From positions 1 to 40,777 of the forward strand of contig JAOUCS010000019.1 of the NCBI GenBank assembly GCA_029859645.1: a DNA stretch of 40,777 nt, in the 5' to 3' direction. The notes below the pieces were generated by a model. The model saw only the letters and a list, made by a program, of their open reading frames with translations, was not told where the DNA came from and did not search any database. The position numbers were made by a program, and so were the translations under genes. This stretch comes from Lysobacterales bacterium (GTDB taxonomy: Bacteria > Pseudomonadota > Gammaproteobacteria > Xanthomonadales > SZUA-36). Positions 1 to 40,777 of this stretch are shown here, piece after piece (the stretch's first letter is position 1; each line of letters opens with the position of its first letter).

Positions 1-1
1 T

Positions 2-1159
2 ACGCCTGAAAACGCACCCGACGAAGGTGCTTCGCTGGACGATTTCCTGGACCTGCACATCGATCTGGAGGGATATCTGCCAGACGCTGTCGCTCCTGCC
101 TGGCATTTCATGCAGGACTATCCCGTATTACTGGTCGCGGTGATGTTCGTCCTGGGTTACGGCGCGGGCAAGGGATTGCAGTGGCTGATTCGCAGCTCTC
201 TCAGCCATGCGGTGACCCGGACCCAGACAACACTGGATGACAAGCTGATTGATTACCTCACGGCTCCGGTGGTTCAGACAATGGTAATTCTCGCTCTTGT
301 TGCAGCCGAAAAGGCGTTCGTATTCGGTGAATCGGTCGACTGGTTCCTGACCCGCTTGCTGTTTACCTTGCTGCTGTTTCTCTGGGGCAGGGCCTGGTTC
401 AAAGCTATTGCGCTTTTAATTTCGACGTTTGCCGGCAAGAGCAAAGGCACCGGGCTGATGCAGCCGCGCACGCGGCCATTGTTTGAAATGAGCGTCAAGG
501 TCTTGTTGATCGGCGTTCTGATCTGGCTCTTCATGGCCTTGTGGAATATCGACGGCACGGCTTGGCTCGCCTCGGCAGGTGTGATCGGTATCGCCGTGGG
601 TTTTGCCGCCCGGGATACCCTGGCAAACCTGATTTCCGGAGTTTCAATCATTGCCGATGCGCCGTACAAACTCGGCGATTATGTCGTGCTGGATACCGGG
701 GAGCGGGGGGTCGTTACCGAGTTGGGGATGCGTTCCACTCGACTGCTGACCCGTGACGACGTTGAGATTTCGATCCCCAATGCAGTCATGGGGATGGCAA
801 AGATCACCAACGAGAGCGGTGGACCGGCGGTTGAGCACAGAATCCGTATTCCAATCGGTGTCGCCTACGGGACCCGTCCCGCGGCAGTCGTCGAATTGCT
901 TGAGCAAGTTGCAAAGGACGACCCGCTGATCCTGGATCACCCGGTGCCCCGGGTCAGGATGCGCGCATTCGGCGAGAGCTCGCTTGATTTTGAGTTGCTG
1001 GGCTGGATCAAGTATCCGGAGCAAAGGGGATTGGCCAGGCACAACCTGTTGGTTGAAATAGAAAGCCGGTTCGCCGAGGCGGGCATTCGCATACCTTTTC
1101 CTCAGCGCGATGTTCACCTCAGTACACCACAACAAGTCTCCGATTCCGATTCCGGATAG
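2..1159 (+). CDS. MscS-family mechanosensitive channel (5' end outside window)
   Basis: Small-conductance mechanosensitive channel of the inner membrane, expected to release solutes under hypo-osmotic shock. The reading frame is open from base 2 to the window edge, and the first ATG (110) has no ribosome binding site, so the true start most likely lies upstream. The visible part has hydrophobic segments in the first 180 residues after that ATG, then the family signature VGFAARDTLANLISGVSII at about residues 162-180, which covers the pore helix and its exit into the beta domain. The following GDYVVLDTGERGVVTELGMRSTRL stretch is the typical MscS middle beta domain, and a C-terminal alpha/beta part ends in a serine- and aspartate-rich tail. 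The family call is secure. Whether it belongs to a larger MscK-like protein cannot be decided because the N-terminus is missing. Confidence 0.9.
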   Translation, partial: TPENAPDEGASLDDFLDLHIDLEGYLPDAVAPAWHFMQDYPVLLVAVMFVLGYGAGKGLQWLIRSSLSHAVTRTQTTLDDKLIDYLTAPVVQTMVILALVAAEKAFVFGESVDWFLTRLLFTLLLFLWGRAWFKAIALLISTFAGKSKGTGLMQPRTRPLFEMSVKVLLIGVLIWLFMALWNIDGTAWLASAGVIGIAVGFAARDTLANLISGVSIIADAPYKLGDYVVLDTGERGVVTELGMRSTRLLTRDDVEISIPNAVMGMAKITNESGGPAVEHRIRIPIGVAYGTRPAAVVELLEQVAKDDPLILDHPVPRVRMRAFGESSLDFELLGWIKYPEQRGLARHNLLVEIESRFAEAGIRIPFPQRDVHLSTPQQVSDSDSG

Positions 1160-1171
1160 CGTGCTGCGCCC

Positions 1172-3136
1172 TTATTCCAGGAGGTATTTTTGCAGAAACA
1201 GGATGGCTGCCTGTTCGTAGACATCCCGGTTCTCTTTCCGGCTATAGCCGTGGCCTTCGTTCAACGCCTCGATGTACCAGACGGGCCGGCCGCGACTTCG
1301 CAGGGCTCGCACCATTTTCTCTGACTGCCCGGCGGGTACCCTTGGGTCATTGCGGCCCTGCACGACCAGCAGTGGGATTTCGATACGGTCGACGTTATTG
1401 AGCGGGCTGATCTGTTCCAGCATGGCGCGAACTTCCGGAATTCTTTCATCGCCGTACTCGTGACGGCGCAAATCCTGCCGGTATTCTTCCGTGTTTTCCA
1501 GGAAGGTGACGAAATTACTGATGCCTACCACGTCAACTCCGGCTCTGAGCCGGTCGCTATACATCACCGCAGATGCCAGCACGACATAGCCACCGTAGCT
1601 CGCCCCGTAGATGGCGACACGGTCCTGGTCCAGATCAGGCTGAGTGGTAATCCAGTCCAGCAGGGCGCCAATATCCCTGATTGCGTTTTCCCGCAGGCTG
1701 CCGTTATCCAGTGAAAGGTATTCGCTGTCATAGCCGGTCGAGCCGCGGATATTCGGTGCAATGATAGCCGCGCCCAACTCGGCGGCCCACATCTGGAAAA
1801 CGCTGCTGAAAGCCGGCCGATACTGGCTTTCAGGACCACCATGAACATAAATAATCACAGGCACCGGTTGTTTGGATTTCGGCCGGTAGATGAAAGCCGG
1901 CACGGTGCGCTGCCGGTCACCATTCATGTCAAAGGTCGGGTAGTGAAACAATTCAGGTTGGATGAAGGCCCGCGTATCGAGGCCGCCTACTTCGCTGAAA
2001 GTCCAGCGCTCCAGCGTTTTGAGGCCTTTTGAACCCCGGCCGAGGTTGAGCACGTACACGTCGCTGGGGGATTGAGCCGTACTCAGACTCATCGCGATGC
2101 GGCGGTTGTCGGGATTGAATTTCAGCCCGGAAATGATGCCCAGCGGAATGTTATTGACCCGCGTGTACTTGCCGGATTTGGTGTTGAGCAGGTAAAGCCG
2201 GCTTACTCCCTCTTCGTTGGTCACGAACGCACCGCGTTTGCCGTCTTCGCTTAATGCGAAATCCGTGACGTCCCAGGGAATTCGCGCCGTGATATAAACT
2301 CGTTCCGATTCCGACGACAGGGGTTGCCAGGCCAGTTCTGCGGCATGACCGCGATCATTGGTAATGAAAAAAAATCCTTCGCCCTTACGGTCGAACGAAA
2401 TGGCGCGATTGCCGGAAGGAAACTCGATATCACCCGCCAGCAGTCGTGACTCCATGCTGTTCAGGTCCAGCACATGAATCCGCGAATCATCCACGGTCAG
2501 GAACTGCTGAACCAGCAAGTGCCTGCCATTTTTGCTGAAATCTGCAGGCCCGTACCAGGTGCCCTCGGGCGCTTCCATCAGCAGCGAACCGCTTTCCGGC
2601 CGGGCCGGGTCCATCATCCACAGGTCCAAGTGACGTCCGTTGCGCCGGGTGGACTGGAAAGCCAGTCGTTTACCATCGGGGCTCCAGCGGAACTGGCGGT
2701 TGCGCGATTCCCCATCCGTGATCAGCCGGGTGCTGGCTGTTTCCGGGTCGAACAGGAAAATCTGGTCTTGTTCACCGCCACCGTCGTCCATGGTGATGGC
2801 GAGCTCCTCGCTTTTCTGCCGTCGTCCAATCTCGCCCATCGGCTCCTGGAACCAGGTCAGCTGCAAGCGGGTGCCGCCTGCCGCATGTACCTTGTGAATC
2901 TGGCTGATGTCACTGAAGCGGGTCCGGATATACATATTCTTGCCGTCCCGGGTCCAGTCAACAAAAGAGGCCGAGCGGACGTTCTGGTATTGATTCAGCC
3001 GGTCGACCAGAGCCTGCGGAATGTCTGGTACACCCTGCAGTATGAGTTGCCCCTCGTTGGTGTTCCATTCGGGGGTCTCGGATGCAAAGGCGCACAGTGG
3101 CGCCAGCGTGAGAAACAGCAGGGTCCTGATGTTCAT
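1172..3136 (-). CDS. Exported S9-family prolyl oligopeptidase-type peptidase
   Basis: Serine peptidase of the prolyl oligopeptidase / acylaminoacyl peptidase class, likely periplasmic and degrading oligopeptides. The 654-residue product starts with a signal peptide (hydrophobic residues 5-18, probable cleavage after AFA). Residues about 50-380 contain repeated WSPDGKRLAF-like blades of a beta-propeller. The C-terminal alpha/beta hydrolase shows HGGPE (432-436), the nucleophile motif GASYGG with Ser513, then Asp597 in RNDPRVP and His629 in NEGHG, so the catalytic triad is complete. Its start codon overlaps the stop of the upstream DUF3313-like gene by 4 bp (ATGA), indicating translational coupling. 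It ends 12 bp from the convergent MscS gene. Family assignment is firm; the substrate is unknown. Confidence 0.93.
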   Translation of the reverse strand: MNIRTLLFLTLAPLCAFASETPEWNTNEGQLILQGVPDIPQALVDRLNQYQNVRSASFVDWTRDGKNMYIRTRFSDISQIHKVHAAGGTRLQLTWFQEPMGEIGRRQKSEELAITMDDGGGEQDQIFLFDPETASTRLITDGESRNRQFRWSPDGKRLAFQSTRRNGRHLDLWMMDPARPESGSLLMEAPEGTWYGPADFSKNGRHLLVQQFLTVDDSRIHVLDLNSMESRLLAGDIEFPSGNRAISFDRKGEGFFFITNDRGHAAELAWQPLSSESERVYITARIPWDVTDFALSEDGKRGAFVTNEEGVSRLYLLNTKSGKYTRVNNIPLGIISGLKFNPDNRRIAMSLSTAQSPSDVYVLNLGRGSKGLKTLERWTFSEVGGLDTRAFIQPELFHYPTFDMNGDRQRTVPAFIYRPKSKQPVPVIIYVHGGPESQYRPAFSSVFQMWAAELGAAIIAPNIRGSTGYDSEYLSLDNGSLRENAIRDIGALLDWITTQPDLDQDRVAIYGASYGGYVVLASAVMYSDRLRAGVDVVGISNFVTFLENTEEYRQDLRRHEYGDERIPEVRAMLEQISPLNNVDRIEIPLLVVQGRNDPRVPAGQSEKMVRALRSRGRPVWYIEALNEGHGYSRKENRDVYEQAAILFLQKYLLE

Positions 3137-3804
3137 GGAGTGTTCGAAGCCTTCACGCCGGTTTCCTGCAGGCCTTCGACCAGCACCTGTGCCCAGTTCG
3201 TCAGCAGCCGTTTTGCCGCGTTGGTATTGCGGGTCCGGTCCATCATGAAAGGCGTTATGTTGCTGCGATCAAACTGGAAATCCAACGCCTTGACCAGCAG
3301 GTCGCCCGTAATCGAGTCCCGTAATTCGAGATAAAGTGTCATGTCACCTGCCGATTCGGTGATGTTCCGCGTGGTGCCACCGCGTGGAGTATCGGGCGAG
3401 CTGATGTTCAGGTCGACAATGGCAGGGCGAATGATCAGCGTGTCCGGGGCTTGCTCCGTCACCAGCATAAATCCGGCAGACTCCAGTTCCCGGGTAAAAA
3501 TCTCCCGGAACAGCCCGGCCACGTCGGCCTTGATGCGAGTCATGTCAGAGGCGGTAACGTGGAATGGCCGGGCCTGATTGGTATCGCGTTGCCAGTTTTT
3601 CTTGAAGGCGACCTGCGCCTCTATCAATAACAGCTTGTCATACACAGCCAGGTCGGCTTCCGGGTCCATGTACACCAGCCCGAGGCGGGTATCCGGCACG
3701 AGCTGCAGGCCATCCTGGGTGGCGGGAGGACTCCGGTCCCGGGCCAGCGCGGCCGTGCAGATCAACAAACCCGTCAACAGTATTGCGATCGCCTTCATTT
3801 TCAT
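3133..3804 (-). CDS. DUF3313-like exported protein
   Basis: Exported protein of unknown function resembling the DUF3313 family; the stretch YMDPEADLAVYDKLLLIEAQ has the family's usual N-terminal look. The start chosen (3804) gives a compact signal peptide: two lysines, a hydrophobic core IAILLTGLLICTAALA, then RDRSPP. An ATG at 3837 in the same frame would add 11 residues, and neither start has a clear ribosome binding site. Residues after the signal form a mixed alpha/beta protein with a C-terminal helix (AAKRLLTNWAQVLVEGLQ). The gene overlaps the S9 peptidase by 4 bp, so the two proteins are probably made together in the periplasm. No catalytic motif is visible, so no function is proposed. 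Confidence 0.75.
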   Translation of the reverse strand: MKMKAIAILLTGLLICTAALARDRSPPATQDGLQLVPDTRLGLVYMDPEADLAVYDKLLLIEAQVAFKKNWQRDTNQARPFHVTASDMTRIKADVAGLFREIFTRELESAGFMLVTEQAPDTLIIRPAIVDLNISSPDTPRGGTTRNITESAGDMTLYLELRDSITGDLLVKALDFQFDRSNITPFMMDRTRNTNAAKRLLTNWAQVLVEGLQETGVKASNTP

Positions 3805-3925
3805 TATGTGTTGGATATGTCTTGCCATGGTTGCCATAGTTTAACCGGACTGCCGCGATAAATAGAGCGGGTTGGTCTATCGAGCTATACTGTCGGGCGG
3901 TAAACCCGGAAAAAACTGCAAACCG

Positions 3926-5299
3926 ATGATCAACCCCCTTCACATAGTCATACTCGCTGCCGGCGAAGGCACCCGAATGAAATCCCTCCGGCCGAAAATG
4001 CTACAAACGGTTGGCGGCCGACCAATGCTGGCGCACTTGCTGGATACCGCACTATCACTGCAGCCTGAGCAGGTTCACGTGGTGGTTGGCAACGGCTCTG
4101 ACCGGGTCCAGGCAGCCTGTTCCGGCTACCCTGTGAACTGGGTACACCAGCAAGAGCGCAGAGGTACCGGGCACGCGGTGATGCAGGCAATGCCGGGCAT
4201 ACCGGACGGTGCTGCAGTGCTGGTTCTGCTGGGCGACCATCCCCTGATTCCGGCTGCGTTGTTACAACAGATGATCACCGAAACCGAACCTCCGCTGGCC
4301 ATGCTGACCATGGAACTCGACGACCCCACAGGTTACGGACGGATTCTTCGCGATCCCGGCGGTAATATCATCGGTGTCATCGAACACCATGACGCGGCGC
4401 CCGAGCAGCATGCCATCCGGGAAGTGAATACCGGGATCATCATGGCGGACGCGGCCCGGCTGCGCGCCTGGCTGGATCGCCTTGATTGCAATAATGCCAA
4501 GCAGGAATACTACCTGCCGGACATTTTTTCGATGGCCAGGTCTGAAAGTGGTGAAGTCCAGGCGGTGCTGGCGCCCGATTTTCATGACTTGCAGGGCGCC
4601 AATGACCGCACCCAGCTGGCTGCCCTGGAAAAACGCTATCAACAACGCATGGCCATTCAGTTGATGGAAGCGGGTGTGCAGCTTGTTGATCCTGACCGCC
4701 TCGACGTCCGCGGCGTAGTTTCTGCCGGCTCGGACGTCTGTATCGACGTCAACGTCATCCTGCAGGGTGGGAATCGCCTGGGTGATGGAGTCAGGATTGG
4801 AGCAGGCGCGGTGCTGACGGATTGCGACCTCGCCGCCGGGACAGCTGTCCACCCGTATAGTGTGCTTGAAGGGGTGACCACAACCGGCGCCTGCGACATT
4901 GGCCCGTTTGCCCGGCTGCGGCCCGGCACGGTACTGGCCGCGGGCTGCAAGGTGGGTAATTTCGTGGAAACCAAGAACGCCCGGCTCGATGAGGGTAGTA
5001 AAGCGAGCCACCTGACTTACCTGGGTGATTCACAGGTCGGCAGAAACGTGAACATAGGCGCCGGCACGATCACCTGTAATTATGACGGTGCGAACAAGCA
5101 CCAGACCATCATCGAAGACGATGTATTCATCGGCTCGGATACGCAGCTGGTAGCGCCGGTCACAGTAGGCCGCGGCGCCACCATCGGTGCGGGTTCGACG
5201 GTTACGAAAAACGCGCCGGAAGGCGCACTGACCGTCAGCCGCGCCAGGCAAACCAGTATTGAAGGCTGGAATCGGCCCCAAAAGAAAAAGGACAGTTGA
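3926..5299 (+). CDS. glmU: Bifunctional UDP-GlcNAc pyrophosphorylase / glucosamine-1-phosphate N-acetyltransferase
   Basis: Makes UDP-GlcNAc, the shared precursor of peptidoglycan and lipopolysaccharide, by acetylating glucosamine-1-phosphate and then transferring UMP. The ATG at 3926 gives 457 residues, the usual length. A TTG at 3872 would add 18 residues that do not look like GlmU and was rejected. The N-terminal nucleotidyltransferase begins with LAAGEGTRMKS (residues 10-20), and QQERRGTGHAV follows. The C-terminal half is a left-handed beta helix with many hexapeptide repeats, including RLRPGTVL, VGNFVETKNA and GAGTITCNYDG, which form the acetyltransferase site. glmS follows after 3 bp, so precursor synthesis is encoded as one unit. 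The region upstream is a short divergent promoter region shared with the DUF3313-like gene. Confidence 0.97.
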   Translation: MINPLHIVILAAGEGTRMKSLRPKMLQTVGGRPMLAHLLDTALSLQPEQVHVVVGNGSDRVQAACSGYPVNWVHQQERRGTGHAVMQAMPGIPDGAAVLVLLGDHPLIPAALLQQMITETEPPLAMLTMELDDPTGYGRILRDPGGNIIGVIEHHDAAPEQHAIREVNTGIIMADAARLRAWLDRLDCNNAKQEYYLPDIFSMARSESGEVQAVLAPDFHDLQGANDRTQLAALEKRYQQRMAIQLMEAGVQLVDPDRLDVRGVVSAGSDVCIDVNVILQGGNRLGDGVRIGAGAVLTDCDLAAGTAVHPYSVLEGVTTTGACDIGPFARLRPGTVLAAGCKVGNFVETKNARLDEGSKASHLTYLGDSQVGRNVNIGAGTITCNYDGANKHQTIIEDDVFIGSDTQLVAPVTVGRGATIGAGSTVTKNAPEGALTVSRARQTSIEGWNRPQKKKDS

Positions 5300-5302
5300 A
5301 TC

Positions 5303-7138
5303 ATGTGTGGCATCGTTGCTGCGTCAACCCATCGCCAGGTCAGTGAGATTCTGATATCCGGCCTGCGTGCACTTGAATACCGGGGATATGACTCGGCCGG
5401 GATCGCGGTCCAGCAGGACGGCAGCCTGCTGCGGCTGAGAACCCAGGGCAAGGTGAACGACCTGCAGGCCCTGCTGGAGGAGACACCCCTGAATGGCGTC
5501 TGTGGTATCGCTCATACACGCTGGGCCACGCACGGGGTGCCCAATACCACCAATGCACATCCGCACCTCTCCGATGATACGGTCGCGCTGGTGCACAACG
5601 GGATTATCGAAAATCACGAAGAGCTGCGCGACGAATTAAAGTCCAGCGGTTACCGTTTCAGCTCAGATACAGATACCGAAGTAATGGTCCACCTTGTGCA
5701 TCGCTCGATGCGTGAAGGCTTTGACCTGTTTGCTGCAGTTCGCGAAATGGTAAAAAAGGTCCGGGGCGCGTTCGCGATAGCGGTAACCAGCGCTTCCGAG
5801 CCGGGTGTAATCATCGGCGCCAGGTCCGGCAGCCCACTGGTGCTGGGTATCGGCTTCGACGAGCACTACCTGGCTTCGGATGTGCACCCGCTTCTGACCG
5901 TGACCAACCGCTTTGTCTACCTGGAAGAAGGCGATGTGGTGCGCCTGGATACGGACCGCTACCAGATCAGAAATCGCGCGGACGAGTTGGTGGACCGGCC
6001 GGTCAAGGAAGCGGACCTGGCGGCTGATGCCGTCCAGCGCGGACGTTACCGGCACTACATGCAAAAGGAGATTTTTGAGCAACCACAGGCCATTGCCGAA
6101 ACCCTCGAGGGCAGGATCGGAACGAACCGCGTGCTGCCCAACATATTCGGAGTGGGGGCCGATGCCGTACTGGAGCAGGTCAGGCAGGTCCATATCGTCG
6201 CCTGCGGCACCAGCTACCATGCCGGCCTGGTCGCCCGGTACCAACTGGAAGAACTGGCCGGTATTCCGTGCACCGTGGAAGTGGCCAGCGAGTACCGCTA
6301 CCGGCACCCGGTGGTTCCGGCGCAGACACTGTTCGTCGCAATCTCGCAATCGGGCGAGACCGCGGACACACTGGCCGCGTTACGCCATGCCAGGAACAGC
6401 GGTTACCTGGCTGCAATGGTGATCTGCAATGTGCCGGAATCTTCGATCGTCAGGGAAGCCGATCTCGTACTGATGACGCGAGCCGGACCCGAAATCGGAG
6501 TCGCGGCGACCAAGGCATTCACGACCCAGCTGGTTGCTTTGCAACTACTGGTGCTGGAACTGGCCCGCCTGGCCGGTCATGCAAAGGACAGCCAGATCGA
6601 GGCCTGGGCGGAGGACTTACACCAGTTGCCCGGACTGGTTACAAAGGCACTTGGCCTTGACGCAGAGATCGAGGAGCTGGCGGAGCAGTTCGTGGAAAAA
6701 CACCATGCCCTGTTCCTGGGTCGTGGCAGCCATTACCCGATCGCCATGGAAGGCGCGCTGAAATTGAAGGAAATTTCCTACATTCATGCAGAGGCCTACC
6801 CGGCGGGAGAATTGAAGCATGGCCCGCTGGCGCTGGTCGACCATGACATGCCGGTGGTCGCAGTAGCTCCCAACAACCGGCTGCTGGAGAAGCTGATCAG
6901 TAATATCGAGGAAGTCCGTGCCAGGGGCGGGGAAATGTTCGTCATTGCCGATGCCGAAGCGGTCTCCAGTCTGAAAACACGCCACGGAAGAGTGATCAAG
7001 CTGGAAACGGGCGGTGCATTGCTGGCTCCGGTCGTGATTACCGTGCCCCTGCAATTACTGGCCTACCACGTGGCGGTCCTTCGCGGGACTGATGTGGATC
7101 AACCCAGGAACCTGGCCAAGTCCGTCACTGTAGAATGA
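5303..7138 (+). CDS. glmS: Glutamine-fructose-6-phosphate aminotransferase (isomerizing)
   Basis: Converts fructose-6-phosphate and glutamine to glucosamine-6-phosphate, the first step of amino-sugar synthesis in the cytoplasm. The 611-residue protein has the N-terminal glutaminase nucleophile Cys2 (MCGIVA), the YDSAG and HTRWATHG motifs of the glutaminase domain, and two SIS sugar-isomerase domains with CGTSYHAG, ISQSGETADT and ESYIHAEAYPAGELKHG-like motifs. It ends in LAKSVTVE, the conserved C-terminal tail carrying the ammonia-channel lysine. The 3-bp gap to glmU and 3-bp gap to exbD suggest co-transcription. There is no room for a glmS ribozyme between glmU and glmS. Confidence 0.97.
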   Translation: MCGIVAASTHRQVSEILISGLRALEYRGYDSAGIAVQQDGSLLRLRTQGKVNDLQALLEETPLNGVCGIAHTRWATHGVPNTTNAHPHLSDDTVALVHNGIIENHEELRDELKSSGYRFSSDTDTEVMVHLVHRSMREGFDLFAAVREMVKKVRGAFAIAVTSASEPGVIIGARSGSPLVLGIGFDEHYLASDVHPLLTVTNRFVYLEEGDVVRLDTDRYQIRNRADELVDRPVKEADLAADAVQRGRYRHYMQKEIFEQPQAIAETLEGRIGTNRVLPNIFGVGADAVLEQVRQVHIVACGTSYHAGLVARYQLEELAGIPCTVEVASEYRYRHPVVPAQTLFVAISQSGETADTLAALRHARNSGYLAAMVICNVPESSIVREADLVLMTRAGPEIGVAATKAFTTQLVALQLLVLELARLAGHAKDSQIEAWAEDLHQLPGLVTKALGLDAEIEELAEQFVEKHHALFLGRGSHYPIAMEGALKLKEISYIHAEAYPAGELKHGPLALVDHDMPVVAVAPNNRLLEKLISNIEEVRARGGEMFVIADAEAVSSLKTRHGRVIKLETGGALLAPVVITVPLQLLAYHVAVLRGTDVDQPRNLAKSVTVE

Positions 7139-7141
7139 TCG

Positions 7142-7546
7142 ATGAAGAGAAGGCATCGCATCGATGATGAAGCCGAGATCAACATCACACCGATGTTGGA
7201 TATCGTATTCATCATGCTCATTTTTTTCATCGTAACGACTTCTTTCGTGAAAGAGACAGGCCTTGAAGTGTCCCGTCCGTCCAATGCGCCGCCCAAGGAA
7301 ATCAAGCACGATAAGGGCCCCATAGTGGTCAGGATCGACAGCTCCGGCCTGATCAGTGTGAAGGGACGGATTCTCGAAGCCGGGGCTGTCGAGGCCAACC
7401 TGGAGCGTGAGAAAGCGGAAAAGCCCACCTCGCCGCTTATTGTTGCAGCGCACCCGGCAGCGGATACTGAAGCCCTGGTCACTGTACTCGACGCCGCCAG
7501 GGCGGTCGGCGTCGAATCGGTCAACGTGGCGACCGGTTCACAATAG
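7142..7546 (+). CDS. exbD: ExbD/TolR-family biopolymer transport protein
   Basis: Inner-membrane stator-type protein that, with an ExbB/TolQ partner, uses the proton gradient to drive TonB or Tol work across the envelope. The 134 residues contain a short basic N-terminus, the family signature EINITPMLDIVFIMLIFFIV with the proton-carrying aspartate (Asp20), and a periplasmic alpha/beta domain. It starts 3 bp after glmS with no ribosome binding site of its own, so it is likely translated by coupling. No exbB, tonB or tolQ gene is in the window, so it is an orphan here, which is unusual because exbB and exbD normally sit together. The last 9 bp overlap the convergent ycgL gene. Confidence 0.92.
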   Translation: MKRRHRIDDEAEINITPMLDIVFIMLIFFIVTTSFVKETGLEVSRPSNAPPKEIKHDKGPIVVRIDSSGLISVKGRILEAGAVEANLEREKAEKPTSPLIVAAHPAADTEALVTVLDAARAVGVESVNVATGSQ

Positions 7547-7807
7547 GTGGCGGGTTATTTCTTCTTCCACCGGAAGTTTTGGCGGCAACTGAAGGTAATA
7601 TCCGGATTCCCCGAGGCTTTCGAGCACCTTGACGACATCGACCCGGGCCAGCTTCCTGTCTGCGGACAGTTCAAGGCGCAAAACGAAGGTTGCCTCGCCA
7701 AACTGGTATCGCAGTTCTTCCGGCAAATCGTCGAAAGACAGCGTTTCTGCCAGGTACAGATAAGTTTCTGACTTTTTTTCTGAGCGAAAAACTTTGCAGG
7801 CCGTCAT
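7538..7807 (-). CDS. ycgL: YcgL-domain protein
   Basis: Small cytoplasmic protein (89 residues) of the YcgL family. It shows the family landmarks in order: an N-terminal CKVFRSEKKSETYLYL, a central LPEELRYQFG, and the diagnostic GYYLQLPPKLPVEE near the C-terminus. The length matches the family. Function is not established, although the family is largely restricted to gammaproteobacteria, which supports the taxonomic reading of this window. The gene is convergent with exbD and overlaps its last 9 bp. Upstream lies the divergent start of the TIR protein gene, so the 70 bp between them must hold both promoters. Confidence 0.9.
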   Translation of the reverse strand: MTACKVFRSEKKSETYLYLAETLSFDDLPEELRYQFGEATFVLRLELSADRKLARVDVVKVLESLGESGYYLQLPPKLPVEEEITRHLL

Positions 7808-7877
7808 GTAGGATCAGCTCTCATGATCAAGGGCGTCAGTATAAACTTTTTTAAGTTATCCTTACCGCGTGGGGACT

Positions 7878-9956
7878 ATGCGATACAAGGCGTTTATCAG
7901 CTACAGTCATTCTGATCGCGATTGGAGCGCCTGGCTTCAGCGGTCGCTGGAAGGTTATCGTGTGCCCAAAAGACTGGTGGGCAGCAAGGGTGAGTTTGGC
8001 CCGGTGCCGCAGCGCCTGACGCCCATATTCCGCGATCGCGAAGATCTGCCGTCCGCTTCTGACCTGACCTCAAAGGTCGGAAAAGAACTGGAGTCCTCCG
8101 AAGCGCTGATCGTGATCTGCTCGCCGGCCGCCGCCCGCTCGAAGTGGGTCAACGAAGAAATCCGCTTATTCAGGAGACAGGGTCGCGAAGACCGGATATT
8201 TGCACTGATTGTTGACGGTGACCCCCAGCCGCAAGACCCGGATCAGCAATGTTTTCCTTCAGCGCTTTTGGTCAATGCTGACGGCAGCCCGTGCGAACCC
8301 CTGGCGGCAGACGCACGCAAGTGGGCGGATGGGAAACTTCTCGCCAAGCTCAAAATTGTTTCAGGCATCCTCGGTATCCGTCTTGATGAACTGCGCCGGC
8401 GAAATATGCAGCGTAGCCGGCGAAACCGGACTATTGCCGGTGTTTCCGCGCTTGCGATGATCGTATTGACGGCCACACTCGTATTTACCACCTTGAGTTC
8501 CCAGAAAGCGGCGCGCCTGCAACGCACGAACACCGAGGAGCTGTTGAGTTACATGCTCGGCAACCTGAAGCGGCTGGATCCTATCGTCGGCCTTGAGGTA
8601 CTCGACCGCGAAGATGCTGAACACCAGGCTTATGTTCGGTCGCTTGGGTTCGATCAAATGGACAATACACAGCTGATCGAAAAAGGCATGGCGTTGCGAG
8701 AAGAGGGCCTGGATGATCACGATCGCGGTCAATTGAAAGAGGCGCTGGGGCACTTCAGCCAGTCCCGCGCGGCTTTTGTCGAGTTACACCAGCGCGAGGG
8801 CAGCACCCGCCAGGCTCTGTTTGAATTAGGGCAGGCCGAGTTCTGGGTGGGATACGTTTATTTAGACATGGGAAAATTGGATGAGGCGGAGGAACGGTTT
8901 ACCCGCTACGGAGTCATTTCCCGCCGACTGGTGGATGCTTATCCCAATGACGCTGCCATGGTGATGGAACTGGCCTATACACTAACCAACCTGGGAGCGG
9001 TGGAGCGTGCACGTACCAATCCGGATTCGGACAGGGCTTTGCGGCTGACACAGTCAGCGCTGCAATACAACCAGGTGGCCCTGGTGTTGGATCCGGGCAA
9101 TGATTCCTACCGTGAAGGACTGGCAGCCAAGTTGGCATTCATGGCCGATGCATGGATGGAAAGTTGCGACCTTGGTAAAGCCATCGATTTCAGACAGCAG
9201 AATGTCGATATTGCCAGGGAATTTTACCAACGATCACCGCAGAATACCGATTTGATGCTGGAACTCGCTTTCTCCCTGTCTGGCCTGGCAGCGGTGCAAA
9301 GGCGAATTCCGATTACAGACCAGGCGTTGGACAATCTGCGCTATTCGCGTGACCTGCTGCTCGAAGCTTACGAAGCAGATAATCAGAACCCGGTGTTTAG
9401 ACTGCGGGCCATGATGCGCGATCTCCGGATATTGAAAATACGGGTTTGGGAAGAATCCCCGGAAGATATCTGGCAGGAAATGATCGCATTCACACAGGAG
9501 ATGGAGCGCATCGAGAGTTCTGCTTCGCTGCCTGAATTTGGTATGAATATCGAGTACGCGCTTTTCTTTTACGATGTATCGCTGGTCGCGTCGGAATTGA
9601 ATAAACCCCAGGAAGCTGAATGGTATTTGACGGAATCTATGGATCGCCTGGCTGCGCTGGTCAAAGAACAGCCTGATTACCGGTCAGCCAGGAACATGCT
9701 GGCCAAGGTCTGGATCGAATACTGGTTTCGGCATGGCAAGCTGCCAGGCGAGGAGGCTGCAAACCTGCTGCAGGATTACCTCGTTGATCCGGAAGAAGCG
9801 ACCAGCTGTGACGATGCAAGCCTGGCGGCCAGGCTGGAAATCATGCGCGGTAACAAAACCCTGGCAAAGAACTATACTTCTTACTTACTGGGGAAAGGTT
9901 TTTTTGAACCGGAGTTCGTAGCATTTTGTAAAAAGCATGCTTTATGTGACTATTAG
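7878..9956 (+). CDS. TIR-domain protein with one membrane helix and C-terminal TPR-like region
   Basis: Probable signalling enzyme: TIR domains of this bacterial type cleave NAD+ and can make cyclic ADP-ribose-like messengers. The ATG at 7878 (692 residues) puts KAFISYSHSD right at the N-terminus; a GTG at 7869 would add 3 residues. The TIR domain (about 1-120) shows FRDREDLP in the loop region and CSPAAARSKWVNEEI, with Trp90 followed by Glu93 and Glu94; Glu94 sits at the position of the catalytic glutamate of NAD-cleaving TIR domains. A very basic stretch (RRRNMQRSRRNR) precedes one hydrophobic helix at about 185-206, so the TIR should be cytoplasmic and the rest periplasmic. Residues about 265-450 form helical TPR-like repeats. 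It leads a three-gene module with the next two genes. The NADase role and topology are inferred. Confidence 0.85.
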   Translation: MRYKAFISYSHSDRDWSAWLQRSLEGYRVPKRLVGSKGEFGPVPQRLTPIFRDREDLPSASDLTSKVGKELESSEALIVICSPAAARSKWVNEEIRLFRRQGREDRIFALIVDGDPQPQDPDQQCFPSALLVNADGSPCEPLAADARKWADGKLLAKLKIVSGILGIRLDELRRRNMQRSRRNRTIAGVSALAMIVLTATLVFTTLSSQKAARLQRTNTEELLSYMLGNLKRLDPIVGLEVLDREDAEHQAYVRSLGFDQMDNTQLIEKGMALREEGLDDHDRGQLKEALGHFSQSRAAFVELHQREGSTRQALFELGQAEFWVGYVYLDMGKLDEAEERFTRYGVISRRLVDAYPNDAAMVMELAYTLTNLGAVERARTNPDSDRALRLTQSALQYNQVALVLDPGNDSYREGLAAKLAFMADAWMESCDLGKAIDFRQQNVDIAREFYQRSPQNTDLMLELAFSLSGLAAVQRRIPITDQALDNLRYSRDLLLEAYEADNQNPVFRLRAMMRDLRILKIRVWEESPEDIWQEMIAFTQEMERIESSASLPEFGMNIEYALFFYDVSLVASELNKPQEAEWYLTESMDRLAALVKEQPDYRSARNMLAKVWIEYWFRHGKLPGEEAANLLQDYLVDPEEATSCDDASLAARLEIMRGNKTLAKNYTSYLLGKGFFEPEFVAFCKKHALCDY

Positions 9957-9982
9957 GACGTTTGATAATCGGAGAACTTAAG

Positions 9983-10507
9983 ATGACAAGTGGAAAAAAA
10001 ATAACAGGTCTGGGCTTTTTGCTGCTGTCCAGCCTCGTGTTAAGTACTTCAGCGTGGGCAGTCAATGTCACACTCGAAGTCGATGAAAGTGTTAACCCGC
10101 CAAGTTTGTATGTCGTCAACAACAATGCCCAGTGTGCAGGTGGACCGATCGATTGCATCGAAGTTGAAAGTGGTTCGCAGCCGCACATGATGTTCAAGCT
10201 CCTGCGGGCCTGCCAGCCGGGGGGGCCGTTATGGGGTCTCAGCGGGTTCTATGTCATGGAAGAGGAGAAAAACTGGCCTGCGCCTTTGGACAGCGGCACT
10301 GCAGGCGAGTTTTGTGCTAATTCGGGTACGGGTAAAGTTGACATGAACAGCTGCGGTAACAATCAGAGAGATGATCAACTCAAGATCAAGAATTACAACC
10401 GCACGCCAGGTACCGTCTACTACATGGTCGAGGCAAAACATTGCACAGACTCGGGTCGGAGCCCCATCCACCTGGATCCTGAAATCCGGAACAGGGGGGG
10501 CAACTAA
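9983..10507 (+). CDS. Small exported six-cysteine protein of unknown function
   Basis: A 174-residue protein I cannot assign to a family. The start at ATG 9983 is set by GGAGA at 9971-9975, seven bases upstream; a TTG at 9962 in frame is not needed. The N-terminus is a clear signal peptide (lysine pair, GLGFLLLSSLVLSTSAWA, then VNVTLEV). The mature part has exactly six cysteines spread along its length, suggesting three disulfides in the periplasm or outside the cell. Two further features are a run of small residues around GPLWGLSGFYVMEEEKNW and a C-terminal tail with no second membrane helix. It lies 26 bp after the TIR gene and 15 bp before the SLOG gene, so it is probably co-expressed with them and may meet the predicted periplasmic TPR part of the TIR protein. 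Confidence 0.75.
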   Translation: MTSGKKITGLGFLLLSSLVLSTSAWAVNVTLEVDESVNPPSLYVVNNNAQCAGGPIDCIEVESGSQPHMMFKLLRACQPGGPLWGLSGFYVMEEEKNWPAPLDSGTAGEFCANSGTGKVDMNSCGNNQRDDQLKIKNYNRTPGTVYYMVEAKHCTDSGRSPIHLDPEIRNRGGN

Positions 10508-10522
10508 GCCGGTTCATCGTTT

Positions 10523-12208
10523 ATGCAACTCAGCATCGGTGTTACAGGTCACCGTGATCTGGTAGAACAGGAATGGCCTGCGCTCGAGCGACGAGTGCAG
10601 GCTTTTTTTGATGAGCTGGAAAAACATTTTCCCGATCTTGAGCTCGAGTTGCTCAGCGCTCTGGCGGAAGGTGCGGATCGCCTGGTTGCATCGGTCGCTT
10701 TGGAACGCGGCATTCCCATAATTGCCGTTTTGCCCATGCAACAATCGGAATATGAGTCTGATTTTGAAGCGGCTGAATCCCTCGAAGAATTCCGCTTGAT
10801 GCTGGGCCGGGCGCAGCAGGTCATTGAATTACCGAACATGGCCGGCAAGGTGCAGATGGACCGGGACAGCCAGTACGCGCAATTGGGCGTGTTTATCTCC
10901 AATCATTGCCAGGTGCTGCTGGCCTTGTGGGATGGCAGATTGTCCGACGCGCTGGGCGGAACCGCCCACGTAGTGCTTTATCATACGACCGGCCTGATGG
11001 AAGGTTACCAGGGCGACCTGTCACCGGCCAGGTTGCTGGCAGACAATGAAAATGACCTCGTTTTCCATATCGTCTGTTCCCGCGATAGGCCGGATGGGCG
11101 ACCAATTGGCGGTCTGTCGCCGCTGGAATCCGCCTGGTTCAGCAGTCGCGAGAACGGTAAGCGCACTGTCGATATGCCGGAGGCTTACCGCCTGCAACTG
11201 CAGCGCATGGAGCGCTTTACCCGGGACTGGAAAGACAAGCAATCAATCGTTCGGAACCGAAGCTCCAGCCTGCTCAACGGTAAGCCCGATCTGCCACTGC
11301 CTACCGGTGCGGAACAAACCAACCACTTGTTCAGGGCCGCGGACGGCCTCGCCATTCATTATCAGCAACGCGTAAACAGCAGCCTGCGGGCGATCCATCT
11401 GCTGGCAGTCATGATGGGCCTGGTTTTCCTCGTATATTCGGAATTTGACGGTCCGGGTTACATGGTGCTGACGTTCCTGGGTTTGTTTTTCGGCGGCGTG
11501 GCCATTCACATTATCGGTGGGAGCCGCGAATGGCACCGTAAATACCTGGATTACCGGGCCCTGGCTGAAGGTCTGCGGGTACAGTTTTACTGGAATCTGT
11601 CCGGTGTGGTCGATACCGGGTCCGCAGGGTTTGCCTATGACAACTTCCTGCAAACTCAGGACGTGGACCTGGGCTGGATCCGGCATGTCATGCGCCAGGC
11701 CAGCATGAGCCGCGCGCGCGGCCAGTCACCCGATCCGGGCTGGGTACCCTGGGTCATCGCTGAATGGATCGGTGGCCCCGGAAAAGGCCGTGGACAACTT
11801 TCCTATTACTCCCGCAAGCAAGTACACAATACATCCCGTTTTCGCAGAACCCAGATGCTGGGCAACCTGTGTCTTTGGGCTGGCATTACGATCGCCATCC
11901 TGTTGTATTTGCTGGGCAACGAAGGCGACGAGGAACAACGCCGCATCCTGCTGGTGTTGATGGGTGTTCTGCCGTTGGTTGCCGGTATCTGGGACGCATA
12001 TGCCCACAAGAAAGCGGAAAAAGAGCTGATCAAGCAATACGGTTTCATGAGTCGCGTGTTCGGCAAGGCCAGGAAGCTGCTCGATGAATCGGGCGATCTC
12101 CAGTTTCAGCGCCAGGTGCTGAAAGCGCTTGGCCAGGCGGCGCTCGATGAAGGCGCCGAATGGTTGTTGATGCACCGCGAACGACCGCTGGAACACGGCC
12201 GGCTCTGA
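10523..12208 (+). CDS. SLOG-domain protein with four membrane segments (SLATT-like effector architecture)
   Basis: A 561-residue membrane protein. Residues 1-150 form a SLOG (Rossmann-like nucleotide-binding) domain: IGVTGHRD at 5-12, ALAEGADRL at 46-54, and VLLALWDG at 131-138, the three motifs expected for ligand or nucleotide binding. Two hydrophobic pairs follow: about 290-305 with 313-331, and about 446-465 with 474-490, each pair followed by a helical stretch (REWHRKYLDYRALAEGLR and KKAEKELIKQYGFMSR). This matches the two-helix SLATT effector pattern, here doubled. SLOG domains sense TIR-made messengers in Thoeris-type systems, so this may be the pore-forming effector for the TIR protein two genes upstream; that role is inference. 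No clear ribosome binding site precedes the ATG. Confidence 0.82.
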   Translation: MQLSIGVTGHRDLVEQEWPALERRVQAFFDELEKHFPDLELELLSALAEGADRLVASVALERGIPIIAVLPMQQSEYESDFEAAESLEEFRLMLGRAQQVIELPNMAGKVQMDRDSQYAQLGVFISNHCQVLLALWDGRLSDALGGTAHVVLYHTTGLMEGYQGDLSPARLLADNENDLVFHIVCSRDRPDGRPIGGLSPLESAWFSSRENGKRTVDMPEAYRLQLQRMERFTRDWKDKQSIVRNRSSSLLNGKPDLPLPTGAEQTNHLFRAADGLAIHYQQRVNSSLRAIHLLAVMMGLVFLVYSEFDGPGYMVLTFLGLFFGGVAIHIIGGSREWHRKYLDYRALAEGLRVQFYWNLSGVVDTGSAGFAYDNFLQTQDVDLGWIRHVMRQASMSRARGQSPDPGWVPWVIAEWIGGPGKGRGQLSYYSRKQVHNTSRFRRTQMLGNLCLWAGITIAILLYLLGNEGDEEQRRILLVLMGVLPLVAGIWDAYAHKKAEKELIKQYGFMSRVFGKARKLLDESGDLQFQRQVLKALGQAALDEGAEWLLMHRERPLEHGRL

Positions 12209-12239
12209 TAGATTTTGCTCGTTATGCGTGAAGCCTCGA

Positions 12240-12743
12240 TCAATCGTCCAATTTGGGTATCACCAGTTCCTGGCCGGGAAATATCTGGTCCGGATTATCG
12301 AGTAAACCGGTATTGGCCTCGAAGATTTTCATGTACTTCGAACCTTCGCCATAGTGCTGCTCAGAAATTTTCCACAAGGTGTCGCCCGATTGCACGGTGT
12401 AGGTAGCGCTTTCCGCGGCGGCTCCGGTCTCTATGGCAGGCTCATCCCGTTCCGAGACCTCCGGCGCCGTCGTGACCGCATCAGTTTCAGGAGTGGCCAC
12501 GGTCATATTGTCCTGAACCGTGTTGATCCCGGGTGCGGTGGCCAGGATATCGAGGATTTTCTGCCGGTCGTTCTCGTGGGCAATTTCGCCGGAAACGGTG
12601 ATCGAGGCCGTTCCAAATCCAAAATGCAATCCACTGGGGTCAAGACCCGCATTCCTCAAAAGCTGGCTGGGGCTGGTGGTGACGTCACTTTCGCTTTCGT
12701 CCCTGGAACCGAAAGCATTCTTGATTGAATCGAAAATACCCAT
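12240..12743 (-). CDS. BON and LysM domain protein (Kbp/YgaU-like)
   Basis: A 167-residue protein of the YgaU/Kbp type, in which a BON domain precedes a LysM domain; the E. coli relative binds potassium. The N-terminus (MGIFDSIKNAFG) is not a signal peptide, as in that family. The BON region spans about residues 22-85 (VSGEIAHENDRQKILDILATAPG), followed by a low-complexity Thr/Glu/Ala linker, then LysM at about 113-164 (YTVQSGDTLWKISEQHYG, NPDQIFPGQELVIP). A good ribosome binding site (GGAG) precedes the ATG, and a strong GC-rich hairpin lies just upstream. It is convergent with the SLOG gene, 31 bp away, and lies downstream of acs on the same strand. Confidence 0.88.
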   Translation of the reverse strand: MGIFDSIKNAFGSRDESESDVTTSPSQLLRNAGLDPSGLHFGFGTASITVSGEIAHENDRQKILDILATAPGINTVQDNMTVATPETDAVTTAPEVSERDEPAIETGAAAESATYTVQSGDTLWKISEQHYGEGSKYMKIFEANTGLLDNPDQIFPGQELVIPKLDD

Positions 12744-12764
12744 GCCTGTCTCCTGTCCTTCGAA

Positions 12765-12784
12765 GCCGCCCCGGATGGGGCGGC
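12765..12784 (-). repeat. Perfect 8-bp GC hairpin in the acs to LysM gene spacer
   Basis: GCCGCCCC and its exact inverse complement flank a 4-base loop. On the minus strand it lies after the acs stop and about 20 bases before the LysM gene start, but no run of T follows, so it is not a classic intrinsic terminator. It could protect the end of the acs message or shape the leader of the LysM message. Only the inverted repeat itself is seen. Confidence 0.5.
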
Positions 12785-12843
12785 CAATAAATTATACAGG
12801 TGTCAGAGAAGGCGCGCTTCCCGGCTGCCAGACCGCTCCCGGT

Positions 12844-14793
12844 CTAGCGATTCATCCGGTGGTCAACCAGCTGCTGGACGACTTCAGGTTCTGCAAGCGT
12901 GGATGTGTCACCCAGGTTACCGTAGTCGTTCGCGGCAATTTTACGCAGGATGCGACGCATGATTTTGCCAGACCGGGTTTTTGGCAGCCCTGGAGCCCAC
13001 TGCAGAAGGTCCGGTGTGGCAATGGGACCGATTTCCTTGCGAACCCATTTGCGCAGCTCGGCCCGCAACTCTTCGGTCGGCTCCTCACCCTTGACCAGCG
13101 TAATGTAGGCGTAAATACCCTCACCTTTGATGTCGTGGGGATAACCCACGACCGCAGCTTCGGCAACTGCCTCGTGTGCCACCAGGGCGCTCTCGATTTC
13201 AGCGGTACCCAGGCGATGTCCGGAGACGTTGAGGACATCATCTACGCGACCGGTAATCCAGTAATAGCCGTCCTCGTCGCGGCGCGCGCCATCACCGGTG
13301 AAATAGGTGCCGGGGATCGTGGAGAAATACGTATCGACGAACCGCTGGTGATCGCCGTACACCGTCCGCATCTGTCCAGGCCAGCTGTCAGTTATGACCA
13401 GCAAGCCTTCGGTGGCTCCCTCGGTTGGCATGGGGTTACCTTTTTCATCGTAGAGTGCAGGCATGACGCCCGGGAGGGGCTTGGTAGCGGAGCCGGGTTT
13501 CAGATCAGTGGCGCCAGGTAGCGGGCTGATCAGGATGCCGCCGGTTTCCGTTTGCCACCAGGTATCTACGATGGGGCAACGGCCGTCACCCACGACGTGG
13601 TAGTACCAATCCCAGGCTTCGGGATTGATCGGCTCTCCCACCGAGCCTAAAAGCCGCAGGGACTTGCGGGAGGTGGCCTTGACCGGTTCTTCACCTTCAC
13701 GCATCAGGGCGCGAATGGCGGTTGGGGCCGTGTAACAGATGTTTACATCATGCTTGTCGCAGACTTGCCAGAACCTGCTGGAGTTCGGGTAATTTGGTAC
13801 GCCTTCGAACATCATGGTCGTGGCGCCGTTGGCCAGGGGCCCATAAACGATATAGCTGTGGCCGGTCACCCAGCCAACATCGGCGGTGCACCAGTAAATA
13901 TCGCCGTCGTGATAATCGAACACCACTTCATGGGTATAGGAAGCGTATACCATGTAGCCGCCGGTGGTATGCAGAACACCCTTGGGCTTGCCGGTCGAAC
14001 CGGAAGTATAGAGTATGAACAGGGGGTCCTCGGCCTTCATTTCCTCTGCCGGGCAGACTGCATCCACAGTTGCTGCCTCATCCTCGTACCAGTAGTCTCG
14101 CCCTTCTAACCAATTGACATCGCCACCGGTGTTGCGCACGACGATGACGGATTTAAGGCAATCCGTTACGCCGTCGATTTTGCAGGCAGCATCGACATTG
14201 GCTTTCAGCGGCACAATGCGGCCACCGCGCAAACCCTGGTCAGCTGTAATCACCGTGTTTGAATCGCAATCGATTATGCGGCCTGCCAGCGCATCCGGTG
14301 AAAAACCTCCAAAAACAATGGAGTGCACCGCGCCGATTCGGGCACAAGCGAGCATGGCAACGGCGGCTTCGGGAATCATCGGCATGTAAATAGTGACCCG
14401 GTCACCTTTGCTGACGCCGCGTTTTTTCAGAACATTGGCCATTTTGCCAACACGCTCGTGCAATTCTTTGTAGCTGATGTGAGCGTCGCGCGCCGGATCA
14501 TCTCCTTCCCAGATAATGGCGGTCTGGTCACCACGCGTATCCAGGTGCCGGTCGACGCAGTTGTAACACGCGTTCAGAACACCGTCCTCAAACCAGCGGA
14601 TATGCAGATCTGCCTTGTCGAATGACACGTCCTTGATTTTGTTAGGGAATGTAAACCAGTCCAGCCGCTTGGCGGTTTCGGCCCAGAATGCCTCGTTGTT
14701 ATCTACGGATGACTTGTAAACGCGCTCATACTCGTTTGCATCGATATACGCGCGTTCCTTAAATGATTCGGGTACGGGGTATAAATTGCTCAT
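12844..14793 (-). CDS. acs: Acetyl-coenzyme A synthetase
   Basis: Activates acetate with ATP and CoA to acetyl-CoA through an acetyl-adenylate, allowing growth on or scavenging of acetate. The 649 residues match the family length. Visible motifs are IWEGDDP, the AMP-binding loop [24 protein letters not shown] and [20 protein letters not shown]. The C-terminal [17 protein letters not shown] contains the lysine that is commonly inactivated by acetylation in this family. It is transcribed divergently from the patatin gene with about 150 bp between them. The LysM gene lies 100 bp downstream, separated by a GC hairpin. Confidence 0.97.
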
Positions 14794-14906
14794 TTTTTAA
14801 CCTTTCCGGTGTTTGAGATGGCCATATTCTAGCGGTAGTTTTAAAACCTTTTCATGTCCCTGATCAGGTTCTGGGCATTCCATGGCCGGCAATCAGGGGT
14901 CTACAT

Positions 14907-14912
14907 TATAAT
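14907..14912 (+). promoter_or_regulatory. Candidate -10 box (TATAAT) for the patatin gene
   Basis: A perfect TATAAT lies 31 bases before the ATG at 14944. The -35 region 17 bases upstream is poor, so an activator may be needed. If used, transcription would start near 14919, which rules out the upstream in-frame ATG at 14854 and supports the start at 14944 that gives a signal peptide. Confidence 0.4.
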
Positions 14913-14943
14913 CACAGGCTCAGCTTACTTGCCGGTAGTCCAG

Positions 14944-17154
14944 ATGATGTTTTCCAGGTTCGTTGCTCTATTGATGATTTTCCTTTGCTTCACTCCGGTT
15001 CCGGTCCTGGCGAAGGAACAGGAGGGACGACCGAAAATTGGCCTGGTTCTCAGCGGTGGTGGTGCACGGGGCGGAGCCCATGTCGGGGTTCTGAAAGCGC
15101 TCGAAGAAATGAACGTACCGATCGACTTTGTTGCCGGCACCAGCATGGGAGCTATTATCGGAGGGCTTTATGCGTCCGGCTATTCAGCGGATGAGATTGA
15201 AAAACTCCTGATTGAAACAGACTGGAAAAAAGCGTTGACGGATAAACCGGCCCGTCGCGACCGGACCATGCGGAAAAAGGATCTCGAACGCCAGTTCCTG
15301 ATTCCTTACCGGATCGGATTCAACAAGGGCAGCCTGCAATTACCGCTCGGGGTGATCGAGGGGCAACATCTGGACCAGGTTTTTCATCAGATGTTACTGC
15401 CGGTGGTGGGCATCAATGATTTTGATGATTTGCCGCTCCCCTTCAGGGCGATTGCTACCGACCTGGTGACGGGAGAGGCTGTGGTGCTCTCATCGGGCAG
15501 TCTGGCCAATTCCCTGCGGGCCAGCATGTCCGTGCCCGGTGTGTTCGCACCGGTAAAGATAGATGGCAGATTGCTGGTGGATGGCGGCATGGCCAATAAC
15601 CTGCCCGTCAACATCGTGCGGGAGATGGGCGCTGATATCGTAATCGCGGTAGACATTTCCACGCCACTGCTGACCGAGGAGCAGTTGACTTCTATTCTGA
15701 GCGTCACGGAACAGCTCACCAGTTTCCTGACGCGAAGGGCCACGGAAGCCCAGATCGCATTGCTTGGTGACCAGGATATTCTGCTGGTTCCAGACCTGGG
15801 CGGGTTCAGCTCCACCAATTTTGAAGGAGCGGACCAAATCATCCCGATCGGCTACGAGGCAGCGAAGGCTGCCCGGACGCAGCTGAGTGGGCTTTCACAT
15901 TCATTGGAAAGTCCAGCTGTTCCCTCCCAGCGTATGAACCAGTCAGACTTTATCGTTCAGTACATTGAAATCGATAACGGCTCCGTGCTGAATGACGAGC
16001 TGATTCGTTCACGACTGGATGTCGAACTGGGCGACCCCATAGACCTGGATGCGCTCGACGAGAGCGTGGACAGGATTTACAGCCTGGACGTGTTTGAATC
16101 CGTGACTTACGACCTTGCCGTGAACGAGAAAGGTGAGCGGGGCGTCGTAGTCCATGCCATTCCTCGCAGCTGGGGGCCTAATTACCTGCAATTTGGCCTG
16201 GAGCTTTCGAGTGATTTTTCCGAGTTTTCGGATTTTAAACTGGGTGCAGCGTATACGCGTAACGCGCTCAATAGCCTGGGTGGTGAGCTGCGGGTGATTG
16301 GCTCGCTGGGCAGGCAGGACCAGGTCAGTTTTGATTTTTACCAGCCCATTGATCTCAAGGCCAAGTGGTTTGTCGAGCCCCGTGTTTACTGGCGGCGGCA
16401 AAATTTCAACCTGTGGCTGGAGGATACTAATATTGCCGAGCTGCAACTCGCGGGTTGGGGTGCGGGTTTTGGTATCGGCCGCAACCTGACTACAACGGAC
16501 CGGCTTTCGTTGAACTACGAGTTTGCGCGCGGCGAAGCTAAAGTCGTAACCGGGGACCCGGGCTTTCCGCTGGATGACCGACTCAGGATTGGCGAGATCG
16601 ATCTCGAATATCTTCACGACGGCCTGGATAACCTGTGGTTTCCAACTTCCGGCTCTCTGCACCGGCTGGTCTATCGCTATGCCTCTGATGAACTGGGTGC
16701 ACCATTTGATTACCAGCAGGCAGCCGCCAACGGCAATCTGGCTTTTTCCCTGGAAAAGAACACAATTATTTTCAGCTACGCACTGGGCTACAGCTTTGAT
16801 GACAAGGCACCCTTCGAACGCTGGTACCGCTTGGGTGGCCTGGGCCGTCTTTCCGGGCTGGCGCCGGACCAGTTATCCGGCCGGCACCTCGGGCTGGCGA
16901 ACGTGGTATATCGGCGACGCATCAACAGCCTGGACCTGCTGCCAGCCTACGCAGGTGCGAGCCTCGAAGCTGGCAATGTCTGGAATTTCAGGGACGATAT
17001 CGCCCTGGATGACCTGAGATATTCGGCAAGTATTTACATTGGCGCTGATACACCGGTTGGACCGGTTTACTTCGCAGTGGGTCATAGCGACAGTGGCGAT
17101 AACGCGGTTTATTTCTACGTGGGTGACCCATTCAACGCCCACAGCTTTGATTAA
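14944..17154 (+). CDS. PlpD-type patatin phospholipase with outer-membrane barrel
   Basis: Self-secreting lipolytic protein of the type Vd autotransporter class. From the ATG at 14944 (736 residues, near the usual length of about 730) there is a signal peptide (FVALLMIFLCFTPVPVLA). A patatin domain follows with the oxyanion motif GGGARGGAHVG (38-48), nucleophile motif GTSMG with Ser67, and Asp213 in VDGG, so the Ser-Asp dyad is complete. Residues about 365-430 look like a single POTRA domain, and about 430-736 form an Omp85-type barrel with alternating strands ending in an aromatic-rich C-terminus (AVYFYVGDPFNAHSFD). An in-frame ATG at 14854 adds 30 residues that block the signal peptide. The family assignment is strong; whether the patatin domain is displayed or released is not visible. 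Confidence 0.92.
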   Translation: MMFSRFVALLMIFLCFTPVPVLAKEQEGRPKIGLVLSGGGARGGAHVGVLKALEEMNVPIDFVAGTSMGAIIGGLYASGYSADEIEKLLIETDWKKALTDKPARRDRTMRKKDLERQFLIPYRIGFNKGSLQLPLGVIEGQHLDQVFHQMLLPVVGINDFDDLPLPFRAIATDLVTGEAVVLSSGSLANSLRASMSVPGVFAPVKIDGRLLVDGGMANNLPVNIVREMGADIVIAVDISTPLLTEEQLTSILSVTEQLTSFLTRRATEAQIALLGDQDILLVPDLGGFSSTNFEGADQIIPIGYEAAKAARTQLSGLSHSLESPAVPSQRMNQSDFIVQYIEIDNGSVLNDELIRSRLDVELGDPIDLDALDESVDRIYSLDVFESVTYDLAVNEKGERGVVVHAIPRSWGPNYLQFGLELSSDFSEFSDFKLGAAYTRNALNSLGGELRVIGSLGRQDQVSFDFYQPIDLKAKWFVEPRVYWRRQNFNLWLEDTNIAELQLAGWGAGFGIGRNLTTTDRLSLNYEFARGEAKVVTGDPGFPLDDRLRIGEIDLEYLHDGLDNLWFPTSGSLHRLVYRYASDELGAPFDYQQAAANGNLAFSLEKNTIIFSYALGYSFDDKAPFERWYRLGGLGRLSGLAPDQLSGRHLGLANVVYRRRINSLDLLPAYAGASLEAGNVWNFRDDIALDDLRYSASIYIGADTPVGPVYFAVGHSDSGDNAVYFYVGDPFNAHSFD

Positions 17155-17216
17155 AATTGAAAGTCATCCTATGATCAGAGAAAGGCATCACACATTCACA
17201 GACAGGAGTTTTCGCC

Positions 17217-17423
17217 ATGTCCGTAGCACGAGTTACAGAAATCATTGCATCATCCAAAGAATCTTTTGAGGACGCGACCCGGAAGGGGCTGAAGCGGGCC
17301 AGCCAGACGCTGAAAAACGTCAAGGGGGCATGGGTCGAGGGACAGAAAGTCTCCTGCGACTCCCAGGGTCATGTCCAGGAATTTCGCGTGATCCTGAAAG
17401 TGACCTTTGTGCTCGAGGACTGA
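17217..17423 (+). CDS. Dodecin (flavin-binding dodecamer subunit)
   Basis: A 68-residue dodecin. These proteins assemble into hollow dodecamers that store or buffer flavins in the cytoplasm. The sequence follows the family closely: an N-terminal VARVTEIIASSKESFEDA, the helix ATRKGLKRASQTLKNV, the flavin-stacking tryptophan in GAWVEGQKV (Trp38), and a final strand EFRVILKVTFVLED. The start is supported by CAGGAG about nine bases upstream. It is convergent with the rhomboid gene, 9 bp away. It may support the flavin-rich Nqr respiratory complex encoded elsewhere in the window, but nothing in the sequence ties them together. Confidence 0.95.
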   Translation: MSVARVTEIIASSKESFEDATRKGLKRASQTLKNVKGAWVEGQKVSCDSQGHVQEFRVILKVTFVLED

Positions 17424-17432
17424 TTGGGGCGC

Positions 17433-18047
17433 CTAGCGTCTCCAGGTCATTCCCGGACGCCAACCCCATTTATACAGCAGGGCCGCGCCGAATATCATTC
17501 CGCCCAGGTGGGCGAAGTGAGCGATGCCGGGCATGGCACGGGATAGCCCCAGTACCAGTTCAATCCCGCCGTATATGAGAACAAACCATTTTGCGGAAAT
17601 GGGTACCGGCAGAAACAGCAGGAAAATTTTGTTATTGGGCCACATCACACCATAGGCGAGCAGCAGGCCAAACACCCCGCCTGATGCACCAATGGTCGGA
17701 TAGATGCCGCCTTCAAACAACTGCACCAGCAGCTGGATCACAGCGGCGCCGGCAACACACGCGCCATAGTAAGTGATAAATCGCTGGGTTCCCCAGGAAC
17801 GCTCCAGTGGTGTGCCAAACATCCAGACAGCGAACATATTGAAAAACAGGTGATTGAAATTGCCGTGCAGGAACCCATAACTGATTAATTGCCAGGGGGA
17901 GAAGTAACCGCTATACCAAGGCCACAAGGCCAGTCCGGGCGGTTGAAATTGGGTGAAGAAGATAACAGCGCAAATGACGATAATGCCCATTGATGCCGGT
18001 GTATCGCTGAGAGGCACACCGCCAAAAGAATTCCGGTTCTGGTTCAA
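17433..18047 (-). CDS. Rhomboid-family intramembrane serine protease
   Basis: Integral membrane protease of 204 residues that cleaves substrates within or next to the membrane. It shows HGNFNHLFFNM (61-71), the conserved RxxGxxxxxxYY-like segment, catalytic Ser122 in GASGG, and catalytic His180 in AHLGGMIFG, so it should be active. Six hydrophobic segments fit the core rhomboid fold. Translation appears to start at a TTG codon (18045-18047): AAGGAG at 18055-18060 lies seven bases before it and the next ATG would remove the first 19 residues. A C-terminal basic tail (WGWRPGMTWRR) faces the cytoplasm. GlyGly-CTERM-specific features of rhombosortase are not apparent. Confidence 0.92.
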   Translation of the reverse strand: MNQNRNSFGGVPLSDTPASMGIIVICAVIFFTQFQPPGLALWPWYSGYFSPWQLISYGFLHGNFNHLFFNMFAVWMFGTPLERSWGTQRFITYYGACVAGAAVIQLLVQLFEGGIYPTIGASGGVFGLLLAYGVMWPNNKIFLLFLPVPISAKWFVLIYGGIELVLGLSRAMPGIAHFAHLGGMIFGAALLYKWGWRPGMTWRR

Positions 18048-18118
18048 TTGAAGACTCCTTGGTTAGCGCTTCATATTACAATACGCGGACGACCGATGCC
18101 GGATATCAGAAATACGAC

Positions 18119-18742
18119 ATGACCAGCCAGACTGCACCAGATGGAATCAAACGCGTTACGGTTTACGCTTCCTCGAGCAGCGCATTGGCGGACAGCTACT
18201 ACGATGCAGCCTCCCGGTTAGGTGCGGTACTGGGCCGTGGCGGCGTTGATATCGTCTATGGAGGCGGCGGTGTCGGCCTGATGCGGGCCATGGCGGATCC
18301 TGCGCTACAGGAAGGCGCACATGTTCATGGCGTCATTCCGGGCTTTCTGAATACCGTCGAGCACGGGCACAAAAACCTCAGCCACCTGGAAGTGGTGAAT
18401 GACATGCGAGAGCGCAAGCACCGCATGCTGGCCAATTCAGATGCCGTGGTTTCTCTGCCTGGCGGCAGTGGTACGTTTGAGGAGCTATTCGAGGTTCTTA
18501 CGCTCAAACGACTGGGTAATTTCCTGGGGCCTGTTGTGCTGGTCAATACCAACGGATATTTCGACCGCTTTGTTGATTTTCTGCAGCACAGCGTCAGTGA
18601 GCGATTCATGTCACAACAACACCTGGACATGTGGTCGCTGGTGGGCCAACCAGAGGAGGTATTCGAAGCCATGCGATCAGCCCGGAAATGGAGCGCCGAG
18701 GCGCGTAAATTTGCAGCAGTTCGAAAAGACGATGACGGATAA
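18119..18742 (+). CDS. LOG-family (TIGR00730) nucleoside 5'-monophosphate phosphoribohydrolase
   Basis: Likely cleaves the N-glycosidic bond of cytokinin-type or other nucleoside monophosphates; bacterial members are often simply called LOG family. The ATG at 18119 gives 207 residues; a TTG at 18059 would add 20 unlike the family. The Rossmann fold shows VYGGGGVGLMRAMAD (47-60), the MRERKHRM segment with the conserved arginines (about 97-102), and the signature PGGSGTFEELFEVLT (114-128) with catalytic Glu121. The last 11 bp overlap the following membrane protein gene, so the two are probably co-translated. The physiological substrate is not known from sequence. Confidence 0.9.
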   Translation: MTSQTAPDGIKRVTVYASSSSALADSYYDAASRLGAVLGRGGVDIVYGGGGVGLMRAMADPALQEGAHVHGVIPGFLNTVEHGHKNLSHLEVVNDMRERKHRMLANSDAVVSLPGGSGTFEELFEVLTLKRLGNFLGPVVLVNTNGYFDRFVDFLQHSVSERFMSQQHLDMWSLVGQPEEVFEAMRSARKWSAEARKFAAVRKDDDG

Positions 18743-19586
18743 ACACGGTAGAAGAAACGCCTTTCCCTTCTCACGGGGGATCGCCTGGCTGGTTCAGAGC
18801 ATGGCCCTGTTGCGGCTGCAGGCCGGGAGGTTGATTTTAATCGCCGTGTTCATGCAGCTGCTCCTGGGCCTGACCCAGATTCCCATCGTTGGCATCCTGA
18901 TCATCCTGTCGGTACCTGCGCTCAGCGCCGGAGTGCTGCAGGCGTTCGAGGTCACGGCACGGGGTGGAATTCCGACGCTGAACCTGTTGTTCCGGCCACT
19001 GACTTCCGGCACGCACAGCGGCCGGCTGTTCCTGATGGGCGCCTTGATTTTCGCAGTCGGTGTGATCAGCATTTCCATGGTGCTGTCAGGTAACGAGGCG
19101 CTGCTGGACCCGGATCTCATGTCCCGAATTGAACAGGGAGACATAGACGCGATATCTCAGTTGGACCAGCAAGCCATTGGAAAAATGATCATGGCTTTCC
19201 TGGTGGGTATATCGATCAGCGGAACACTCAGTTACTTCACCATTCCATTAATCTGGTTTGGCGATCGTAAGCTGGGACCAGCGTTGGTCGAGGGGTTGCG
19301 GGCGATGGTCAGACACTGGAAACCATTCGTCATGCTGGCGCTGGGTTTGTTCGTCGTTTTGATTCCCGTGGTGCTCATCAGCGGCGCTTTATTTGGGCTG
19401 GCCAGCGGCAGTGGAGTACTTTCCATGATTATCCTGGCGTTTATCATGATTCTGATCCTGGCTTTCCAGATGGTGTTGTTTGGCACCCAGTATTGTGCCT
19501 ACCGGGATATTTTCGGTACGGGAGCCGCTGAAGAGGAACCGGGGGAGCCGGGGGAGCCGGGGGATGACAGTCAGTTACTTGCCTGA
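18732..19586 (+). CDS. BPSS1780-family membrane protein
   Basis: A 284-residue integral membrane protein of unknown function resembling the BPSS1780 family. The ATG at 18732 lies inside the end of the LOG gene; the frame is open further upstream, but that part is antisense-like filler and was excluded. About six hydrophobic segments are visible (for example LILIAVFMQLLLGLTQIPIV, MALLR-adjacent, FLMGALIFAVGVISISMVL, MLALGLFVVLIPVVLISGAL and IILAFIMILILAFQMVLFG), with the family's FGTQYCAYRDIFG near the end. The C-terminus is an acidic tail containing a three-copy EPG repeat. It overlaps the convergent tatC gene by 16 bp. Confidence 0.8.
   Translation: MTDKHGRRNAFPFSRGIAWLVQSMALLRLQAGRLILIAVFMQLLLGLTQIPIVGILIILSVPALSAGVLQAFEVTARGGIPTLNLLFRPLTSGTHSGRLFLMGALIFAVGVISISMVLSGNEALLDPDLMSRIEQGDIDAISQLDQQAIGKMIMAFLVGISISGTLSYFTIPLIWFGDRKLGPALVEGLRAMVRHWKPFVMLALGLFVVLIPVVLISGALFGLASGSGVLSMIILAFIMILILAFQMVLFGTQYCAYRDIFGTGAAEEEPGEPGEPGDDSQLLA
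19539..19565 (+). repeat. Three-copy 9-bp tandem repeat in coding sequence
   Basis: The unit CCGGGGGAG occurs three times in a row (last base differs), coding for repeated Glu-Pro-Gly in the C-terminal tail of the BPSS1780-like protein. Because the unit is a multiple of three, slippage would change tail length without a frameshift. Confidence 0.7.
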
Positions 19587-20356
19587 CCAGGAGAATCCTC
19601 TTCGCTGTCGTTTTCCGCATGACCTCTTCGGTGCGGTAACAAAATCCAGGACATCAGCAGGCCGATTTCAAACAACAGCCACATCGGCAGCGCCAGCAGG
19701 GTTTGAGATATGACGTCCGGCGGGGTCAGCAGCATTCCCAGGGCGAACGCACCCACCAGCACATAGGCACGGACTTTTTTCAGTTTTTCGATCGTGGTGA
19801 TCCCGGTTGCCACCAGGATGATCGTCGCGATCGGAACTTCGAAGGTAATACCGAAAGCGAGGAACAGCGTGATGACGAAATCCAGGTACTTGCTGATATC
19901 GGTCATCACGGTGACCCCGTCAGGCGCCACCCGGGTAAAGAACCCGAAGACCAGTGGAAACACGACGTAATAGGCAAAGGCGCAACCGGCATAAAAAAGA
20001 ACAACAGCAGAGTACAGCAGCGGGCGGGCCAGCCGCTTTTCCTGTCGGTACAGTGCCGGCGCTACGAAAGCCCAGAGTTGATAGAGCACGACCGGGATTG
20101 ACAGGATCAGGGCGAGCAGCAGGGCCAGCTTGAACGGCGTCAGGAACGGCGATGCGACATCGATAGCGATCATGCTGCTGCCTTCCGGCAGCACGGCTGT
20201 CAGCGGCGCAGCCAGCGTGGCATAGAGTTTGCGGGAAAAGGGTAAAAGCACGATCAGCACGGCCAGTACCGCGAAGGAGGCTTTGAGCAGGCGGCTGCGC
20301 AATTCCACCAGGTGTTCCATGAAACTGAGTTCCTGGTCGGTAGAATCAGCTTCCAT
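19571..20356 (-). CDS. tatC: Sec-independent protein translocase subunit TatC
   Basis: Core receptor of the twin-arginine translocase, which exports folded, often cofactor-bearing proteins across the inner membrane. The ATG at 20356 gives 261 residues; a GTG at 20368 is possible but lies within the likely ribosome binding site region. The N-terminus has the conserved FMEHLVELRSRLLKA signal-binding region, with six hydrophobic segments following and the family's YQLWAFVAPALYRQEKR loop and FGITFEVPI. It overlaps tatB by 11 bp and the convergent BPSS1780 gene by 16 bp. The order tatA-tatB-tatC on one strand is the standard operon. Confidence 0.96.
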   Translation of the reverse strand: MEADSTDQELSFMEHLVELRSRLLKASFAVLAVLIVLLPFSRKLYATLAAPLTAVLPEGSSMIAIDVASPFLTPFKLALLLALILSIPVVLYQLWAFVAPALYRQEKRLARPLLYSAVVLFYAGCAFAYYVVFPLVFGFFTRVAPDGVTVMTDISKYLDFVITLFLAFGITFEVPIATIILVATGITTIEKLKKVRAYVLVGAFALGMLLTPPDVISQTLLALPMWLLFEIGLLMSWILLPHRRGHAENDSEEDSPGQASN

Positions 20357-20663
20357 CTTTGGTCTCACCCGGCTTGGTCGCCGAATCGGGTTTCAGGGGG
20401 TCGAAATCCTTGATCGAGTCGACTCCGGATTTCACTTCGTCGACCGTCGATTTTATTTCGTTTTCGAAATGTTTCAGCGGCTCCTTCAGTTCTTCAGCCC
20501 GCATCTCAGCTTCGATCGACCGTTTCAGATTCAGCCAGCTACTACGTGCTTTGCGGGCCAGTCCGCCCAGTGTCCGGGCAACGCGGGGCAGTCGCTCTGG
20601 ACCCAGAACCATCAGGCCGACGAGTGACAGGAGCAGAATTTCTGCGAACCCGACATCAAACAT
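20346..20663 (-). CDS. tatB: Sec-independent protein translocase subunit TatB
   Basis: Partner of TatC in the signal-peptide receptor complex. The 105 residues begin MFDVGFAEILLLSLVGLMVLGPERLP, the typical short membrane helix with the conserved Glu8 and the GPERLP hinge, followed by an amphipathic helix (VARTLGGLARKARSSWLNLKRSIEAE) and an acidic, lysine-rich tail. It starts 9 bp after tatA and overlaps the start of tatC, so all three subunits should be made from one message. Confidence 0.95.
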   Translation of the reverse strand: MFDVGFAEILLLSLVGLMVLGPERLPRVARTLGGLARKARSSWLNLKRSIEAEMRAEELKEPLKHFENEIKSTVDEVKSGVDSIKDFDPLKPDSATKPGETKDGS

Positions 20664-20672
20664 GTTTTTGGA

Positions 20673-20921
20673 CTAGCTTGAGGCTTCTTTGTTCTTGGCT
20701 GGTTCGGATGCCGCAGATTCGCGCTTTTCGTCCGCAGCTATCTGGTCGGGCTCCAGTTTTTCTTCGTCCTCACCACTGACGTCTCCCATCCCTTTGCGAA
20801 AACCCTTTACTGCCGCTCCCAGGTCGCCGCCCATGTTTCGCAGTCGCTTGGTTCCGAAAACCAGAACAACGATCAATAGCAGTATCAGTAACTGCCACAT
20901 GCTGATTCCACCAATACCCAT
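20673..20921 (-). CDS. tatA: Sec-independent protein translocase subunit TatA
   Basis: Forms the transient export channel of the Tat pathway. The 82 residues start [23 protein letters not shown]-like with a single membrane helix, then the diagnostic [24 protein letters not shown] amphipathic segment and a charged tail. Gene order and spacing to tatB (9 bp) are standard. The 54 bp upstream separate it from the stop of the IPTL-CTERM gene and contain a short TTACCG/CGGTAA inverted repeat, so tat promoter sequences would have to lie there or inside the upstream gene. Confidence 0.95.
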
Positions 20922-20952
20922 GTTGTGCTCCGTGATTCAGGCTAAGGAGAGT

Positions 20953-20968
20953 TTACCGCAAACGGTAA
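20953..20968 (-). repeat. Short inverted repeat between the IPTL-CTERM gene and tatA
   Basis: TTACCG and CGGTAA flank a 4-base spacer, lying 8 bp after the stop of the IPTL-CTERM gene and about 30 bases upstream of tatA. No T run follows on the minus strand. It could be an operator or a weak RNA hairpin; nothing distinguishes these. Confidence 0.35.
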
Positions 20969-20975
20969 TGTATGA

Positions 20976-22646
20976 TTAGTTAAATCGCCTGACGGTGACC
21001 ATTCCGGTAAGCAGGGTCAGGGCAGCTATCAGAAGCAACCCGTAGCGGTCGAGGGTGGGAATGCCTTCGAAGAAAACGGTGTTGGTGACAATACAATCCC
21101 GCTTGCCTTCACCGATTTTGATTTCGGTCGGGGTTGAACAGGTACTTTCAGATTCTACGGCGCTCTGCTGTTCATTTTCCTCTGTCCAGCAGGTCGTGGA
21201 TTCATCGAAATCCGGGTAGACCATGGCCACGTGACTGTCGGGATTCCCCTCGAATTTCCACGACCAGACCATGTTGCCATTGATGTCAACGCCGTCGCCA
21301 TCGTGAACGTTACTGCAAACCAGCCTTATCCTTGCGCTTTGTTCCACCCCGACATCTTCATCGCTTTCATCCTCAGGCAGTTCCCCGGTAATGTTATCGG
21401 CCCATTTCTTGGTGACCGTTACCGCCACTGGCGCTACATTGTTGTCGATCAGGCAGATGTCCTCCTGACCGGCTGTAACCCCGATGAACACGCAAGGGTC
21501 TGCGCCTTCATTGGTGGTACAACTTGTTTCGGACTGACAGCTGTACTTGGCGATATAACCGGCCGGTACATCTTCCCATACCTCGCAACTGATCGGGTTT
21601 GCGGGAACATTGTCCACCGAAAAAGAAGTTTGATAGATACCGGAATTGAAAGCAGTTGGATTCAAGGTCTTGGTGTCATTGAAGACCGTGCCTCCATCGC
21701 ACTTGAAGTTCAGGGTGACCGGTGAAATATTGTTGCCGTCGGTGAAGCGCTTCTGCACGAAAAAAGTCGCAATCTGCCCATTGCCTGAAGACGTGCACCC
21801 GCTGGGGCTGGATATTGCCAGGCTTTCGAAACCCCAGGCTTCCTCTTCAGAATCAGCAGTTACGTTGTTCACATCGGACACGACGCCGTTTGTCTTGTTG
21901 ATGCGCATGACCTGGCTGGGCTGGTCCAGTTGCCGCCGGTCGGTCATCGCCCAGAGTTCACCCCCTTCGTCAAAAGCCAACCCGCCTGATTCATAAGCAC
22001 CGAAAGCATCACCACTCAGATCGTAAGTTTCGATGATACTGCCGGTGATGGGGTCGATACGGTAAAGCCTGGGTACCGCAGGGGCGTTGTCTCCGACGGT
22101 GCCGTTGCCCAGACCATAAAGCTGAACCGGAAAACCGTAGGCCGCAATCGCGCTGATACGGTTTCCCAGCCTGCCCGGCTCACCGCCGCCAACCAGTTCA
22201 AGTTCACCTTCGGATCCCACGCGGTAAAGAGACTCTTCAGCGACTGAGGTGATGTACAGGTTTTCATCGCAGGCGAAGGTCATGCCGAAGTCGTTGCTGC
22301 CGTTGCTCAGGCCTGACAGGTCGTAGTCCCGATTGGGATCAATCAGCCCGTTTTCCAGGCTGATGGCGAAAAGCGTCAGGGTGTCATCATCGACCCCATA
22401 AAGCGTGCCAACCTCGTCGGGTGCAAATGCAAGGCCTTCAACATCCCACCGGCTCTGCAACTGGGTCGATTGAACCGTTCCGATGCGCTTGATCACCGCG
22501 CCTGTCCCGAGGTCGATCTGATACAGGCTGTCCGAAAAGTCCGAAGGGCTATCCGAGTTCACACTGTAACCAACAGGAGCAGCTGACAGTGATGCAGACA
22601 GCACCGTCAACAGCATAATCATCAATGTCTTTAACCGTTTTTGCAT
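20976..22646 (-). CDS. Exported protein with IPTL-CTERM sorting signal
   Basis: Cell-surface or secreted protein of 556 residues. The start at ATG 22646 gives a signal peptide (KRLKT, hydrophobic LMIMLLTVLSASLSA, then APVGYSV); an in-frame start at 22715 would add a second hydrophobic stretch. Residues about 30-290 contain repeated DVEGLAFAPDEVGTLYGVDD and GGLAFDEGGELWAMTD elements like beta-propeller blades. Residues 300-520 are cysteine-rich beta-domain sequence. The C-terminus is IPTLDRYGLLLIAALTLL, then TGMVTVRRFN: the IPTL-CTERM tripartite signal (motif, membrane helix, basic end) processed by exosortase H (XrtH) in systems where this is known. No exosortase is in the window. No ligand or enzyme function can be read. 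Confidence 0.85.
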   Translation of the reverse strand: MQKRLKTLMIMLLTVLSASLSAAPVGYSVNSDSPSDFSDSLYQIDLGTGAVIKRIGTVQSTQLQSRWDVEGLAFAPDEVGTLYGVDDDTLTLFAISLENGLIDPNRDYDLSGLSNGSNDFGMTFACDENLYITSVAEESLYRVGSEGELELVGGGEPGRLGNRISAIAAYGFPVQLYGLGNGTVGDNAPAVPRLYRIDPITGSIIETYDLSGDAFGAYESGGLAFDEGGELWAMTDRRQLDQPSQVMRINKTNGVVSDVNNVTADSEEEAWGFESLAISSPSGCTSSGNGQIATFFVQKRFTDGNNISPVTLNFKCDGGTVFNDTKTLNPTAFNSGIYQTSFSVDNVPANPISCEVWEDVPAGYIAKYSCQSETSCTTNEGADPCVFIGVTAGQEDICLIDNNVAPVAVTVTKKWADNITGELPEDESDEDVGVEQSARIRLVCSNVHDGDGVDINGNMVWSWKFEGNPDSHVAMVYPDFDESTTCWTEENEQQSAVESESTCSTPTEIKIGEGKRDCIVTNTVFFEGIPTLDRYGLLLIAALTLLTGMVTVRRFN

Positions 22647-22772
22647 CGGGACAAAACCCGGCCTCGTCTTCCAAACGCGGGACGATAATGCTATCAGAAA
22701 AAACAAATAAAACAAAGCCTTAGTGTCATTTGGTCATAATTTTCATGCGCTTGTGGTTAATATGCAACACAG

Positions 22773-22808
22773 CCGCTTTATGAGCCCTGCCAAGGTCCTC
22801 TAAAGCGG
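22773..22808. repeat. Inverted repeat CCGCTTTA / TAAAGCGG upstream of the IPTL-CTERM gene
   Basis: An exact 8-bp inverted repeat with a 20-base spacer lies about 130-160 bp upstream of the IPTL-CTERM start, and a related palindrome CGCTAAAGCG follows at 22823-22832. Three copies of an AAAGCG-type element within 60 bp suggest a regulator binding region. The rest of the 278-bp spacer holds a hairpin at 22861-22880 and no gene I can see. Confidence 0.4.
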
Positions 22809-22860
22809 TATCGTAAAGGGGCCGCTAAAGCGCCGATTTGCATTGGTTTTGTTTTCTTTT

Positions 22861-22880
22861 GGTAACCCCGATGGGTCACC
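22861..22880 (-). repeat. Hairpin after the threonine-synthase-like gene
   Basis: GGTGACCC and GGGTTACC can pair on the minus-strand RNA (one G-U pair) around a 4-base loop. It lies about 45 bases after the stop of the threonine-synthase-like gene, in the right place for transcript end formation, but an A-rich rather than T-rich tract follows, so it is at best a weak terminator. Confidence 0.35.
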
Positions 22881-22924
22881 GGGGGCAAACATTGCTGCAG
22901 GGTTGTGGTGTTTTTGCCACAGAG

Positions 22925-24169
22925 TCAGAGCAAGTGTCTGAGCGCCGGAAGGTACTTTTCAAGTGAGCCGGTGTTGAATGCTACGACTTTATCTGCGGGT
23001 TTGATCATGCCGTGATCCAGCAACCGGGGTATCGCGGCGATACAGGCAGCACCTTCCGGACAAAGCCACCAGCGCTTGCTTTTCCAGACATCGGTCAGGG
23101 TGTCGTGAATTTCGTTTTCCGGAATGGCCAAAGCCATTCCACCGCTGTCGCGAATAATCTGCAGGACTTTGAAATGGCCTACCCCGCCAGGCACATTCAG
23201 GCCATAGGCCAGCGTCGAACCCGCTGTCGCAGGCACGGTGTCTTCGAGGCCGTTTTCGAACGCAGTTACCAGCGGCCGGGTGGCTTCAGATTGCACGCAG
23301 ATGATACGGGGACGGTGAGCGCCGATCAGTCCCAGGCACTCGAGTTCGTCAAACGCTTTCCACATGCCCAGTACGCCGGTGCCTCCACCGGTGGGATAGA
23401 TCACGACATCCGGTAGTGACCAGGGTTCGCCGGGTGACACCGGCTCAGCCAGTTCAAGCCCCAGGGTTTTCTTGCCGTCGATTCTCCAGCCCGGTTCCTG
23501 GAACGTGGCAACGCTGAACCAGCCGTCTGGAATCCACTCCCGCTTCAGCAATTCACCGGCCTCCCTTATGGTTCCTTCGACCTGCCTGAGATGGAACCGG
23601 TCGGATGACTGCGCCAACGCAGCCACCCGGCCCAGGATCGGCATGGGCGTGTCGTCCGGCATTGCGATGACGGCACTCATTCCTGCTGCGTCGGCATATT
23701 CGCAGAGGGAATCGCCGGCGTTGCCCTGAGTGGGGCAGGCCAGCTTGTCGAGACCGTGTCTTCTGGCCATTGAAACCGTCATGGCCATGCCCCGGTCTTT
23801 GAAACTTTGCGTGGGATTTGAGCCGTAACCCGGGTGGGCCTTGCCTTCGTCCTTTACAGACAGCGAAAATCCTGCAGCATGCGCGGCGGGGTAGTCGCTG
23901 AAATCCAGCAACGGTGTGTGGCCTTCTCCCAGCGATACGATGAAGGGACGATCGTCCGGGTTGTTGATGTCCAGCGGCAGCAGCCCACCAAAGCGCCACA
24001 TGTCGGGGCGTTCCGGGTGGTACCAGGCGGTTCCCGGCTGCTCGGCCAGCAAGCGTTCAAGGTCGATCACGACCTGCACGGGTCGCTGGTCGAGGGGGCA
24101 CAGGTTCATCAGCGTATCGGCGGCGTATTCCGTACCGCAGGCGGTACATTGCAGGCAAAGTAACGGCAT
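22925..24169 (-). CDS. Threonine-synthase-like PLP-dependent enzyme
   Basis: Pyridoxal-phosphate enzyme of the tryptophan-synthase-beta fold, closest in pattern to threonine synthase (O-phosphohomoserine to threonine). The ATG at 24169 gives 414 residues and puts a cysteine cluster CLQCTACG at residues 5-12, with a further Cys24, like the short zinc-ribbon-like N-terminus of some threonine synthases. The cofactor lysine is Lys124 in NPTQSFKDRGM, and the phosphate-binding loop is GGGTGVLGM. Threonine feeds ilvA further along on the same strand, so a pathway link is plausible. Without thrA or thrB nearby, a related lyase activity cannot be excluded. It is divergent from the HdeD-like gene, 46 bp away. 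Confidence 0.82.
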   Translation of the reverse strand: MPLLCLQCTACGTEYAADTLMNLCPLDQRPVQVVIDLERLLAEQPGTAWYHPERPDMWRFGGLLPLDINNPDDRPFIVSLGEGHTPLLDFSDYPAAHAAGFSLSVKDEGKAHPGYGSNPTQSFKDRGMAMTVSMARRHGLDKLACPTQGNAGDSLCEYADAAGMSAVIAMPDDTPMPILGRVAALAQSSDRFHLRQVEGTIREAGELLKREWIPDGWFSVATFQEPGWRIDGKKTLGLELAEPVSPGEPWSLPDVVIYPTGGGTGVLGMWKAFDELECLGLIGAHRPRIICVQSEATRPLVTAFENGLEDTVPATAGSTLAYGLNVPGGVGHFKVLQIIRDSGGMALAIPENEIHDTLTDVWKSKRWWLCPEGAACIAAIPRLLDHGMIKPADKVVAFNTGSLEKYLPALRHLL

Positions 24170-24215
24170 TGCGCTAGTATATATGCTGAATCGCAATCAC
24201 CAGAAGGAGAAGGAA

Positions 24216-24773
24216 ATGAATGATCCGGCACAGTCACTGAACCAGGCTTCGAAACGCGGAATGATCTGGGGCGTTGTCACGATTCTGTGTGGAATCCTGG
24301 CCATTGGCTCCCCATTGGTTTCCGGCCTGGCCGTGGCGATCATGGTCGGTGTCCTGTTGTTGATGGCTGGCGCCTCGATGACCTTTTTTGCGTTCCAGGC
24401 GCCTTCACTGGGAAAGGGTTTCCTGAAGCTTCTGTTCGGCTTGCTGACCGTCCTGGTCGGAATATCCGTCCTGAGTCAGCCGGGAATTGCGCTGGCGCAG
24501 TTGACGCTTCTGCTGGGTTTTTATTTCATTGCGGACGGTGTCGTCGCGATGATTGTTGCATTCAACATCAAGCCGGACCCGGGTTGGGGCTGGATGACCT
24601 TCAATGGCGCCGTAACCATCGCCCTGGGCTGGATGATCCTGAAGGGCTGGCCTGTTTCGGGCGTCTGGGCGGTCGGTATACTGGTGGGTGTTCGCTTGTT
24701 GTTTGCCGGAATGACGATGCTGACCATGGGTACGGCAGGCAGGCAGGTTGCAAAAACCATGCAGCAGCCCTGA
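24216..24773 (+). CDS. HdeD-family (DUF308) membrane protein
   Basis: A 185-residue inner-membrane protein of the HdeD/DUF308 family; the E. coli relative is linked to acid resistance, but most members are uncharacterised. The start at ATG 24216 is decided by a very strong purine-rich ribosome binding site (GAAGGAGAAGG at 24203-24213). Six hydrophobic segments are visible in three pairs, including MIWGVVTILCGILAIGSPLV and LLLGFYFIADGVVAMIVAF, matching the internal repeat of the family. The frame is open far upstream, but that part is antisense to the threonine-synthase-like gene and was excluded. It is convergent with ilvA, 6 bp away. Confidence 0.85.
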   Translation: MNDPAQSLNQASKRGMIWGVVTILCGILAIGSPLVSGLAVAIMVGVLLLMAGASMTFFAFQAPSLGKGFLKLLFGLLTVLVGISVLSQPGIALAQLTLLLGFYFIADGVVAMIVAFNIKPDPGWGWMTFNGAVTIALGWMILKGWPVSGVWAVGILVGVRLLFAGMTMLTMGTAGRQVAKTMQQP

Positions 24774-24779
24774 ACCCCC

Positions 24780-26318
24780 TCAGTTGGGGCCTACAAACAT
24801 CGTATAGGCTGCGTTGTCAGCCTCCGTTGTATAGTTGTAGCCGGTATCTGCCAGGAATTTTTCAAAACGATCATGGTCTTCTGAAGGTACCTGGATACCC
24901 ATCAGCACACGGCCGTATTCCGAGCCGTAGTTGCGGTAATGAAACAGGCTGATATTCCAACCGCTTTTCATTCCGCGCAGAAATTGCAGCAAGGCTCCCG
25001 GCCGCTCCGGAAACTGGAACCGCAGTATTTTCTCATCCTGGACGGTGGCCCGGCCGCCGACCATGTGACGAATGTGCAGCCTGGCCATATCGTTGTCAGA
25101 CAGATCAATGACCGGGAATCCGTGCTCACGCAGTGTGCCGATAATTTCGCGTTTTTCGGTCGTCCCGTGTTTCAGGGCGATACCCACGAAAATATGCGCT
25201 TCACCCTGGTCCGCGATCCGGTAGTTGAACTCGGTGATGCCCCGGCTGCCGACGGTTTCACAGAATTCGAGGAAACTGCCAGGCCTCTCCGGAATAGTCA
25301 CGCCCAACAGGGCCTCCTGTTCTTCACCGACCGCGGCCCGTTCTGCGATGTGTCGAAGCCGTGCGAAATTGACATTGGCGCCCGACAGCACGGCTGCTGC
25401 AATGCCTTCGCAGCCGGGTCTGTCCATGAAGAACTTTTTCAACCCGGCGATGGCGAGAACGCCGGCCGGCTCGGCGATGGCCCGGGTATCCTCATAAACA
25501 TCCTGCACTGCTGCGCAGATTTCATCGTTATCAACCGTGATGATTTCGTCCAGCAGCCTGGAACAGATTTTGTACGTCAGGTCACCGGCGCGCCTGACTG
25601 CGACACCTTCGGCAAAATGTCCTATTCGTTCGAGAGTCACTGGCTTGCCGGCATCGAAAGCAGCTTTCATCGAGGCAGATTCCTCGGCTTCGACGCCGAT
25701 CAGCTTGATGCCCGGATGCAGGTATCTGCTGACCAGCGCCATACCGGCCGCCAGGCCGCCGCCTCCTACACAAATGAACAGGTAATCGATGGGCAGGTGA
25801 TTTTGCCGGAACAGTTCCAGTGCAATAGTGGCCTGGCCGGTTATGACCTCCGGATCATCGTAAGGGTGGATGAATATCCGGCCACTTTCCCGGGCCAGCT
25901 CCATGGCTTTTTCACAGGCCGTGTCAAAGTCATCGCCATGAATGACCACGCTGGCATCCAGCTTCTCCACCGCATTGACCTTGATGTCCGGTGTAATGGC
26001 GGGCATCACCACCAGCGCATCGATACCCATGTGGCGTGCGGCCATCGCAACGCCCTGGGCATGATTGCCGGCAGAGGCGCAGATGATGCCGCGCCTTTTT
26101 TCTTCAGCAGTGAGGGTCTGGAGCTTGGCGTAGGCGCCGCGCAATTTGAATGAGAACACAGGCTGCAGATCTTCGCGCTTGATCAGGATGTTGACGCCCA
26201 GCCGTTCCGACAGGGCAGGCATCGACTGCACCGGGGTTTCCTGGACCAGGTCACCCAGCCGGCATTGCATGATGCGCGGCATGTAGTCATCGAACAGTGA
26301 CCGGAGCGTATCGTTCAT
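24780..26318 (-). CDS. ilvA: Threonine ammonia-lyase, biosynthetic
   Basis: Deaminates threonine to 2-oxobutyrate, the committed step toward isoleucine. The 512 residues match the biosynthetic, feedback-controlled form. The catalytic domain has the PLP lysine Lys58 in SFKLRGAYAK, SAGNHAQGVA, and the glycine loop CVGGGGLAAGM. Two C-terminal ACT-like regulatory domains begin around residue 330 (VTIPERPGSFLEFCETVG) and 425 (LRFQFPERPGALLQFLRG), where isoleucine and valine bind in known enzymes. Its ATG overlaps the leuB stop by 4 bp, so leuB and ilvA should be translated together. An antisense frame of about 400 codons runs opposite but has no protein-like features. Confidence 0.96.
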   Translation of the reverse strand: MNDTLRSLFDDYMPRIMQCRLGDLVQETPVQSMPALSERLGVNILIKREDLQPVFSFKLRGAYAKLQTLTAEEKRRGIICASAGNHAQGVAMAARHMGIDALVVMPAITPDIKVNAVEKLDASVVIHGDDFDTACEKAMELARESGRIFIHPYDDPEVITGQATIALELFRQNHLPIDYLFICVGGGGLAAGMALVSRYLHPGIKLIGVEAEESASMKAAFDAGKPVTLERIGHFAEGVAVRRAGDLTYKICSRLLDEIITVDNDEICAAVQDVYEDTRAIAEPAGVLAIAGLKKFFMDRPGCEGIAAAVLSGANVNFARLRHIAERAAVGEEQEALLGVTIPERPGSFLEFCETVGSRGITEFNYRIADQGEAHIFVGIALKHGTTEKREIIGTLREHGFPVIDLSDNDMARLHIRHMVGGRATVQDEKILRFQFPERPGALLQFLRGMKSGWNISLFHYRNYGSEYGRVLMGIQVPSEDHDRFEKFLADTGYNYTTEADNAAYTMFVGPN

Positions 26319-27412
26319 GACGTAGCGCTGGCAGCCAGTTTTTCACAGACCCTGTCGGTCACTTCAACCGTCGAGTAACCGTCTGACCGTAAGTCACGGG
26401 TCAGAATTCCTTCGTTCCAGCAGACATGTATGCACCTTTCCAGGGCGCGCGCTTCTACATGCCAGGCCAGCGAGTGCCGCAGCATCATCGCGACAGATAG
26501 CAGCATCGCGTAGGGATTGGCCTTGCCCTGGCCGGCGATATCGGGCGCGGAGCCGTGCACCGGTTCGTAAAGACCGAAGCGTTCATCGTTCAGCGAGGCC
26601 GAAGGCAGCAATCCCAGTGAACCGCACAGCATCGAAGCCTCATCGGAAAGGATGTCGCCGAACAGATTTTCTGTGAGCATCACGTCAAAGTCAGCCGGCC
26701 GGGTCAGCAAATGCATGGCTGCGGCGTCAACATACATGTGTTCCATTTTTACATCGGGAAACTCATTTTCGATGACGGCGGTTGCCACGGCCCGCCACAG
26801 GCGCGAGGTTTCCAACACATTTGCCTTGTCAACCAGCGTGATTCGGTGATCGCGTTGCTGTGCAATCTGACCGGCAGCGCGGGTAACGCGTTCGATTTCT
26901 GCGCGGGTGTAACGGCAGACATCTTCGGCTTCGTCATCATTTCGCCATTTCTTGCCAAAATAGCTGCCGCTGGTCAGTTCCCGCACGATCATCAGGTCAA
27001 CCCCTTCGAGCCGGTCTTTTTTCAACGGCGAAAAATCATGCAGCGCAGGGTGTGTGACGATAGGCCTGAGATTGCAGAACAGGTTGAACTCGGCGCGGAT
27101 ACGTAACAGTCCCAATTCCGGTCGTTGGTCCGCCGGGTTGCCATCCCATTTTGGGCCGCCCACCGCTCCCAGCAATGCCGCGTCAGCTTTGCGACAGGCT
27201 GCAATCGTGGCCGGTGGCAATGGGTCGCCACTGGCATCGATCGCGGCGCCACCGATCAGCTGCTCATCTAGCTCGATGGACACCCCGAAGGTTTCTTCGA
27301 TGACCGACAGGACCCGGCAGGCCGATGTGTAAACTTCAGGACCAATCCCATCCCCCGGCAGCCCGACTACCTGGCAGGTTTTTCTGCGGCTCTTCTCTGC
27401 ATTGTCTTTCAT
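26315..27412 (-). CDS. leuB: 3-isopropylmalate dehydrogenase
   Basis: Oxidatively decarboxylates 3-isopropylmalate with NAD+, the third step of leucine synthesis. The 365 residues carry GLPGDGIGPEV near the N-terminus, LLGAVGGPKWD, the substrate-binding LLRIRAEFNLFCNLRP, and the NAD-binding LYEPVHGSAPDIAGQGKANP. The ATG at 27412 is preceded by no strong ribosome binding site. It is separated from leuACD by a plus-strand methyltransferase gene and has its own 160-bp upstream region with a terminator-type hairpin and a short ORF, so its expression is probably controlled separately from leuACD. Confidence 0.96.
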   Translation of the reverse strand: MKDNAEKSRRKTCQVVGLPGDGIGPEVYTSACRVLSVIEETFGVSIELDEQLIGGAAIDASGDPLPPATIAACRKADAALLGAVGGPKWDGNPADQRPELGLLRIRAEFNLFCNLRPIVTHPALHDFSPLKKDRLEGVDLMIVRELTSGSYFGKKWRNDDEAEDVCRYTRAEIERVTRAAGQIAQQRDHRITLVDKANVLETSRLWRAVATAVIENEFPDVKMEHMYVDAAAMHLLTRPADFDVMLTENLFGDILSDEASMLCGSLGLLPSASLNDERFGLYEPVHGSAPDIAGQGKANPYAMLLSVAMMLRHSLAWHVEARALERCIHVCWNEGILTRDLRSDGYSTVEVTDRVCEKLAASATS

Positions 27413-27454
27413 CGGTCTTGTTATCGCTTCTCATTCACTCATCAAGGCTGAAAC

Positions 27455-27488
27455 AAAAAACCCGCGCCTTTGCTGGCACGGGTTTTTT
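27455..27488 (-). terminator. Terminator-type hairpin in the leuB leader (candidate attenuator)
   Basis: Arms AACCCGTGCC-like and GGCGCGGGTT pair with one mismatch around a 6-base loop, flanked by A and T runs, ending in TTTTTT on the minus strand 43 bases before leuB. No gene ends just upstream on that strand, since the neighbour is divergent, so it does not serve as an ordinary 3' terminator. The best explanation is an attenuator in the leuB-ilvA leader. The structure is symmetrical and could stop transcription on either strand. Confidence 0.65.
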
Positions 27489-27561
27489 ACTTTTTTGCAT
27501 TCGACCATAGCAATCTGATGATGTCAACCGGAGGACTGGGTATCATGATCAGCTGACTCAT
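27487..27561 (-). CDS. Candidate 24-codon leader peptide of leuB-ilvA
   Basis: A short ORF starting at ATG 27561 ends in TAA right at the foot of the leuB hairpin. Its codons include CTG ATC ATG ATA early and GTT GAC ATC ATC AGA TTG CTA TGG late, giving four Ile, three Leu and one Val in 24 residues (peptide middle: VDIIRLLW). That composition suits control of an operon for leucine and isoleucine. Against it, there is no visible ribosome binding site, and a consensus -35 box (TTGACA, 27522-27527) with a weak -10 (27499-27504) lies inside it, implying transcription may start later. Treat as a candidate only. Confidence 0.35.
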   Translation of the reverse strand: MSQLIMIPSPPVDIIRLLWSNAKK

Positions 27562-27572
27562 CGACAGACAAT

Positions 27573-28763
27573 ATGATGGAAATTGAAGGCCTTGAATATT
27601 CACTGGCAGATTCGCCCCGTGTCGGCGCCACGCTCAGGCAGCAATCTGCCATCGAGTTTGCGCCGGATGTGCATCTCCAGATTCTGACCAGAGATCGCAG
27701 CCGGCTGCTTTACAGCGCCGACCTTTCGGTGTCGCTGACCATCGGCTGGTTACCCCGGGGTGAGTACCTTCTGCAGGTTCATTTACATGACCTGGAGTTG
27801 CCGCAGGGCGAATTCATCCTGCGCATGACAACGTTTTCGGAACAGGCGCGTCAGCGGACCGAGCTGGATACAGCCGAGGCAAACCTGAGCAACCACCAGG
27901 TGGTGACCTCCAGTGGAATATCGCAGCCCGCATGGTCGGTGGATTCTGCGCCGGGAACGGCGGCGATTGAGAAACTGGCCTGGAACCAGGGGCATGAAAA
28001 CTGGTTTTTCAGGCATTTTGACCATGCCGCGCTGGTCGTAACCGACTACCTGCTGAAGAAACACCCTCTGTTGAAAGGCCGTATTCTGGACGTGGGTTGT
28101 GGCGATGGCATCATCGACCTGGGCATTTTCCTGCGCACCCAGCCTGAGGAACTCGTGGGCATAGACCCGTTCGCTGGTTTCGAGCGGCTGCCCGACATCA
28201 TCAGGGACCATCACCTGCCGCCTGAACTACTGAACGATCCCCGGCTTCAGTTCAGGGCTGATGACGGCAATGACATACCGTATCCGGACGATTATTTTGA
28301 CGTTGTCGTATCCTGGGGTTCACTCGAGCACATTGCCGGCGGTTATCGCCGGGCGTTGACTGAGATACGCCGGGTGCTGAAAAGTGGCGGCCTGTTTTTT
28401 GTTCACCCCGGGCTGTATTACGGCGCCCTGGGCAACCACCTGGGTGAGTTCTTCGAGGATCCCTTCATTCATCTGAAAATGGAACAGGATGACCTCAGGC
28501 AAGCAGTTCTGAATGCACAACCGCGCAGGATGGACCGGGCAGGGCATGTTGCCACGCAGGCAGAATACTGGCAGTGGTATACCGAGTTGAACCCGATCGA
28601 AGTCTCAGCCTTCGAACAGGAACTGCGGCAGCTTGGGTTTGAACCCTGGCGGGCCGCTGTCAGAACCAGTGACGTGATCGAATATACACCCGAGTTACAG
28701 AAGCACCGGATCCAGGACCTGGCGACGGCAGAACTCTACCTGTCTGCGTGGAACCGGAAGTAA
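27573..28763 (+). CDS. SAM-dependent methyltransferase with N-terminal beta domain
   Basis: Class I methyltransferase of 396 residues. The Rossmann core has the SAM motif ILDVGCGDGIID (171-182), the acidic VGIDPF, and FDVVVSWGSLEHIAGG, followed by EIRRVLKSGGLFF, as in small-molecule and sugar methyltransferases. Residues 1-105 form a separate all-beta region that resembles the O-antigen-binding domain at the end of Wzt-type ABC proteins; this similarity is by eye. Glycan modification is therefore a reasonable guess, and the fucosyltransferase-like gene at the window end adds weak support. The gene sits on the opposite strand between leuD and leuB, breaking the leucine cluster, and runs convergent to leuD with an 18-bp gap. 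Confidence 0.82.
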   Translation: MMEIEGLEYSLADSPRVGATLRQQSAIEFAPDVHLQILTRDRSRLLYSADLSVSLTIGWLPRGEYLLQVHLHDLELPQGEFILRMTTFSEQARQRTELDTAEANLSNHQVVTSSGISQPAWSVDSAPGTAAIEKLAWNQGHENWFFRHFDHAALVVTDYLLKKHPLLKGRILDVGCGDGIIDLGIFLRTQPEELVGIDPFAGFERLPDIIRDHHLPPELLNDPRLQFRADDGNDIPYPDDYFDVVVSWGSLEHIAGGYRRALTEIRRVLKSGGLFFVHPGLYYGALGNHLGEFFEDPFIHLKMEQDDLRQAVLNAQPRRMDRAGHVATQAEYWQWYTELNPIEVSAFEQELRQLGFEPWRAAVRTSDVIEYTPELQKHRIQDLATAELYLSAWNRK

Positions 28764-28781
28764 GTAAGCCGGGCCTGGTTG

Positions 28782-29351
28782 CTATGCCTGTTCGAAACGG
28801 CTGATTTCAGCGTCGTTCTCCAACAGGAAATCCAGCTGATCGATCCCCCGTGTCAGGCAGTAGGCCGAAAACGGGTCCAGCGGAAATTCAAACTCGCCAA
28901 GGTCCTCGACTGACAGGGTACTGGATCGAATGTCGATTCGGACCGGGTGACCCGGATGATCCAGCAGGAATTGGGCCACGTGATCCTCGACTTCGACCGG
29001 AAGGAGGCCATTTTTCAGCGAATTGCTACGGAAAATATCAGCAAACTGACTGCTGATGACGGCCTTGAAGCCAAAATCCAGCAAGGCCCAGGGCGCATGC
29101 TCCCGGGAGGAACCGCAACCGAAATTGCTGCCGGCGACCAGCACCTGCTCGTTCGCCGCATCATGGGCCTTCAGGGGATTGTCCGACCTATCATTACCCT
29201 TTTCATCATAACGCCAACTGTAAAAACAGAACTTGCCCAGTCCTTCGCGCTCCGTGGTCGTCAGGAACTGGCCGGGAATAATCTGGTCGGTATCGATATT
29301 TTTAACCGGCAGGCAAAACGTTCGGGATTCGACCAATCCGGAATGGCTCAT
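28782..29351 (-). CDS. leuD: 3-isopropylmalate dehydratase small subunit
   Basis: Small subunit that, with LeuC, isomerises 2-isopropylmalate to 3-isopropylmalate. The ATG at 29351 is preceded by GGAGG with good spacing and gives 189 residues, a usual length; the frame continues upstream only through leuC in the wrong frame. Motifs include [13 protein letters not shown] near the start and [19 protein letters not shown], the conserved swivel-domain signature. Its start overlaps the leuC stop by 4 bp (ATGA), fitting stoichiometric production. It ends 18 bp from the convergent methyltransferase gene, with no visible terminator in between. Confidence 0.96.
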
Positions 29352-30772
29352 TCTCCTGCCTCCATCAAATCGAGCGGGTTGGTGACCCGCCCGGTTATTG
29401 CACTGGCGGCAGCGGTCAGCGGACTGGCCAGGATGGTTCTGACGCCACGACCCTGCCGGCCTTTGAAATTGCGGTTGCTGGTGCTGACGACCAGGTCTCC
29501 GGGTTCGGCTGAATCGCCGTTCATGGCCAGGCACATGGAACAACCCGGTTCCCGCCATTCTGCGCCGGCCGCTACGAAGATCCGGTTCAGACCTTCCGCC
29601 TCGGCTTCTTTTCGCGTCGCCTCGGAGCCGGGTACGATCAGCACCCGGGTGTTTTCCGCTACCTTGCGGTTTTTCATCAGTGCGGCCGCCTCGCGCAGGT
29701 CCCGCATGCGTGAATTGGTGCAACTGCCGATGAACACCACGTCTACCGGCTGGCCGGCAAGCCCGGTGCCGCCTTTGAACTGCATGTAGTCGAGCGCGTC
29801 ACGCGAGGCGTCGTCATTGCCTGCCGGAATGGCGTCGTTGATTGCGATAACCATGCCGGGATTAGTGCCCCAGGTCACACTGGGTTCTATGTTTGTCGCG
29901 TCAATCTCAACCAGCCGGTCGTAGCTGGCGCCGGGATCCGTCTTCAGGGTTTTCCAGTCTTCGACCGCGGCAGCCCAGTCCTCACCACGCGGTGCCAGGG
30001 GCCGTCCCCGAAGGTAGTTGAAGGTGATTTCATCCGGCGCAATCATGCCGGCCCGTGCGCCGCATTCAATCGACATATTGCACACCGTCATGCGGCTTTC
30101 CATGTCCATGGAACGGATGGTCGAGCCGAAGTACTCGATGACGGAACCGGTGCCGCCACCGACGCCGACCTGGCCGATCACGTGCAGGATCACGTCTTTG
30201 GCAGTTACGCCCGATTGCAGTTTACCCTCAATGCGTATCCCCAGCGTTTTTGGCCGGGCCTGGAGCAGGCACTGGGTGGCCAGCACGTGGCCGACCTCGG
30301 TGGTACCAATGCCGAACGCCAGTGCGCCGAACGCGCCGTGTGTTGCGGTGTGGCTGTCGCCGCAGACAATCGTCATGCCCGGCTGGGTGGCGCCCATTTC
30401 GGGACCCATCACGTGGACAATACCGCGGTGCGGGCTGTCCCAGCCGTGTAACTCGATGCCCTGCTCGGCGCAGTTCGTGTGCAGCATGTCTACCTGGGCC
30501 TGTGCCTGCGGCGTGTGGTAGTGATAAACACCGCCGGCGTCTGGCGGCGTGGTGGGCGTGGAATGATCGATCGTGGCCAGGCAACGGTCCGGCCGGCGCA
30601 CCTTGAGCCCCCTTCGCTTCAGTTCGTCGAAGGCCTGCGGTGACGTGACTTCATGCAATAGCTGTAAATCGATATACAGGATTGCCGGTGTTTCCGCCGT
30701 TTCGTTTCTGACCAGGTGGCGCTGCCAGACTTTTTCAAAAAGCGTCGTTGATGGCTGAGAGGATTCAGACAT
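29348..30772 (-). CDS. leuC: 3-isopropylmalate dehydratase large subunit
   Basis: Aconitase-family subunit carrying the iron-sulfur cluster for the second step of leucine synthesis. The start at ATG 30772 has GGAGA seven bases upstream and gives 474 residues; a TTG at 30787 is not needed. Visible motifs are [37 protein letters not shown], and the three cluster cysteines in [13 protein letters not shown] and [10 protein letters not shown]. It follows leuA after 17 bp and overlaps leuD by 4 bp, so leuA, leuC and leuD form one transcription unit controlled from the leuA leader. Confidence 0.97.
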
Positions 30773-30789
30773 AGGGATTCTCCGCAACG

Positions 30790-32343
30790 TTAAACCGCTG
30801 CCGCGATTCTCTCAGCCGACAGGTCTTTGCCCTGGTGCTGATGGTGGCGGTTCATGATGCTGACCATGGCCTGGGCTGAAGCCTCCACGATGTCGGTGGA
30901 AACGCCGGTTCCCTGGTAACGGCTGGCGCCGATGGTGGCCCGGACCATGGCCCGTCCCTGGGCGTCACTGCCGCCGGAAACGGCGCTGACCTGGAATTCC
31001 TCCATGTGTAACTCCTCACTGATGATGGCGCGGATAGCGTTGACGATGGCGTTTACCGGACCGTCACCGCGTCCGGTGTGGATCCGTGGCGCCTGGCCGT
31101 CGAAGCGCAGCTTGAGGCTGGCTTCAGCCGACTGGTCGGTGTCTTCGACCTCGGTGTGAATCGAGATGGCATCCAGGTGCCATGGCCCGGTCTGCTCAGT
31201 GCCCAACACCAGTGCCTCGATGTCCTCGTCGTAAACGCTTTTCTTGCGGTCCGCCAGGGCTTTGAACTTGACGAACAGGTCCTCGAGTTGCTCCTTGCTC
31301 ACCGAAAAGCCAAGGGTTTGCAGCCGGTCGTTGAATGCATGGCGACCGCTGTGCTTACCCAGCACCAGGCTGTTCTCCGGGACGCCAACGGTCTCCGGCT
31401 TCATGATTTCATAGGTTTCGGCATGTTTCAGAATGCCGTCCTGATGGATGCCGGCTTCGTGGGCAAAAGCGTTGCGGCCGACAATAGCCTTGTTGGGTTG
31501 CACCCGGGAACCGGTCACCGCGGTCACCACCCGGCTTGCGGGGTACAGCCTGGTCGTGTCAATACCCGTTTCCAGTTGATAGCGGTCGCTGCGGGTGCGC
31601 AGCGCCATCACCACTTCCTCCAGGGAGCAATTGCCGGCGCGCTCGCCGATACCATTGATGGTGCACTCGACCTGCCTGGCGCCACCCTCGATAGCCCCCA
31701 GGCTGTTGGCCACGGCCAAACCAAGATCGTTGTGGTTATGGCAGCTCAGGATAACGGATTCTGCATTTTGCAGGTTCTCGGACAGGTGTTGATACAATTT
31801 GCGGCTTTCACTCGGCGTCACGTAGCCGACCGTATCCGGCACATTGAGGACGCTTGCCCCGGCATCGATGGCAGCCTGGAAATATTCGACCAGGTAGTCG
31901 ATCTCGGTTCGCCCGGCGTCTTCAGCCGTAATCTCGATATCATCAAACCACTGCTGGCCGAAAGCCACGGCTGAGGTCATTTCATCGATGATTTGCTGCT
32001 TGCTCATTTTCAGCTTGTATTCGCGATGTATCGGGCTGGTCGCGATGAATACATGCAGTCTTTTCTGACGGGCGGTGTCCAGCGAGCGGGCGACTGCTTC
32101 GATGTCCCCGCGCCGGGTGCGGGACAGGCCGCAGATGGTCGCGTTCAGGCCCAGTTCACCAACTGACTTGACCGATTCGAAATCGCCTTCGCTGGCTGCC
32201 GGGAAACCTGCCTCGATGACGTCAACACCCAATTCGTCGAGCATTCGCGCAACCTGTAGCTTTTCGGCCACGTTCATGGAACAACCCGGGGATTGTTCGC
32301 CATCGCGTAAGGTCGTGTCGAAGATATGTACGTAGTCAGCCAT
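30790..32343 (-). CDS. leuA: 2-isopropylmalate synthase
   Basis: Condenses 2-oxoisovalerate with acetyl-CoA, the committed and feedback-inhibited step of leucine synthesis. The ATG at 32343 has an ideal ribosome binding site (AAGGAG, seven bases away) and gives 517 residues; the longer frame runs through the terminator and was rejected. The catalytic barrel begins [14 protein letters not shown] (7-20) and includes [16 protein letters not shown] and [14 protein letters not shown]. The C-terminal part from about residue 390 is the leucine-binding regulatory domain ([35 protein letters not shown]). Upstream lie an intrinsic terminator, a leucine-rich leader ORF and a promoter. Confidence 0.97.
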
Positions 32344-32365
32344 TTTCAGCTCCTTGGGCCTTTGA

Positions 32366-32398
32366 TAAAAAAAAACCCGCAATTCTGGTTGCGGGTTT
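32366..32398 (-). terminator. Intrinsic terminator in the leuA leader (attenuator)
   Basis: A 10-bp perfect stem (AAACCCGCAA with TTGCGGGTTT, loop of 6) is followed on the minus strand by nine T, ending 23 bases before leuA. It lies 24 bases after the stop of the leader ORF. GGGTT near the end of the leader ORF could pair with AACCC of the first arm and prevent the terminator forming. Together these are the parts of a translation-coupled attenuator. Confidence 0.85.
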
Positions 32399-32421
32399 CG
32401 ATTGCTGTTTGGTTTGAACCT

Positions 32422-32568
32422 CTAGCCTGAACCCATTCCGTATATAAGAAGAAGCAGAACAATGCCGCCTGCAAGCAAAAGGTCCAGGGAAAGGTTCAGT
32501 GCATACGCGGGCAGGCCACTGATCGTGTGGACTGCCGTTTTATTTTTGCTGATTTTTTGCGCGTGCAT
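32422..32568 (-). CDS. leuL: Leucine-codon-rich leader peptide of leuACD
   Basis: A 48-codon ORF between the leuA promoter and the leuA terminator hairpin. It contains ten leucine codons, clustered as CTT TTG CTT and, near the end, CTG CTT CTT CTT followed by ATA (peptide part: GGIVLLLLIYGMGSG). When leucine-charged tRNA is scarce, a ribosome stalled at these codons would favour an antiterminator and let leuACD be transcribed. The peptide is longer than the 28-codon E. coli leader, and its second half (LNLSLDLLLAGGIVLLLLIY) could also span a membrane, so a small membrane protein with its own role is an alternative. No good ribosome binding site is seen before the ATG. Confidence 0.65.
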   Translation of the reverse strand: MHAQKISKNKTAVHTISGLPAYALNLSLDLLLAGGIVLLLLIYGMGSG

Positions 32569-32576
32569 AGAGCCGG

Positions 32577-32605
32577 ATTAATACACAGGGATTTTTTGAT
32601 GTCAA
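32577..32605 (-). promoter_or_regulatory. Promoter of the leuA leader
   Basis: A consensus -35 box TTGACA (32600-32605) is followed after 16 bases by TATTAA (32578-32583) on the minus strand. This places the transcription start about 10 bases later, at or just before the ATG of the leader ORF (32568), so the leader ORF would be nearly leaderless. This is the best sigma-70-type match in the 330-bp gap between leuA and arsC. The plus-strand promoter of arsC must lie in the same region but is not clear. Confidence 0.6.
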
Positions 32606-32674
32606 CTGATTTTTGGTAACAATTGTCAGTCATAATGGCCGGGCAGAATTTACTGCTCACCAGGAGAAAAGGTT

Positions 32675-33097
32675 TTGACCATCCATATACTTTACTTGTG
32701 CACCGGTAATTCTTGCCGTTCACAGATGGCGGAGGGCTGGTCACGGGCGTTGGCTGCAGAGGGATGCTCCACCGCGAGTGCCGGCATAGAGGCCCATGGC
32801 AAGAACCCGCGGGCGATTGCAGTCATGCAAGAGGCCGGAGTGGACATTTCAGCACAGGAGTCCACCATTGTCAGCCAGGAGATGCTGGATCGCGCGGACG
32901 TGGTTGTGACGGTGTGCGGGCATGCTGATGAACAATGTCCCGTGCTACCCGCGGGTGTCAAAAAGATACATTGGCCGTTGACGGACCCAGCCAGGGCAAC
33001 CGGCAGCGAAGAGCAAGTCATGTCGGAATTTCGGTCCACCCGGGATGAGGTCAGGCGACGGGTGGATACGCTGCTAAAGCAATTGCAATTACGTTAG
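32675..33097 (+). CDS. arsC: Thioredoxin-coupled arsenate reductase (LMW phosphatase family)
   Basis: Reduces arsenate to arsenite in the cytoplasm using three cysteines and thioredoxin. The 140 residues start with the P-loop CTGNSCRS (Cys9 and Arg15, the Cx5R phosphatase motif), and Cys81 and Cys88 in VCGHADEQCP give the cysteine triad spacing of the thioredoxin-type enzymes. The aspartate of WPLTDPA is present. Translation starts at TTG 32675: AGGAGA at 32662-32667 is well spaced and the next methionine would remove the active-site loop. No arsR or arsB lies nearby; instead a multiheme cytochrome and nqr follow on the same strand, so a phosphatase-like role is not excluded. Confidence 0.88.
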   Translation: MTIHILYLCTGNSCRSQMAEGWSRALAAEGCSTASAGIEAHGKNPRAIAVMQEAGVDISAQESTIVSQEMLDRADVVVTVCGHADEQCPVLPAGVKKIHWPLTDPARATGSEEQVMSEFRSTRDEVRRRVDTLLKQLQLR

Positions 33098-33109
33098 AAT
33101 CAAGGGGCA

Positions 33110-33739
33110 ATGAAGCCCTTCATATTCATTATTCCGGGATTCCTGTTGCTCTGCTCTTGGCCGGAAATAGCAGCGGCGGAGACGGCTCCTGCAAAATATT
33201 CCCGCACACCCAGTTACACCGCGGACGGTTCTGAAGCCTGCCTGCGCTGCCATTCCGGTGAGAAAATGCGGTCCATTGCCACGAGTGCTCATGGCGACCC
33301 GCAACGACCGGGTTCGCCGGCTGCGGAGCAGGGTTGTGAGTCCTGCCATGGCCCCGGCAGTATCCACGTGTCCCGGGCACATGGCGGCCGGGGTTTCCCA
33401 CCACTCACCCAGTTTGGTCGTGGCAAGGATGCCGCGCCGCGCGAAGAGCAGCTGCATGCCTGCCTCAGCTGCCATGCGGATGAGCGCATGGAAGATCAGC
33501 GGATCACTTTCATCGGCAGCGCACACGACCGGCAAACCATCAATTGCTCCACCTGCCACACGGCTCATGCCGGCGGTGATCCGATCAGCGACAGGGAAAG
33601 CCAGCTTGCCACCTGCTCCCGCTGTCACCGGCGCCATCTGGAGGAGCATCCCCGCTTCGAGGACAAGAGTATCGATTTCGATGCGCTGAGTTGTTCCACT
33701 TGCCACGACGTCCATGTTCCGGCAGCACTGGAAGAATGA
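33110..33739 (+). CDS. Exported hexaheme c-type cytochrome
   Basis: Periplasmic electron-transfer protein of 209 residues with a signal peptide (FIFIIPGFLLLCSWPEIAAA). Six CxxCH haem-binding motifs start at Cys44, Cys76, Cys118, Cys146, Cys169 and Cys195, and several further histidines could serve as second ligands. The doubled-CxxCH pattern and spacing resemble the DmsE/MtrA-type cytochromes that pass electrons to reductases or across the outer membrane, but it is shorter than the decaheme members. It lies 12 bp after arsC and 10 bp before the favoured nqrA start. Its redox partner is not encoded in the window, and the link to Nqr is by position only. Confidence 0.88.
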   Translation: MKPFIFIIPGFLLLCSWPEIAAAETAPAKYSRTPSYTADGSEACLRCHSGEKMRSIATSAHGDPQRPGSPAAEQGCESCHGPGSIHVSRAHGGRGFPPLTQFGRGKDAAPREEQLHACLSCHADERMEDQRITFIGSAHDRQTINCSTCHTAHAGGDPISDRESQLATCSRCHRRHLEEHPRFEDKSIDFDALSCSTCHDVHVPAALEE

Positions 33740-33749
33740 GGGCCCCGGC

Positions 33750-35060
33750 TTGAGCCTGCGCCGGACGATCAGGAAAGGGCTGGATTTAAGCCTTCCGGGT
33801 GAACCGGAGCAGTCGGTTCAGCCCGGACCGGACATTCAGCATGTTGCGCTGTGCGGGCGGGATTATAACGGACTCAAGCCGAGGCTGCTGGTGGCCGAGG
33901 GTGATACGGTGGGGCGGGGTCAGCCCCTGTTCATCGACAAGCGGGATCCGGCTGTCCGTTACAGCTCCCCCGCTCAGGGTGTAATCGCGGCGGTAAACCG
34001 GGGGCGCCGCCGGGTGCTGGATTCGGTTGTCGTGCGCCTGCAGTCGTCCGGGATGGAGGATTTGCAGTTCGATCCGATCGACAGCCGGCGGCAGGCCGGG
34101 CTGGGCCATGAGCAGGTAGCGGAACGGCTGCAGAATTCTGGTCTGTGGACTGCTTTTCGGACACGGCCATTCAGCCGCGTGCCCCTGTCGAACAGCCGTC
34201 CTCATGCCATCTTTGTGACCGCCATCGATACCCGTCCGCTGGCGCCGGACCCGGCGGTTATCGTGCGCACCGATCCCGACGCGTTCCGGACCGGCCTGCA
34301 GCTGCTGCAGCTGCTGACTTCAGGAACAGTCTGGGTGTGCACAGGCGCCGGTTGGGATCTCGCCATTCCGGATATCGACCGGGTGGAGCTTGTCGCGTTT
34401 TCCGGACCCCATCCGGCCGGTTTGCCGGGAACCCATATGCATCTGCTTGACCCGGTGGCAGCCGACCGTGTTGCCTGGCACATCGATTGCCAGGATGTCA
34501 TGGCCATCGGCAACCTGTTCACCAAAGGCGTTGTTCCGGATTCCCGGATCGTTGCGCTGGGCGGCGAGTGCCTGCTGGAACCCCGCCTGGTGAAGACCCT
34601 TGCCGGAGCCGCCTTGGACGAGTTGCTCAGTAATGGATTCCGGCAGTGCGAAGGCTGCCGGGTGCTGTCGGGCTCAGTGCTTGACGGCCGCCATGCCACG
34701 GGTGCGTGGGCGTACCTGGGCCGGTATCACAAGCAGGTTTCTATCATCCGCGAGGGCGGGGACCGCCGTTTATTCGGCTGGCTGTTCAGGCAGCGCAAAC
34801 CCCGCTGGTCTACCTCGCAGCACGGGCGTTATTCCGGCATGATTCCCGTACCGGCATTCGACAAAGTGATGCCGCTGGATATTTTGCCTGCAATGCTGTT
34901 TCGTTCACTGCTGGTCAAAGACACGGACCAGGCACAAGCCCTGGGGTGCCTGGAGCTCGACGAGGAAGACCTCGCGTTGTGTGCTTACCTGTGCCCGGCG
35001 AAAACCGGCTACGGCGAAGCATTACGCGCCAATCTCACCCTGATCGAAAAGGGGGGCTGA
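33750..35060 (+). CDS. nqrA: Na+-translocating NADH:quinone reductase subunit A
   Basis: Peripheral subunit of the sodium-pumping NADH:ubiquinone oxidoreductase. The family begins near IRKGLDLSLPGEPEQ, and a TTG at 33750 with GAGGG six bases upstream gives 436 residues starting just before it. The ATG at 33714 would add 12 residues, lacks a ribosome binding site and overlaps the cytochrome gene. Further family landmarks are PRLLVAEGDTVGRGQPLF, YSSPAQGVIAAVNRGRRR, and the C-terminal LGCLELDEEDLALCAYLCPAKTGYG. nqrB begins within its stop codon (TGATG). It is the first of six core genes in standard order. Confidence 0.95.
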   Translation: MSLRRTIRKGLDLSLPGEPEQSVQPGPDIQHVALCGRDYNGLKPRLLVAEGDTVGRGQPLFIDKRDPAVRYSSPAQGVIAAVNRGRRRVLDSVVVRLQSSGMEDLQFDPIDSRRQAGLGHEQVAERLQNSGLWTAFRTRPFSRVPLSNSRPHAIFVTAIDTRPLAPDPAVIVRTDPDAFRTGLQLLQLLTSGTVWVCTGAGWDLAIPDIDRVELVAFSGPHPAGLPGTHMHLLDPVAADRVAWHIDCQDVMAIGNLFTKGVVPDSRIVALGGECLLEPRLVKTLAGAALDELLSNGFRQCEGCRVLSGSVLDGRHATGAWAYLGRYHKQVSIIREGGDRRLFGWLFRQRKPRWSTSQHGRYSGMIPVPAFDKVMPLDILPAMLFRSLLVKDTDQAQALGCLELDEEDLALCAYLCPAKTGYGEALRANLTLIEKGG

Positions 35061-36226
35061 TGAAAGACTGGTTCCATGCCCTGTCGCGGCTTCCGTTCCG
35101 GTTTATCTGGTCGTCGAACGCTGTCACCCGCGTGGCGCCACACATCAGGGACTCCAATAATGTGCAGCGATTGTGGAATTACTTCCTGCTCGCCAGCCTG
35201 CCGGCATGGCTGATCGGGCTCTGGAGCCTGGGGCACCAGACCAACCTGGCCATCGCGGATTTCAGGCTGGAGGATGTTGAGGGCTGGCGCGGTGTATTCC
35301 TGGCATGGTCCGGTATCGGCTTTGATGCCAGCAGCATCAGTGCCTGCGCGATTCACGGCCTGATGTACTTTGTGCCGATATTCATCGTGGCGCTGTTGAC
35401 CGGCGCGTTCTGGGAATCCACCTTTGCGACGGTGCGGAAAAAGCAGGTGGATGAGGGTTTGCTGGCCATCGCCTGGCTGTTTGCATTGATGATGCCAGCC
35501 ACGGTGCCGTTGTACCAGGTTGCGCTGGGCATGACCTTCGGTATGGTCGTCGGCAAGCTCATTTACGGCGGTTCCGGCCGCTACCTGGTCAGCCCGGCCT
35601 TGCTCGGGCTGGCCTTCCTGGTGTTTTCCTATCCCACCCTGTTATTCAGTGAAGGGGCCTGGGTGCCCGTGGCCGGTTATGACCAGCCTTCCGTGCTCGA
35701 GCTGGTAACCGATGAAGGCGGCCTTGCTGCCGTGGCAGCGGTGGATTATAGCTTCTGGCAGATTTTTGCCGGTGCCCGGCCCGGACCGGTCGGTGCCGTA
35801 TCCACGCTCGGTGTGTTACTGGGAGCAATCTTCCTGGTATTCACTGGCGTGGCATCGTGGCGAGCCCTGCTGGGGATGCTCATCGGCTTCATCACCGTCG
35901 CAATGGTCAGCAACAGTGTTGCTCCCGGCAATGATCTGTTTTCGGTGCCCTGGTACTGGCACCTGGTGCTGGGTGGTTTTGCCTTCGGGGCGGTTTTTAT
36001 TGCCACCGACCCGGTAGCCGGGCCAATGACCAATCCAGGGCGTTGGGGCTTTGGGTTGCTGGTTGGTTCGCTGACCATGGTAATTCGCCTGGTCAATCCT
36101 TCCTATTACGAAGGTGTGATGTTCGCGATTCTGTTGGCCTGCATGTTTTCTCCACTGATCGATTTTGTCGTGACTGAGCTGAACATCCGGCGCCGCAAAC
36201 TGCGCTTGCTGGAGGGTGACGGGTGA
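35060..36226 (+). CDS. nqrB: Na+-translocating NADH:quinone reductase subunit B (non-canonical flavinylation site)
   Basis: Integral membrane subunit that normally carries a covalent FMN and riboflavin and takes part in sodium transport. The ATG at 35060 gives 388 residues, somewhat shorter than the Vibrio protein. The membrane segments and signatures FGGSGRYLVSP-like, GPVGAVSTLGVLLGA and PWYWHLVLGGFAFGAVFIATDPV are conserved. However, where Vibrio NqrB has Asp-Gly-Tyr-Thr-Gly-Ala-Thr, the last Thr bearing FMN, this protein reads Ala-Gly-Tyr-Asp-Gln-Pro-Ser (205-211), so the consensus is lost and the acceptor position is serine. It overlaps nqrA by 1 bp and nqrC by 4 bp. Confidence 0.94.
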   Translation: MKDWFHALSRLPFRFIWSSNAVTRVAPHIRDSNNVQRLWNYFLLASLPAWLIGLWSLGHQTNLAIADFRLEDVEGWRGVFLAWSGIGFDASSISACAIHGLMYFVPIFIVALLTGAFWESTFATVRKKQVDEGLLAIAWLFALMMPATVPLYQVALGMTFGMVVGKLIYGGSGRYLVSPALLGLAFLVFSYPTLLFSEGAWVPVAGYDQPSVLELVTDEGGLAAVAAVDYSFWQIFAGARPGPVGAVSTLGVLLGAIFLVFTGVASWRALLGMLIGFITVAMVSNSVAPGNDLFSVPWYWHLVLGGFAFGAVFIATDPVAGPMTNPGRWGFGLLVGSLTMVIRLVNPSYYEGVMFAILLACMFSPLIDFVVTELNIRRRKLRLLEGDG

Positions 36227-37032
36227 ACAGGGACTCACCCAGCAAGGCGGTCATGGTCGTCATGTTGACGGCGCTGGTCTGCTCGGGACTGGTCTCCGCG
36301 GCAGTGGTGTTACTGCGACCTATCCAGCTCAATAACCAGATGCTGGAGCAGAGCCGCAACATCATGCGGCTGACCGGTTTGCTGCCCGAACAACGCCAGG
36401 TCGAAGACGAGGAAATGCTGGATCTCTTTCAAACACTCGACCGTCGTATCGTCAATATCGACTCGGCCGGGTTTGACGAGGAAATCGATCCGCTCACCTT
36501 CAACCAGCGCCGCGCGGACTCGGATCCGGAGATGAGTGTCGCCATTCCATCGGACCTGGACCTGGCGAGCCTGAGCCGCCGCAGCCGCTACACGCCGGTC
36601 TACATGGTCTGGAAAGGTAACCAACTGGATCGACTCATCCTGCCGGTTCGGGGCAATGGGATGTGGTCGATGCTACGTGGTTACATCGCTCTAGAATCCG
36701 ATCTGAACACCATTTCGGGCATGACCTTTTACGAGCAGAACGAAACGCCCGGCCTGGGTGACCAGATAACACATGAACACTGGCTGAAGAAATGGCAGGG
36801 TCGGCGAATCTATGATGACCGGGGTAATCCTCGTTTCCGGATCAGTGAGGGCGACGTTCAACCCGGCACGGCCATGGCCGAATACGAAGTGGATGCGTTG
36901 ACCGGCGCCACGGTGACCGGCAATGCCGTGACCAGCCTGGTGCACTACTGGTTCGGGCCCAATGGCTATCAGCCTTTCCTGGTGGCCTTGCATGAACATC
37001 CGCCCGAGCGGCCTGGAGGGGTAACCCCATGA
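36223..37032 (+). CDS. nqrC: Na+-translocating NADH:quinone reductase subunit C
   Basis: Membrane-anchored periplasmic flavoprotein of the sodium pump. The GTG start at 36223 overlaps the nqrB stop (GTGA) and has GGAGG seven bases upstream. The 269 residues have one N-terminal membrane helix (VVMLTALVCSGLVSAAVVLL) and a soluble domain with ETPGLGDQI, and the complete flavinylation motif DALTGAT (224-230) followed by VTGNAV, in which Thr230 should carry FMN attached by ApbE. No apbE gene is in the window, although it is often next to nqrF and nqrM. It overlaps nqrD by 4 bp. Confidence 0.96.
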   Translation: MNRDSPSKAVMVVMLTALVCSGLVSAAVVLLRPIQLNNQMLEQSRNIMRLTGLLPEQRQVEDEEMLDLFQTLDRRIVNIDSAGFDEEIDPLTFNQRRADSDPEMSVAIPSDLDLASLSRRSRYTPVYMVWKGNQLDRLILPVRGNGMWSMLRGYIALESDLNTISGMTFYEQNETPGLGDQITHEHWLKKWQGRRIYDDRGNPRFRISEGDVQPGTAMAEYEVDALTGATVTGNAVTSLVHYWFGPNGYQPFLVALHEHPPERPGGVTP

Positions 37033-37685
37033 GCTCGATGGAAACATTGACCACGCCTTTGGTCAAACAGAACCCGGTGACGCTGCACGTGCTGGGTATC
37101 TGCTCGGCGCTGGCAATCACCAACTCCCTGACTTCGTCGCTGATCATGAGCGTGGCGCTGACCACGGTGCTGATCATTTCCAACGCGGCAATCAGCGCCG
37201 TGCGGCATTACCTGCCGTCCAGTGTGCGGCTGCTGGTGCAGATCACCATCATTGCGTCGGCCGTGACGGTGATTGACCAGTTCCTGCTGGCCTATATGCC
37301 GGACGCCGCGCGCACCCTGAGCGTGTACATCAGCCTGATCGTCACCAATTGCATCGTGCTGGGGCGGGCGGAAGCCTGTGCGATGAAGAGTGGCATCGGC
37401 ACCAGTATCCTGGATGCGCTGGGTAACGGCATGGGTTACAGCATCATCCTGATCATCGTTGCCACCATTCGTGAATTGATGGGCAACGGCTCACTGATGG
37501 GGTATCGCATTTTCGAACTGGCCCACGAGGGCGGCTGGTTCCAGGAGAATGCGCTGTTTCTGCTGGCGCCCAGTGCATTTTTTATCATCGGCTTCCTGGT
37601 CTGGGGGGTCCGTAGCTGGAAGCCTGAGCAAAACGAAAAGCCTGATTTCGAACCGATTGCGCTGCCCTACCGGGAGGATCGCTGA
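37029..37685 (+). CDS. nqrD: Na+-translocating NADH:quinone reductase subunit D
   Basis: Integral membrane subunit of 218 residues that, with NqrE, holds the iron centre between the two proteins in the membrane. The cysteines thought to bind iron are present: Cys25 in LGICSALA and Cys108 in [13 protein letters not shown]. Hydrophobic segments and the family motifs LITIFAA-like and [11 protein letters not shown] are visible. The start overlaps nqrC by 4 bp and the stop shares a base with the start of nqrE, so translation is tightly coupled. Confidence 0.96.
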
Positions 37686-38293
37686 TGAGCGAATTCATCG
37701 ACATCTTCTTCCGTTCGGTCTTTCTGGAAAATCTCGCCCTGGCGTATTTCCTGGGCATGTGTACTTTCCTGGCCGTATCCAAGCAGATCAAGACGACGTT
37801 GGGCCTTGGCGTGGCGGTCATCGTGGTGGAGGGTATCAGTGTTCCGCTGAACAACCTGATCTTCAACCTGGTGCTGCGGCAAGGGGCACTCGACTGGATG
37901 GGTCTCGGCCAGATGGATTTCAGTTATCTCGGGTTGCTGAGCCAGATCGCGGTCATTGCAGCGATGATCCAGATACTGGAGATTGTGCTCAACCGGTTTT
38001 TCCCGGCGCTCTATAACATGCTGGGTATTTACCTTCCGCTATTGACGGTCAACTGCGCCATTCTTGGCGCCTCTTTATTCATGGTGCAGCGAGATTACAG
38101 CTTTACCGAAAGCGTGGCTTACGGCCTCGGCGCCGGCTTCGGCTGGGCGCTGGCTATCGTGGCGCTGGCTGGCCTGCGCGAGAAGATGAAATACAGTGAT
38201 ATTCCGCAAGGGCTGCAGGGCCTGGGTATCACTTTTATCACCACCGGCTTGGTTTCGCTCGCCTTCATGGGCATTGCAGGGATCAGTTTCTAG
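37685..38293 (+). CDS. nqrE: Na+-translocating NADH:quinone reductase subunit E
   Basis: Integral membrane partner of NqrD, 202 residues. Cys26 in FLGMCTFLA and Cys124 in [12 protein letters not shown] are the expected iron ligands, in the inverted-repeat topology shared with NqrD. Conserved parts include the N-terminal [18 protein letters not shown] and the C-terminal [21 protein letters not shown]. It follows nqrD with a 1-bp overlap and precedes nqrF by 8 bp. Confidence 0.96.
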
Positions 38294-38301
38294 GCGGCGT
38301 C

Positions 38302-39525
38302 ATGGCGGAAATTTTCTTCAGCATCATGGTCTTCAGCATTATCCTGCTGCTGTTGACCGTGTTGATCCTGTGGGTCAGGTCCCGCCTGGTGCCGCACGGT
38401 GACATCACCATCACCGTCAACGGGAAAAAAGAACTTCGGGCACCGGCAGGCGGCAGGCTGCTGGGTACGTTGGCGGATGCGGATATTTTCGTACCCTCGG
38501 CATGTGGGGGTGGTGGCACCTGCGGCCAGTGCCGGGTCAGGGTACTCGAGGGCGGCGGGTCGCTGTTGCCCACCGAAGCATCGCTGATCAGCAAGCGGGA
38601 AGCAGCTGAAGGTGAACGCCTGGCCTGCCAGGTGGCGGTCTCCGGCAACCTGGAAATTCAAGTCCCAGAAGACGTCTTCGGTGTGAAGAAATGGCAGTGC
38701 ACTGTGCGCTCCAATGATAACGTTGCAACCTTCATCAAGGAATTGGTGCTGGAACTGCCGGCAGGGGAAACTCTCGATTTCAAGGCTGGCGGCTACATCC
38801 AGATTGAATGCGGGCCCCATCAGCTGGATTATTCGACCTTCGACATCGGCGATGAATTCGTCGAAGACTGGAGGAAGTTTGGCCTGCTGGATATCAGGTC
38901 GGTGGTGACAGAACCCGCCATCCGCGCCTACTCAATGGCCAATTACCCCGAAGAAAATAATATCGTCATGCTGAATGTGCGGATTGCCACGCCTCCGCCG
39001 GGCGCTGGTGACAAAATTCCCACCGGCGTCATGTCATCGTACATTTTCAACCTTAAGCCGGGCGACCCGGTGACCATTTCAGGACCCTATGGCGAGTTCC
39101 TGGCGAAGGACACGGATGCGGAAATGGTCTTTATCGGTGGCGGTGCCGGTATGGCGCCGATGCGGTCCCATATTTTCGATCAGTTAAAACGTCTGCACAG
39201 CAGCCGGAAGATCAGTTTCTGGTATGGCGCACGCAGCATGCGCGAAGCGTTCTACGTCGATGAATTCGACGAGCTGGAGAGAATGCATGAAAATTTCAAA
39301 TGGAACCTCGCGCTATCTGACCCGCTTCCTGAAGACCATTGGGATGGTATGGTGGGATTTATCCATGAAGTACTGTATGAAAACTACCTGAAAGACCACC
39401 CAGCCCCGGAAGATTGTGAGTATTACATGTGTGGCCCGCCGATGATGATTGCTGCCGTGGAGAGGCTTTTGTATGACCTGGGTGTAGAGGAAGAGAACGT
39501 GTTGTTCGACGATTTTGGGAATTGA
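38302..39525 (+). CDS. nqrF: Na+-translocating NADH:quinone reductase subunit F
   Basis: Entry subunit that oxidises NADH through FAD and a 2Fe-2S cluster. The 407 residues have an N-terminal membrane helix ([20 protein letters not shown]), then a ferredoxin domain with cluster cysteines Cys68, Cys74, Cys77 and Cys109 in the usual CxxxxxCxxC plus C pattern. A ferredoxin-reductase domain follows with the FAD motif RAYSMANYP and the NAD-binding [13 protein letters not shown] and YMCGPPMM. All cofactor residues expected for activity are visible. nqrM starts 5 bp downstream. Confidence 0.97.
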
Positions 39526-39529
39526 TGCA

Positions 39530-39709
39530 ATGAGCGTATTTATCGGAACCTTGTTTATTATCGGCTTGTCCTGCCTGGCGATGGCGCTCGGCCAGATCAT
39601 CGATGGCAAACCCCTGTCGGGCGGCTGCGGCAGCAAGCCAAAAGGTTCACCGCGGTGCGCTTCTTGCCCAAAGCGAAAAATCAAAAGCGAAATTGAGGAT
39701 AAAAGCTGA
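39530..39709 (+). CDS. nqrM: Nqr maturation factor NqrM (DUF539)
   Basis: Small membrane protein (59 residues) needed in Vibrio for assembly of the Nqr complex, probably by delivering iron to the NqrD/NqrE site. The ATG at 39530 leads into one membrane helix (VFIGTLFIIGLSCLAMALGQ), then a cytoplasmic cysteine motif: Cys33, Cys43 and Cys46 in GGCGS and RCASCPK, in addition to Cys15. A TTG at 39515 would add five residues inside nqrF. Its stop overlaps the start of the CBS gene by one base. Confidence 0.93.
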   Translation: MSVFIGTLFIIGLSCLAMALGQIIDGKPLSGGCGSKPKGSPRCASCPKRKIKSEIEDKS

Positions 39710-40119
39710 TGTTAAGGTCGGTATTCGTTAGAGACCACATGACAAAAAACCCGGTGACGCTGTTGCCGGACACGGAGATTCTGGAGGCCGCCCATCGGCT
39801 GATCGACAATGATATTTCAGGCGCGCCCGTGCTGGACAAGCATGGGCGGCTGGTTGGCGTCCTCACCGAACGGGATTGCATGCGGGTAGCCATGCAGGCG
39901 GGCTACCACGGTGAGCCGGGCGGCCAGGTGAAAGACTTCATGAGTCAGAATCCGCAATGGATCGGACCCGAGCAGAGCATATTGACGCTGGCCGACCTGT
40001 TTATCAATGGCCGCTTTCACCGTTATCCTGTGGTGGATAACGGTCGCCTGGTAGGTGTCATCAGCCGTCGGGACGTGATGCGGGCGCTGGGGAGATATTA
40101 TCCGAAAGCAGGCGGCTGA
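39709..40119 (+). CDS. Two-CBS-domain protein
   Basis: Cytoplasmic 136-residue protein made of two CBS domains (about 9-65 and 77-133), with VRDHMTKNPVTLLPDTEI, GAPVLDKHGRLVGVLTERD, VKDFMSQNPQWIGPEQSI and RYPVVDNGRLVGVISRRDV as the paired motifs. Such pairs bind adenine nucleotides and act as energy sensors. Its start shares a base with the nqrM stop, so it is part of the nqr message and may report energy state for the pump; that role is inferred from position only. Its 3' end overlaps the convergent fucosyltransferase-like gene by 59 bp, which is large for this window. Confidence 0.9.
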   Translation: MLRSVFVRDHMTKNPVTLLPDTEILEAAHRLIDNDISGAPVLDKHGRLVGVLTERDCMRVAMQAGYHGEPGGQVKDFMSQNPQWIGPEQSILTLADLFINGRFHRYPVVDNGRLVGVISRRDVMRALGRYYPKAGG

Positions 40120-40777
40120 CCCACGTCGGCATGGGCAGCCCCGGTGCCCATTCGATTTCATGTTCCGGATGGTCTACCAACAGGTTCTGCAGCAGTTTGC
40201 CGGGGTGCCAGATCGTCGGTACCTGGCCCAGATAACTGCCCCACATGCTGAAGGTCGAACCCGAGGCGATCAGCAGGCGGCTGCGTGACAGTCCGAACAT
40301 ATCGCCCAGGCCCGAACCGTAATCGACCCTTTTCACCTGGGGAAGGTCGAGCAGTGCCTTGAGCTCCTCTGCAGTACCGTCTGAAAAAACAAAAGCCGGG
40401 ACATCGCTGCCGACGGCCGAGCGCATGGCCTTGAGCGCCTCGATATACCAGTCCAGTGGCAGCAGGCTGTTATGCGAGCTGCGGATTTCCTGGTCGGTGC
40501 TTCTTTGTATGAAATCACCGCGCCGAACATGGATGCCGATGGGCGCCGGATTCGCCTCGGAGAAGGCAGACTGGTGAGTCGGCCGGGCGATGCGCCGCAA
40601 CTCGTTGTACACCAGTTCATGATCGTGCACGAAGGGTGCGAAAAATTCTTTCATGCCCCGAAATTCCACGACCGTGCCAGGGCGCGCTTTGCCATTCCCG
40701 GCCTCGGTTTCACTGATCCGCCGATGACGAGCCAGGCACCAGGGCTTTTGCCAGCCACTCAGGTAGCGCTCATTGGG
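40061..40777 (-). CDS. Fucosyltransferase-like (GT11-type) glycosyltransferase, 5' end outside window
   Basis: Probable alpha-1,2-fucosyltransferase-type enzyme acting on cell-surface glycans. The frame is open to the right edge of the window, with GWQKPWCLA upstream of the first candidate start (GTG 40669), so the N-terminus is missing. The visible part contains the donor-binding motif IGIHVRRGDF, then LDWYIEALKAM, VFSDGTAEELKALL, and a C-terminal SRSRLLIASGSTFSMWGSYLG, the order found in GT11 proteins. It is convergent with the CBS gene and overlaps its end by 59 bp. The sugar donor and acceptor cannot be read from sequence. Confidence 0.72.
   Translation of the reverse strand, partial: PNERYLSGWQKPWCLARHRRISETEAGNGKARPGTVVEFRGMKEFFAPFVHDHELVYNELRRIARPTHQSAFSEANPAPIGIHVRRGDFIQRSTDQEIRSSHNSLLPLDWYIEALKAMRSAVGSDVPAFVFSDGTAEELKALLDLPQVKRVDYGSGLGDMFGLSRSRLLIASGSTFSMWGSYLGQVPTIWHPGKLLQNLLVDHPEHEIEWAPGLPMPTWVSRLLSDNISPAPASRPDG

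What the first reader, a model, noticed from the sequence alone, without database searches (positions are those of the whole stretch)
8430..10507. Predicted periplasmic TPR region of the TIR protein next to an exported cysteine-rich partner
A strongly basic stretch before the single helix of the TIR protein predicts the TIR inside and about 480 TPR-like residues outside. The next gene encodes a small exported protein with six cysteines. This suggests an envelope sensor: the exported protein or a ligand binds the TPR side and switches the cytoplasmic TIR. Most described bacterial immune TIR proteins sense inside the cell.
Basis: inference. Interest (0 to 1): 0.62.

Follow-up and report, generated by a model that had tools for sequence, protein, structure and literature searches.

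The report
Toll-like bacterial receptor with exported partner
Three neighbouring bacterial genes look like an envelope alarm: a membrane protein with a TIR enzyme inside the cell and a sensor outside, an exported disulfide-rich partner, and a predicted nucleotide-gated membrane protein.

Summary
The TIR protein (ATG 7878) has one helix (8430-8486) after a basic stretch, then 489 TPR-like residues. The next gene (9983-10507) encodes a protein with a Sec-type signal and six mature cysteines.

Comparison supports the outside placement. K+R is higher on the TIR side of the helix in 31 of 31 TIR proteins collected. Four TPR cysteines are kept in 29/31, 28/30, 27/28 and 27/28. The mature cysteine number is even in 31 of 32 partners.

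A third gene (10523-12208) carries a SLOG fold plus four helices. It occurs in 28 of 39 family genomes; the TIR gene stands beside it in 23 of 28. And the partner folds like SO1698 (DP-EP, a self-cleaving peptidase; Z 10.2), with the DP site in 30 of 32 but Asp37 aligned to Cys. True DP-EP genes stand by Trans_reg_C-nSTAND1-TM-TPR genes in 21 of 21 loci read.

Best reading: a Toll-like transmembrane TIR receptor whose NAD-derived signal acts on the SLOG protein. Binding, signal and immune role are inferred. Against it: several related systems have partners without signal peptides.

The parts
7878..8330 (+). TIR domain, predicted cytoplasmic; E94 (8157-8159) in the WVNEE motif aligns with a Glu of plant TIR L6
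   Evidence: Pfam TIR_2 1.2e-13 and ThsB_TIR 1.6e-7, both over cut-off; E94 invariant in 30 of 30; aligned to 3ozi L6; the catalytic role of that Glu is recalled
8394..8429 (+). basic stretch (residues 173-184) before the helix
   Evidence: sequence; K+R higher on this side in 31 of 31
8430..8486 (+). single transmembrane helix (residues 185-203)
   Evidence: hydropathy
8487..9953 (+). TPR-like region (489 aa), predicted outside; conserved Cys430, 644, 684, 690
   Evidence: TPR_16, TPR_14 hits below cut-off; TPR structures by profile; Cys columns 29/31, 28/30, 27/28, 27/28
9983..10060 (+). signal peptide of the exported partner
   Evidence: sequence; hydropathy script
10061..10504 (+). mature exported partner, beta sandwich related to DP-EP (SO1698), six cysteines
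   Evidence: AF2 pLDDT 95; Foldseek E 5.7e-5; VIA Z 10.2, rmsd 2.5 over 108; hhalign 81 percent
10475..10480 (+). Asp-Pro of the DPxIxN motif, at the place of the SO1698 self-cleavage site
10523..11212 (+). SLOG-fold domain of the third protein (about residues 1-230)
   Evidence: AF2 pLDDT 86 for the whole model; VIA YpsA 2nx2 Z 15.2, DprA 11.2, ShosA 10.4; Pfam YAcAr 3.6e-4, below cut-off
11378..12001 (+). two helix pairs (TM at residues 286-304, 314-332, 446-464, 475-493), SLATT-like
   Evidence: NCBIfam SLATT_3 4.8e-5 and SLATT_1 3.5e-5, both below cut-off; hydropathy
10523..12208 (+). third gene, SLOG-SLATT-like protein
   Evidence: in 28 of 39 family genomes

Best explanation
The three genes form one envelope-to-cytoplasm signalling unit. 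The TIR-TM-TPR protein sits in the inner membrane with the TIR inside and a fast-evolving, disulfide-stabilised TPR superhelix in the periplasm. The exported partner, a disulfide-bonded beta sandwich of the DP-EP fold, is its extracytoplasmic co-sensor or ligand; in other members of the family it looks like a lipoprotein or is anchored. A change at the envelope (phage adsorption, envelope damage or a released ligand) alters the partner-TPR complex and brings TIR domains together. The TIR cleaves NAD+ and makes ADP-ribose-type nucleotides. The SLOG domain of the third protein binds that nucleotide and its four membrane helices permeabilise the inner membrane, causing arrest or death. Shown here by computation: gene unit, fold assignments, conserved TIR Glu, charge asymmetry, cysteine pattern. 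Inferred: disulfides, partner-TPR contact, NADase product, SLOG binding, pore, immune role. The layout resembles Toll and Toll-like receptors (outside sensor, one helix, TIR inside) feeding a Thoeris-like nucleotide relay.
For: SLOG-SLATT-like protein in 28 of 39 family genomes, 12 of 14 genera; partner in 25 of 39, all among the 28, plus G027 found locally. TIR beside SLOG in 23 of 28; 3 are at contig ends, and 2 (G007, G033) have TIR-partner pairs elsewhere. Empty site in 3 genomes without it: L219, L221, L222. TIR Glu94 invariant 30 of 30. Charge rule 31 of 31; even Cys in 31 of 32 mature partners. TPR Cys conserved; missing in L007, whose neighbouring protein lacks Cys and signal, and in L077, whose neighbour lacks a signal. 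TPR diverges faster than TIR: mean identity 0.29 against 0.60, 28 sequences. Co-divergence TPR-partner given TIR 0.26, 3 of 999 permutations; TIR-partner given TPR 0.10. Partner fold = SO1698. DP-EP genes beside Trans_reg_C-nSTAND1-TM-TPR genes in 21 of 21 loci read. Other exported partners (PEP-CTERM and more) beside distant TIR-TM-TPR genes: 11 of 29, against 43 of 164 background ORFs; PEP-CTERM over the Pfam cut-off in 5 of 9 tested. SLOG fold. SLATT as ADPr-regulated pore is a published prediction (PMC9503650, PMC7159879, passages).
Against: No binding, enzymatic or phenotypic data. SLATT and YAcAr matches are below curated cut-offs. DP-EP proteins in the nSTAND systems mostly lack signal peptides although the same TPR topology is predicted there, and the presumed partners in L007, L024 and L077 lack one too; so the partner need not meet the TPR outside in every system. 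L021 breaks the neat link of TPR cysteines with an exported partner: both its TIR proteins have four cysteines after the helix, while the small protein between them shows no clear signal. The unit sits at one chromosomal spot in most genomes; the SLOG protein has no full match in the plasmid collection (best cover 27 percent) and the TIR protein none in the phage collection, so it does not look like a mobile defence island. The exported-partner excess outside the family rests on related genomes and on my own simple signal score. No Cys pairing was modelled.
Confidence: 0.45

Rival explanations
1. A non-immune envelope sensor: the same proteins report envelope stress, a matrix polymer or a kin signal, and the SLOG-SLATT-like protein adjusts ion flow rather than killing.
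For: Mostly one chromosomal spot within one bacterial family; SLOG protein not whole on plasmids, TIR protein not on phages; DP-EP relatives pair with Trans_reg_C-nSTAND1-TM-TPR proteins, which suggests regulation; periplasmic TPRs that bind exopolysaccharide exist (PMC9384988, title in the listing).
Against: TIR plus SLOG or SLATT is the make-up of predicted and known immune relays (passages); presence and absence at an otherwise contiguous site and a fast-evolving sensor part fit conflict.
Confidence: 0.3
2. The exported partner is an inhibitor (or chaperone) that holds the receptor off; its loss, not its binding, is the trigger.
For: Constant pairing and co-divergence fit a guard as well as a ligand; some genomes carry two partners, one before and one after the TIR gene (L066, L143, L150).
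Against: Partner genes without a TIR gene nearby (L157, L159) and partner plus SLOG without a local TIR gene (L140) exist.
Confidence: 0.25
3. The partner is a self-cleaving peptidase as SO1698 is, and the released C-terminal nonapeptide or the cut form is what the TPR reads.
For: Same fold; DP motif at the cleavage site within one residue (VIA ranges) and exactly in hhalign; P and N invariant in 32, Asp in 30 of 32 by the tails.
Against: Asp37 of SO1698 aligns to a Cys and Ser114 to a variable residue; two members have His-Pro (L066 downstream one, L144).
Confidence: 0.15
4. The TPR region is cytoplasmic (helix not inserted, or a hairpin) and the exported protein is a bystander.
For: Signal-less neighbours in L007, L024, L077 and most DP-EP loci.
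Against: Charge rule in 31 of 31, 28 of 29 and 20 of 21 nSTAND-type proteins; conserved Cys in pairs in the TPR parts; linkage to exported, even-cysteine partners.
Confidence: 0.08

Closest known systems
Thoeris (ThsB TIR + ThsA SIR2-SLOG or TM-macro)
   Same: a TIR enzyme next to a protein with a SLOG fold; TM-macro ThsA is a nucleotide-triggered membrane effector (PMC11204291, abstract and passages)
   Different: here the TIR is itself membrane-bound with an outside TPR, an exported partner is part of the unit, and SLOG is joined to SLATT-like helices, not to SIR2 or macro
TIR-SLATT and SLOG-SLATT conflict systems (Burroughs and Aravind)
   Same: predicted nucleotide-signal-gated 2TM pore beside TIR; TIR-SLATT pairs in firmicute phages (PMC9503650, passage)
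   Different: two SLATT-like pairs fused to SLOG, plus a transmembrane TPR receptor and an exported partner; the 2015 paper itself is not held
DP-EP family, SO1698 (PF08985)
   Same: fold, DPxIxN tail, genetic pairing with an X-TM-TPR protein
   Different: 31 of 32 have an N-terminal hydrophobic signal or anchor and most have 4-6 cysteines; Asp37 is not kept; the Pfam model finds one of 32 at E 0.11 only
Toll / Toll-like receptors with Spaetzle
   Same: outside solenoid, one helix, TIR inside, secreted cysteine-rich partner (recalled)
   Different: TPR not LRR, opposite order along the chain, predicted enzymatic TIR feeding a nucleotide relay; no evidence of common origin of the receptor
TRPM2
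   Same: SLOG-fold domain plus membrane helices, ADP-ribose context (VIA Z about 8 on the SLOG part)
   Different: four helices with no channel fold shown; the long alignments have rmsd about 30 and mean nothing

Membership tests
TIR domain (Pfam TIR_2) | profile match over cut-off | tested here: met
   52 bits, cut-off 28
TIR NADase | catalytic Glu | tested here: met
   E94 invariant 30 of 30, aligned to a Glu of L6; activity itself not tested
Thoeris | ThsA with SIR2-SLOG or TM-macro beside ThsB | tested here: not met
   third protein has a SLOG fold plus SLATT-like helices; no SIR2 or macro hit in Pfam at E 0.1
Thoeris | ThsB-type TIR by profile | tested here: inconclusive
   Pfam ThsB_TIR 32.1 bits, over its cut-off 21.2; PADLOC ThsB E 0.017 and NCBIfam ThcB4 E 0.025, far under its cut-off
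SLOG superfamily | Rossmannoid SLOG fold | tested here: met
   VIA YpsA Z 15.2 over 160, DprA 11.2; Foldseek DprA and ShosA probability 1.0 but E 1.5e-3 and 2.9e-3
SLATT | profile over cut-off | tested here: not met
   23.8 and 23.4 bits against 41 and 45; two TM pairs at the matched places
DP-EP (PF08985) | profile over cut-off | tested here: not met
   1 of 32 members of A5 matches, at E 0.11; the window protein does not
DP-EP (PF08985) | fold and DP motif | tested here: met
   shuffled-column decoys score at most 6.1 against 37
DP-EP (PF08985) | self-cleavage at Asp-Pro with Asp37 and Ser114 (roles recalled) | tested here: inconclusive
   site kept, Asp37 to Cys and Ser114 not kept by alignment; cleavage not testable here
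Antiphage defence system | protects against phage | not testable with these tools
   no experiment

The most novel reading that the evidence does not exclude
Bacteria have true Toll-like receptors: transmembrane TIR enzymes with a periplasmic TPR sensor and a dedicated secreted, disulfide-bonded partner of the DP-EP fold, which pass an outside signal by an NAD-derived nucleotide to a SLOG-gated membrane pore. The same outside module (TPR plus DP-EP-type partner, or PEP-CTERM partner) is reused on other inside domains such as nSTAND transcription factors.
Probability: 0.33. Interest if true: 0.9.

Novelty: new variant of a known kind. Interest (0 to 1): 0.7.

Why it matters
If true, a bacterial TIR pathway reads the outside of the cell through one membrane helix, as Toll receptors do, and hands the message to a nucleotide-gated membrane protein. 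It also gives DP-EP proteins, which have a solved structure (SO1698) but no function known to me, a steady genetic partner: a Trans_reg_C-nSTAND1-TM-TPR protein in 21 of 21 loci read. That makes their role testable.

Tried and rejected
Partner as a known family: no Pfam or NCBIfam hit; over the 32 members Pfam gives only scattered weak hits. PDB by sequence: nothing useful for the partner profile (best E 0.4, antibody chains), none for SLOG-SLATT. A cysteine-less, signal-less protein beside the third TIR paralogue of the genome (L007) was first put into alignment A1 with the partner; its strong hit is a self-match. A profile without it does not find it at E 0.001; hhalign of L007+L024 gives 25 percent against the family and 0.3 percent against DP-EP. 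It is kept as possible only.

The class-wide partner search found none beyond the own genome (1 of 369), so by sequence the family is narrow. The weak hits L025 (E 0.014), L077 (0.046) and L024 (1.2) are next to TIR-TM-TPR genes but not significant alone; L028 (0.47) is not next to one. Rows left out: the 32 partners are those my ORF filter kept; further hits (L067, L147, L148 twice, L154) are not in the cysteine count. The 31 TIR proteins are those of 480 residues or more; one (L077) is from another family. The 29 distant TIR-TM-TPR ORFs come from 28 of the 41 loci; 13 loci had none that fitted my pattern. Of 11 genomes without SLOG, acs was found in 10; of the 11 acs regions read, three show the empty site, L220 was cut too short to tell, and the other seven lie elsewhere or at contig ends. 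The decoys are column shuffles, a mild control; only the 15 best parsed scores were printed.

Mobility: only the SLOG protein was searched in plasmids and only the TIR protein in phages; viral contigs was not scanned. Literature: no paper with TIR domain plus PEP-CTERM; none with TIR domain, periplasm, TPR, bacterial immunity and transmembrane together; SLATT, SLOG and TIR domain in 2; SLATT domain in 8; DUF1888 in 1, unrelated by its abstract; none listed with SO1698 or DP-EP; in the listings (10 of 51, 12 of 14, 15 of 204 shown) I saw no transmembrane TIR-TPR system by title or abstract. No preprint server is held. Of the papers named I saw passages (PMC7159879, PMC9503650, PMC11204291, PMC12948488) or only the listing (PMC9384988). 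That SO1698 cuts itself between Asp116 and Pro117, with Asp37 and Ser114 needed, is recalled; only shows chain ends that fit this.
Full report
What is there. The window genes run glmS (5303-7138), exbD (7142-7546), ycgL (7538-7807, minus), then three plus-strand genes with gaps of 26 and 15 bases: TIR-TM-TPR (7878-9956), exported partner (9983-10507), SLOG-SLATT-like (10523-12208); then a LysM gene (12240-12743, minus) and acs (12844-14793, minus) (the names glmS and acs are recalled from the sequence, not from a family search).

A conserved unit. A profile of the third protein finds it in 28 of 39 genomes of the window's family, 12 of 14 genera, and in 5 of 369 genomes drawn from the class, the own one included. 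A profile of the partner finds it in 25 of the same 39, all inside the 28; a local scan adds G027. I read the surroundings of all 28 SLOG genes. In 23 the TIR-TM-TPR gene is in the same run of genes (in G006 broken; in L148 placed by the coordinates). In three (L086, L138, L164) the contig ends first. In two (L140, L141) no TIR gene is there, but those genomes have TIR-partner pairs elsewhere (L161; L158 and L163). Orders seen are TIR-partner-SLOG, partner-TIR-SLOG, partner-TIR-partner-SLOG and partner-TIR-TIR-partner-SLOG. In 24 of 28 at least one of glmS, exbD, ycgL, lysM or acs flanks the unit; none was seen for L144, L152, L154 and L164. In three genomes without the unit the flanks meet: L219 (exbD-ycgL-lysM-acs), L221 and L222 (acs next to ycgL). 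So it is an accessory unit at a preferred place. Two partner genes stand alone (L157, L159). The own genome has a second TIR-partner pair on contig C141 (L006) and a third TIR-TM-TPR on C214 (L007).

Topology. The 20 residues before the helix carry more K+R than the 20 after it in 31 of 31 TIR proteins of the set and in 28 of 29 more distant ones. Four cysteines in the TPR part (window 430, 644, 684, 690) are kept in 29 of 31, 28 of 30, 27 of 28 and 27 of 28 sequences that have a residue there. The full-length exceptions are L007 and L077; their neighbouring small proteins lack signal peptides, and that of L007 also lacks cysteine. L021 does not fit this: four TPR cysteines in each of two TIR proteins but no clear signal on the small protein between them. 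After the signal, or after the lipobox Cys, 31 of 32 partner proteins have an even number of cysteines (21 with four, 9 with six, one with two; one has three). By my motif rule, 10 of 14 partners that precede a TIR gene look like lipoproteins, against none of 16 that follow a TIR gene or precede SLOG, and one of two orphans; 31 of 32 have a hydrophobic N-terminal stretch, L064 being the exception. This pattern fits disulfides in an oxidising compartment and hence a periplasmic TPR part. It is inference from sequence, not a measurement.

Sensor-like evolution. Among 28 TIR proteins the TIR part is 60 percent identical on average, the TPR part 29 percent. Over 25 TIR-partner pairs, TPR and partner distances correlate after removing the TIR distance (partial Spearman 0.26; 3 of 999 permutations reach it), while TIR and partner given TPR give 0.10. 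The effect is modest, and the permutation does not fully remove shared ancestry.

The partner is a DP-EP-fold protein. AlphaFold2 on 32 sequences gives pLDDT 95 for the mature chain. Foldseek's best hits are SO1698 of Shewanella oneidensis (E 5.7e-5). VIA-align puts SO1698 chains at ranks 1-10 (Z 8.2 to 10.2; rank 1: rmsd 2.5 over 108), then MakD (7.7), PixA and a Chitinophaga protein (6.9), above unrelated Ig-like folds (6.7 and less). In SO1698 chains whose aligned part ends at residue 116 the last aligned model residue is 140, and in the P117A chain it is 147 to 124; so the Asp139-Pro140 pair lies at the SO1698 cleavage site within one residue, and exactly in hhalign. hhalign of the two families gives 81 percent, P 1.2e-5; shuffled-column decoys score at most 6.1 and a reversed one 2.7, against 37. 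In that alignment Asp37 matches the Cys of the GC motif and Ser114 a variable residue, so self-cleavage is doubtful. Among 32 members Pfam PF08985 appears once, at E 0.11. So: related by fold and weakly by profile, not a member by the Pfam rule.

DP-EP proteins live beside TM-TPR proteins. I searched PF08985 in the class (3 of 369, one over cut-off) and in the order of that hit (27 of 295), and read 21 of those 27 genomes (L168 and L199-L218). In 21 of 21 a DP-EP gene lies on the same strand just after a gene for a protein of 1,051-1,141 residues (gaps from a short overlap to 287 bases); in L212 there are two DP-EP genes in a row. All 21 long proteins carry Trans_reg_C and nSTAND1 over cut-off; a TPR-type model reaches E 0.01 in all 21, but in L209 and L210 only TPR_P4H below its cut-off. 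Each has a called helix near residue 583-638; K+R is higher on its N side in 20 of 21 (one tie), and the C-terminal part has exactly two cysteines in 20 and three in one. Most of these DP-EP proteins lack a signal peptide; the second one in L212 has one. That is the main puzzle for a simple outside-ligand model.

Other exported partners. Of 29 distant TIR-TM-TPR ORFs, 17 have a same-strand neighbour within 150 bases and 11 have one that looks exported, against 43 of 164 background ORFs. Of nine neighbour proteins tested (Alteromonadales, Sphingomonadales, a Caulobacteraceae MAG), five pass the Pfam PEP-CTERM cut-off, two fall just below it and two show none. Genes matching the SLOG-SLATT profile lie in the same loci in L033 (other strand), L044, L049, L051 and L052. 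In L051 and L049 all three roles are present with a different exported partner.

The third protein. The model (pLDDT 86) has an N-terminal SLOG fold: YpsA Z 15.2 over 160 residues, DprA 11.2, ShosA 10.4, LOG enzymes about 9, TRPM2 8.0, EcThsA 6.9 (Z under 8 may mean only a common arrangement). Foldseek has nothing at E 0.001; DprA and ShosA come first with probability 1.0. In 28 sequences HR of GHR, WxG and GGT are invariant or, like the G of GHR, AxGxD and the D of WDG, nearly so. Two helix pairs follow; SLATT models match both places below cut-off. Published predictions take SLATT for an ADPr-derivative-regulated pore and report TIR beside SLATT (PMC9503650, PMC7159879, passages). In Thoeris the TIR product binds SLOG of ThsA (PMC11204291 and PMC12948488, passages).

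Mechanism and confidence. Topology: about 0.9. Functional unit: about 0.95. Partner touches the TPR part: about 0.6. TIR product gates the SLOG protein: about 0.6. Membrane permeabilisation: about 0.55. Immune purpose: about 0.5.

Noticed in passing
L168 2743-6398; L199-L218: A DP-EP (PF08985) gene stands just after a Trans_reg_C-nSTAND1-TM-TPR gene in 21 of 21 loci read, a genetic context for the SO1698 family.
   Followed up: partly
L212 5312-6215: Two DP-EP genes in a row after the long sensor gene, the second with a Sec-type signal peptide, the first without.
   Followed up: no
L007 217-4035 (own genome, contig C214): Third TIR-TM-TPR of the genome with a divergent 139-residue signal-less, Cys-less protein ending DPGIKNHD, followed by a gene that looks like an S41-type protease (by eye); a relative of the small protein precedes the TIR gene in L024 (Lysobacterales).
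   Followed up: partly
L008 1-2082 (own genome, contig C28): TIR gene cut by the contig end beside a protein with TPR-like, SLOG-like and cyclase-like stretches (by eye).
   Followed up: no
L064 3109-7585: In G006 the unit is broken by frameshifts or assembly errors: TIR in three pieces, second partner with an internal stop, SLOG protein with gaps.
   Followed up: no
L034, L035, L037, L038, L048, L049, L050, L051: TIR-TM-TPR genes next to exported proteins, many with a PEP-CTERM motif, in Alteromonadales, Sphingomonadales and a Caulobacteraceae MAG.
   Followed up: partly
L157 4449-5099; L159 2431-3123: Partner-type genes without a TIR gene nearby.
   Followed up: no
L080 5497-11076: SLOG-SLATT-type gene with a TIR-like ORF (VFVSYARADK...) close by in another family of the class.
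   Followed up: no
L042, L045: Two contigs are titled as MAGs of Klebsiella pneumoniae and Bordetella parapertussis; they served only in counts, and the labels look doubtful to me but were not checked.
   Followed up: no
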